Made by a program: the position numbers and the translations under genes
Notes under the pieces: generated by a model
Databases searched by the model: none
What the model was told of the DNA's origin: nothing
What the model saw: the letters and a program-made list of their open reading frames with translations, nothing else
From: Candidatus Gastranaerophilales bacterium
GTDB taxonomy: Bacteria > Cyanobacteriota > Vampirovibrionia > Gastranaerophilales > Gastranaerophilaceae
Assembly: GCA_944322705.1 (NCBI GenBank)
Contig: CALUPR010000006.1
Span: 1 to 34,260, forward strand
Reading direction: 5' to 3'
Length of the DNA stretch: 34,260 nucleotides
Shown: piece after piece, positions 1-34,260 of the stretch
How the letters are laid out: every line of letters starts with the position of its first letter
How positions within the stretch are numbered: the first letter of the stretch is position 1

Positions 1-69
1 CTTGGCGCGATTCGAACGCGCGACCTATCCCTTAAAAGGGGAGTGCTCTACCTGCTGAGCTACAAGCGC
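1..69 (-). tRNA. tRNA-Lys (anticodon TTT), 3' end cut by window edge
   Basis: Read on the minus strand, the acceptor arm starts GCGCTTG, followed by TA, a D-arm with GCTC/GAGC, an anticodon stem and the loop CTTTTAA. The anticodon is therefore TTT (Lys). The T-arm GCGCG-TTCGAAT-CGCGC is perfect. Only CAAG of the 3' acceptor strand is inside the window; it pairs with the visible 5' strand, so the last three acceptor bases and discriminator lie beyond position 1. The cloverleaf is otherwise complete. Confidence 0.95.
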
Positions 70-104
70 GAAAATATGTGCTATTCATTTTCGCCAGTAA
101 AATT

Positions 105-133
105 ATTCTATCAAGAACATTTTTTATTGTCAA
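105..133 (-). promoter_or_regulatory. Sigma70-type promoter of tRNA-Lys
   Basis: On the minus strand TTGACA (128-133) is followed, after exactly 17 bases, by TAGAAT (105-110). The -10 lies about 36 bases before the tRNA. This is the best promoter match in the window. Confidence 0.8.
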
Positions 134-197
134 CAATTTTTTCTTTAATTTTTCACCTATTGTGTTTGTTTTATAACATGTGATAAAATAGCCTGTG

Positions 198-1103
198 ATG
201 GATAAAAAAGATTTTAAAGCTCAATATTATAACTATTTAAATAATAATTTAGTTATTATTCAAAATTTTGAAAAATACAGAAAAAAGGTACTGCATAACG
301 CTATTATGAAATCATTTATATATTTTATTCTCGCGGTTATAGTTTTGTATCTGTTATGTATGATGATATTATATGCAGAATTTAATCCGATTTTATTTCC
401 TGTTTTGCTTTTTTCTCTATATGCTTTTGCTCTGAAATCAATTACAGGAATTATTTTAGCAGATAGGCAGTACAGGCAAAAATTTAATGAAGAAATTCTT
501 CCTTTGATTTTTTATCCTGTTGCAAATTTTAAACAATGGCCTAAAGAGCAGAATACTGATGTAATTATAGATTCTCTCATTTTCCCGAATTTTGACACCC
601 GTGAGGATAATTTTTGTATTTTTGGTTACTATAAAGGTTTAAGTATTACATTATCTGATACAAAACTTACCTTACCGGTAAAAGCTTTTGGAAAACCTGA
701 AATTTTTAAAGGAACCATAATTCAAATAGATTTCAAAAAAAATATTGAGAATCATATTTTATTGCTATCAAAAAATGTATATAGAAATCCCCGATATAAG
801 TGTTATAAAACAAATATTTCTGATATGGATGATTATTTATATACGTTTGTAAAAGAAAATTCTGGTATAACTTTTTTAAACACAAATTTCTGGCAGATTG
901 TAAAAAATACGGCTCGTGCTTATTCTGCAAAGAGTTTTGGTTTTTCTTATAAAAATAATACAATGCTTATTGCTATGAATCAACGAAAAGCTATGCCTTT
1001 CGGATATCTTTTTAAGTCGCTTTTAAAGATGAAAAATTACGATGAATTTATAGAAAAATTCATCGTAATTTATGAATTGGTAGATTTTATTAACGAAACT
1101 TAA
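198..1103 (+). CDS. DUF3137-like membrane protein
   Basis: This 301-residue protein has a basic N-terminal stretch, then two adjacent hydrophobic segments (about residues 38-60 and 65-85) that form a helical hairpin, and a soluble C-terminal part of about 200 residues. The C-terminal part ends PFGYLFKSLLKMKNYDEF and a hydrophobic strand. Two-helix N-terminus plus this kind of C-terminal domain fits the DUF3137 family, whose function is unknown; the match is from memory of the pattern. A GTG at 195 directly precedes the ATG at 198; I prefer the ATG, and neither has a clear Shine-Dalgarno sequence. The gene diverges from tRNA-Lys. Its stop interlocks with that of the convergent GT5 gene. A perfect inverted repeat lies in its last 70 bases. 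Confidence 0.65.
   Translation: MDKKDFKAQYYNYLNNNLVIIQNFEKYRKKVLHNAIMKSFIYFILAVIVLYLLCMMILYAEFNPILFPVLLFSLYAFALKSITGIILADRQYRQKFNEEILPLIFYPVANFKQWPKEQNTDVIIDSLIFPNFDTREDNFCIFGYYKGLSITLSDTKLTLPVKAFGKPEIFKGTIIQIDFKKNIENHILLLSKNVYRNPRYKCYKTNISDMDDYLYTFVKENSGITFLNTNFWQIVKNTARAYSAKSFGFSYKNNTMLIAMNQRKAMPFGYLFKSLLKMKNYDEFIEKFIVIYELVDFINET
1029..1071 (-). terminator. Terminator-like perfect inverted repeat inside the 3' end of the DUF3137 gene
   Basis: Positions 1034-1049 and 1056-1071 are perfect 16-base inverted repeats around a 6-base loop. On the minus strand the hairpin is followed by TTTTTC and starts about 30 bases past the stop of the GT5 gene. It can therefore act as a Rho-independent terminator for that gene while coding for the end of the opposite protein. 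The stem is AT-rich, so its strength is uncertain. Confidence 0.5.
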
Positions 1104-4100
1104 GCAGCTTTATCAATTTTTGTAGCTGTATCTTCTTTTTTATTTGTTTCTGTTGCTGTTTGTTGTTGATCTTTAGTTTTATCTTTATGTTTTTTTATGT
1201 ACATATAAGCTCCGGTTCCTATGGCAACAAATGCAGCTGCTATTCCAACCGCAGTTTTAACCCATTTATTTTTAGTTTTTTCAACAGTTTGTTCTGCAGC
1301 TTTTTGAACATTTTTAGCTGTTTCTTTAATAGCAGTTTTAGCCTTTTCGCCGGCAACTCCCAATTCCCCTACAAGACGTTCTAATTTACCGCAATTCCTT
1401 GTGCTTATTTCTTTGTTTGTTTCAAATACTTCTATCATGTAGCGTTCATTTGCAGATTTACCAAGATTGTATTCTGCATTTTCATGCCAGTCAATTTTTT
1501 GTTTAAGGCAATCTCTCGCCATTTCCGCATATTTTGCCAATTTACCTTCTTCCGGTTTAAGGTTATAGTCTGAAGTTGCGCTAATAATACATTTTTTTAT
1601 TTCTGCGGCGTTTGTAAACATTCTTTCCGCATCAATTATGTTTGCAATTTCTTCGCCTGTTTTACCTGAAAGTTTCCCTTCTATATTTAAATCCTTAGGG
1701 TTTCTGAGATATGGATGTTCTGTTAAATAACCTCTGCTTGCTTCTATAAAATCGGGTGCTCCGCCTGTTTTTGTCGATATTACAGGCGTTCCTGCCGCAA
1801 ATGATTCTAAAGGTGTAATGCCGCATGGCTCAAATCTTGACGTAAATATAGAGTATGTAGCACATCCTACAAGTCTGTTAGGAAAGAACCCGTTGACATA
1901 GCAGGCATTTCCTTTATAGATCCCGCCATCCAGTTCTTCAATCTGTTTTATTATATTTTTTACCCAGGTGTAATCTCTTGCATGTTCATCCCAGACGCCG
2001 GCTCCTACTATTAATTTTGTATGTTTTTTTACTTCGGAGTCAACAGCAGGATCTTTTAAAAAGTCTAAAAATGCCTGAAATGTTGAAGGATAACCTTTTT
2101 GAGGGTCAGGGCGCCCCCATCCCATAAGAAGTATGTCCCCTTCTTTATATTGTGATAAATAACCAGTAACACTTGTTTTGTTATTTGAAATTTGTTTATC
2201 AGTAAAGAACATTTTTGTAACAGCAGAAGAACCTCCTCTGTCAAAGGCATTGCCAAGAGAATCCATTAACCATTTTGTATTTGCTTTTTTGGCTTTTAAA
2301 ACTTCTTCAATGTTATCTGAAATTAATTTCCCTGCTTCGTCGTATACAGGTTTGTACTCATAAGGAGTAAAACCGGCTTTTAATTTTGTTAAATCGTTTA
2401 TGTTGGTGCCTTGACAGAAATTAGCTGAAGGGTCGTTTAATCTTAAATTCGCAGGGGTACTTCCGTTTGTAATATCAATTGTTTGTATTTGTGCAAGTTT
2501 GTTAGTCATATACTGTGCAATATCAGGAGTCTCAGGAGATTTCATTTCTTTCCCGTAGTTTATTGATACTGTTCCGCAGCTCATGTTTTTCGGATTCATT
2601 TTTACTGCGGCTACCGGTGTCATTGAGATATTGTATGTATGTATCTCGTTTGCGGCATCAATATAATCATCAATGAAATTAGCCATAAACGGACGCATTA
2701 TTTGGTTTACAAAACTTCTTTCCTCTTTGCTCGCCTGCCACCATTTGGCTTCTATTTCTTTTAATTTTGCTACTTGCGGGTGTTTGTTAAGTGCTTCTAT
2801 ATCTTCTTTATTTGCCACCATTCTGAAAAACTCAAACGGATTTCTTTCAGCACCTTGATAATCTCTGCCTGGATTATGGAAGGTACTGTGGATTTTCAGC
2901 CCGTTATAATATTCATCTCCAAAATGTGATTTGTCTGCTACAGCATTCATTATCATAAAAGCAGGTCTGTCATGAAGCCAGATATTGCCGGGATTATAAT
3001 ACCCGTGCGCTTCTGTATTAAGCTGAGGTAAAATCTCAACAAAAGCTCTGTTGCTGTCAGCAAAGGCTACATTTGTACTGACGTATTCTCTTACACTTGC
3101 AGAAGAAGATGTGCCTGCTGAATGTGAACCTGTTGTTCCATATGCCCCGTATGCTCCATAGGCTCCGTATCCACCTGCATTACCTCCGCCTCCTGCACCG
3201 TAAGCTGTGTCAAATTTTGCCAGATCTTCTGTATGGATAAAATATGCTGCATTTCGTTCTTTTACTTCAGGCGCCGATTTTATTTGTGCTTTTATTTCTT
3301 TAATTTTATTTTGAACTTCTTCAGAGTTTAATCTTTCATTATATGTATTATTAATTTTTTCTATATTACTTTCATCATTTAAAGAAGCATTATCAGCCAA
3401 ACCTTCTTTTATTGATTTGACTACTTCATCATATATTTTCTTTTTGTATTTATTTATTGGAGTTTCTGCCGTATCCGGAATGTCAGCTGCTTTGAACAGC
3501 CTGTATGTAATATTTTTTGTTTTCGTGATTGAATCGTTGGCAGGTCTTGTGAAAGATCCTTTTATTCCTGTATCTTCCAGTCTGATAATCTGCGAAAGTT
3601 CTTTGTGGTCAGGGTGAATTCTTATTACATAGGCAAGTTCTTCTCCTTCTTTTAGAGTTACCCTTTTGGCAACATCTTCCAGAGTTTCATTTTGTTTTGC
3701 CGAAATAAAATTTTCAGCAGGATAATGTTCATTGTATTTTCCATTATTATCTTTTGTTAATTTAGCAACGGTAATACCGCCGTCACCATTATTAAAACTA
3801 TGGTAGGGTGAAAAATCTCTGACATCAGCTCCTTCTTTAAGCCGCCAGTTTTCAGGAGCTTCTTGTGCAACAACTCCCAATCCGCCAAGGTTATAAGGTT
3901 TAACTCCGTATCTTTTATTTTCGGGAGCATAAGAAGCAAATTGATGTATATTTTTGTCATTTCCGGTAAAAGTTAAAATAACACCTGAACCTTGTATAGG
4001 TCGGCTCTCTGTTGTAACCGGTATGATTGGATTGTTTGATTTTAATTTATCATTTTTTGTGATAATTCTTGGACTGATTTGTGCTCTAACCGGATACACA

Positions 4101-4105
4101 TGCAT
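1100..4105 (-). CDS. Very large GT5 glycogen/starch-synthase-like protein with C-terminal membrane anchor
   Basis: This 1001-residue protein has the two Rossmann halves of GT-B glycosyltransferases of family GT5. NLGGLGVVAQEAPENW (about residue 72) matches the ADP-glucose-binding KTGGL region. IWLHDRPAF and STFHNPGRDYQG (about 375-420) match the HDWHA and VHNLAYQG regions. SRFEPCGITPLESFAAGTPV plus TGGAPD (about 756-785) is the donor/catalytic C-terminal motif. Family members are usually near 480 residues. The surplus is a Lys/Glu-rich insert, a Gly/Ala/Tyr repeat linker (about 303-330) within the N-terminal half, and a tail with one transmembrane helix (about 945-968) followed by a Lys/Thr/Gln-rich end. 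I chose ATG 4105 because AAGGGG precedes it; the frame stays open to 4195 without such support. It may build glycogen at a membrane, but the polymer is inferred. Confidence 0.72.
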   Translation of the reverse strand: MHVYPVRAQISPRIITKNDKLKSNNPIIPVTTESRPIQGSGVILTFTGNDKNIHQFASYAPENKRYGVKPYNLGGLGVVAQEAPENWRLKEGADVRDFSPYHSFNNGDGGITVAKLTKDNNGKYNEHYPAENFISAKQNETLEDVAKRVTLKEGEELAYVIRIHPDHKELSQIIRLEDTGIKGSFTRPANDSITKTKNITYRLFKAADIPDTAETPINKYKKKIYDEVVKSIKEGLADNASLNDESNIEKINNTYNERLNSEEVQNKIKEIKAQIKSAPEVKERNAAYFIHTEDLAKFDTAYGAGGGGNAGGYGAYGAYGAYGTTGSHSAGTSSSASVREYVSTNVAFADSNRAFVEILPQLNTEAHGYYNPGNIWLHDRPAFMIMNAVADKSHFGDEYYNGLKIHSTFHNPGRDYQGAERNPFEFFRMVANKEDIEALNKHPQVAKLKEIEAKWWQASKEERSFVNQIMRPFMANFIDDYIDAANEIHTYNISMTPVAAVKMNPKNMSCGTVSINYGKEMKSPETPDIAQYMTNKLAQIQTIDITNGSTPANLRLNDPSANFCQGTNINDLTKLKAGFTPYEYKPVYDEAGKLISDNIEEVLKAKKANTKWLMDSLGNAFDRGGSSAVTKMFFTDKQISNNKTSVTGYLSQYKEGDILLMGWGRPDPQKGYPSTFQAFLDFLKDPAVDSEVKKHTKLIVGAGVWDEHARDYTWVKNIIKQIEELDGGIYKGNACYVNGFFPNRLVGCATYSIFTSRFEPCGITPLESFAAGTPVISTKTGGAPDFIEASRGYLTEHPYLRNPKDLNIEGKLSGKTGEEIANIIDAERMFTNAAEIKKCIISATSDYNLKPEEGKLAKYAEMARDCLKQKIDWHENAEYNLGKSANERYMIEVFETNKEISTRNCGKLERLVGELGVAGEKAKTAIKETAKNVQKAAEQTVEKTKNKWVKTAVGIAAAFVAIGTGAYMYIKKHKDKTKDQQQTATETNKKEDTATKIDKAA

Positions 4106-4306
4106 GATTTTACACCCCTTACTTTCTATATACTCTATTTTTTGCAGAAAAATTCTCCCGCTTTTATAATAAAATGTGTGCATATTTTTTTTCAATAGTC
4201 AAACGTATATTTTTTAAGAAATATTAAGTAAATTTTTTTTTATAATTAAAGTTTTTTTTTCTGATTTCTATTAAAATTAAGAAATAAATGTTTTAAAAGG
4301 TAAAAA

Positions 4307-5587
4307 ATGGACAGATTTTTTGGATTATTGGGAATTATTTTGATATTCGGGATAGCTTATTTGATGTCAAATAACAGAAAAGCTATAAATTATAAAACAG
4401 TCGGAACAGGTTTTGCTCTGCAAATATTGTTTGCAGTGTTTATATTTAAAGTACCTTTGGGCAGGGCTATATTTTTTAATATAGGATTGTTTATCCAAAA
4501 AATTCTTGAATTTGCAAAAGAAGGCGGTTCTTTTGTTTTCGGTCCTTTGATGACCGAACATAAAATTACAGCAGTTTTTGGCGAAGGCGCTCAGGTTTTT
4601 GCTTTACAACTTGTAGCATCACTGATTTTTATGATGATTCTTGTTAATATGCTTTATTATTACGGAATAATGCAGAGAGTAGTTCCGCTTCTGGGTAAGG
4701 CTATGAATAAATTAATGTGTGTAAGCGGAGCTGAGGCTTTATCAAATGTTGCAAGTGCTTTTGTAGGTCAGATTGCCGCACAAATTATGATAAGACCGTA
4801 TCTCGCAAAATTAACGCGTTCGGAACTTCTTGCTTCAATGGCTGGAAGTATGGCTTGTATTTCGGGAGCAACCATGCCGATTTATATTGGTATGGGAATT
4901 CCTGCGCAATATCTTCTTGCCTCTTGTATAATGGCAGCTCCTGGCGCTCTTGTTATATCCAAAATAGTTTATCCTGAAACTTCTGTGCCGGAAACAAGCG
5001 AAGATATTAAAATTACTTACAGTAAAAGAAAAAGACCTTATATCAATGTATTTGACGCTATTTCTGCCGGTGCATCCGAGGGTATGAAAGTTGCTATAAA
5101 TGTAATTGCAATGATTTTGGCTCTTGTCGCACTTGTAGCGATGATTGACTGGTTTTTAGGATGTGCAGGTAATTTAATAGTTAAATACCTCCATATAAAT
5201 TTTGCATCTTTCGATTTGACTCATCTTTCTTTAAAATTAATTTTAGGCAAAATTTTTGCAGTGTTTGCTTACTTTATGGGAGTCCCGTTGAGTGAAGCAA
5301 CAACAGTCGGAAGCCTTATGGGTACTAAACTTGTTTTGAATGAAATGGTTGCGTATTTTGATTTAACAAATCTGCCGGTTGCGTTATCCGATAAAAGCTT
5401 TTTAATTGCTAGTTTTGCATTATGCAGTTTTGGAAATTTCGGCTCAATTGCAATTCAGTTGGGCGGTATCGGAGAACTTGCACCAAACCAGCGTAAAAAT
5501 CTTGCAAGGCTAGGGGTAAGAGCTTTAATATGCGGAACATTAACCTGTTACATGTCAGCAGCAATTGTCGGTGTATTATTTAATTAA
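4307..5587 (+). CDS. nupC: Concentrative nucleoside transporter (CNT/NupC family)
   Basis: This 426-residue polytopic inner-membrane protein probably imports nucleosides by ion symport. Family marks are the N-terminal NYKTVGTGFALQ and PLGRAIF segments, GAEALSNVASAFVGQ in the middle, SGATMPIYIGMG, and near the C-terminus MGVPLSEATTVGSLMGTKLVLNE, the most conserved CNT stretch, followed by ANFGS-like SFGNFGSIAIQLG. Length is in the usual 390-430 range and nothing is truncated. AAAAGG lies just before the ATG. It stands alone on the plus strand between a divergent GT5 gene and a convergent zinc-ribbon gene, and its stop interlocks with the latter. Which nucleosides it takes cannot be told from sequence. 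Confidence 0.9.
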   Translation: MDRFFGLLGIILIFGIAYLMSNNRKAINYKTVGTGFALQILFAVFIFKVPLGRAIFFNIGLFIQKILEFAKEGGSFVFGPLMTEHKITAVFGEGAQVFALQLVASLIFMMILVNMLYYYGIMQRVVPLLGKAMNKLMCVSGAEALSNVASAFVGQIAAQIMIRPYLAKLTRSELLASMAGSMACISGATMPIYIGMGIPAQYLLASCIMAAPGALVISKIVYPETSVPETSEDIKITYSKRKRPYINVFDAISAGASEGMKVAINVIAMILALVALVAMIDWFLGCAGNLIVKYLHINFASFDLTHLSLKLILGKIFAVFAYFMGVPLSEATTVGSLMGTKLVLNEMVAYFDLTNLPVALSDKSFLIASFALCSFGNFGSIAIQLGGIGELAPNQRKNLARLGVRALICGTLTCYMSAAIVGVLFN

Positions 5588-5892
5588 TTTTTAGGCAGAT
5601 GTTTTTGCCAATCAGCTTCAAGTTTTTGAATGAATCTGTGTGCATCTATTACATCATCATAATTAATAGGTTCAGGTCCTTCTTGAACTTCCAGCGGCTC
5701 ATAGTTTTTTACATCAATATCGGTAAATCCGACAAAAGCTATGCCGAAATTTTTTCCGCAATGATTACATTGAAGGTTTACAACCATTAATCCTTCTTCT
5801 TCACGTTTGATAACTATTGAATTTTCATCAAAATTATTTCGACATTGTGAACAGCAAAGATTATTAAATAATTTTTCTATTTTCTTTTTCAT
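5584..5892 (-). CDS. Small zinc-ribbon protein of unknown function
   Basis: This 102-residue soluble protein has two CxxC pairs, CSQC (about 14-17) and CNHC (about 42-45), spaced as in a four-cysteine zinc ribbon. The intervening sequence is beta-prone (IVIKREEEGLMVVNLQC). An acidic middle and an amphipathic helical C-terminus (AHRFIQKLEADWQKHL) follow. I do not recognise a named family. AGAGGA precedes the ATG at good distance. It converges on the nucleoside transporter gene with interlocked stop codons and is separated by the small membrane peptide gene from bioA. A role in nucleic-acid or protein binding is possible for such ribbons but is not shown here. Confidence 0.8.
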   Translation of the reverse strand: MKKKIEKLFNNLCCSQCRNNFDENSIVIKREEEGLMVVNLQCNHCGKNFGIAFVGFTDIDVKNYEPLEVQEGPEPINYDDVIDAHRFIQKLEADWQKHLPKN

Positions 5893-5957
5893 AATTTCCT
5901 CTTTTATATTATAATAAAAATGTTAATTTCCTAATGAGCATGGGAATAATATAAGTG

Positions 5958-5989
5958 TAGCGAATTATATATGTCGTTTCGGTTCGCTA
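5958..5989 (+). promoter_or_regulatory. Hairpin in the probable leader of the 31-residue peptide gene
   Basis: TAGCGAA (5958-5964) and TTCGCTA (5983-5989) are a perfect 7-base inverted repeat, 24 bases ahead of the start codon at 6014. A weak promoter-like pair, TTAATT and TAATAT 18 bases apart, lies upstream near 5921-5952. Regulatory meaning is inference. Confidence 0.3.
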
Positions 5990-6013
5990 AAGCTAACAGA
6001 TAGGAGTTATATC

Positions 6014-6109
6014 ATGGAAGCTATCAACTTAATTCTATTCGGATTTATTGTTTATACTGCGCTAATCGTAGTACCAAGTATCTGGGAAGAATTAACAACA
6101 GAAGGGTAA
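6014..6109 (+). CDS. Unrecognised 31-residue single-pass membrane peptide
   Basis: The ATG at 6014 follows TAGGAG at ideal spacing, opens a 31-codon frame and ends at TAA 6107-6109. The peptide begins MEAINLILFGFIVYTALIVV and ends in an acidic tail (PSIWEELTTEG). A single hydrophobic helix spans about residues 5-22, so it should sit in the inner membrane with a short charged tail. It fills an otherwise empty 325-base gap between two minus-strand genes and has its own leader hairpin. I do not recognise it; it is not a clear match to small photosystem or cytochrome subunits, despite the cyanobacterial affinity. The strong ribosome binding site is the main argument for expression. Confidence 0.55.
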   Translation: MEAINLILFGFIVYTALIVVPSIWEELTTEG

Positions 6110-6217
6110 ATCCTTTTAAAATTTAAGACGAAGTATTTGTTTGAGAGTTCCTTTTTTCGTCAAAAAAATTGTCAAGTGTTGGAGTGTCGTTCTTAAAAAG
6201 TGTAGTTAGTACGTTAT

Positions 6218-7582
6218 TTATTTAACGCAATGGCTTTCTGCGGGCAAAATTTCATAAAGACATTTGCGTGCAATATCTGTAACGTAATCCATATCATTTT
6301 TGTTAATAATGAGCGGCGGATTAAAATAGATAACGTCACCCAGAGGTCTTAAAATAACTCCCTCCATCAAAGCCTTTTTGTAAATTTGGTAGCCTGTACG
6401 CAGGTTACTGTCAAAAGGCTTTTTACTTTGTCTGTCCTCAACGAGTTCTATTGCATTAATAAGTCCTATATGGCGAACTTCACCAACATTCGGGTGTGAT
6501 AGGAATTTTTCTTTAATTATATTATTAAAATAAACAGCATTTTCCTGTGCCTGTTTTAGAATAGTGCCATCTTGAAGTAAATCCAATACAGCATTAGCGC
6601 AGGAGCAGGCAAGAGGATTTCCGCTGTAAGTGTGACTGTGCATAAAGGCTTTTTTGCTATTGTAGTCATCATAAAATGCATCATATATTTTCTGAGTGGT
6701 TACAAAAATTGCCATAGGCATATAGCCGCCGGTAAGTCCTTTGGAAAGACATATTATATCAGGTGAAACTCCGGCATGGTCAAATGCAAACATTTTACCT
6801 GTTCTGCCAAATCCTGTAGCAATTTCATCCGCAATCAGATGAACGTTATATTTGTCGCATAATGTTCGGAGTTTTTTTAGATACAAAGGCGGATAAATCT
6901 TCATTCCTGCAGAACCTTGTAAAAGCGGTTCTACGAGTATTGCGGCAGTTTCTTCTCCATGCAGAGAAAAAACTTTTTCTGCTTGTTCAAAACATTCACA
7001 AGTACAATTATCACGAGTTTTTCCGTAAGGACATCTGAAACAGTCAGGTCCTTTTACTCTTACAATGTCAAGTAAAATCGGTTTATATAATTTTGTGTAT
7101 AAATCGCAATCGCCGGCAGATAAAGCTGCAATTGTTTCTCCGTGATATGCCTCTGTCAGAGCCATAAATTTTGTTTTTTGCGGATTGCCTGTTTGCTGAT
7201 GGTATTGAAAACTTACTTTCATGGAAGCTTCTATAGCTGACGAGCCGTTATCCGTAAAATTGAACTTGCAAAGACCTTTAGGAAGTATTTGGGTTAATCT
7301 TTCGCAAAGCCTTATTGCCTGTTCATGTGTAAAGTTTGCGAATATAACGTGCTCAAGTTTTTCTGCCTGTTTTTTTAAAGCATTGCTTATATGCGGATTG
7401 CAGTGTCCTAGAAGGTTGCACCACCATGAACTTATGACATCATAATATTTTTTCCCTTCGGTGTCGTAAAGATAAATTCCTTCCCCTCTTTTAATTACAA
7501 TAGGGGCAAGCGTTTCGTAATCTTTCATTTGAGAGCAAGGGTGCCATATATATTTTAAATCTTTTTCAGCCCAGATATTCAT
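6218..7582 (-). CDS. bioA: Adenosylmethionine-8-amino-7-oxononanoate aminotransferase (biotin synthesis)
   Basis: This 454-residue class III PLP aminotransferase converts 8-amino-7-oxononanoate to 7,8-diaminononanoate. The N-terminal WHPCSQM and SSWWCNLLGH segments are BioA substrate-site signatures. Further marks are the PLP-phosphate region DNGSSAIEAS (about 111-120), EAYHGET, the Asp of ADEIATGFGRTG, and the Schiff-base lysine in LSKGLTGG (K281). A Cys-rich loop (residues 181-197, CFRCP...CTCEC) is also present; a similar CYRCP loop is known in some Gram-positive BioA/BioK proteins. The start codon overlaps the bioD stop by one base (TAATG), so the two are translated in a coupled way. It is the last gene of a bioDA operon; bioB and bioF are not in the window. 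Confidence 0.95.
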   Translation of the reverse strand: MNIWAEKDLKYIWHPCSQMKDYETLAPIVIKRGEGIYLYDTEGKKYYDVISSWWCNLLGHCNPHISNALKKQAEKLEHVIFANFTHEQAIRLCERLTQILPKGLCKFNFTDNGSSAIEASMKVSFQYHQQTGNPQKTKFMALTEAYHGETIAALSAGDCDLYTKLYKPILLDIVRVKGPDCFRCPYGKTRDNCTCECFEQAEKVFSLHGEETAAILVEPLLQGSAGMKIYPPLYLKKLRTLCDKYNVHLIADEIATGFGRTGKMFAFDHAGVSPDIICLSKGLTGGYMPMAIFVTTQKIYDAFYDDYNSKKAFMHSHTYSGNPLACSCANAVLDLLQDGTILKQAQENAVYFNNIIKEKFLSHPNVGEVRHIGLINAIELVEDRQSKKPFDSNLRTGYQIYKKALMEGVILRPLGDVIYFNPPLIINKNDMDYVTDIARKCLYEILPAESHCVK

Positions 7583-8253
7583 TATACCTCTTTAAAATAT
7601 TCTGATAAATTCTCAATCGTTTTTGCATTATTTGGAACAGTCGAAATAACCTTTACTTTGGTTAGAGTCTCAATCTGTTTCTTGTTGTCTTTATGCATTA
7701 AATTATTTTCGTCATAGTTGTTAAGGATTATTCCTTTTACATTTATACCGTGATTTTTTGCGTATTCGACTGTTAATAATGTTGAATTTATAGTCCCGAG
7801 TGCAGCTGAAGCGACAATAATAATATCTAAATTTAGAGCTTTTATAATATCCTGCAGCATAAGTTTTTCTTTAATATTAAACGGGCAGGCTATTCCCCCT
7901 GCGCCTTCTACAACTACGTAATCAAATTCTGTTTTTATCCTGTTAAAATCAGATAAGATTTTATCAAGTTTTACGGGATTGTTTTCTATTTCTGCTGCAA
8001 GGTGTGGCGAAACTGCTTCTTTATAAATGTAAGATACATAATTCAACGGATCTAAAGTAATTCCCGCCTGTTTAAATACATAATTACAATCGCCTGGGAC
8101 AAGTTTGTTATTGATTATTTCAGCTCCGCTTAGAGCCGGTTTAAAGTAGCCGCAGTTGTATCCGAGTTCTCTCATTTTTTTCACGATGAGCGCTGATACA
8201 TAAGTCTTTCCAACATCTGTTCCGGTTGCTGTTATAAATATACCTTTCGGCAA
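7582..8253 (-). CDS. bioD: Dethiobiotin synthetase
   Basis: This 223-residue cytosolic enzyme carboxylates 7,8-diaminononanoate to dethiobiotin with ATP. The P-loop TATGTDVGKTYV lies at about 8-19, the substrate-binding YFKPALSG follows, and VVVEGAGGIACP (Mg/ATP site) and VASAALGTINSTLLTVE are all in family order. Length is normal. The start is TTG, placed directly after GGGAGG; no better in-frame ATG is nearby. It is the first gene of bioDA. Only 21 bases separate its start from the terminator-like hairpin behind the TpsB gene, so its own promoter, if any, must overlap that hairpin. Confidence 0.93.
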   Translation of the reverse strand: MPKGIFITATGTDVGKTYVSALIVKKMRELGYNCGYFKPALSGAEIINNKLVPGDCNYVFKQAGITLDPLNYVSYIYKEAVSPHLAAEIENNPVKLDKILSDFNRIKTEFDYVVVEGAGGIACPFNIKEKLMLQDIIKALNLDIIIVASAALGTINSTLLTVEYAKNHGINVKGIILNNYDENNLMHKDNKKQIETLTKVKVISTVPNNAKTIENLSEYFKEV

Positions 8254-8274
8254 TTTTACCTCCCTGCCTGTAAC

Positions 8275-8304
8275 AAAAAATGCGGCAACTCCATGTTACC
8301 GCAT
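8275..8304 (-). terminator. Rho-independent terminator after the TpsB gene, abutting bioD
   Basis: On the minus strand ATGCGGTAAC and GTTGCCGCAT pair (10 bases, one G-T) around a 5-base loop, followed by a T6 run. It lies 28 bases past the TpsB stop and only 21 bases before the bioD start codon. Confidence 0.75.
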
Positions 8305-8331
8305 AATTTTCATAATTCAACCTTTTTTCTA

Positions 8332-10317
8332 TTATAATGAGCCGCCGCCGCCATCATAGAAGTAATCATAGTGTCTTACGTCGTCATAGTTGTTGATGTA
8401 TTCAGCTTCAACATTCTTCTGGAATTGTGTTTTCGGAGCAGCAGCCGTACTTCTTGATGCAAGTAGAGCATCAATATTCGGAGCAAGTGTTAATTCAAAG
8501 TGGAAACGTCCCATTTTACTGTATGGTTCGTTATAGTTGCGAATTAGCGGGAAGCCCCAATATAATCTTGCGCTTAAATCTGCAGGTAATTGAATTCTCA
8601 ATCCCATACCGAGTGATGCTGCAAAATAGCTTCCGCCCATGTAATCTTCTGAGGCTGCAGGGAATATACCGGCAGTGTCCGCAAATACTGCACCTTTAAC
8701 ATATCTGCCGATGAAAGGAATTTTTTCGCCTGATCTGGGGCTTGTAATTTCTCTGGGCAAAATCGGGAACATCAGTTCTCCGCTGATGAAATATCCGTTT
8801 TTACCTATCATCAAACCTTCAGAATAACCTCTCACTGTTGCCAAACCACCTGTTTGCATCTGGTCAAGGTAAGGTATTTGTTTGTCACCCGGTACAATTT
8901 GGTAATTACCTCTTAACTGACCGATAATACCATGAGAAAAATCATGTAATCTTACAACACTTCCGCTGTATTTAAAGTAATTGTTATCGCGGTCGCTGTT
9001 GAATATCGGGAATGAATAGTATGCATCCTGATTTAAGTACCAAATACCGTATTTAGTATCTTTTCTCAACATCAATGCAACTTCTGCTGAAGTAACGTTA
9101 TCAACATTTTTTAATACGTCACCGTAACCCGGGAAAATTAAGTCAGAAAAAGTTCTGGCTCTTTTGTAGTTTAATGCACCATATGCTTTTAATTCAAATC
9201 CCGGTTTTCTTATAATCGGCTGCATATAGTACAAAGAATATTGATATGCATTACTGCCAAGTCCCCAATCTCTATACGGACCATATTTGATATCGGCAAA
9301 AGTTGAGGAGAACATAAAGCCTACACGTCCGTCATGTTTATTTACAGGAATGTTATAATCAAAGAACGGGCTTTGTGCACCTTTAGAAAAATATGAACCT
9401 AAAGACATCCTGTCACGTCTGCCGAATAAGCTGTCGGCATAAATCATGGCACCGCCTCTAAGGCTTCCTGTATTGTAACGGCCTGCATTATCAAATATAC
9501 CCATTACGTGGAAAGGAAATGTTTCGTCCGCAACAACTTCAACATCTGTAGTACCCGGTTTTTGTCCGGCTTTTAAGTTTGCGGATAATTTTACGCCTTC
9601 GTTATATCTGTTGAAGTCCAAGATATCTTTTTCAAGTTCAACAATATCAAACAAATCACCTTCTTTTTGAGGTAATCTGTCTGTGATATATTTATCTTTT
9701 GTCCATCTGTTTTCTTGAACCGTAATGCTTCCGATGCGGCTTTCCGTTAATGCAATATATATATTGCCATTTTCAACTGTTTGTTCCGGCAAGAACGCTC
9801 TTGCTGTTACAAAACCTTTTTCAGCGTATAAGTTATTTATGCTGTCGATAACCTTTTGAATATCTTCAATAAATACATTTTTGCCGACAATAGGCTGTAC
9901 AAGGTTATTAATTTCTTCTTTTGTCAGTATTTCTGACGGCGCAACTTCAACAGAATTAACAAATACTCCTTTAGTATTTAATTCTTCGACTGTTGCCTGT
10001 TGCATTGAACCGCCGTTATAATTTTGAATAACCTGATTTTCTTTATTTCCGGGGTTTTCTTCTAACTGTTTTTTTCTTTGATAATATTGATAATCCTCGT
10101 TGCGGGAATTATCTTGAAACCTGTCTTTGAGATAGTTTGTATCATGCATTTGGTTCATACCGCCCTGCATTCCGGCTTCTTGTATCATCGTTGGCGATAT
10201 TGTTGCTCCTCCAAACGGATCTGCTTTAGCGGTGTTATTAGCTGAAGATAGTGCAAAGGCAAGACACATGCACATAATTGTACTTAAAATATTTTTTGTT
10301 GAATTAATCTTTTTCAT
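8332..10317 (-). CDS. TpsB/ShlB-FhaC-type outer-membrane transporter (POTRA plus beta-barrel)
   Basis: This 661-residue protein has a signal peptide (MKK..., about 1-32) and a Gln/Asn/Tyr-rich low-complexity region (about 40-110). A POTRA domain of the two-partner-secretion type follows (about 117-197, with EDIQKVIDSINNLYAEKGFVTARAFLP). Next come a ShlB-like region and a C-terminal barrel (about 265-615) with the diagnostic TVRGYSEG motif (about 494-501). TpsB proteins are usually 550-600 residues. Here the excess is the low-complexity spacer and a tail of about 45 residues after the last recognisable strand, ending GGGGSL. No TpsA exoprotein is next to it, so the cargo is unknown; a BamA/TamA-like role cannot be excluded. 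ATG follows AAAGGTGA. A good promoter gives it a leader of about 145 bases. Confidence 0.85.
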   Translation of the reverse strand: MKKINSTKNILSTIMCMCLAFALSSANNTAKADPFGGATISPTMIQEAGMQGGMNQMHDTNYLKDRFQDNSRNEDYQYYQRKKQLEENPGNKENQVIQNYNGGSMQQATVEELNTKGVFVNSVEVAPSEILTKEEINNLVQPIVGKNVFIEDIQKVIDSINNLYAEKGFVTARAFLPEQTVENGNIYIALTESRIGSITVQENRWTKDKYITDRLPQKEGDLFDIVELEKDILDFNRYNEGVKLSANLKAGQKPGTTDVEVVADETFPFHVMGIFDNAGRYNTGSLRGGAMIYADSLFGRRDRMSLGSYFSKGAQSPFFDYNIPVNKHDGRVGFMFSSTFADIKYGPYRDWGLGSNAYQYSLYYMQPIIRKPGFELKAYGALNYKRARTFSDLIFPGYGDVLKNVDNVTSAEVALMLRKDTKYGIWYLNQDAYYSFPIFNSDRDNNYFKYSGSVVRLHDFSHGIIGQLRGNYQIVPGDKQIPYLDQMQTGGLATVRGYSEGLMIGKNGYFISGELMFPILPREITSPRSGEKIPFIGRYVKGAVFADTAGIFPAASEDYMGGSYFAASLGMGLRIQLPADLSARLYWGFPLIRNYNEPYSKMGRFHFELTLAPNIDALLASRSTAAAPKTQFQKNVEAEYINNYDDVRHYDYFYDGGGGSL

Positions 10318-10403
10318 TTATTCACCTTTAAAATTTTAAATATATATATTTAAATCAGGTCAAAAATTTTTTTGCGTTAGGAGCCGAAATTATCTTCACT
10401 TTC

Positions 10404-10437
10404 TTAATTTTTATTAAATTTTGTTAATAAAAATTAA
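10404..10437. repeat. Perfect AT-only inverted repeat in the TpsB leader
   Basis: Arms 10404-10417 and 10424-10437 are exact 14-base inverted repeats with a 6-base loop. They lie between the TpsB promoter and its start codon, so the transcript could fold there. The arms are AT-only, so chance is not negligible. Confidence 0.6.
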
Positions 10438-10469
10438 TCTTTTTACAAAATTTATTATGACCTGTTATT

Positions 10470-10498
10470 ATTATATAGAATATAGCGGTACTTGTAAA
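10470..10498 (-). promoter_or_regulatory. Promoter of the TpsB gene
   Basis: On the minus strand TTTACA (10493-10498), a 17-base spacer and TATAAT (10470-10475) form a strong sigma70-like promoter. Transcription would start near 10463, about 145 bases ahead of the ATG. Confidence 0.7.
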
Positions 10499-10575
10499 GA
10501 ACTTAATAAAAATATCAATCTTTATATGTACCATTATTTACAAAAATAGTATAGGTAGTGTATAAGGGAGAAAAT

Positions 10576-11037
10576 ATGAACAACAAATTTAAGTTTTTAG
10601 CAGTTGCACTTAGTGCTTTTGTAATTGGAATTGCTGTAAATAATTTTGCTATGTCTGATGTGCCTTCAAAAATTGCCGTTGTTGATGTGCCGCAGGTTGT
10701 CGGAGCTTCTTCACAGGTAAAATCGTTAAAAAAGGAACAAGAAGCAAAAGCAAAAGAACTTGTTGCATTTGTAGAAAAAGCGAGAAAAGAAATTGCAGCA
10801 ACTACTGATGTTAAAAAGAAACAGTCTTTAGAAGAAAAATATAATAAAGAATTGAATAATAAAAAGGCTGCAATGGATAAAAATTATGCATCTAAATTAT
10901 CCGCTATTGACAATACAATTTCCGCTAAAATTACAGAACAAGCAAAAGCCGGCGGTTATGATATAGTTCTGGCAAAGGGTGTTGTTTTGTACGGCGGTAC
11001 TGACATAACAGATGCCGTAAAAAAAGCTGTTAAATAA
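10576..11037 (+). CDS. OmpH/Skp-family periplasmic chaperone-like protein
   Basis: This 153-residue protein has an N-terminal signal or anchor helix (about 1-25, FKFLAVALSAFVIGIAVNNFAM). IAVVDVPQVVGASSQVK follows, the typical OmpH strand in place of the usual VDxxxVxxxxP. A long Lys/Glu-rich coiled coil (about 50-115) comes next, then a C-terminal YDIVLAKGVVLYGGTDITDAV, the conserved end of the family. Skp trimers hold unfolded outer-membrane proteins in the periplasm. Its place divergent to a beta-barrel transporter fits that job, but the link is inference. I use ATG 10576 because AAGGGAG lies just upstream; the frame also opens at a GTG at 10558 that lacks such a site. A bidirectional terminator follows. 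Confidence 0.87.
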   Translation: MNNKFKFLAVALSAFVIGIAVNNFAMSDVPSKIAVVDVPQVVGASSQVKSLKKEQEAKAKELVAFVEKARKEIAATTDVKKKQSLEEKYNKELNNKKAAMDKNYASKLSAIDNTISAKITEQAKAGGYDIVLAKGVVLYGGTDITDAVKKAVK

Positions 11038-11051
11038 GCTTTTTTCTGATA

Positions 11052-11089
11052 AAATAAAAACTCCCGACTAATTCAGCCGGGAGTTTTTA
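11052..11089. terminator. Bidirectional terminator between the Skp-like gene and the hydrogenase operon
   Basis: AAAACTCCCG and CGGGAGTTTT pair around a loop of about 11 bases, with A-rich sequence on the left and T-rich on the right. It ends the plus-strand Skp-like gene. Read the other way, it lies about 30 bases past the stop of the hydrogenase gene, so it serves both convergent units. Confidence 0.88.
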
Positions 11090-11120
11090 TTTCGTTTTTA
11101 TTATTTATTGCATTTTGAAT

Positions 11121-12872
11121 TTATACATCCTTATAAGACCCTGTAAATCGGTTTGTATAAACTGTATGCAGTAATTCATGCGCTTTATGGGAATTTGGAT
11201 GTTCCAAATATTCCTGATAAAGTTTTTGAATTGAAGGGTTCATATGAGATTTTCTCTGAGGTAATTCGGCATCTTCTTTATAAAGTCCCTGAGCACGTTC
11301 TTCTTTAATTTTGCTGTCATTGCAGCTTACGGGTTGTCCGCCGCCGTTAATGCAGCCGCCAGGGCACGCCATAACCTCAAGCATCTGAAATTGTGCTTTA
11401 CCTTCTTTAATTTCTCTGATTGATTTTTCTGCTTCTTTAAGAGTAGATACAACCCTTACAACAAGTTTTGTTCCTTTAAGATCAAGTTCAATATCTTTAG
11501 AACGGTTTGAAGTCCCTCTCATTTGTTTAATATCAACATCTTGAAGTATCTCACCGGTTGCAAATTCATAAGCAGTACGCACAGCAGCTTCAGCAACTCC
11601 GCCTGAAGCTCCGAAAATTGTTCCTGCTCCGGAATATTCGCCAAACGGTGAATCGTGATCTTCTGGTTCAAGTTTGTCAAAATTAATACCGGCTTCTTTG
11701 ATCATTCTGCCAAGTTCCTGAGTTGTTAATACATAATCGGTATCAGGACGTCCGTTATGTGAAAGCTCAGGTCGCTTGCATTCATATTTTTTCGCAGTAC
11801 ACGGCATAATGCCGACTATTACGAGATTTTCACGTTCAATATTAAAATGTTTTGGAACTAGTTCTGCAAGAACCGGAGATAACATTGACATAGGTGACTT
11901 GCAGCTTGAAAGATGGTTTAACATATCAGGATGCTGATCTTCCATATATTTCACCCATGCAGGGCAGCACGAGGTAAATAAAGGCAAGTTTTGTCCGGAT
12001 TTCAATCTTTCAAGAAATTCGGTCGCTTCTTCCATAATTGTTAAATCTGCAGAGAAATTGGTATCAAATACGAGATTAAATCCGATTTTTCTGAGTGCTG
12101 CATTCATTTTTCCTATAGAATTAACACCTGGTTTCAGACCGAATATTTCGCCTATTGCCACTCTTGTTGCAGGTGCCATTTGAACTGCAACCGTTTTTTG
12201 AGGATTTGTAATTTCTGACCAAACCTGTTCAACATCGGATTTAATGGTTAAAGCGCCTGTCGGACAAACAGCGGCACATTGACCGCAGTTTACGCAATCA
12301 ACTTGTCCCAGAGGTCTTCCGTTTATCGGCTGAACAACAGTTTTAGAGCCTCTGTTTGCAAAACCTAATACTGAATGACCTTGAAATTCAGTGCAGGCTC
12401 TAACGCAGGCTCCGCATAAAATACATTTATTTGGATCTCTTACTATAGAAGGACTTGAGGCATCTATCAAATGGTATTCCGCAAGATCTTTGTCAGGATA
12501 GCGGATGGTTCTGATTCCGTATTCTTCTGCGTACTGCTGCAATTCACAGTTCCCTGATTTTTCGCAGGTCAAGCAGTTTCTGTCGTGGTTTGCAAGAAGC
12601 AGTTCCAGAACAGTTTTTCTGATTCTTCTTGTCTTTTCTGTATTAAGATGTATCTTTAAGCCATTTTCAGGAGGCATTGTGCATGAGGATTGAATGCCTC
12701 TGCCTTCAACTTCTACAACGCACATTCTGCATGCCCCGAAAGATGTTAAATCAGGGCGATAACAAAATGTAGGAACATTCATTCCTGCTTTTCTGATTAC
12801 TTCAAGAAGATTTGGTTCATCAGTAAATTCAACTTCTTTTCCGTCTATAAATAGTGTTTTTTTATCTGTCAT
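11121..12872 (-). CDS. hydA: [FeFe] hydrogenase catalytic subunit (HydA/HndD type)
   Basis: This 583-residue protein carries the H-cluster and should make or use H2 in the cytosol. Domains in order are: a [2Fe-2S] ferredoxin (C37, C48, C51, C64); the His/Cys cluster site NHDRNC..C....C (about 95-109); two [4Fe-4S] sites (CILCGACVRAC near 150-160; CVNCGQCAAVC near 193-203); then H-cluster motifs L1 TSCCPAW (C302/C303), L2 MPCTAKKYE (C358) and L3 EVMACPGGCINGGGQP (C503, C507). All H-cluster ligands are present. Length matches the NADP-reducing HndD and trimeric HydA subunits. It is the last gene of a three-gene operon; 101 bases with a repeat-like segment separate it from hydB. AAGGAA precedes the ATG. 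The maturases HydE, HydF and HydG are not in the window. Confidence 0.95.
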   Translation of the reverse strand: MTDKKTLFIDGKEVEFTDEPNLLEVIRKAGMNVPTFCYRPDLTSFGACRMCVVEVEGRGIQSSCTMPPENGLKIHLNTEKTRRIRKTVLELLLANHDRNCLTCEKSGNCELQQYAEEYGIRTIRYPDKDLAEYHLIDASSPSIVRDPNKCILCGACVRACTEFQGHSVLGFANRGSKTVVQPINGRPLGQVDCVNCGQCAAVCPTGALTIKSDVEQVWSEITNPQKTVAVQMAPATRVAIGEIFGLKPGVNSIGKMNAALRKIGFNLVFDTNFSADLTIMEEATEFLERLKSGQNLPLFTSCCPAWVKYMEDQHPDMLNHLSSCKSPMSMLSPVLAELVPKHFNIERENLVIVGIMPCTAKKYECKRPELSHNGRPDTDYVLTTQELGRMIKEAGINFDKLEPEDHDSPFGEYSGAGTIFGASGGVAEAAVRTAYEFATGEILQDVDIKQMRGTSNRSKDIELDLKGTKLVVRVVSTLKEAEKSIREIKEGKAQFQMLEVMACPGGCINGGGQPVSCNDSKIKEERAQGLYKEDAELPQRKSHMNPSIQKLYQEYLEHPNSHKAHELLHTVYTNRFTGSYKDV

Positions 12873-12892
12873 TTTGTTATTCCTTATATTGG

Positions 12893-12972
12893 AAGCCCGG
12901 AAGCTCAGATGTCAAGAGGTCAGGCTATTATCAGTAAATTGCTTGCCGTCTTGCCTTCCTGACTTCTGATCT
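12893..12972. repeat. Intergenic repeat-like segment with TAGCCTG core (copy 1)
   Basis: On the minus strand a purine-rich arm (GAAGATCAGAAGTCAGGAAG...) leads to TAGCCTG (plus 12921-12927) and a pyrimidine-rich arm (ACCTCTTGACATCTGAGC). The same layout and core recur at 19946-20037. It sits inside the hydrogenase operon between hydB and hydA. Confidence 0.4.
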
Positions 12973-12973
12973 T

Positions 12974-14836
12974 CTATTCTAATACTATTGCCTTGAACGG
13001 GCAGTTTTTCATACATGCTTCACATTTAATACATTTAGATTGGTCAATATGGTGAGGATGTTTAATTGTGCCTTCAATTGCACCGACAGGACAAATTCTT
13101 GCACATTTAGTACAGCCTCTGCAGGCAGATTCATTAATAACGATTTTTTTCATTGCAGTGCAAACCCCTGCAGGACATTTCTTATCTCGAATATGTGCAA
13201 TATATTCATCTTTGAAGTATTTTAATGTTGAAAGAACAGGATTTGGTGCTGTTTTCCCAAGTCCGCAAAGGGAGCCGTCTTTAACAGCCTGCGCAAGTTC
13301 TTCAAGTGTATCTAAATCCTTCATTTCACCTTTTCCTGCAACAATTTTTTCAAGAATCTTAAGCATATTTTTAGTTCCTTCACGACAAGGAACGCATTTG
13401 CCGCAGCTTTCGTGCTGAGTGAAGTTCATAAAGAATCTGGCAACTTCGACAATACAAGTTTTATCGCTCATTACAACCAGACCGCCTGAGCCTACCATTG
13501 CACCTGCTTTGATTAGATTATCGTAATCCATCGGGATGTCAAGATGTTCTTCTGTTAAGCATCCGCCTGACGGACCGCCTATCTGTACAGCTTTGAATTT
13601 TTTGCCGTCCCTCATTCCGCCGCCAATGTCAAATACTATTTCTCTCAAGGTTGTTCCCATCGGAACTTCAATAAGACCTGTATTATTTACTTCGCCGGTA
13701 AGAGCGAATGTTTTTGTGCCTTTAGAAGTTTCTGTTCCCATAGAGGCAAACCAATCAGCGCCTTTCAAGATGATTAAAGGTACATTGGCAAGTGTTTCGA
13801 CGTTATTAATCAAAGTCGGTCTGCCAAATAATCCTTTATTCGCAGGAAATGGCGGTTTCGGTCTTGGCATTCCGCGTTCGCCTTCGATAGATGCCATAAG
13901 AGCTGTTTCTTCACCACAGACAAATGCTCCTGCCCCTTCTTTTATATGAATTTCAAAGGAAAAATCACTTCCCATTATATTTTTGCCGAGATAATTCCTT
14001 TCTTCTGCATCTTTTATAGCTTTTCTTAAACGTTTAATGGCAAGCGGGTATTCTGCTCTTACATAGATATATCCTTCATCTGCACCTATTGCAAAAGCAG
14101 CTATTGCCATACCTTCAAGGAGTTTATGCGGATCACCTTCCATGACGGATCTGTCCATAAAAGCTCCCGGGTCACCTTCATCACCGTTGCAGACAACATA
14201 GGATTTTCCGCCTTTATTGGCAGCCGTAAATCTCCATTTGCGACCTGTGGGAAAACCACCGCCGCCTCTGCCTCTTAATCCTGATTTCTCAATAGTTTCT
14301 ATAACACCATCAGGGTTGTTTTCTTCTATAACTTTAGCTAATGCCTCATATCCTCTGACAGCAAGAGCTTCATCAATGCTTTCTGCATTTATGTTTCCGC
14401 AGTTTGCAAGTGCAGTTCTTGTTTGTTTTGCGTAAAAATTAATATGAGCGTCATCCTGAACATGTTCATGTGTTTTAGGGTCAACATATAGAAGTCTTTC
14501 AACGGGTTTGTTATTTTTTATATGGCTTTCATATATTTCTTCAACGTCTTTTTCTTTGACTTTTACATACGTTACATGTTTGTCAGGAATAGCAACAAGA
14601 ACTCCCTGTTCACAGAAGCCGTGACAGCCTGTCGGAACAATTGTCATTTTATCGTAATCAGTCATAGTCGAAACATCTGCTCCGAGTTCTTTAAATTTTT
14701 CTATAACTTTTAAAGCACCGTTTGCAACACAGCCTGTCCCTGCACATACAAGGACTCTTAATCCTTGTGATTTAACCAGTTCGCGTGCTTTTTTTTGTTC
14801 TTCTTGTATATTTATATTTAATGCTGTTTTTTCCAT
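12974..14836 (-). CDS. hydB: [FeFe] hydrogenase NAD(P)-binding flavin subunit (HydB/HndC/NuoF type)
   Basis: This 620-residue subunit passes electrons between NAD(P)H and the iron-sulfur chain. The N-terminal thioredoxin-like [2Fe-2S] region is visible (CAGTGC near 32 and TGCHGFC near 69). The NuoF core follows with GLRGRGGGGFPTGRKW and NGDEGDPGAFMDRSVMEGDP (FMN/NADH sites), AFVCGEETALMASIEG, and a [4Fe-4S] site, ESCGKCVPCREGT plus SLCGLG. The C-terminus adds two [4Fe-4S] ferredoxin sites, CRGCTKCARICP and CIKCEACMKNCP. That full set is typical of HydB of trimeric, often electron-bifurcating hydrogenases, rather than of plain NuoF. The ATG overlaps the hydC stop by one base, with GGAGG just upstream. 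Bifurcation with ferredoxin is inferred from subunit architecture. Confidence 0.94.
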   Translation of the reverse strand: MEKTALNINIQEEQKKARELVKSQGLRVLVCAGTGCVANGALKVIEKFKELGADVSTMTDYDKMTIVPTGCHGFCEQGVLVAIPDKHVTYVKVKEKDVEEIYESHIKNNKPVERLLYVDPKTHEHVQDDAHINFYAKQTRTALANCGNINAESIDEALAVRGYEALAKVIEENNPDGVIETIEKSGLRGRGGGGFPTGRKWRFTAANKGGKSYVVCNGDEGDPGAFMDRSVMEGDPHKLLEGMAIAAFAIGADEGYIYVRAEYPLAIKRLRKAIKDAEERNYLGKNIMGSDFSFEIHIKEGAGAFVCGEETALMASIEGERGMPRPKPPFPANKGLFGRPTLINNVETLANVPLIILKGADWFASMGTETSKGTKTFALTGEVNNTGLIEVPMGTTLREIVFDIGGGMRDGKKFKAVQIGGPSGGCLTEEHLDIPMDYDNLIKAGAMVGSGGLVVMSDKTCIVEVARFFMNFTQHESCGKCVPCREGTKNMLKILEKIVAGKGEMKDLDTLEELAQAVKDGSLCGLGKTAPNPVLSTLKYFKDEYIAHIRDKKCPAGVCTAMKKIVINESACRGCTKCARICPVGAIEGTIKHPHHIDQSKCIKCEACMKNCPFKAIVLE

Positions 14837-15330
14837 TAGTTTTCCTCCTTCATAATTGTATCAAGCACTATAGTGATAGCGTCTGATGTCATTTGAGGAT
14901 AAACTTTATCGTTTATAACAACTACAGGTGCAAGCCCGCATGCTCCGAGGCAGCTGACAGTTTCTAAAGAAAATAGCCCGTTTTCACTTGTCAGTTGACC
15001 TGCCGGTATATTTAATTTTGCTCTTATGGCATTAAGAACCGGCATTGAACCTCTAACGTGGCACGCTGTTCCGTCACAAACCTTTATTTCATATTTCCCT
15101 TTAGGTTCAAGGGAAAATTGTGCATAAAATGTTGCAACTCCAAATACTGTTGCGGGTGACAGCCCTTCCATTTTTGTTCCGATATAAATCATTGCTTCTT
15201 CAGGAAGGTATCGGTATGATTCCTGAACTTTTTGTAAAATCGCAATCAGGTTAGATTTGTTATAGTCATAAGAAGCCATAATTTCATCTAACTTTGATGT
15301 GTCAATTTTATGAGGATTTCCTACACTCAT
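14836..15330 (-). CDS. hydC: [FeFe] hydrogenase [2Fe-2S] subunit (HydC/HndA/NuoE type)
   Basis: This 164-residue thioredoxin-like subunit carries one [2Fe-2S] cluster. A helical N-terminus (LIAILQKVQESYRYLPEEAM) is the NuoE helical bundle. The cluster ligands are in CDGTACHVRGS and SCLGACGLAPVV, at family spacing. Length equals known HydC proteins (about 160). I use ATG 15330, six bases after AGGAG, instead of a TTG at 15336. It is first in the operon hydC-hydB-hydA, with hydB starting on its stop codon. This order is the standard one for NAD(P)-linked trimeric [FeFe] hydrogenases. Confidence 0.94.
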   Translation of the reverse strand: MSVGNPHKIDTSKLDEIMASYDYNKSNLIAILQKVQESYRYLPEEAMIYIGTKMEGLSPATVFGVATFYAQFSLEPKGKYEIKVCDGTACHVRGSMPVLNAIRAKLNIPAGQLTSENGLFSLETVSCLGACGLAPVVVINDKVYPQMTSDAITIVLDTIMKEEN

Positions 15331-15370
15331 CTCCAACTCCTATGTATATGTATTGTTTAACCCCGATTGT

Positions 15371-15401
15371 ATTATATATAAAAAAGGTAAATAAAGTACA
15401 A
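15371..15401 (-). promoter_or_regulatory. Probable promoter of the hydCBA operon
   Basis: On the minus strand TTGTAC (15396-15401) and the -10-like run TATATAAT (15371-15378) are 17 bases apart if TATATA is used as the -10, or 19 for TATAAT. It lies about 40 bases before the hydC start. Confidence 0.45.
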
Positions 15402-15445
15402 TCTTAACAATATTTTCACACAAAAGTTCTTTTAAAGCAAGTTTA

Positions 15446-15892
15446 TTACTTATTTATTCCTCTTAAATCTTTCACCATACTTTCAATTTTTCTGTAAAAA
15501 TTCCTTATAAAAGAGTCCTCATGTGATTCTGCTATAAATTTTCGAACAAATTGTGTTTCATCCTGAGTTTCATAAACTCTGTAGTCTGTTCGGTTATATA
15601 AATAATTTTTAGAAGTTTCAGCGGGTATAAGTGATTGTTGTTGTTTATTGTTATGTAAATCTGTTACAGTAACGAAAAGTTTATTTGAGACTTTTTCCTC
15701 TTCTTTGCCGGTAACTAAATCACTTAAGATATGATCGCCGTTATAAATATCAATATTTACCTTTTTATGACGAGCATAATTTTCCAATCCTTTTTGTGCG
15801 GTTAGTATTTGACCGTAAGAATCCGTTGGCAGATTATAACCGTGAATTTTTACATGTTTTAATTGGGAGTTGAATATCGCTTTTATTTTCAT
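15446..15892 (-). CDS. Hypothetical protein, 148 residues
   Basis: I do not recognise this protein. It is soluble, with no signal peptide or membrane helix. The first half is beta-prone (MKIKAIFNSQLKHVKIHGYN, then VNIDIYNG and NKLFVTVTDLH). The second half is charged and probably helical, rich in Arg, Asp, Glu and Phe/Tyr, and ends KIESMVKDLRGINK. A good site, AAAAGG, precedes the ATG. It lies between the hydrogenase promoter and nth on the same strand, with gaps of more than 70 bases on both sides, so it is probably its own unit. Codon use looks like that of its neighbours. Confidence 0.7.
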   Translation of the reverse strand: MKIKAIFNSQLKHVKIHGYNLPTDSYGQILTAQKGLENYARHKKVNIDIYNGDHILSDLVTGKEEEKVSNKLFVTVTDLHNNKQQQSLIPAETSKNYLYNRTDYRVYETQDETQFVRKFIAESHEDSFIRNFYRKIESMVKDLRGINK

Positions 15893-15969
15893 ATCTTTTT
15901 CCTTTTAGTTTTTATTTTAATATATAAAGAGAAATTTTTTTGCCATTTTATAACAATTTATTAAGCTGT

Positions 15970-16614
15970 TTATACTAGTTTTTTACAGTAATCGTTTATA
16001 GGGCATTCGTTGCACTTAGGATTTATTGGCTTACAAACATTTTGACCATGAGTTACTAGCAACGTATTTATATCAAGCCAGTATTTTTTAGGGAGCTTTT
16101 CTCTCAGAGCAAATTCTGTTTCTTCAGGAGTTTTTGTTTTAACATATCCCAAACGATTACAAATCCGGTGAACATGCACGTCAACACATATTGCAGGAAT
16201 ATTAAAACCTTTAGCAAGAACAAGATTAGCAGTTTTTCTGCCCACTCCGTTAAATTTTATAAGTTCTTCTATTGTATCTGGCACTTTATTATCAAGTTTC
16301 TCTACAATAATTTTTGATAATTCAATAATTTGTTTTGCTTTATTTTTGTAAAATCCGACAGGGTAAATTGCTTTTTCAAGTTTTTCAACATCGCAATAAG
16401 CAAAATCTTTCGGTTCCCTGCCTATTTCAAGCATCCTTAGTGTCGCAGGATAAGTTGTCAAATCGTTTGTTCTCAAGCTCAAAATACACGCAATTAACAC
16501 CAGATAAGGATCTCTGAACTCTTCCATAAGCTGAACAAATTCACGTCTGGGCTGTTTGGCATTTATAAGGTTTTCAATTATTTTGTCAATATTAACATCA
16601 GTTGTCTGTATCAT
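15970..16614 (-). CDS. nth: Endonuclease III (DNA base-excision repair glycosylase/AP lyase)
   Basis: This 214-residue bifunctional glycosylase removes oxidised pyrimidines and nicks AP sites. The helix-hairpin-helix is FNGVGRKTANLVLAKGF (about 121-137) with the catalytic lysine K127. The catalytic aspartate is in VDVHVHR (D145). The C-terminal [4Fe-4S] cluster has C194-x6-C201-x2-C204-x5-C210, the exact family spacing. I chose ATG 16614, which follows AAGGGA, although the frame opens at 16635. It then overlaps the end of lpxK by 17 bases, so translation is likely coupled to lpxK. Confidence 0.93.
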   Translation of the reverse strand: MIQTTDVNIDKIIENLINAKQPRREFVQLMEEFRDPYLVLIACILSLRTNDLTTYPATLRMLEIGREPKDFAYCDVEKLEKAIYPVGFYKNKAKQIIELSKIIVEKLDNKVPDTIEELIKFNGVGRKTANLVLAKGFNIPAICVDVHVHRICNRLGYVKTKTPEETEFALREKLPKKYWLDINTLLVTHGQNVCKPINPKCNECPINDYCKKLV

Positions 16615-17620
16615 GTAATATCCCTTCAACATCAATATTTATTTTTAATTTCAGTGCATAAATATCTGACCGGTTGAAGTTGTGCATTTTTACCGCATCT
16701 TTTTCTGTGGTGATAATTACTCCGTCAGGTATTTCATTTTCCGTATATATGTGATGATCATCAAACGTAATTTTTTCTTTTATATTGTAATCTTTCAAAA
16801 AGTTAAAGAATTGTTCCGGCTGACCTATTGCGCATATTGCTGTAACTGCCGTACCTTCATCCAGAAATTTGCCTGTTTTAATATTATAGACGCTATCAGG
16901 TTCTGTTTTGCAGAGAAAAGTTTTGACATTCATTTTTTTTGACATTATTCTGGCAAGTTTTTCAGCCCGTGTATGGTCAGTATTTTTGCTTACTATAACT
17001 AGCTTGTTAACCCTTTTAAAACTCTCAATGCCCTCTCTTAAAGGTCCTGCAGGCAGAAGCTTTTCGTTGCCAAAGCATTTTTCACTGTCCATTAAAATTA
17101 TGTCCATGTCCCGATAAAGTTTTCTGTGTTGAAATCCGTCGTCAAGAATAATCTTTGTTACCCCGAGATTTTCTATTGCATATTCGCAGGCTTTGTATCT
17201 GTTTTTTGAAGTTATAACAGCAGCACCTTTTGTATTTTCAGCGAGCCAGAAGGGTTCGTCACCCGCAAGGTTGGCGTTGTAATAGATTTTTTGCCCGTCA
17301 GAAATTACGTTTATATTTTTGTTTGAAAGTTTTCCGCCGTAACCTCTTGAAATTATTGCAGTTTTTTCACCTTTTAATATAAAATATTTTGCAATTTCAG
17401 ATACTACAGGGGTTTTGCCGACGCCTCCCGTTGTTAAGTTCCCGACAGAGATGACAAATGCGTTAACTTTTTCAGGCTTTAAAATATTTTGATCATAAAG
17501 CCAGTTTTTAAGTCTGCTTCCTATTCCGTAAAATATAGAAGCAAATTCAAGTAATTTTATGAGAAAACCTTTTGCGTTTTTATTATAGTGAATTTTTGTG
17601 ATTTCTGTCTTTATATTCAA
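16598..17620 (-). CDS. lpxK: Tetraacyldisaccharide 4'-kinase (lipid A synthesis)
   Basis: This 340-residue enzyme phosphorylates the lipid A disaccharide at the 4' position at the inner membrane. Marks are the P-loop VGNLTTGGVGKTPVV (about 59-73), ISRGYGG, GDEPFWLA, the catalytic-site DDGFQHRKLYRDMDIILMD, and LLPAGPLRE. A hydrophobic N-terminal segment (about 20-42) should dip into the membrane. The start is TTG, six bases after GAGGA. It shows that the organism makes lipid A. It precedes nth with overlap and follows mlaD-like after 64 bases. Confidence 0.94.
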   Translation of the reverse strand: MNIKTEITKIHYNKNAKGFLIKLLEFASIFYGIGSRLKNWLYDQNILKPEKVNAFVISVGNLTTGGVGKTPVVSEIAKYFILKGEKTAIISRGYGGKLSNKNINVISDGQKIYYNANLAGDEPFWLAENTKGAAVITSKNRYKACEYAIENLGVTKIILDDGFQHRKLYRDMDIILMDSEKCFGNEKLLPAGPLREGIESFKRVNKLVIVSKNTDHTRAEKLARIMSKKMNVKTFLCKTEPDSVYNIKTGKFLDEGTAVTAICAIGQPEQFFNFLKDYNIKEKITFDDHHIYTENEIPDGVIITTEKDAVKMHNFNRSDIYALKLKINIDVEGILHDTDN

Positions 17621-17684
17621 AATTATTCCTCATCCGCCTTTCATAACCCTTCTCCCGCAAGGGCTGAAGAATCAAGAATACTTG

Positions 17685-19046
17685 TTAGAACATCAATCTC
17701 CAGAGCAAAAATCTCTTATTCAATTTTTCGGAGAATTTTCTTAAGTTGCATGTAGTTGCTCTTGTATTTTCAACAATAGATTCAAGTTCCGTTTTGTTTT
17801 CAGGTGTTACCTTATTTACAGATTCAAGAGCTTTTGATATTTCGACCATTGCATTGTTTATATTTGCAACAGCTCTGTTTATATCTTTCTTAAGTTGATC
17901 ATCTTTGGTTAGTGAATTTACATAACTGCTTATTTCATTTACGTTATGAGTAATAACTCTTATATCTTCAGCCATCTGCTCTGCCTGTTGTTCATCACCC
18001 ATAATTTTATTTAAATTCTGTGACAACTTATCAAGAGAATTTGCTGTTGACATCATGGTTGTTTTGAATTGCGGGTCGCCGATTATATTATTAATATTGT
18101 AAGACAGCATATTAAAATCGGTCGTTGCTTTATCCATCATTATCATAAGCTGTTTTAAGTCGCCTTTGGATGTATCTATCAAATCATTAAGTTTAGCCAT
18201 AGTATCGCTCGTCTGTCCTGTAAGAGCATTTATATGGGAAACAGACATTTTAAGTTCTGCGATAACCTGATCAGACAAAAGTTCATTAATTTTCTGATTT
18301 GTTTCCGTTAGAGATTCCGCTGCCTTATATTGCCAATCCATAAAATCTGCTATTCGCATAGGTTCAATAATTGTATAAGGAGATTTTTGCTCCGGATACG
18401 GTAGTGTAACATCATCAAGAGTTGATATTCTTAACACATTAGTTCCGTTTTCTCTGACAACTTTACCTTTCAAAAATTCAGGTAAAATAAGCCCTGGAAG
18501 ATTTATTACATAATCTACTTTGTATGCGAAATTTGTTTTGATATTATCTTTTATCGCATATGGAAGAACGTCTTTTGATACTACTTCAATATTTGTTATT
18601 TTCCCGACATCGTAATATGTTTTGTCAAGTTTCATCTGCACATCATCATCTTTATATAGAATATCTTTTGTCAGCATCGGAACATAAACAGTTCTTGTCT
18701 TGGGCGGTGTAATTTCCAGAAATAATTCCCCGATAAGACCTGATTGTTGAATGGACAGAATTGAAGCTTTCGGAATATCAACGTTCGGTTCTGTAATAAC
18801 AAATTTTACTTTGACATAACTGTTTTCACCGTCAATAACAGGAGTAATTTCTTCTACCTGACCTACACGCAGCCCCATCATTTGTACACCGGCTCCCGGA
18901 CGCATGCCGTTTACATCTTTGAATTGCACTTCTACTCTGTCTGCTGATGAAAAAGTACGCCCTTTAACTTTGAAAACAACTCCTATTAATAAAACTATTG
19001 CCAGTAATGTTAATAATCCGACTTTAAAAGATGATGAAAATTTCAT
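17685..19046 (-). CDS. MCE/MlaD-family lipid-transport protein
   Basis: This 453-residue protein has one N-terminal transmembrane helix (about 8-26) and an MCE domain (about 36-116) with VEVQFKDVNGMRPGAGVQMMGLRVGQVEEI and the GLIGELFLEITP end. A long region without recognisable motifs follows, then a helical, coiled-coil-rich C-terminus. MCE proteins form hexameric rings that carry phospholipids between inner and outer membranes. The Mla ATPase and permease partners are not adjacent. In cyanobacteria and plastids (TGD2-like) similar single MCE proteins also occur, but which subgroup this is cannot be decided here. GGAAAGG lies before the ATG. Confidence 0.85.
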   Translation of the reverse strand: MKFSSSFKVGLLTLLAIVLLIGVVFKVKGRTFSSADRVEVQFKDVNGMRPGAGVQMMGLRVGQVEEITPVIDGENSYVKVKFVITEPNVDIPKASILSIQQSGLIGELFLEITPPKTRTVYVPMLTKDILYKDDDVQMKLDKTYYDVGKITNIEVVSKDVLPYAIKDNIKTNFAYKVDYVINLPGLILPEFLKGKVVRENGTNVLRISTLDDVTLPYPEQKSPYTIIEPMRIADFMDWQYKAAESLTETNQKINELLSDQVIAELKMSVSHINALTGQTSDTMAKLNDLIDTSKGDLKQLMIMMDKATTDFNMLSYNINNIIGDPQFKTTMMSTANSLDKLSQNLNKIMGDEQQAEQMAEDIRVITHNVNEISSYVNSLTKDDQLKKDINRAVANINNAMVEISKALESVNKVTPENKTELESIVENTRATTCNLRKFSEKLNKRFLLWRLMF

Positions 19047-19120
19047 TTATTGCCTTTCCTACTTTTAAATTATTGTAGCAAAAACAACAAAATTGTGCAA
19101 AATTGTAAAATTCCCGAATA

Positions 19121-19828
19121 CTACAGATAATTGGCTAAAATATTTCTTACGTAATTTTGTGTTTCTTTATAAGGAGGAATGCCATCGTATTTGTCAACAG
19201 CTCCCGGACCTGCATTGTAAGCAGCAAGAGCTAAGATCATGTTGCCGTTATATTTATCAAGCATTGATTTTAAATATTTTACGCCGCCTTCTACGTTTTG
19301 AACAATGTTATACGGGTCTTTTACTCCGAGATTTTTTGCGGTTGACGGCATTAATTGCATTAACCCCATTGCTCCGGCTTTTGATTTTGCTTTAGGGTTG
19401 AATCCTGACTCTTGCTTTATCAATGCCTGAACAAGTTTTTCATCAATACCATGTTTTTTTGAAATTTGTGATATAACATTAAGTATTTGCGGTTTGCCGG
19501 CAGGTTGTGTGTTTGCCTGTATTGCGGCGGCTTCATTAAGAGCATTCGTAAGACTTGTTTGAGGTGATTGTTTTATAATATCTGCATTAACTGATTTTAA
19601 ATGCGGGTCTAAAAGCAGAGTTCCGAAATTTGATTTTGTTGTTGCCTGAAGGACTTTTTCAAATGAAGGAGTATTAGCTTTGTTATTGGGGTAAATTGTA
19701 TCCAACGGGTTTAGCGGCTCGTTTGCTGCACTTAGATTATTAACTTTGTTAGTAATTTGTGCATAACGCTCTATAGCCTGAGCCTGCCCGCCAGTATTTA
19801 ATAAGCCTTGAATAAACTGTGAGAACAT
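19121..19828 (-). CDS. SLT-domain lytic transglycosylase
   Basis: This 235-residue protein has an unstructured N-terminal half, then a Slt70/LysM-less SLT domain (about 125-235). The catalytic glutamate is in ALIKQESGFNPKAKSKAGAMGLMQLMP, followed by YNIVQNVEGGVKYL and AAYNAGPGAVDKYDGIPPYKET, all classic. It cleaves peptidoglycan strands to anhydro-muropeptides. No classical signal peptide is seen, although the N-terminus MFSQFIQGLLNTGG is hydrophobic; such short forms are often linked to flagellar, pilus or secretion apparatus. I chose ATG 19828 because GGAGGAAGG lies about 11-15 bases upstream; the frame opens earlier at a TTG at 19867. Confidence 0.88.
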   Translation of the reverse strand: MFSQFIQGLLNTGGQAQAIERYAQITNKVNNLSAANEPLNPLDTIYPNNKANTPSFEKVLQATTKSNFGTLLLDPHLKSVNADIIKQSPQTSLTNALNEAAAIQANTQPAGKPQILNVISQISKKHGIDEKLVQALIKQESGFNPKAKSKAGAMGLMQLMPSTAKNLGVKDPYNIVQNVEGGVKYLKSMLDKYNGNMILALAAYNAGPGAVDKYDGIPPYKETQNYVRNILANYL

Positions 19829-19945
19829 ACTTGTTAATACCTTCCTCCGATTATATTCTACACGCAATCGAATATTTCTGTATCCTCTATTTGAATTAAT
19901 GATTTTTGAAAATTTGTCAAATAAACATAAGATATGTTATTTGAA

Positions 19946-20037
19946 GTCGATAAGACACTAGGACGATAAGATGATAAGTTCTTTACGGTGCGCTTTGCAC
20001 ACCGTAAATAGCCTGTCCTCCTGCCTTCCTATCCTCT
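19946..20037. repeat. Intergenic repeat-like segment with TAGCCTG core and hairpin (copy 2)
   Basis: A purine-rich arm (AAGACACTAGGACGATAAG) is followed by a perfect hairpin, TTTACGGTG and CACCGTAAA around 9 bases, then TAGCCTG (20009-20015) and a pyrimidine-rich arm (TCCTCCTGCCTTCCTATCC). Its layout matches the segment at 12893-12972. The gap of 263 bases between the transglycosylase and queA holds this and the palindrome, with no gene. Confidence 0.45.
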
Positions 20038-20043
20038 GTTAGC

Positions 20044-20079
20044 GCATATTTCCCCTATCTTAAGATAGGGGAAATATGC
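20044..20079. repeat. 36-base perfect palindrome without a loop
   Basis: Positions 20044-20061 and 20062-20079 are exact reverse complements, centred on TCTTAAGA and containing CCCCTATC/GATAGGGG. It sits 12 bases past the queA stop (20092), so on the minus strand it could end queA transcription, but no clear T-run follows. Confidence 0.8.
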
Positions 20080-20091
20080 TGATAACATATC

Positions 20092-21213
20092 TTATGTTAT
20101 GTACATGCAGTCACCGTAGGAGAAAAAACGGTATTTATTTTCTATAGCTTCTTTGTATGCATCAAATATAAAGTCTTTCCCCGCAAGTGCACTTACAAGC
20201 ATTAAAAGCGTTGATTTCGGCAGATGAAAGTTTGTTATTAAATTATCTATAACCTTGAATTCATAAGGCGGGTAAATAAATAATTCTGAATGGTCATAAC
20301 ATGGTTTTATACAACCGTATTTTTGGTAGGCTGTTTCTAATGTTCTGACTGTTGTTGTTCCAACCGCAACTATTTTTTTGCCTTGTGCTTTCGCTCTGTT
20401 AATTTGTTCAGAGGCTTTTTCTGAGATTTCAAATGTTTCTGAATGCATTTTATGATTTTCAACATTGTCGCACTGAACCGGTCTGAATGTACCTAACCCT
20501 ACATTTAAAGTGATATAGGCAAGTTCAATCCCTTTATTCTCAAGCTTTTTAAGGATTTCTTTTGTAAAATGTAAACCTGCTGTCGGAGCAGCAACTGAAC
20601 CTTCATCTTTAGCGTAAACGGTTTGATATCTTTCAAAATCCAGTTTTCTTAAATCTTCATTTGGAATTTTTCTTTCAATATAGGGTGGGAGCGGTATCTG
20701 ACCGTTTTTGTGAAGAACGTCAAGTACATTATCCCCGTCAAAAATTAGTTCAACAAGCCATTCTCCGTTTTCTTCCAGACGTTTAATTGCCCTTACAGAG
20801 AGTTCATCGCTTATTTTAATAATTGTATCAGGCTTAACTCTTTTTGACGGCTTTATAAGTACCTCCCAACTGTCTTGTTGTTTCCCTCGCCCATTTGGGG
20901 AGAGGGAATAATTGATTAATGAACATTGTGAATTTAGCAATTCGGGTGAGGGACTATATTGTTTCAGTAAAAAAACTTCAATTTTTGCACCGGTATCTTT
21001 GTGCCCGATCAATCGTGCGGGCAAGACTTTTGTATTATTCATTACAAGAAGCGTATTGCTATCGAGCAAGTCTACAATATCGTAAAAATGCTTGTGAGAA
21101 ATGGTTCTATCCTTTCGGTCCAGAACCATCATTCTCGAATTTTCTCTTTTGTCTGCAGGCATCTGCGCTATTAATTCTTCAGGTAAATTGTAATCATATT
21201 CTGAAAGTAACAT
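20092..21213 (-). CDS. queA: S-adenosylmethionine:tRNA ribosyltransferase-isomerase, with repeat-derived insert
   Basis: This cytosolic enzyme transfers and isomerises the ribosyl part of AdoMet onto 7-aminomethyl-7-deazaguanine in tRNA, making epoxyqueuosine. Family stretches are YDYNLPEELIAQMPADKRENSRM, LLVMNNTKVLPARL, AAPTAGLHFTKEIL, LNVGLGTFRPV, HSETFEI and VGTTTVRTLETAYQ, and NFHLPKSTLLMLV. The length is 373 residues against the usual 340-345. The difference is an insert of about 28 residues (86-113) between EVFLLKQ and DSWEVLIKPSKRVKP, where relatives run straight on. The insert is encoded by a palindromic repeat piece in frame, so the protein probably stays active. No strong ribosome site is seen before the ATG. 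Confidence 0.93.
   Translation of the reverse strand: MLLSEYDYNLPEELIAQMPADKRENSRMMVLDRKDRTISHKHFYDIVDLLDSNTLLVMNNTKVLPARLIGHKDTGAKIEVFLLKQYSPSPELLNSQCSLINYSLSPNGRGKQQDSWEVLIKPSKRVKPDTIIKISDELSVRAIKRLEENGEWLVELIFDGDNVLDVLHKNGQIPLPPYIERKIPNEDLRKLDFERYQTVYAKDEGSVAAPTAGLHFTKEILKKLENKGIELAYITLNVGLGTFRPVQCDNVENHKMHSETFEISEKASEQINRAKAQGKKIVAVGTTTVRTLETAYQKYGCIKPCYDHSELFIYPPYEFKVIDNLITNFHLPKSTLLMLVSALAGKDFIFDAYKEAIENKYRFFSYGDCMYIT
20875..20958 (-). repeat. Palindromic repeat element inserted in frame in queA
   Basis: TCCCTCGCCC (20883-20892) and GGGTGAGGGA (20944-20953) are inverted repeats with one mismatch. An inner hairpin lies at 20882-20908 (TTCCCTCGCCC/GGGGAGAGGGAA). The span codes for about 28 residues (YSPSPELLNSQ...SLSPNGRGKQQ) with no place in the QueA fold. 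A related hairpin lies in the pseudopilin gene at 34003-34022. Confidence 0.7.
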
Positions 21214-21230
21214 TTTAATATCTCTTATTT

Positions 21231-21297
21231 TTGAGATGCTGAAATAAATTCAGCATGACTGTTAGTTTTTTGTCATTCCGAACTAGTTTCGGGATCT
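21231..21297. repeat. Pair of REP-like hairpins, head to head
   Basis: 21236-21243/21249-21256 (ATGCTGAA, 5-base loop, TTCAGCAT) and 21275-21282/21288-21295 (ATTCCGAA, 5-base loop, TTCGGGAT) share the scheme ATnCyGAA-N5-TTCrGnAT. In opposite orientations both are flanked by GTC on one side and CT on the other. They fill the space between queA and yidC. A truncated copy lies at 34047-34069. Confidence 0.65.
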
Positions 21298-21304
21298 ATT
21301 TAAA

Positions 21305-22393
21305 TTATTCCTTAGGTTCAATTTTTTTTGCACCTGCTATATCGGAATCAGTTACAATATTTTTTGTGCGTTCATGCTCCATATCTATTTGTTTATTAAC
21401 AATGATCGTTTGCAGAATCTGTATAATATTGCTTGTTACCAGATATAAAAGAACACCGGCAGGAATTGGAATTATTACAAATGTACCGATAATCATAATG
21501 GGCATGAATGTTCCCATTGATTTTTGGATTGCTTCCTGAGTAGGATCAAGTGCACCGTCTTTCGGCTTTTGAGTTGCCATCATAACTTTTTGAGATGCAA
21601 ACATTGTGAGTGCAAATAAAGCAATCAAAATAAATACATCCCAGTGGAAAGTTCTTTCAGCCGCAGTTGTCGGAACTGATGCTGCTAAGACACTGCCTTC
21701 TTTTTTGAATGTAATATTTTCGATTTCTTTATTTGACATATCAGTAACAGCAATTTCAGCTTTTTCAATACTGTCTAGCTGTGCAAATTTTAAATTCAAA
21801 TGATCTAAATCAATTTTGAAATCAACGTTTTCTCCCGGTTTAAATTCTCCCTGAATTTCGATAGCTTTATTAGGATCTTTAACTTTTACATTTTCAAGAG
21901 TTTCATCAGGCAGATATACTGTTGCAGTTTTTCCTAAAGTAAACGTATCACCCTGCGAAACTCCGAATGTTCCGTCATAAGAACGTCCTGCAGTAGCTCT
22001 TAGAGTAGTATCAAGCCTTCCTAAAAACCCGAATGAGGTATCGCCTGCAATTTGAATAAACTGCGGACTCATCAATGCGGAATATAAAAGGATAAATATC
22101 GGCAGCTGTATTAATAAAGGCAGACAGCCTCCCATCGGGTTAAACTTATGTTCTTTATAAAATTCCATAAGTTTTTGCTGCATTTTTTGCGGATCGCTTT
22201 TGTATCTGTCCTGAATAGCCTTAATTTTCGGCTGTAAATTTTGCATCATTTTCATAGAACGCTGCTGAGAAACGTTCAATGGCCACATAGCAAGCCTTAT
22301 AACAACAGTCAATAATATAATTGCAAGCCCGTAGTTTCCAACAAGAGTCGCCAGAGCTTTTAATGCTTCAATAGTTAAAGTTGTAAAATCCAA
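21305..22393 (-). CDS. yidC: Membrane protein insertase YidC (Oxa1 family) with cyanobacterial-like insert
   Basis: This 362-residue insertase moves proteins into the inner membrane. The conserved core is visible: YGLAIILLTVVIRLAMWPLNVSQQRSMKMM with the groove arginine R33, LMEFYKEHKFNPMGGCLPLLIQLPIFILLYSAL, and the C-terminal hairpins FILIALFALTMFASQ and MPIMIIGTFVIIPIPAGVLLYLVTSN. Proteobacterial YidC has a large periplasmic domain after the first helix. Here instead about 130 beta-rich residues (110-240) lie between the second and third core segments. From memory, cyanobacterial YidC has the same arrangement. The start is TTG after AGGGA. It lies upstream of queA, separated by repeats, and has a promoter of its own. 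Confidence 0.93.
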   Translation of the reverse strand: MDFTTLTIEALKALATLVGNYGLAIILLTVVIRLAMWPLNVSQQRSMKMMQNLQPKIKAIQDRYKSDPQKMQQKLMEFYKEHKFNPMGGCLPLLIQLPIFILLYSALMSPQFIQIAGDTSFGFLGRLDTTLRATAGRSYDGTFGVSQGDTFTLGKTATVYLPDETLENVKVKDPNKAIEIQGEFKPGENVDFKIDLDHLNLKFAQLDSIEKAEIAVTDMSNKEIENITFKKEGSVLAASVPTTAAERTFHWDVFILIALFALTMFASQKVMMATQKPKDGALDPTQEAIQKSMGTFMPIMIIGTFVIIPIPAGVLLYLVTSNIIQILQTIIVNKQIDMEHERTKNIVTDSDIAGAKKIEPKE

Positions 22394-22435
22394 TTTCCCT
22401 AATCCTCATTTAATAGTGTAAAATCTCTCTACACA

Positions 22436-22464
22436 AGTTTAGTATAAAAGAAAGGGATAGTCAA
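22436..22464 (-). promoter_or_regulatory. Probable promoter of yidC
   Basis: On the minus strand TTGACT (22459-22464), a 17-base spacer and TAAACT (22436-22441) lie about 43 bases before the yidC start. Confidence 0.5.
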
Positions 22465-22481
22465 CTTTGAATAATTACATA

Positions 22482-22508
22482 TTGACTTTATATTATTTTT
22501 TGTATAAT
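22482..22508 (+). promoter_or_regulatory. Probable promoter of tRNA-Pro
   Basis: TTGACT (22482-22487) and a perfect TATAAT (22503-22508) lie 21 bases ahead of the tRNA. The spacer of 15 bases is short, so the exact -35 is uncertain. Confidence 0.5.
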
Positions 22509-22529
22509 TTAAATATTGCAATGATGAAA

Positions 22530-22606
22530 CGGGATGTGGCGCAGCTTGGTAGCGCACCTCGCTTGGGACGAGGGGGTCGCACGTTCAAATCGTGTCATCC
22601 CGACCA
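22530..22606 (+). tRNA. tRNA-Pro (anticodon TGG), CCA encoded
   Basis: The acceptor CGGGATG pairs with CATCCCG, the D-stem is GCGC/GCGC, the anticodon stem CCTCG/CGAGG encloses the loop CTTGGGA (anticodon TGG), and the T-arm is GCACG-TTCAAAT-CGTGT. A discriminator A and the encoded CCA follow. The cloverleaf is complete. Confidence 0.97.
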
Positions 22607-22611
22607 TTTAT

Positions 22612-22669
22612 AAAAATTGGATTTTATAAGGTTTCGAAACAAGTACGGAATAAAAGAAATCCAATTTTT
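22612..22669. terminator. Inverted repeat ending tRNA-Pro and the opposing metallopeptidase gene
   Basis: Arms 22612-22624 and 22657-22669 are perfect 13-base inverted repeats (AAAAATTGGATTT/AAATCCAATTTTT) and the right arm runs into a T8 stretch. The 32-base loop is long and holds its own small palindrome, GTTTCGAAAC. On the minus strand it directly follows the stop of the gene at 22671. Confidence 0.65.
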
Positions 22670-22670
22670 T

Positions 22671-23483
22671 TTATTCTTTATTGCTCAACAAGCTTTGTTT
22701 TGCTGCAACTCCTAAGCCTATACCTGCTATTACGTAAGTCAGCCAAGCAAAGAAATAGTTTCTTTTTAGCGGAGCAAGATTAACTGCTTTACCTAAAGTT
22801 TGTTTTGCGGCTTTTACACCCCTTATTGAAGCAAGTCCTTCTTCAACAATTGTAGGTAAGAATGAGGCAAAACCTATAAGACCTGCATTACGTTCTACAA
22901 AATTCTTTTTATTATCATTCCTTTGCGGCATAGCATTGTTTAACAGAAGCAATGCTGTCGGAACTGCTGAAACATAACCGCGTGATTTTTGGAGAAATCT
23001 TAAAAATTTCCCTTTGTGTGCATTTATTGCGTGTCCCAATTCATGCAAAATTAATGAAGGTTTGCTTTTTGGCGCAACCGCAAGTTTCAATTGGTCTGTG
23101 TAAAATGCATTTTCTCCTCTTGCAACAGGTTTTAGAAGTCCTCTGAGATTTTCGTTGTATCTATTAATATTTTTGCTGTCAATAAAATCTACTGTTACAT
23201 TGAGTTTATTTTTGTTAACCATGTTTTTTGCGGTTTTGTAAATGTTTTCCGCAGAGGTGAATTCTTTGCCCTGCATAAGTTTGTTCCCGCACCACCGGGA
23301 TGCTTTTTGCAGAAACATTGCAAAAGCCTGAAGTAGCCCTGCTGTTATGAGAGTTTTTGCGGTATTAGGTTCATGTGTTTCTTCCTGTTGCGGCAGCATA
23401 TAGTATTGTCGTCTATCAGGTATATTCCCGTAATAGCCGCTATAATTTCCAAAATTATGTTGTACACTACTTAAACCATTCAC
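22671..23483 (-). CDS. Putative membrane-bound zinc metallopeptidase
   Basis: This 270-residue protein has the zinc motif in LILHELGHAINAHKG (HELGH), and a likely third ligand in VEEGLASIRGVKAAK, as in gluzincins whose second helix holds an E. Four hydrophobic stretches are seen (near 43-60, 170-190, 205-222 and 245-262), so the catalytic part lies among membrane segments. The N-terminal 30 residues (MNGLSSVQHNFGNYSGYYG...) are polar, aromatic and Gly-rich, and are not part of the peptidase. The start is GTG with no ribosome binding site in view; a later start is possible. Substrate and side of the membrane are unknown. It converges with tRNA-Pro and lies downstream of rubredoxin, both on the minus strand. 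Confidence 0.6.
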   Translation of the reverse strand: MNGLSSVQHNFGNYSGYYGNIPDRRQYYMLPQQEETHEPNTAKTLITAGLLQAFAMFLQKASRWCGNKLMQGKEFTSAENIYKTAKNMVNKNKLNVTVDFIDSKNINRYNENLRGLLKPVARGENAFYTDQLKLAVAPKSKPSLILHELGHAINAHKGKFLRFLQKSRGYVSAVPTALLLLNNAMPQRNDNKKNFVERNAGLIGFASFLPTIVEEGLASIRGVKAAKQTLGKAVNLAPLKRNYFFAWLTYVIAGIGLGVAAKQSLLSNKE

Positions 23484-23521
23484 AATTTTATTAAAACAGG
23501 AAAATGTTAAAAATTGCTAAT

Positions 23522-23656
23522 TTATTCTTCTTTGCTAAACATATCTTTACTAACTCCGCAAACAGGGCAAACCCAGCTATCCGGCAGTTCGTCAAATTTT
23601 ATTTCTTCTTTTTCTTCATCATAAATATATCCGCATATGTTACATTTATATTTCAT
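23522..23656 (-). CDS. Rubredoxin
   Basis: This 44-residue protein has the two rubredoxin iron knuckles, CNICGYIYD (C5, C8) and [11 protein letters not shown] (C30, C33), with the usual acidic segment and LPDSWVCP between them. It is a little shorter than the typical 52-54 residues because the loop between the knuckles is short. It is a one-electron carrier, in anaerobes usually serving peroxide and superoxide reductases or NAD(P)H oxidoreductases. AAGGAGGGAAATAA precedes the ATG, an almost perfect ribosome site. It diverges from the thioesterase gene. Its partner reductase is not in the window. Confidence 0.95.
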
Positions 23657-23674
23657 TTATTTCCCTCCTTGTGT

Positions 23675-23680
23675 TATAAT
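23675..23680. promoter_or_regulatory. Shared -10 element between rubredoxin and thioesterase genes
   Basis: TATAAT at 23675-23680 lies only 9 bases before the thioesterase ATG. The same AT-rich block, read on the other strand, offers TATTAT for the rubredoxin gene. No convincing -35 is seen for either. Confidence 0.35.
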
Positions 23681-23689
23681 AATTGTGTT

Positions 23690-24118
23690 ATGAAAAATGC
23701 TTTTGAAACTAAAGTTTATTATTCTGATACTGATGCCTATGGAGTTGTCTGGCATGGCGCATATTTGAGATGGATGGAAAAAGGCAGAGTAGATCTTTGT
23801 GATAATATGGGTTTAGATCTTGTGACTTTGAAAAACTCAGATATTTTAATGCCTGTAACAAATATGAATGTCAGATATAAGGCTTCTGCAAGACTTAATG
23901 ACTCAATTATTATTGAAACATGGATTGAGAAATACAATAGCCTGTCGATTACATTTAAACAGGTTATTAAATCCAAAGAAACAGGAAAAGTTTATATTGA
24001 TGCGCTGTTTGATGTTGTTGCAATAAGCGAGGCATCCGGTAAATTATACAGAAGATTACCGCAAGAAATTTTAAATGCAATTGAAAAGGACCTTGAAAAA
24101 TGTCCGGCGTTCGTTTAA
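23690..24118 (+). CDS. YbgC/FadM-like acyl-CoA thioesterase (hotdog fold)
   Basis: This 142-residue hotdog protein has the 4-hydroxybenzoyl-CoA thioesterase signature YYSDTDAYGVVWHGAYLRWMEKGRVDL at its N-terminus, with the catalytic aspartate in DTDAYGVVWH. MNVRYKASARLNDSIIIETWIE, the central hotdog strand, follows. It hydrolyses acyl-CoA or acyl-ACP thioesters; the chain length cannot be told. I use ATG 23690; the frame is open upstream, but that part overlaps rubredoxin on the other strand. No ribosome binding site is visible and a TATAAT lies 9 bases upstream, so the message may be leaderless. It overlaps the pseudouridine synthase gene by 19 bases and starts a three-gene run with rluB and coaE. 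Confidence 0.85.
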   Translation: MKNAFETKVYYSDTDAYGVVWHGAYLRWMEKGRVDLCDNMGLDLVTLKNSDILMPVTNMNVRYKASARLNDSIIIETWIEKYNSLSITFKQVIKSKETGKVYIDALFDVVAISEASGKLYRRLPQEILNAIEKDLEKCPAFV

Positions 24119-24831
24119 ACAAATATATTGCATCTTCAGGACTTTGCTCGAGAAGAAAAGCCGATGAACTTATTGAACAAGGTGTTGTTATTGTTAACGG
24201 CAAAATCATTAAAGAATTAGGTTATCTTGTACAACCTAAAGACAAGGTATTTGTTAATCAAAAGCTTGTACGACCTGCCAAGCATGAATATTACAGATTT
24301 TATAAACCTGCAGGTTATATTACAACCTGTGATGATGAAAAAGGACGCAAAACAATTTATGATTTGCTGCCGGAAAATATGTTCGGTTTAAAACCTGTTG
24401 GACGTTTAGACAAAGATTCAACTGGACTGTTGATTTTGACAAATGACGGAGAGCTGATTAATGAACTTACTCATCCCTCAGTGAAAGTCCCGAAGGTATA
24501 TCTTGTGACTATTGAGGCAAAAGTTCATAAACATGAACTTGAGCAGATGGTAAACGGAATTGAAATTGAACAGGGAAAAATTGCTTATGCTGATATTCAG
24601 GTTATTGATATGGACAGCAGGCATACCGAAATGCAGATTACACTTTATCAGGGAATGAACAGGCAGATTAGAAAAATGTTTGAATATTTCGGATATGAAG
24701 TTAAAACTTTGAAACGGATACAGCATGCGACAATTACTCTTGACGGTTTAAGACGCGGAGAATTTAGACCTATTAAGCCTATACAAATAAGAGAATTGAG
24801 AAATTTTTTAAACAGGATATCAAATTCATGA
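24100..24831 (+). CDS. 23S/16S rRNA pseudouridine synthase, RsuA/RluB family
   Basis: This 243-residue protein has an N-terminal S4 RNA-binding domain (about 3-60: [30 protein letters not shown]). The catalytic domain follows, with the active aspartate in [20 protein letters not shown] and the family's [19 protein letters not shown] and [23 protein letters not shown]. It isomerises uridines in ribosomal RNA. Low-molecular-weight family members of this kind are usually RluB, but the exact target site cannot be assigned. It overlaps the thioesterase by 19 bases and the coaE start by four (ATGA), so the three genes are probably translated together. Confidence 0.93.
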   Translation: [243 protein letters not shown]

Positions 24832-25400
24832 AGAAAATAGCTATTTGCGGGAATATAGCTTCCGGGAAATCAACCGTTCAAAAAATGCTTGAATGCAAAG
24901 GTTTTAAAGTGCTTGATACGGATAAAGTTTCTCATAAACTTTTGACAATTCACAACAAGCCGCTTTATGAAGCTTTTAAAAATTTTGATGTATTTGAAAA
25001 CGGGGAATTTTCCAGATTTAAAACTGGTAAGCTTATATTTTCGGATGAAAATGCAAGACAAAGAATCTCAGAAATTATGCATCCTCAGATAAAAGATGAA
25101 ATATTAAAATTTTTTGATAAAAATAATCAGGAAAATTTGTTATTTGTCGGAATCCCTCTTTTATTTGAAGCAAAGATGCAAGATATATTTGACAGTATTA
25201 TTTTTGTCTATGCAGATGATGACTTGCGGCTTAACAGATTAATTAAGCGGAACGGATATACACTTGAACACGCAATGGCTCGTCTGAATTCTCAAATGCA
25301 ACAGGAACAAAAATTAAATCTGTCAGATTTTGTTATTTATAATAACGGATCTATTGCGGATTTGGAACAAGCTTTGAATATAATTTTGAAAGAGATTTAA
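24828..25400 (+). CDS. coaE: Dephospho-CoA kinase
   Basis: This 190-residue kinase phosphorylates dephospho-CoA in the last step of CoA synthesis. The P-loop is CGNIASGKSTVQ (about 7-18), followed by LDTDKVSHKLL (substrate aspartate), ISEIMHPQIKDEI, VGIPLLFEAKMQDIFD, and the lid R of RLNRLIKRNGYTLEHAMARLNSQM. Length is normal. Its ATG overlaps the preceding stop by four bases. Its stop interlocks with that of the convergent CHAP-like gene. Confidence 0.94.
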   Translation: MKKIAICGNIASGKSTVQKMLECKGFKVLDTDKVSHKLLTIHNKPLYEAFKNFDVFENGEFSRFKTGKLIFSDENARQRISEIMHPQIKDEILKFFDKNNQENLLFVGIPLLFEAKMQDIFDSIIFVYADDDLRLNRLIKRNGYTLEHAMARLNSQMQQEQKLNLSDFVIYNNGSIADLEQALNIILKEI

Positions 25401-26125
25401 ACCGGTACAAATACTCTTGCTCCCTGTCTTATATCACTTGTTATTCCGTCACTTGCCGCCTGTCCGTTTCCTAGAGTGATCTCTACGTGTCCGTATTTGC
25501 TGCTGTATCCTGCTACCCCTTTATCGTAAACTAAAATACATCCGGCCGGAAGATCGGACAGATCAAGATTTGATGTAGAAATTTCTTTAAAGTTTTTATT
25601 GTTGCTTAAAATATATGCATAATCATGTCCGTCTCCTCTAATACCTGTTCCGAGTCCGCATTCTTCAAGAGCTTTTCTTACCGAACGTGCACAGTGACCT
25701 TTGAAAGATGTTGCATTCATTTTTACTGCTTGTGCAAGTTTTAGCCCTTTTTCTTCATTATATCCCACATTGCTTAATGAAAGTTTGTTTTTATTAAAAT
25801 TCAGTCCCCAGGTTTTTGAATAGCTGTTGGAACTGCTGTCGAGATTTGTTAACCCTGTAAAAATATTTGCAGACGGCTGCATCAAAGAAAAATTCAATGG
25901 CGTAAATGTAAATGTCTGTAATGGATTAAAAAAGTTGCTAAAAATGTTGAAACAATTGAAAGAAGGTGTCAAAAAGCTTGTAAAGTATGGATTGTAATAG
26001 TTAAATACACTCGGCATTGCAGGTGTGGTATATGTTTGACTGAACAGTCCCGCGCCTGCAAATTGATTTGTATTATTTTGAAACAGTGATATATTATCAA
26101 CTGAGTGTACGTTAATTAAACCCAA
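25397..26125 (-). CDS. CHAP/NlpC-P60-like cysteine peptidase or amidase with aromatic N-terminal region
   Basis: This 242-residue protein has a C-terminal domain of about 110 residues with the pattern of CHAP-type cell-wall hydrolases. The cysteine is in SFKGHCARSVRKALEECGLG, a turn follows at SDLPAGCILVYDKG, and the histidine is in SSKYGHVEITLGNGQAASDG. The first 100 residues are Phe/Asn/Ser/Pro-rich (NYYNPYFTSFLTPSF... and FNIFSNFFNP) with no catalytic motif and no signal peptide. The start is TTG after AAAGGGG. If secreted, it would cut peptidoglycan peptides; the export route is not visible. The stop interlocks with coaE. The domain call is by pattern only. Confidence 0.6.
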   Translation of the reverse strand: MGLINVHSVDNISLFQNNTNQFAGAGLFSQTYTTPAMPSVFNYYNPYFTSFLTPSFNCFNIFSNFFNPLQTFTFTPLNFSLMQPSANIFTGLTNLDSSSNSYSKTWGLNFNKNKLSLSNVGYNEEKGLKLAQAVKMNATSFKGHCARSVRKALEECGLGTGIRGDGHDYAYILSNNKNFKEISTSNLDLSDLPAGCILVYDKGVAGYSSKYGHVEITLGNGQAASDGITSDIRQGARVFVPV

Positions 26126-26200
26126 AATTTTCCCCTTTGATTTTTCCTCTATAAATATAAAGTATTTTGGGGAGAGAAAATTGCCTTTTGTAAACTATTT

Positions 26201-26524
26201 TTAAGATTTTATTATACTTGCTTCAGCCTTGCCCATATCAACCATTTCAAAAGGCTTTTCAATATCTTCAGTAACTTCATAATCAATAGGGGTAAGTTCA
26301 AAAATCTTATCAATATCAACATTCCCGTTAAACAAATAAAATTTATTTACATTTTTCATGTAAAGTCCGAAATTATTTTCTTTTTCAAGTTGTTTTAAAA
26401 ATTCTTTTTTTATTTCGTTTTTTGAGAAACCGTCAAATGTAAAATCCTTTACGAGTTTGCAATCTTTTTTTAATGTTTCAAGCAAAACGTATGGTTCTAT
26501 CCATTTTGTTATTATTTTATTCAT
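26201..26524 (-). CDS. Hypothetical protein, 107 residues, coupled to the ABC exporter gene
   Basis: I do not recognise this protein. It starts MNKIITKWIEPYVLLETLKK, has a charged amphipathic middle (FSKNEIKKEFLKQLEKEN) and an acidic C-terminal half with DIDKIFELTPIDYEVTEDIEKPFE. There is no signal peptide or membrane helix. Its ATG lies one base after the stop of the MsbA-like gene (TAATATG), so it is the second gene of that operon and probably translated by coupling; no ribosome site is seen. The frame stays open further upstream inside the exporter gene, but that overlap is not supported. Confidence 0.7.
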   Translation of the reverse strand: MNKIITKWIEPYVLLETLKKDCKLVKDFTFDGFSKNEIKKEFLKQLEKENNFGLYMKNVNKFYLFNGNVDIDKIFELTPIDYEVTEDIEKPFEMVDMGKAEASIIKS

Positions 26525-26525
26525 A

Positions 26526-28361
26526 TTAAACTTCTGCCATATCTTCTTGGTTTTTAAACTGCATTTCATATAGAGTTTTGTATTTGCCGTTTTCAATTTG
26601 CATTAACTGTTCGTGAGTTCCCAGCTCTACAAGTTCTCCCTCGTTAATAACGGCAATTCTGTCAGCATTTTTTATTGTTGATAATCTGTGCGCGATTACA
26701 AAAACCGTTTTATTTTGAATTAAGTTATCAAGAGCTTTCTGAACAATTGCCTCAGATTTATTGTCAAGGGCTGATGTTGCCTCATCCAGAATTACAATAG
26801 GAGCGTCTTTAAGCATAGCCCTTGCAATTGCCACACGCTGTCTTTGTCCGCCGGAAAGGCTGGCTCCGCGCTCGCCTACATAAGTATCAAGCCCTTTTTC
26901 AAGAGTATGAGCGAATTCATCAAGATGCGCCATTTTTATAACTCTTTCAATATCCGCTTCCGTTGCATTTTCATTGCCCATTAAAATATTGTCTTTAATT
27001 GTGCCGGAGAAAAGAAAATTATCCTGAAAAACGAATGATATTTGACTCCTTAAGGAGTTAAGTTCAAATTTCCTTATATCAATACCATCAAATTCAATTG
27101 AACCTGATTTTACATCATAAAATCGAGGCAGTAAGCTTACGACAGTACTTTTCCCGCCGCCGGAGTTGCCTACCAATGCAATTGTTTCATTTTTGCTTAC
27201 ATTAAGACTGAAATTTTTCAATATAGGAGTATTCGGTTCATATTCAAAATAAACATTTTTAAATTCGATTGAATTATTTAGCCCTGTTAATTTAATCGGA
27301 TTTGCAGGAGATTTAATTTGCGGTTGAATATCAAATAATTCAAATACACGTCCCATTGCAACAAATACTGTTTGCAGATTTGTTAGAGTGTTGCCAAGTG
27401 TTTTTGTAGGCTTGTACAGCAGCAAAAGCGAAGTAACAAACGATGCGAAACTGCCTGCAGTCATTTGACCGGTAAGTATCAAATGGTTACCGTATGCCAT
27501 AACCAGAGCTATTCCTATTGAACAAACAAAGTACATAATAGGTGACATCCAGCCAACACGTTTTGTTAAAGACATTGCAAGATGAAATTGTTCATGTATT
27601 TGATTTTCAAATTTTTTATTTTGATCCTCCTGTAAATTGTATGCAGTTATAATTTTGTTTCCAGCAAATGTTTCATTAAAGTTAGTTGTCATGTTGCCGC
27701 CTACAACCATTGTAGCGTTAGAAACTTTTTTGATTTTTTTTCTGATTAAAGTTACAGGTGTTATTGCAATTGCCATAACAGTTACACCGATTATGGCAAG
27801 TTTCCATGAATTGTATAAAAGAACTGCAACCAGTCCAACAAGACCAAAAAATGTAGCAATAAATGATTTCAGCATTTCAATAATGTTTTTGGATGCAGTA
27901 TCAGGGTCGGATAAAAATCTTGTCAGTACAAGTCCTGATGAATTAACATCAAAAAATTGAGGATCCATCATCGTAAGTTTTTTGAATAAATCTATTTTTA
28001 AGGCATTTGAAATTTTAAGCCCTGTCCAATCTGTGAGGTAATTGCTTAAATATTTCAAAATACCTTGGAATAAAGCAAAAGCTACTATACCGAAAGGAAT
28101 TATTGCAGCAAGCCAGGCCTGAGAATATACTGTAAATCCCATAAATGTCCAGGTATGGTTAGGATCTCCGTTGACTACAAAATCAAGATAGGGTTTTAAA
28201 GCTAATGCCACTACACCGTCAAGTAAACCTAACGGTATGGCAATAATAAGATTTATAACGGCTCTTCCCAGAACCGGTTTTATATAAGGATAAATTTTAT
28301 TTAATAAATATCCGTATTTAAAAGCATCTTTTGATACAGTATTTTGAAGTCTATAGTCCAT
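26526..28361 (-). CDS. MsbA-like ABC exporter (half transporter)
   Basis: This 611-residue protein has an N-terminal six-helix domain (about 25-325) and a C-terminal ATPase (about 365-600). The ATPase has Walker A GNSGGGKST (398-406), the Q-loop FVFQDNFLF, the signature LSGGQRQRVAIARA, Walker B PIVILDEATSALD and the H-loop VIAHRLSTI. It forms a homodimer that flips lipids or other amphiphiles; MsbA for lipid A is the natural candidate because lpxK is also present, but multidrug exporters of the same shape exist. It is followed at one base by a small hypothetical gene and divergent from ugd. Confidence 0.88.
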   Translation of the reverse strand: MDYRLQNTVSKDAFKYGYLLNKIYPYIKPVLGRAVINLIIAIPLGLLDGVVALALKPYLDFVVNGDPNHTWTFMGFTVYSQAWLAAIIPFGIVAFALFQGILKYLSNYLTDWTGLKISNALKIDLFKKLTMMDPQFFDVNSSGLVLTRFLSDPDTASKNIIEMLKSFIATFFGLVGLVAVLLYNSWKLAIIGVTVMAIAITPVTLIRKKIKKVSNATMVVGGNMTTNFNETFAGNKIITAYNLQEDQNKKFENQIHEQFHLAMSLTKRVGWMSPIMYFVCSIGIALVMAYGNHLILTGQMTAGSFASFVTSLLLLYKPTKTLGNTLTNLQTVFVAMGRVFELFDIQPQIKSPANPIKLTGLNNSIEFKNVYFEYEPNTPILKNFSLNVSKNETIALVGNSGGGKSTVVSLLPRFYDVKSGSIEFDGIDIRKFELNSLRSQISFVFQDNFLFSGTIKDNILMGNENATEADIERVIKMAHLDEFAHTLEKGLDTYVGERGASLSGGQRQRVAIARAMLKDAPIVILDEATSALDNKSEAIVQKALDNLIQNKTVFVIAHRLSTIKNADRIAVINEGELVELGTHEQLMQIENGKYKTLYEMQFKNQEDMAEV

Positions 28362-28461
28362 GAAAATCCCTCTTTATCTCTAATTTATAATAAATATTAT
28401 CTCATGAAAAAAATTTTTGTGTTATTCTGTGATTAAAAGTTATTTAATATAAGGAGTAGAG

Positions 28462-29784
28462 ATGAAAATTTGTGTAATCGGAACGGGATATGTAGGGTTA
28501 GTTGCGGGAACATGTCTTGCTGATATGGGAAATAATGTTATATGTGTTGATAATGATTTGGATAAATTGGAAAAATTAAGAAACGGTGTTGTACCTATTT
28601 ATGAACCGGGACTTGAGGAGTTAATAAAAGCTAATGTTATGGAAGGCAGACTTAGTTTCTCAGATAATTTGTCTGATGCTGTTAAAAAATCTCTGGTTTG
28701 TTTTATTGCGGTTGGAACCCCTCAAAGTGAAGACGGGTCAGCAGATCTTCATTATGTTGAACAGGTTGCCGAAAGTATAGGAAAAGCAATAAACGATTAC
28801 AAGGTTATAGTCGATAAATCAACAGTACCGGTTGGAACTGCTGATAGAGTCACTCAAATTATCAAAAAATATTATGACGGTGAATTTGATGTTGTATCAA
28901 ATCCTGAATTTTTGAAGCAGGGAGCTGCTGTTGATGATTTTTTAAAACCTGACAGAGTTGTAATAGGCTCAAATTCTTCCCGTGCTACTGCTATTATGCA
29001 GGAAGTTTATGCCCCGTTTTTTAGAACTGCAAGTCGTTTTGTTATAATGGATGTCAAATCTGCCGAGATGACAAAATATGCAGCGAATTCTTTTTTGGCT
29101 TTAAAAATTTCTTACGCAAATGAGATTGCTAATATTTGTGAGGCTGTCGGTGCAGATGCTGAAATGGTTCGTATAGGTATGTGTTCGGATAAACGTATAG
29201 GAACACAATTCTTATTCCCCGGTTTGGGGTATGGCGGAAGCTGTTTCCCAAAAGACGTAAAAGCTCTGTTAAAAATTGCGGATGATCATAATTGCGAGCA
29301 TCGTTTGATTGAGGCGGCAGATGAGGTTAATAAAGAGCAGAGAGTTATTTTTATTACCAAAATTCTGCAAAGATTCGGCGCTGATTTATCCGGCAAAACA
29401 TTTGCAGTATGGGGGTTGACTTTTAAACCAAAAACAAATGATATGAGAATGTCGCCTTCTATTACTATTATTAATGCGCTTCTTGAATTGGGAGCAAAGG
29501 TTCAAGCTTATGATCCTAAAGGCTTTGAACAGGCAAAATTAATCTGGGGAGACAAAATTGTATATGCTGCGAATTCTTATGATGCGCTTAATAAAGCTGA
29601 TTGTTTGCTGTTATTAACCGAGTGGAACGAATTCAGACGTCCTGATTTTGACAAAATTAAAGAGTTAATGAGCACTCCGATTATATTTGACGGTAGAAAT
29701 CAATATGATGGAGAGAGATTAATTCAGCGCGGGTTTGAATATTATTGTGTAGGTAAAAGATATAAAATGTTAAATCCCCGATAA
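28462..29784 (+). CDS. UDP-glucose 6-dehydrogenase
   Basis: This 440-residue cytosolic enzyme oxidises UDP-glucose twice with NAD+ to UDP-glucuronate, a precursor of surface polysaccharides. The N-terminal Rossmann motif is VIGTGYVGLVAGTCLA (about 5-20), then EPGLEEL, FIAVGTPQ, KSTVPVGTAD, SNPEFLKQG, the catalytic lysine region TKYAANSFLALKISYANE (K205), and the catalytic cysteine in GYGGSCFPKD (C261). The C-terminal domain has GLTFKPKTNDMRMSPS. It is a typical Ugd/TuaD. AAGGAG lies eight bases before the ATG. It diverges from the MsbA-like gene and overlaps the hydrolase gene by 15 bases at its 3' end. Confidence 0.94.
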   Translation: MKICVIGTGYVGLVAGTCLADMGNNVICVDNDLDKLEKLRNGVVPIYEPGLEELIKANVMEGRLSFSDNLSDAVKKSLVCFIAVGTPQSEDGSADLHYVEQVAESIGKAINDYKVIVDKSTVPVGTADRVTQIIKKYYDGEFDVVSNPEFLKQGAAVDDFLKPDRVVIGSNSSRATAIMQEVYAPFFRTASRFVIMDVKSAEMTKYAANSFLALKISYANEIANICEAVGADAEMVRIGMCSDKRIGTQFLFPGLGYGGSCFPKDVKALLKIADDHNCEHRLIEAADEVNKEQRVIFITKILQRFGADLSGKTFAVWGLTFKPKTNDMRMSPSITIINALLELGAKVQAYDPKGFEQAKLIWGDKIVYAANSYDALNKADCLLLLTEWNEFRRPDFDKIKELMSTPIIFDGRNQYDGERLIQRGFEYYCVGKRYKMLNPR

Positions 29785-30693
29785 TCCGTTAAATGCCTTG
29801 ATCTTTTCAGCATCAATTGAGTGACCGCCGGTTTTAAGTACTACAAATTCTTTTAAATTTTTGGTATGTTTAGCCAGTTCTTTTGTTGATTTTGTTGATA
29901 TTACACTGTCATTTTCCGAGTGTATAAAATAGACAGGAAGTTTTAGATTTTTTATCTTACGTGCATTTTGGAATGACCAATCTACTATGTCCATCAAAAA
30001 AGGAAATTTTACCATTAAATATTTTATCGTCTTCGGAAGTTTAACAGTATGTCCCTTAAGCAAAAAGTCAGTTTCATTTTTCATTGAATTAAAAGGTGAT
30101 ATAAGTACGAGAAATTTTAAATCTTCATTTTTATGCGCGAGTGTAATAGCCGGAAAGCTTCCTAAGCTGAAGCCTACAACTCCTATATTATCTTTTTCTA
30201 TTCCCTTCTCGTTAAGATATTTTATCGCACTTTTGGTATTTTGTCTGATAGATTCGGCGGTAACAGTTCCGGTACTGTTTCCAAAGCCTCCGTATTCGGG
30301 AGCAAAAACACCATAACCCTTTTTTATTATAGATTTGTATAATTCCTGGTTTGACGTAATATTTTGTCCGAGACCGTGATAAAAAATAATATATCTTTTT
30401 GAGTTATTTGGATTAATATCCCACGCTTGAAAAACATTTTTTCCTGTTTTAAGTTCAATAGTTTTAAGATAAGATTTCAGCTCTTTATCCACGGCGAATT
30501 TTCTTAATTTTGATATATATGTAAATCTGTCGAAAATTCTATGCATATAAGAATTTAACGGAGATAATTGTTCAAGAGTATTTCCGAGTCCTGTAAAATC
30601 AGGATTGATATCCCTTCTAAATTTTTTAGATTTTTCCCCGTAAAGTATAGATTTATTGTTGTAATATGTATTTGTTATCGGGCTTATAAGCAT
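29770..30693 (-). CDS. Alpha/beta hydrolase of unknown substrate
   Basis: This 307-residue protein has an alpha/beta-hydrolase fold from about residue 105 onward. The oxyanion region is YHGLGQNI, the nucleophile elbow GFSLGSFPA (serine), the acid SENDSVIS (aspartate) and the histidine GGHSID near the C-terminus. The pattern is that of the serine aminopeptidase/YqjL-like monoacylglycerol-type hydrolases. The first 100 residues are not part of the fold: MLISPITNTYYNNKSILYG, then RRDINPDFTGLGN. AGAGG precedes the ATG. No signal peptide is seen. The 3' end overlaps the convergent ugd gene by 15 bases. Confidence 0.85.
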   Translation of the reverse strand: MLISPITNTYYNNKSILYGEKSKKFRRDINPDFTGLGNTLEQLSPLNSYMHRIFDRFTYISKLRKFAVDKELKSYLKTIELKTGKNVFQAWDINPNNSKRYIIFYHGLGQNITSNQELYKSIIKKGYGVFAPEYGGFGNSTGTVTAESIRQNTKSAIKYLNEKGIEKDNIGVVGFSLGSFPAITLAHKNEDLKFLVLISPFNSMKNETDFLLKGHTVKLPKTIKYLMVKFPFLMDIVDWSFQNARKIKNLKLPVYFIHSENDSVISTKSTKELAKHTKNLKEFVVLKTGGHSIDAEKIKAFNGLSGI

Positions 30694-30717
30694 AACAGCC
30701 TCTTATTTTTACAAATA

Positions 30718-30749
30718 AAAACCTTATTTAATTGATTTAATAAGGTTTT
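30718..30749 (-). terminator. Terminator of tRNA-Leu
   Basis: AAAACCTTATT (30718-30728) and AATAAGGTTTT (30739-30749) pair perfectly. Read on the minus strand it lies 14 bases past the tRNA end and is followed by a T-rich run. Confidence 0.7.
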
Positions 30750-30763
30750 TTATAATAAAGAAC

Positions 30764-30842
30764 TGGGCATGAAGAGACTCGAACTCCCACGCGTAAGCAC
30801 TAGTTCCTAAGACTAGCGTGTCTACCATTCCACCACATGCCC
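30764..30842 (-). tRNA. tRNA-Leu (anticodon TAG)
   Basis: On the minus strand the acceptor GGGCATG pairs with CATGCCC, the anticodon stem CTAGT/ACTAG encloses the loop CTTAGGA (anticodon TAG), a variable arm of leucine type follows, and the T-arm GGGAG-TTCGAGT-CTCTT is present. The CCA end is not encoded. Codon CUA is read. Confidence 0.93.
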
Positions 30843-30889
30843 ATATTTAATTTTCAACCAGTCAGTTAAGACTATAAACGTGTAAATCT

Positions 30890-30918
30890 ACATTAAACTG
30901 AAAATATGCTAAAGTCAA
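30890..30918 (-). promoter_or_regulatory. Possible promoter of tRNA-Leu
   Basis: On the minus strand TTGACT (30913-30918) is followed after 17 bases by TAATGT (30890-30895), a weak -10. It begins directly after the stop of the small ORF at 30921. Confidence 0.4.
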
Positions 30919-30920
30919 GA

Positions 30921-31067
30921 TTATTTTTCAATTTTTTCCGGATGAGCGGAATTTGAAAGGATTATTTCATAGTATTCATTCTTATCAATATTAACCCCCA
31001 TAGTTTTAGGGTCGGCAAATTTTTTCTTTTTATGTTTGTTTAATAATTTTTTGTAATCACCTGACAT
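30921..31067 (-). CDS. Small basic hypothetical protein, 48 residues
   Basis: The ATG at 31067 opens 48 codons to TAA at 30921. The product starts MSGDYKKLLNKHKKKKFADP and ends in NEYYEIILSNSAHPEKIEK: a basic N-terminal half and a more acidic C-terminal half, no membrane segment. No ribosome site is visible, and TATAAT lies six bases before the ATG. The rest of the 523 bases between the hydrolase and rplS holds only tRNA-Leu with its signals and the rplS promoter. I do not recognise it. The lack of a ribosome site keeps confidence low. Confidence 0.42.
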   Translation of the reverse strand: MSGDYKKLLNKHKKKKFADPKTMGVNIDKNEYYEIILSNSAHPEKIEK

Positions 31068-31100
31068 AACTTAATTATATTACAAAATTTTAAAAACTGC

Positions 31101-31129
31101 TTGAAATTTTTACACCTTTGTTTTACTAT
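31101..31129 (+). promoter_or_regulatory. Promoter of the rplS-rbgA-rnhB run
   Basis: TTGAAA (31101-31106), a 17-base spacer and TACTAT (31124-31129) lie about 88 bases before the rplS ATG, giving a leader of about 80 bases. Confidence 0.55.
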
Positions 31130-31216
31130 ACCTTTACGTGCGTCGGTGTATTTGTGGAGCATCGATTTAAGGAATTTTAAAAAGTACGAAATATAAAGAT
31201 ATAAAGGAATTGTGAT

Positions 31217-31570
31217 ATGAACCCTATTATTGATGAATTAGAAAAACCATATTTAAGAGAAAACATGCCGGATACAAACCCAGGTGATACTGTTAAGGTT
31301 TTTGTAAGAATTGTTGAAGGAAACAAGGAAAGAATTCAGGCTTTTGAAGGAACTGTTATTAAAAAACACGGTTCCGGTATTAATAAAACTATTACCGTTA
31401 GAAAAGTTTTTCAGGGTGTTGGTGTAGAACGTGTATTCTTACTTAATTCTCCGAGAATTGAAAAAATTAATGTTCTCAGAAAAGGTGATGTAAGACGTTC
31501 TAAACTTTACTATCTGAGAGAACGTTCAGGTAAGGCAACTCGTATCAAGGAAAAAATTGAAAAAAGATAA
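31217..31570 (+). CDS. rplS: 50S ribosomal protein L19
   Basis: This 117-residue protein has all L19 marks: FRPGDTVKV-like [44 protein letters not shown], and the C-terminal [39 protein letters not shown]19 sits at the 30S-50S interface. AAAGGA precedes the ATG. In many bacteria it follows rimM-trmD; here it heads its run, with its own promoter, ahead of rbgA and rnhB. Its end overlaps the rbgA start by 14 bases. Confidence 0.97.
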
Positions 31571-32399
31571 ACTTCATATACACTGGTATCCGGGACATAT
31601 AGCAAAAGCTGAAAAACAGTTGAAAGCTCAGCTTTCTCTGGTGGATGCGGTTATAGAAGTAATTGATGCAAGACTGCCTTTATCAAGCAGTTATGATAAT
31701 ATTACGGGGCTTTTAGGCGATAAGCCCCGTTTAATTTTGCTTAATAAAGCTGATTTAACTGACCCTAATGAACTGAACAAATTTATAAAAATTCTTGAAG
31801 AAAAGACGGGGTTTCCTGTTTTAAAATCTGATGCAAAAAACTGTAAAGATTTAAATATTGTTGTAAAAAAAATTGTAGAACTTTCAGAACCGCGGATTCT
31901 GGCTATAATGGCTAAGGGACTTCTTCGCCGCCCTGCACGTGTTATGGTTGTCGGAATGCCCAATGTCGGAAAATCAAGTATTATAAATAAATTAACAAGA
32001 TCTTCCAAAACTAAAATCGGGGCGAAAGCAGGAGTTACACGTCAGCAGCAGTGGGTGAGGATTAACCCGCAGCTTGATTTACTTGATACTCCGGGGATAA
32101 TTCCGATGAAACAGGAAGATCAGATTAGAGCTAAGAAATTAGCATTTGTAAATTCTGTTTCAGAGAATGCATATTCAAATGAGATAGTCGCAAAGGAACT
32201 TCTTGCTATGTTAGAAGAAAAATATCCTCAAACAGTTAAAGATTTTTATAAAGTAGATAATTTGTCGCTTGAAGATATTGCAAAGTCGCGCAATTGGATT
32301 AAAACAGGCGGAAATTCCGATATTGAAAGGACTGCCGTTTTCATTTTGCGAGATTTCAGAGAAGGTAAAATCGGAAAATTTATTCTGGATGAAATATAA
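31557..32399 (+). CDS. rbgA: Ribosome biogenesis GTPase RbgA/YlqF
   Basis: This 280-residue GTPase has circularly permuted motifs, with G4 (LLNKADL) first, then G5 (SDAKNC), G1 ([14 protein letters not shown]) and G3 (LLDTPGII). The permuted order is diagnostic of the YlqF/YawG group. The N-terminal [10 protein letters not shown] and a C-terminal ANTAR-like helical tail fit YlqF, which helps late 50S assembly. The start is TTG at 31557 with AAGG just upstream, inside the end of rplS. Its stop overlaps the rnhB start (TAATG). The order rplS-ylqF-rnhB is the same as in Firmicutes. Confidence 0.93.
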
Positions 32400-33205
32400 T
32401 GGATGAGTATAACAAGTTTGGGCATAATGCGTCAGAAGATGCTTTAGAAATAGAAAAGAACAACAATAAAACAAAGAGACGGTTAAAAACAAATTTAACT
32501 GTAGATTCGCGTATTGTTCAACTTTTTACGTTTGATATAAATCAGAAAAGAAGATTTGTTATCGGAACCGATGAAGCAGGACGCGGCTGCGGTGCAGGCG
32601 GTGTTTTTGCAAGCGCTGTATGCTTTGATAAACGTTCAAAAGACTTAGTGGAAAAACTTGAGGATTTGAACGACAGTAAGAAGCTTTCGGCTAAAAAGCG
32701 CGAGTATTTGTACGATATTATTAAGGAAAATTCTATTAATTCAACGGTTTGTATTGAAGTTGATGAAATAGAAAGAATAAATATTCTTAATGCTTCATTA
32801 AAAGCTATGCGTCTTGCTCTTGAAGATGTAATAGAGCAGCTTTATCCGGTATCTGGAAATAAAGAAAAACTTATTGCGCGAAATATGCTTAGCCGAAGTG
32901 AAATAATGATACTTATTGACGGCAATAAGCGTATTTGGGATTTTGACTATTCTCAAAGATATGTTGTAAAAGGCGACAGCCGCTCTGCTTCAATTGCTGC
33001 TGCAAGTATTTTGGCAAAGGTCAGCCGCGACAGATATATGTTAAAACTTGATGAAGAATTTCCTCAATATAACTGGAAAGAAAATGCAGGTTATTTAACT
33101 AAAGAACATATGGCATTGATTGATAAATACGGACTTTGTAAGTATCATAGACCTTCTTATCTTCAAAAACATTTTGCAAAGCAAGAGCAGCTGACATTCT
33201 TCTAA
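32399..33205 (+). CDS. rnhB: Ribonuclease HII
   Basis: This 268-residue enzyme nicks RNA in RNA-DNA hybrids and single ribonucleotides in DNA. The catalytic acidic pair is in GTDEAGRG (about 58-65); LNDSKKLSAKKRE is the DSKKL motif, LIDGNK gives the third aspartate, and KGDSRSASIAAASILAKVSRDRYM the fourth. YGWxxNxGY is represented by YNWKENAGY. Two additions make it longer than the usual 200: about 55 polar residues at the N-terminus and an insert of about 20 residues before the LIDGNK aspartate (LYPVSGNKEKLIARNMLSRSE). The N-terminus may not be translated from this ATG, but the one-base overlap with rbgA supports it. Confidence 0.93.
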   Translation: MDEYNKFGHNASEDALEIEKNNNKTKRRLKTNLTVDSRIVQLFTFDINQKRRFVIGTDEAGRGCGAGGVFASAVCFDKRSKDLVEKLEDLNDSKKLSAKKREYLYDIIKENSINSTVCIEVDEIERINILNASLKAMRLALEDVIEQLYPVSGNKEKLIARNMLSRSEIMILIDGNKRIWDFDYSQRYVVKGDSRSASIAAASILAKVSRDRYMLKLDEEFPQYNWKENAGYLTKEHMALIDKYGLCKYHRPSYLQKHFAKQEQLTFF

Positions 33206-33206
33206 C

Positions 33207-34148
33207 TTACCAGTATTTTATTTTCCAGCCGTCTTTTATAATTTTAGCAGCACATACAAAGCCCCCAACAGGTGCATTAAGGTTGCAGCTATTTGTGCTG
33301 ACGTTTGATAATGCCTCACTTTTTTTGTCATATCCATATGGTTTTATGGAGTTATCTTTTATCAAAAAGAAAAATAAATCATAGCCTGCCATATTAGGAC
33401 CTTTGGAACTTCCGTTTATGTCTATAAAAATAAATTTTGCATACCCTTTACCTTCCGGATTTAATCCTATACATGTACCGTCAGAAAGCTGAAAAGAAGC
33501 AGTTTCACCGGATATAAAAGGCGAACTTATATAATTTTTATCCATCCATCCATATTGCGCCCCGTATAAATAATCCGAAGGCGGCTTTCCCTCGTAGCAC
33601 ATATTATTTATAGTACCTTTTTTAAGTTGAAATACGCGTGCTCCGTTTAATTCTGGGGCTATATATTTTTTTATAATTTCTTCAGAATTGCTCCACTCAG
33701 GCCATTCATCAATTTCTCCATATTTAGATTGTGCTTTTACAAATGCTTGGCTAATTGTTGAATATGCTTTTTTTAAACGAGTTTCAGTTTCAGTTCGTTT
33801 ATAATTTAAAATAAGTGACGGCATCGTCATTGCTGCAACAACTCCTATAATGCCAAGGGTGATGAGCACTTCTGCCAGAGTAAACGCATACCTACGTTGA
33901 TTGTCCGGCAGGACTACGTGTGTAGCACCCTCAGCCAAGGTAAATGCTGCTTTGTGTTTTAGTGAAGGGTGAAGCGTGAAGGGTGAAGCGAGTTTTTTTA
34001 CTTCCCTCCCTCGGGGGAGGGATTGAGGGAGAGGGTTATTAGCCATGAGATGCACAAGTTCAGGATGACGTCGTAATTTGTCAGACTGAACTACGTGCGT
34101 AGCACGCTTGCAATAACAATTTTTCAAATGTGACGTGTCAAGCGGCAC
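33207..34148 (-). CDS. Type IV pilin-like / pseudopilin protein with repeat-mosaic N-terminus, probably out of frame with its true start
   Basis: The 313-codon frame holds a prepilin leader and helix (AFTLAEVLITLGIIGVVAAM near 86-105; cleavage before F, Glu5 present). A pilin-like globular part follows, ending WKIKYW, with four cysteines, as in gut Melainabacterial secreted pseudopilins. Only GTG 34148, without a ribosome site, starts the frame. An ATG at 34192 has AGAGGAG nine bases upstream and would be in frame if the intervening C run were 11 (or 8) long; it is 10, so that reading ends after 22 codons at TGA. The extra N-terminus (about 85 residues) is repeat-derived and carries a first AFTLAE copy followed by ATHVVLPDNQRRYAFTLAE. 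Either phase-variable, broken, or a homopolymer miscount. Confidence 0.8.
   Translation of the reverse strand: MPLDTSHLKNCYCKRATHVVQSDKLRRHPELVHLMANNPLPQSLPRGREVKKLASPFTLHPSLKHKAAFTLAEGATHVVLPDNQRRYAFTLAEVLITLGIIGVVAAMTMPSLILNYKRTETETRLKKAYSTISQAFVKAQSKYGEIDEWPEWSNSEEIIKKYIAPELNGARVFQLKKGTINNMCYEGKPPSDYLYGAQYGWMDKNYISSPFISGETASFQLSDGTCIGLNPEGKGYAKFIFIDINGSSKGPNMAGYDLFFFLIKDNSIKPYGYDKKSEALSNVSTNSCNLNAPVGGFVCAAKIIKDGWKIKYW
33886..33928 (-). repeat. Repeat unit ATHVV-a between the two AFTLAE copies
   Basis: This 43-base unit starts on the minus strand with GTGCTACACACGTAG and codes for ATHVVLPDNQRRYA. About 31 of 43 bases match a second unit at 34063-34105. It separates two copies of the AFTLAE-coding sequence. 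Confidence 0.6.
33962..33989 (-). repeat. Perfect 14-base tandem repeat, two units
   Basis: On the minus strand the 14-base unit GCTTCACCCTTCAC occurs twice without a gap (33976-33989, 33962-33975). As 14 is not a multiple of 3, gain or loss of a unit would shift the pseudopilin frame. Confidence 0.85.
34003..34022. repeat. GC-rich hairpin in the pseudopilin N-terminus
   Basis: TCCCTCCC and GGGAGGGA pair around a 4-base loop. It resembles the inner hairpin of the insert in queA (20882-20908). Confidence 0.6.
34047..34069 (-). repeat. Truncated REP-like unit in the pseudopilin N-terminus
   Basis: On the minus strand GTCATCCTGAACTTG and then GCATCTC reproduce the left arm and the end of the units at 21231-21297 (GTCAT-C-GAA ... 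ATCT), but most of the right arm (TTTCAG) is missing. Confidence 0.5.
34063..34105 (-). repeat. Repeat unit ATHVV-b
   Basis: This 43-base unit starts on the minus strand with GTGCTACGCACGTAG and codes for ATHVVQSDKLRRHP. It pairs with the unit at 33886-33928, in the same frame, 177 bases away. Confidence 0.6.
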
Positions 34149-34154
34149 GCTTGC

Positions 34155-34164
34155 GGGGGGGGGG
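34155..34164 (-). repeat. Homopolymer of ten C (minus strand) between ATG 34192 and the pseudopilin frame
   Basis: Ten consecutive G on the plus strand lie in a genome of about one-third GC, 28 bases after a well-supported ATG. At this length the ATG and the long frame are off by one base. Confidence 0.85.
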
Positions 34165-34260
34165 CAATTGTCAGCTTTGTATCTCTTTCCATAATAAAAA
34201 CTCCTCTTAATTTCATTTAATATATTTATTATTTATGTTATTTCGTTTTTTGTCAAGTTT

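Follow-up and report, generated by a model that had tools for sequence, protein, structure and literature searches.

Glycogen synthesis in bacteria is generally regarded as a soluble process, and the original prediction made for the DNA studied here described the GT5 enzymes in general as soluble proteins of near 480 residues. This description holds for bacterial GlgA, but it is too broad for GT5-type enzymes as a whole: according to the excerpted text of PMC5753165, the fungal alpha-1,3-glucan synthase Ags1 carries a glycogen/starch-synthase-like domain within a large multi-transmembrane protein. In plants, the starch synthase SS4 is described, in the excerpt of PMC10801857, as sitting at the thylakoids through MFP1. 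Among the matches listed for literature on Gastranaerophilales/Melainabacteria glycogen, glycosyltransferases and membrane-anchored GT5, PMC4040986 included, no title concerned an enzyme of the kind reported below.

We analysed a window of 34,260 nucleotides from a Candidatus Gastranaerophilales bacterium (contig CALUPR010000006.1), which encodes a giant GT5-like protein of 1001 residues (1100..4105 on the minus strand, running from the ATG at 4105 to a stop codon that ends at 1100). The features of this protein are given below as residues followed by window coordinates, all on the minus strand. A longer, TTG-started frame was rejected as the start, since the relatives begin at the same Met (MRVxSVMP). 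Public genomes, most of them under the title Candidatus Gastranaerophilales, encode 80 relatives of the same giant design; the proteins with a C-terminal anchor form our group A. The GT5-type motifs noted earlier at both ends of the protein were placed as the nucleotide-binding loop NLGGLGVV (72-79; 3869..3892; GGLG at 74-77), HNPGRDYQG (410-418; 2852..2878), WGRPDPQKG (663-671; 2093..2119) and SRFEPCGITPLE (756-767; 1805..1840), of which residues 756-762 form the SRFEPCG motif. The alignment also delimits an N-terminal extension (1-50; 3956..4105), which starts with MHVYP, ends with ILTFTGN and is predicted to be disordered (pLDDT <50 over residues 1-48).

Profile-profile comparison of the giant protein with ordinary GlgA gave a probability of 99.6 and an E-value of 6.2e-25; at the level of sequence profiles the GT5-like resemblance is more than chance. 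Structure prediction and a GT5 phylogeny had both been proposed earlier as checks. The predicted model was matched best by the granule-bound starch synthase 6gnf, with a Z of 27.5 and an rmsd of 2.9 A over 493 aligned residues; for E. coli glycogen synthase 2qzs, Z was 23.8. The top nine matches were all starch or glycogen synthases (Z 27.5 to 22.9), with phosphorylases next (Z about 21-22.5). As modelled, the fold is GT-B and closest to the glycogen/starch synthases. Granule-bound starch synthases of Cyanobacterium sp. CLg1, Cyanophora and rice are among the best matches (Z 24.5-27.5), but their identity to the giant protein is just 16-20%, and we know of no membrane helix in them. The family profiles gave a mixed picture. 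PF08323 did not match the window protein at E 0.1 in the Pfam profile search, while one relative (L099) passes it (23.2 vs a cut-off of 22.7); the TIGR02095 (GlgA) score was 26.9, far under the curated cut-off of 328.45; and PF00534, which spans GT4 and GT5, matched. In the tree, group A formed a branch apart from the GlgA proteins of the same genomes; kinship to GT4 vs GT5 was compared there with a single GT4 row on a long branch. As the same genome encodes an ordinary GlgA of 481 residues and a GlgC match over its cut-off, the giant protein would be a second, divergent enzyme.

Structural comparison delineated a single GT-B core over residues 48-899, and a tandem duplication or fusion of two synthases was rejected on this ground. 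Some twelve inserts and an extension at either terminus of one core account for the doubled size. A beta-rich insert (120-193; 3527..3748) is present in most of the family and has no clear PDB match. The Lys/Glu-rich helical insert (approximately 211-282; 3260..3475) and the Gly/Ala/Tyr repeat linker (approximately 305-340; 3086..3193; low pLDDT), both noted earlier in the first half of the protein, were found there and occur in close relatives only. The original prediction would have been refuted by a known domain of ordinary synthases within the insert. For residues 96-300, Pfam gave weak scattered matches only. Modelled alone, this region yielded a fold with a pLDDT of 90.4, for which Foldseek returned nothing at E 0.001 or better (best E 0.15) and a second structural look gave a best Z of 4.7, covering the helical part only. 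A known domain was rejected on these results, with no clear Pfam or PDB match. By alignment, and with the terminal extensions left out, the inserts add about 232 residues ahead of the Asn547-Gly548 hinge position and about 118 after it; because most of the extra residues sit in the acceptor-side half, the acceptor may differ.

We counted residue conservation over 87 aligned relatives, with 29 GlgA proteins for comparison. His410 (the GT5 catalytic-site His, at the position of E. coli His161), Asn411, and the donor-phosphate residues Arg665 and Lys670 were invariant (87/87). Glu759 of SRFEPCG, at the position of E. coli E377, was found in 80/87; the remaining seven, one subclade, have Ala there. 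In the first-half loop, the KxGG lysine position is Asn72 in the window protein (Lys in just 28/87 relatives) and the Asp after the GG loop is replaced by Val78, a refinement of the earlier description. Judged from these alignments, the catalytic His, the donor Arg and Lys and the EPCG Glu of GT5 are present, while the KxGG lysine and the next Asp are absent. The retained donor-site residues and catalytic His support the earlier expectation that their presence would make activity likely. E767, which pairs with E759, was found in 86/87 relatives, and the 29 GlgA proteins have Ile or Tyr at that position. Such an EX7E pair is a hallmark of GT4, and the aligned sequence of the giant protein contains it. 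Taken against bacterial GlgA, the giant protein shares the GT-B fold, the active-site His, Asn, Arg, Lys and Glu and the SRFEPCG motif, but it has twice the length, a membrane helix and the second Glu of EX7E, lacks the KxGG lysine, falls under the TIGR02095 cut-off and sits on a separate branch.

The C-terminal extension (897-1001; 1103..1417) consists of a helix, a predicted transmembrane helix and a low-complexity tail. The transmembrane helix (952-970; 1196..1252) is the top hydrophobic window of the protein (1.73 vs 0.77 for the next best) and is followed by a tail of 31 residues, in line with the short tail noted earlier. A C-terminal hydrophobic helix is kept in 74/78 relatives with a complete C-terminus, which by sequence supports the proposed tie to a membrane. 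No signal peptide was seen in the giant protein, and no positive-inside topology was apparent from the two helix flanks (mean Lys/Arg 3.95 vs 4.04). The final peptide, KIDKAA (1103..1120), belongs to a recurrent tail motif. In its strict form this motif closes 31/81 family proteins vs 0/364 ORFs in 400 kb of one relative; a looser form closes 47/80 family proteins, and just 2 of 843 other ORFs combined it with either a hydrophobic stretch at the C-terminus or the N-terminal start. A general sorting signal was rejected given this near-absence elsewhere, and the motif looks family-specific. Ags1 resembles the giant protein, as far as the excerpted description goes, in having a glycogen/starch-synthase-like domain built into a membrane protein. 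It differs in its extracellular and multi-transmembrane domains: the giant protein shows a single hydrophobic helix, and the Pfam search gave no match to an amylase. SS4, in the excerpt cited above, likewise places glucan synthesis at a membrane but relies on a second protein for its recruitment, whereas the giant protein would combine anchor and enzyme in one chain.

New here is a second giant GT5-like group (B), which by sequence is anchored at the opposite, N-terminal end. Group B shares with group A the size, the GT5 core, the membrane helix, the bacterial family and, in some genomes, the chromosomal slot; it differs in that its helix lies near the N-terminus, many of its rows carry a Lys in the GG loop, and PF08323 matches. 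Among 117 genomes of the family, 47 carry A only, 46 B only, 3 both and 21 neither (Fisher p 1.2e-12 for near-exclusion, uncorrected for kinship). Genera g19, g23, g30 and g135 each contain A-only and B-only species, and exchange of A and B in the same slot was observed in G006 and G070. This near-complementary distribution suggests that A and B share one job.

The slot in the window is edged by a divergent, conserved NupC-type (CNT) nucleoside transporter (4307..5587, plus strand) and a convergent gene with a sub-threshold DUF3137 match (195..1103, plus strand). Group A and B genes often adjoin such a carrier. At genus level, coordinates placed the CNT gene next to the group A gene in 21/21 genomes; another divergent gene pair of the window, taken as control (ABC transporter / UDP-glucose dehydrogenase type), was nearly as often adjacent (18/22), and adjacency was therefore not accepted as proof of coupling. 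In G005, the CNT gene adjoins the DUF3137-like gene and the slot between them is empty; in order-level relatives (G024-G038) the group A gene has no adjoining CNT. Neither glycogen genes nor an envelope-glycan cluster were seen among the recurrent neighbours. E. coli NupC is reported, in the excerpt of PMC6195507, to be necessary for the uptake of external ADP-glucose into glycogen. One could imagine a dedicated membrane glucan-making post in Gastranaerophilaceae that is coupled to the NupC-type carrier and in which two giant GT5-like enzymes with opposite-end anchors can replace each other; ADP-glucose (or nucleoside) imported from plant-rich gut contents would there be turned into glucan at the membrane. 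We consider this scheme speculative and rather improbable.

The fold and catalytic residues, together with the conserved helix, the coexistence with GlgA and GlgC and the near-complementary A/B distribution, all taken from sequence and model, led us to favour a membrane-docked, retaining GT-B, GT5-like glucosyltransferase; the giant protein is probably an alpha-glucan synthase, and we give this reading as a whole a probability of about 0.5. Its C-terminal helix would dock it at the cytoplasmic membrane, and its catalytic GT-B body would lie in the cytosol (no signal peptide seen, flank charges equal). There it would move glucose from nucleotide-glucose onto an alpha-glucan, as a second, localised synthase next to the soluble GlgA; activity, sugar and acceptor are all putative. 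Several observations run against this reading: the loss of the KxGG Lys and Asp, the lack of a PF08323 match, the low TIGR02095 score and the GT4-type second Glu. The same holds for the mostly acceptor-side location of the extra residues, the Ala at the key Glu in seven relatives and the neighbours without glycogen genes. An artefact of fusion, frameshift or binning could be suspected, as the window genome is a draft of 123 contigs and 89% complete, and the original prediction had named a fusion artefact of assembly as a possible refutation. Intact group A genes encoding about 890-1060 residues nevertheless occur in many independent genomes; G018 contig 11 (1.03 Mb) and G007 contig 3 (371 kb) are two examples of long contigs that carry one, and we give an artefact practically no credence.

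A membrane-bound glucosyl- or other glycosyltransferase that keeps the GT5 core for donor chemistry, has a rebuilt acceptor side and acts on a lipid, a protein or an envelope glycan instead of glycogen is the less likely but still tenable choice. The excess of inserted residues before the hinge, the EX7E pair as in GT4, the membrane anchor and an ordinary GlgA already serving glycogen would all suit it, but starch and glycogen synthases are the closest folds among solved structures and the recurrent neighbours lack an envelope-glycan cluster. Considerably less probable is a non- or weakly catalytic scaffold that positions GlgA or granules of glucan at the membrane, a role ascribed in plants to inactive relatives of the starch synthases (SS5). 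The lost KxGG Lys and next Asp, the subclade with Ala for the catalytic Glu (7/87 rows) and the long disordered and repeat segments fit a scaffold, but the conservation of His, Asn, Arg and Lys (87/87) and Glu (80/87) is hard to explain without catalysis.

A membrane-held glucan-type enzyme seems to be a lasting trait of this bacterial group. Exchange of A and B in one slot offers a natural comparison, and their common parts, a GT core with an anchor at either end, are probably what the job needs. For annotation, a GlgA-like motif in one of these genomes need not denote glycogen synthase. If the favoured reading of a membrane-held synthase is true, the non-photosynthetic sister group of cyanobacteria would possess a widespread and conserved GT5-like enzyme docked at the membrane, with implications for the cellular placement of glucan synthesis, currently an active question for plant starch.

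The giant GT5-like gene runs on the minus strand from an ATG at 4105 to a stop at 1100, and encodes a protein of 1001 residues. Judged against 29 sequences of GlgA (the ordinary bacterial glycogen synthase), the extra residues fall in an N-terminal extension (residues 1–50), a beta-rich insert (120–193), a Lys/Glu-rich helical insert (211–282), a Gly/Ala/Tyr linker (305–340) and a C-terminal extension (897–1001), as well as in several smaller loops. In the family alignment, the helical insert and the Gly/Ala/Tyr repeat were shared by the close relatives alone; the beta-rich insert is older than both. This older insert gave no clear match to a known fold in Pfam or in a structure search with the region folded alone.

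In Pfam, just the generic C-terminal transferase domain PF00534 (E 1.2e-9, residues 657–797) and the related PF13692 scored over the cut-off, and the best NCBIfam model, glycogen synthase, scored far under it. Profile-profile comparison matched group A, the giant proteins with a C-terminal helix to which the window protein belongs, to ordinary GlgA from these same bacteria along the core length (probability 99.6, E 6.2e-25). The predicted structure (mean pLDDT 81.4, pTM 0.80) contains a complete GT-B fold, with starch and glycogen synthases as nearest folds (6gnf: Z 27.5, rmsd 2.9 Å, 493 residues; E. coli glycogen synthase: Z 23.8); matches within 1 Z unit are tied, and little weight belongs on the ranking of the granule-bound enzyme above other starch synthases.

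We aligned 87 family rows with 29 GlgA rows; three of the 87 (L029, L030 and L031) lie in or near group B, the second giant group, and not in group A. Residues equivalent to E. coli His161, Asn162, Arg300 and Lys305 were conserved in all 87 rows, and the Glu of SRFEPCG in 80. A second Glu, 8 residues past the first, was present in 86 of the 87 rows where GlgA has Ile or Tyr, and the KxGG lysine was absent in most rows including the window protein. With the catalytic residues kept, the lysine mostly lost and the second Glu present, the donor half looks both working and altered; the acceptor half has been rebuilt more. Ala replaces the catalytic Glu in the other seven rows, all of one subclade (L108–L112, L027 and L028; PSRFAPCELTDLE) with the remaining active-site residues conserved, and these proteins may be pseudoenzymes or have altered chemistry. 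On the tests run here, as the window protein falls short of the curated cut-offs and of the KxGG lysine, it should be named GT5-like, and neither GlgA nor an established GT5 member.

Among the best 80 of 105 relatives, taken from loci of named public genomes, 78 had a complete C-terminus. Of these, 74 had a single C-terminal hydrophobic helix, in each case the hydropathy maximum of the whole chain; L101, L103, L104 and L105 lacked this helix. A low-complexity tail follows it, often ending in a KIDKAA-like peptide. Hydropathy by itself is weak evidence for a membrane helix, because the strongest windows of the 29 GlgA sequences reach 0.86 to 2.11; the case for this predicted membrane helix is carried by its position and conservation, and the orientation is inferred.

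Of 39 related genomes, the window's own counted among them, 33 gave a group A match, in several cases a weak one. The GT5 domain family was matched in all 39, mostly with ordinary GlgA, and GlgA, GlgC and alpha-amylase-family genes are present elsewhere in the window genome. Among the matches listed from 292 genomes of the phylum, frames of more than 750 residues came from the same genus, family or order, and other classes gave GlgA-sized frames (about 400–530 residues, E 1e-9 to 1e-11). Record titles of the best 80 of 105 relatives were mostly Candidatus Gastranaerophilales, Melainabacteria and uncultured bacteria, with a few naming Fusobacterium, Brachyspira, Acinetobacter or Heliobacteriaceae. 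Titles of unrelated taxa stand on contigs with a Gastranaerophilales-type gene at L035 (Fusobacterium sp. CAG:439), L084 (Brachyspira), L099 (Heliobacteriaceae) and L109 (Acinetobacter), which are probably mislabelled metagenome bins.

The genomes of the group A search also held further GT5-like proteins of 790–1130 residues. Nine of them form group B (support 98), separate from the GlgA group (99) and group A, in a 63-row tree built by a quick method with SH-aLRT support only. L216–L218, having C-terminal helices, fall among the distant group A rows, and L219 had no placement in this tree. All nine B rows have a hydrophobic stretch (1.3–2.2) close to the N-terminus, with no such stretch at the C-terminal end; of 18 B proteins inspected later, three of which repeat genes from the first nine, 15 have the N-terminal stretch.

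Over 117 family genomes (the two sets being judged identical from equal number and matching handles), counted at different thresholds (E 1e-30 for A, distant rows included; E 1e-40 for B), A was found in 50, B in 49 and neither in 21. Both occurred together in three (G231, G340 and G342), about 21 being expected if independent (Fisher p 1.2e-12). Since these genomes are related to one another, the firmer point is that A-only and B-only species exist within each of the genera g19, g23, g30 and g135; the window's own genus is likewise mixed (G005, G006). In G006, the B gene lies, in the opposite direction, where sister genomes have A, between the NupC-type nucleoside carrier CNT (window 4307–5587, plus strand) and a DUF3137-like gene (195–1103, plus strand). 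In G005 this slot is empty and B is elsewhere, and in G070 B has a ClpC-type gene on one side and a conserved 242-residue gene on the other, which is where A is found in L060 and similar loci. The pattern comes either from loss of one or the other copy of a tandem ancestor or from in-place replacement of one gene by the other; by both routes, the shared slot points to overlapping roles of A and B.

Of the 70 loci that reach 1500 bases or more upstream of A, 42 have CNT as its divergent neighbour, an arrangement that extends to A proteins of 28% identity. In 9 of 18 hand-picked B genomes (16 regions, G005 and G006), B sits immediately upstream of CNT in the same orientation, about 70–165 bases away. 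PMC6195507 reports reduced uptake of external ADP-glucose and less stored glycogen in E. coli nupC and nupG mutants. Because of this phenotype and the adjacency to both giant genes, a functional coupling of CNT with the giant enzyme would be attractive; it stays a proposal, as CNT occurs in 39 of 39 related genomes and is retained where neither giant gene fills the slot, and local gene order is generally conserved.

A short motif (ISFKG, ITFTG, ISFTG type) occurs within the N-terminal 60 residues of proteins that are otherwise unrelated in these bacteria (L107:3394–4248, L147:7508–8503, L235:9156–9722 and others): 20 of 449 ORF clusters have it, compared with 18 of 1928 internal bins of 60 residues (Fisher p 2.6e-6). 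Group A proteins and part of group B carry it at their start too, and a window hydrolase (29770–30693, minus strand) has a looser form; the motif is possibly an unrecognised targeting element. At 11121–15336 (minus strand), a gene for an NADH-dependent [FeFe] hydrogenase of group A6 adjoins NuoF- and NuoE-like genes (the NuoE-like call, 14836–15336, made by eye), a set that fits a fermenter, as expected.

Group A is a real, conserved, GT5-like family of membrane-anchored, predicted enzymes, and the window protein most probably works like a glucan synthase docked at the membrane.
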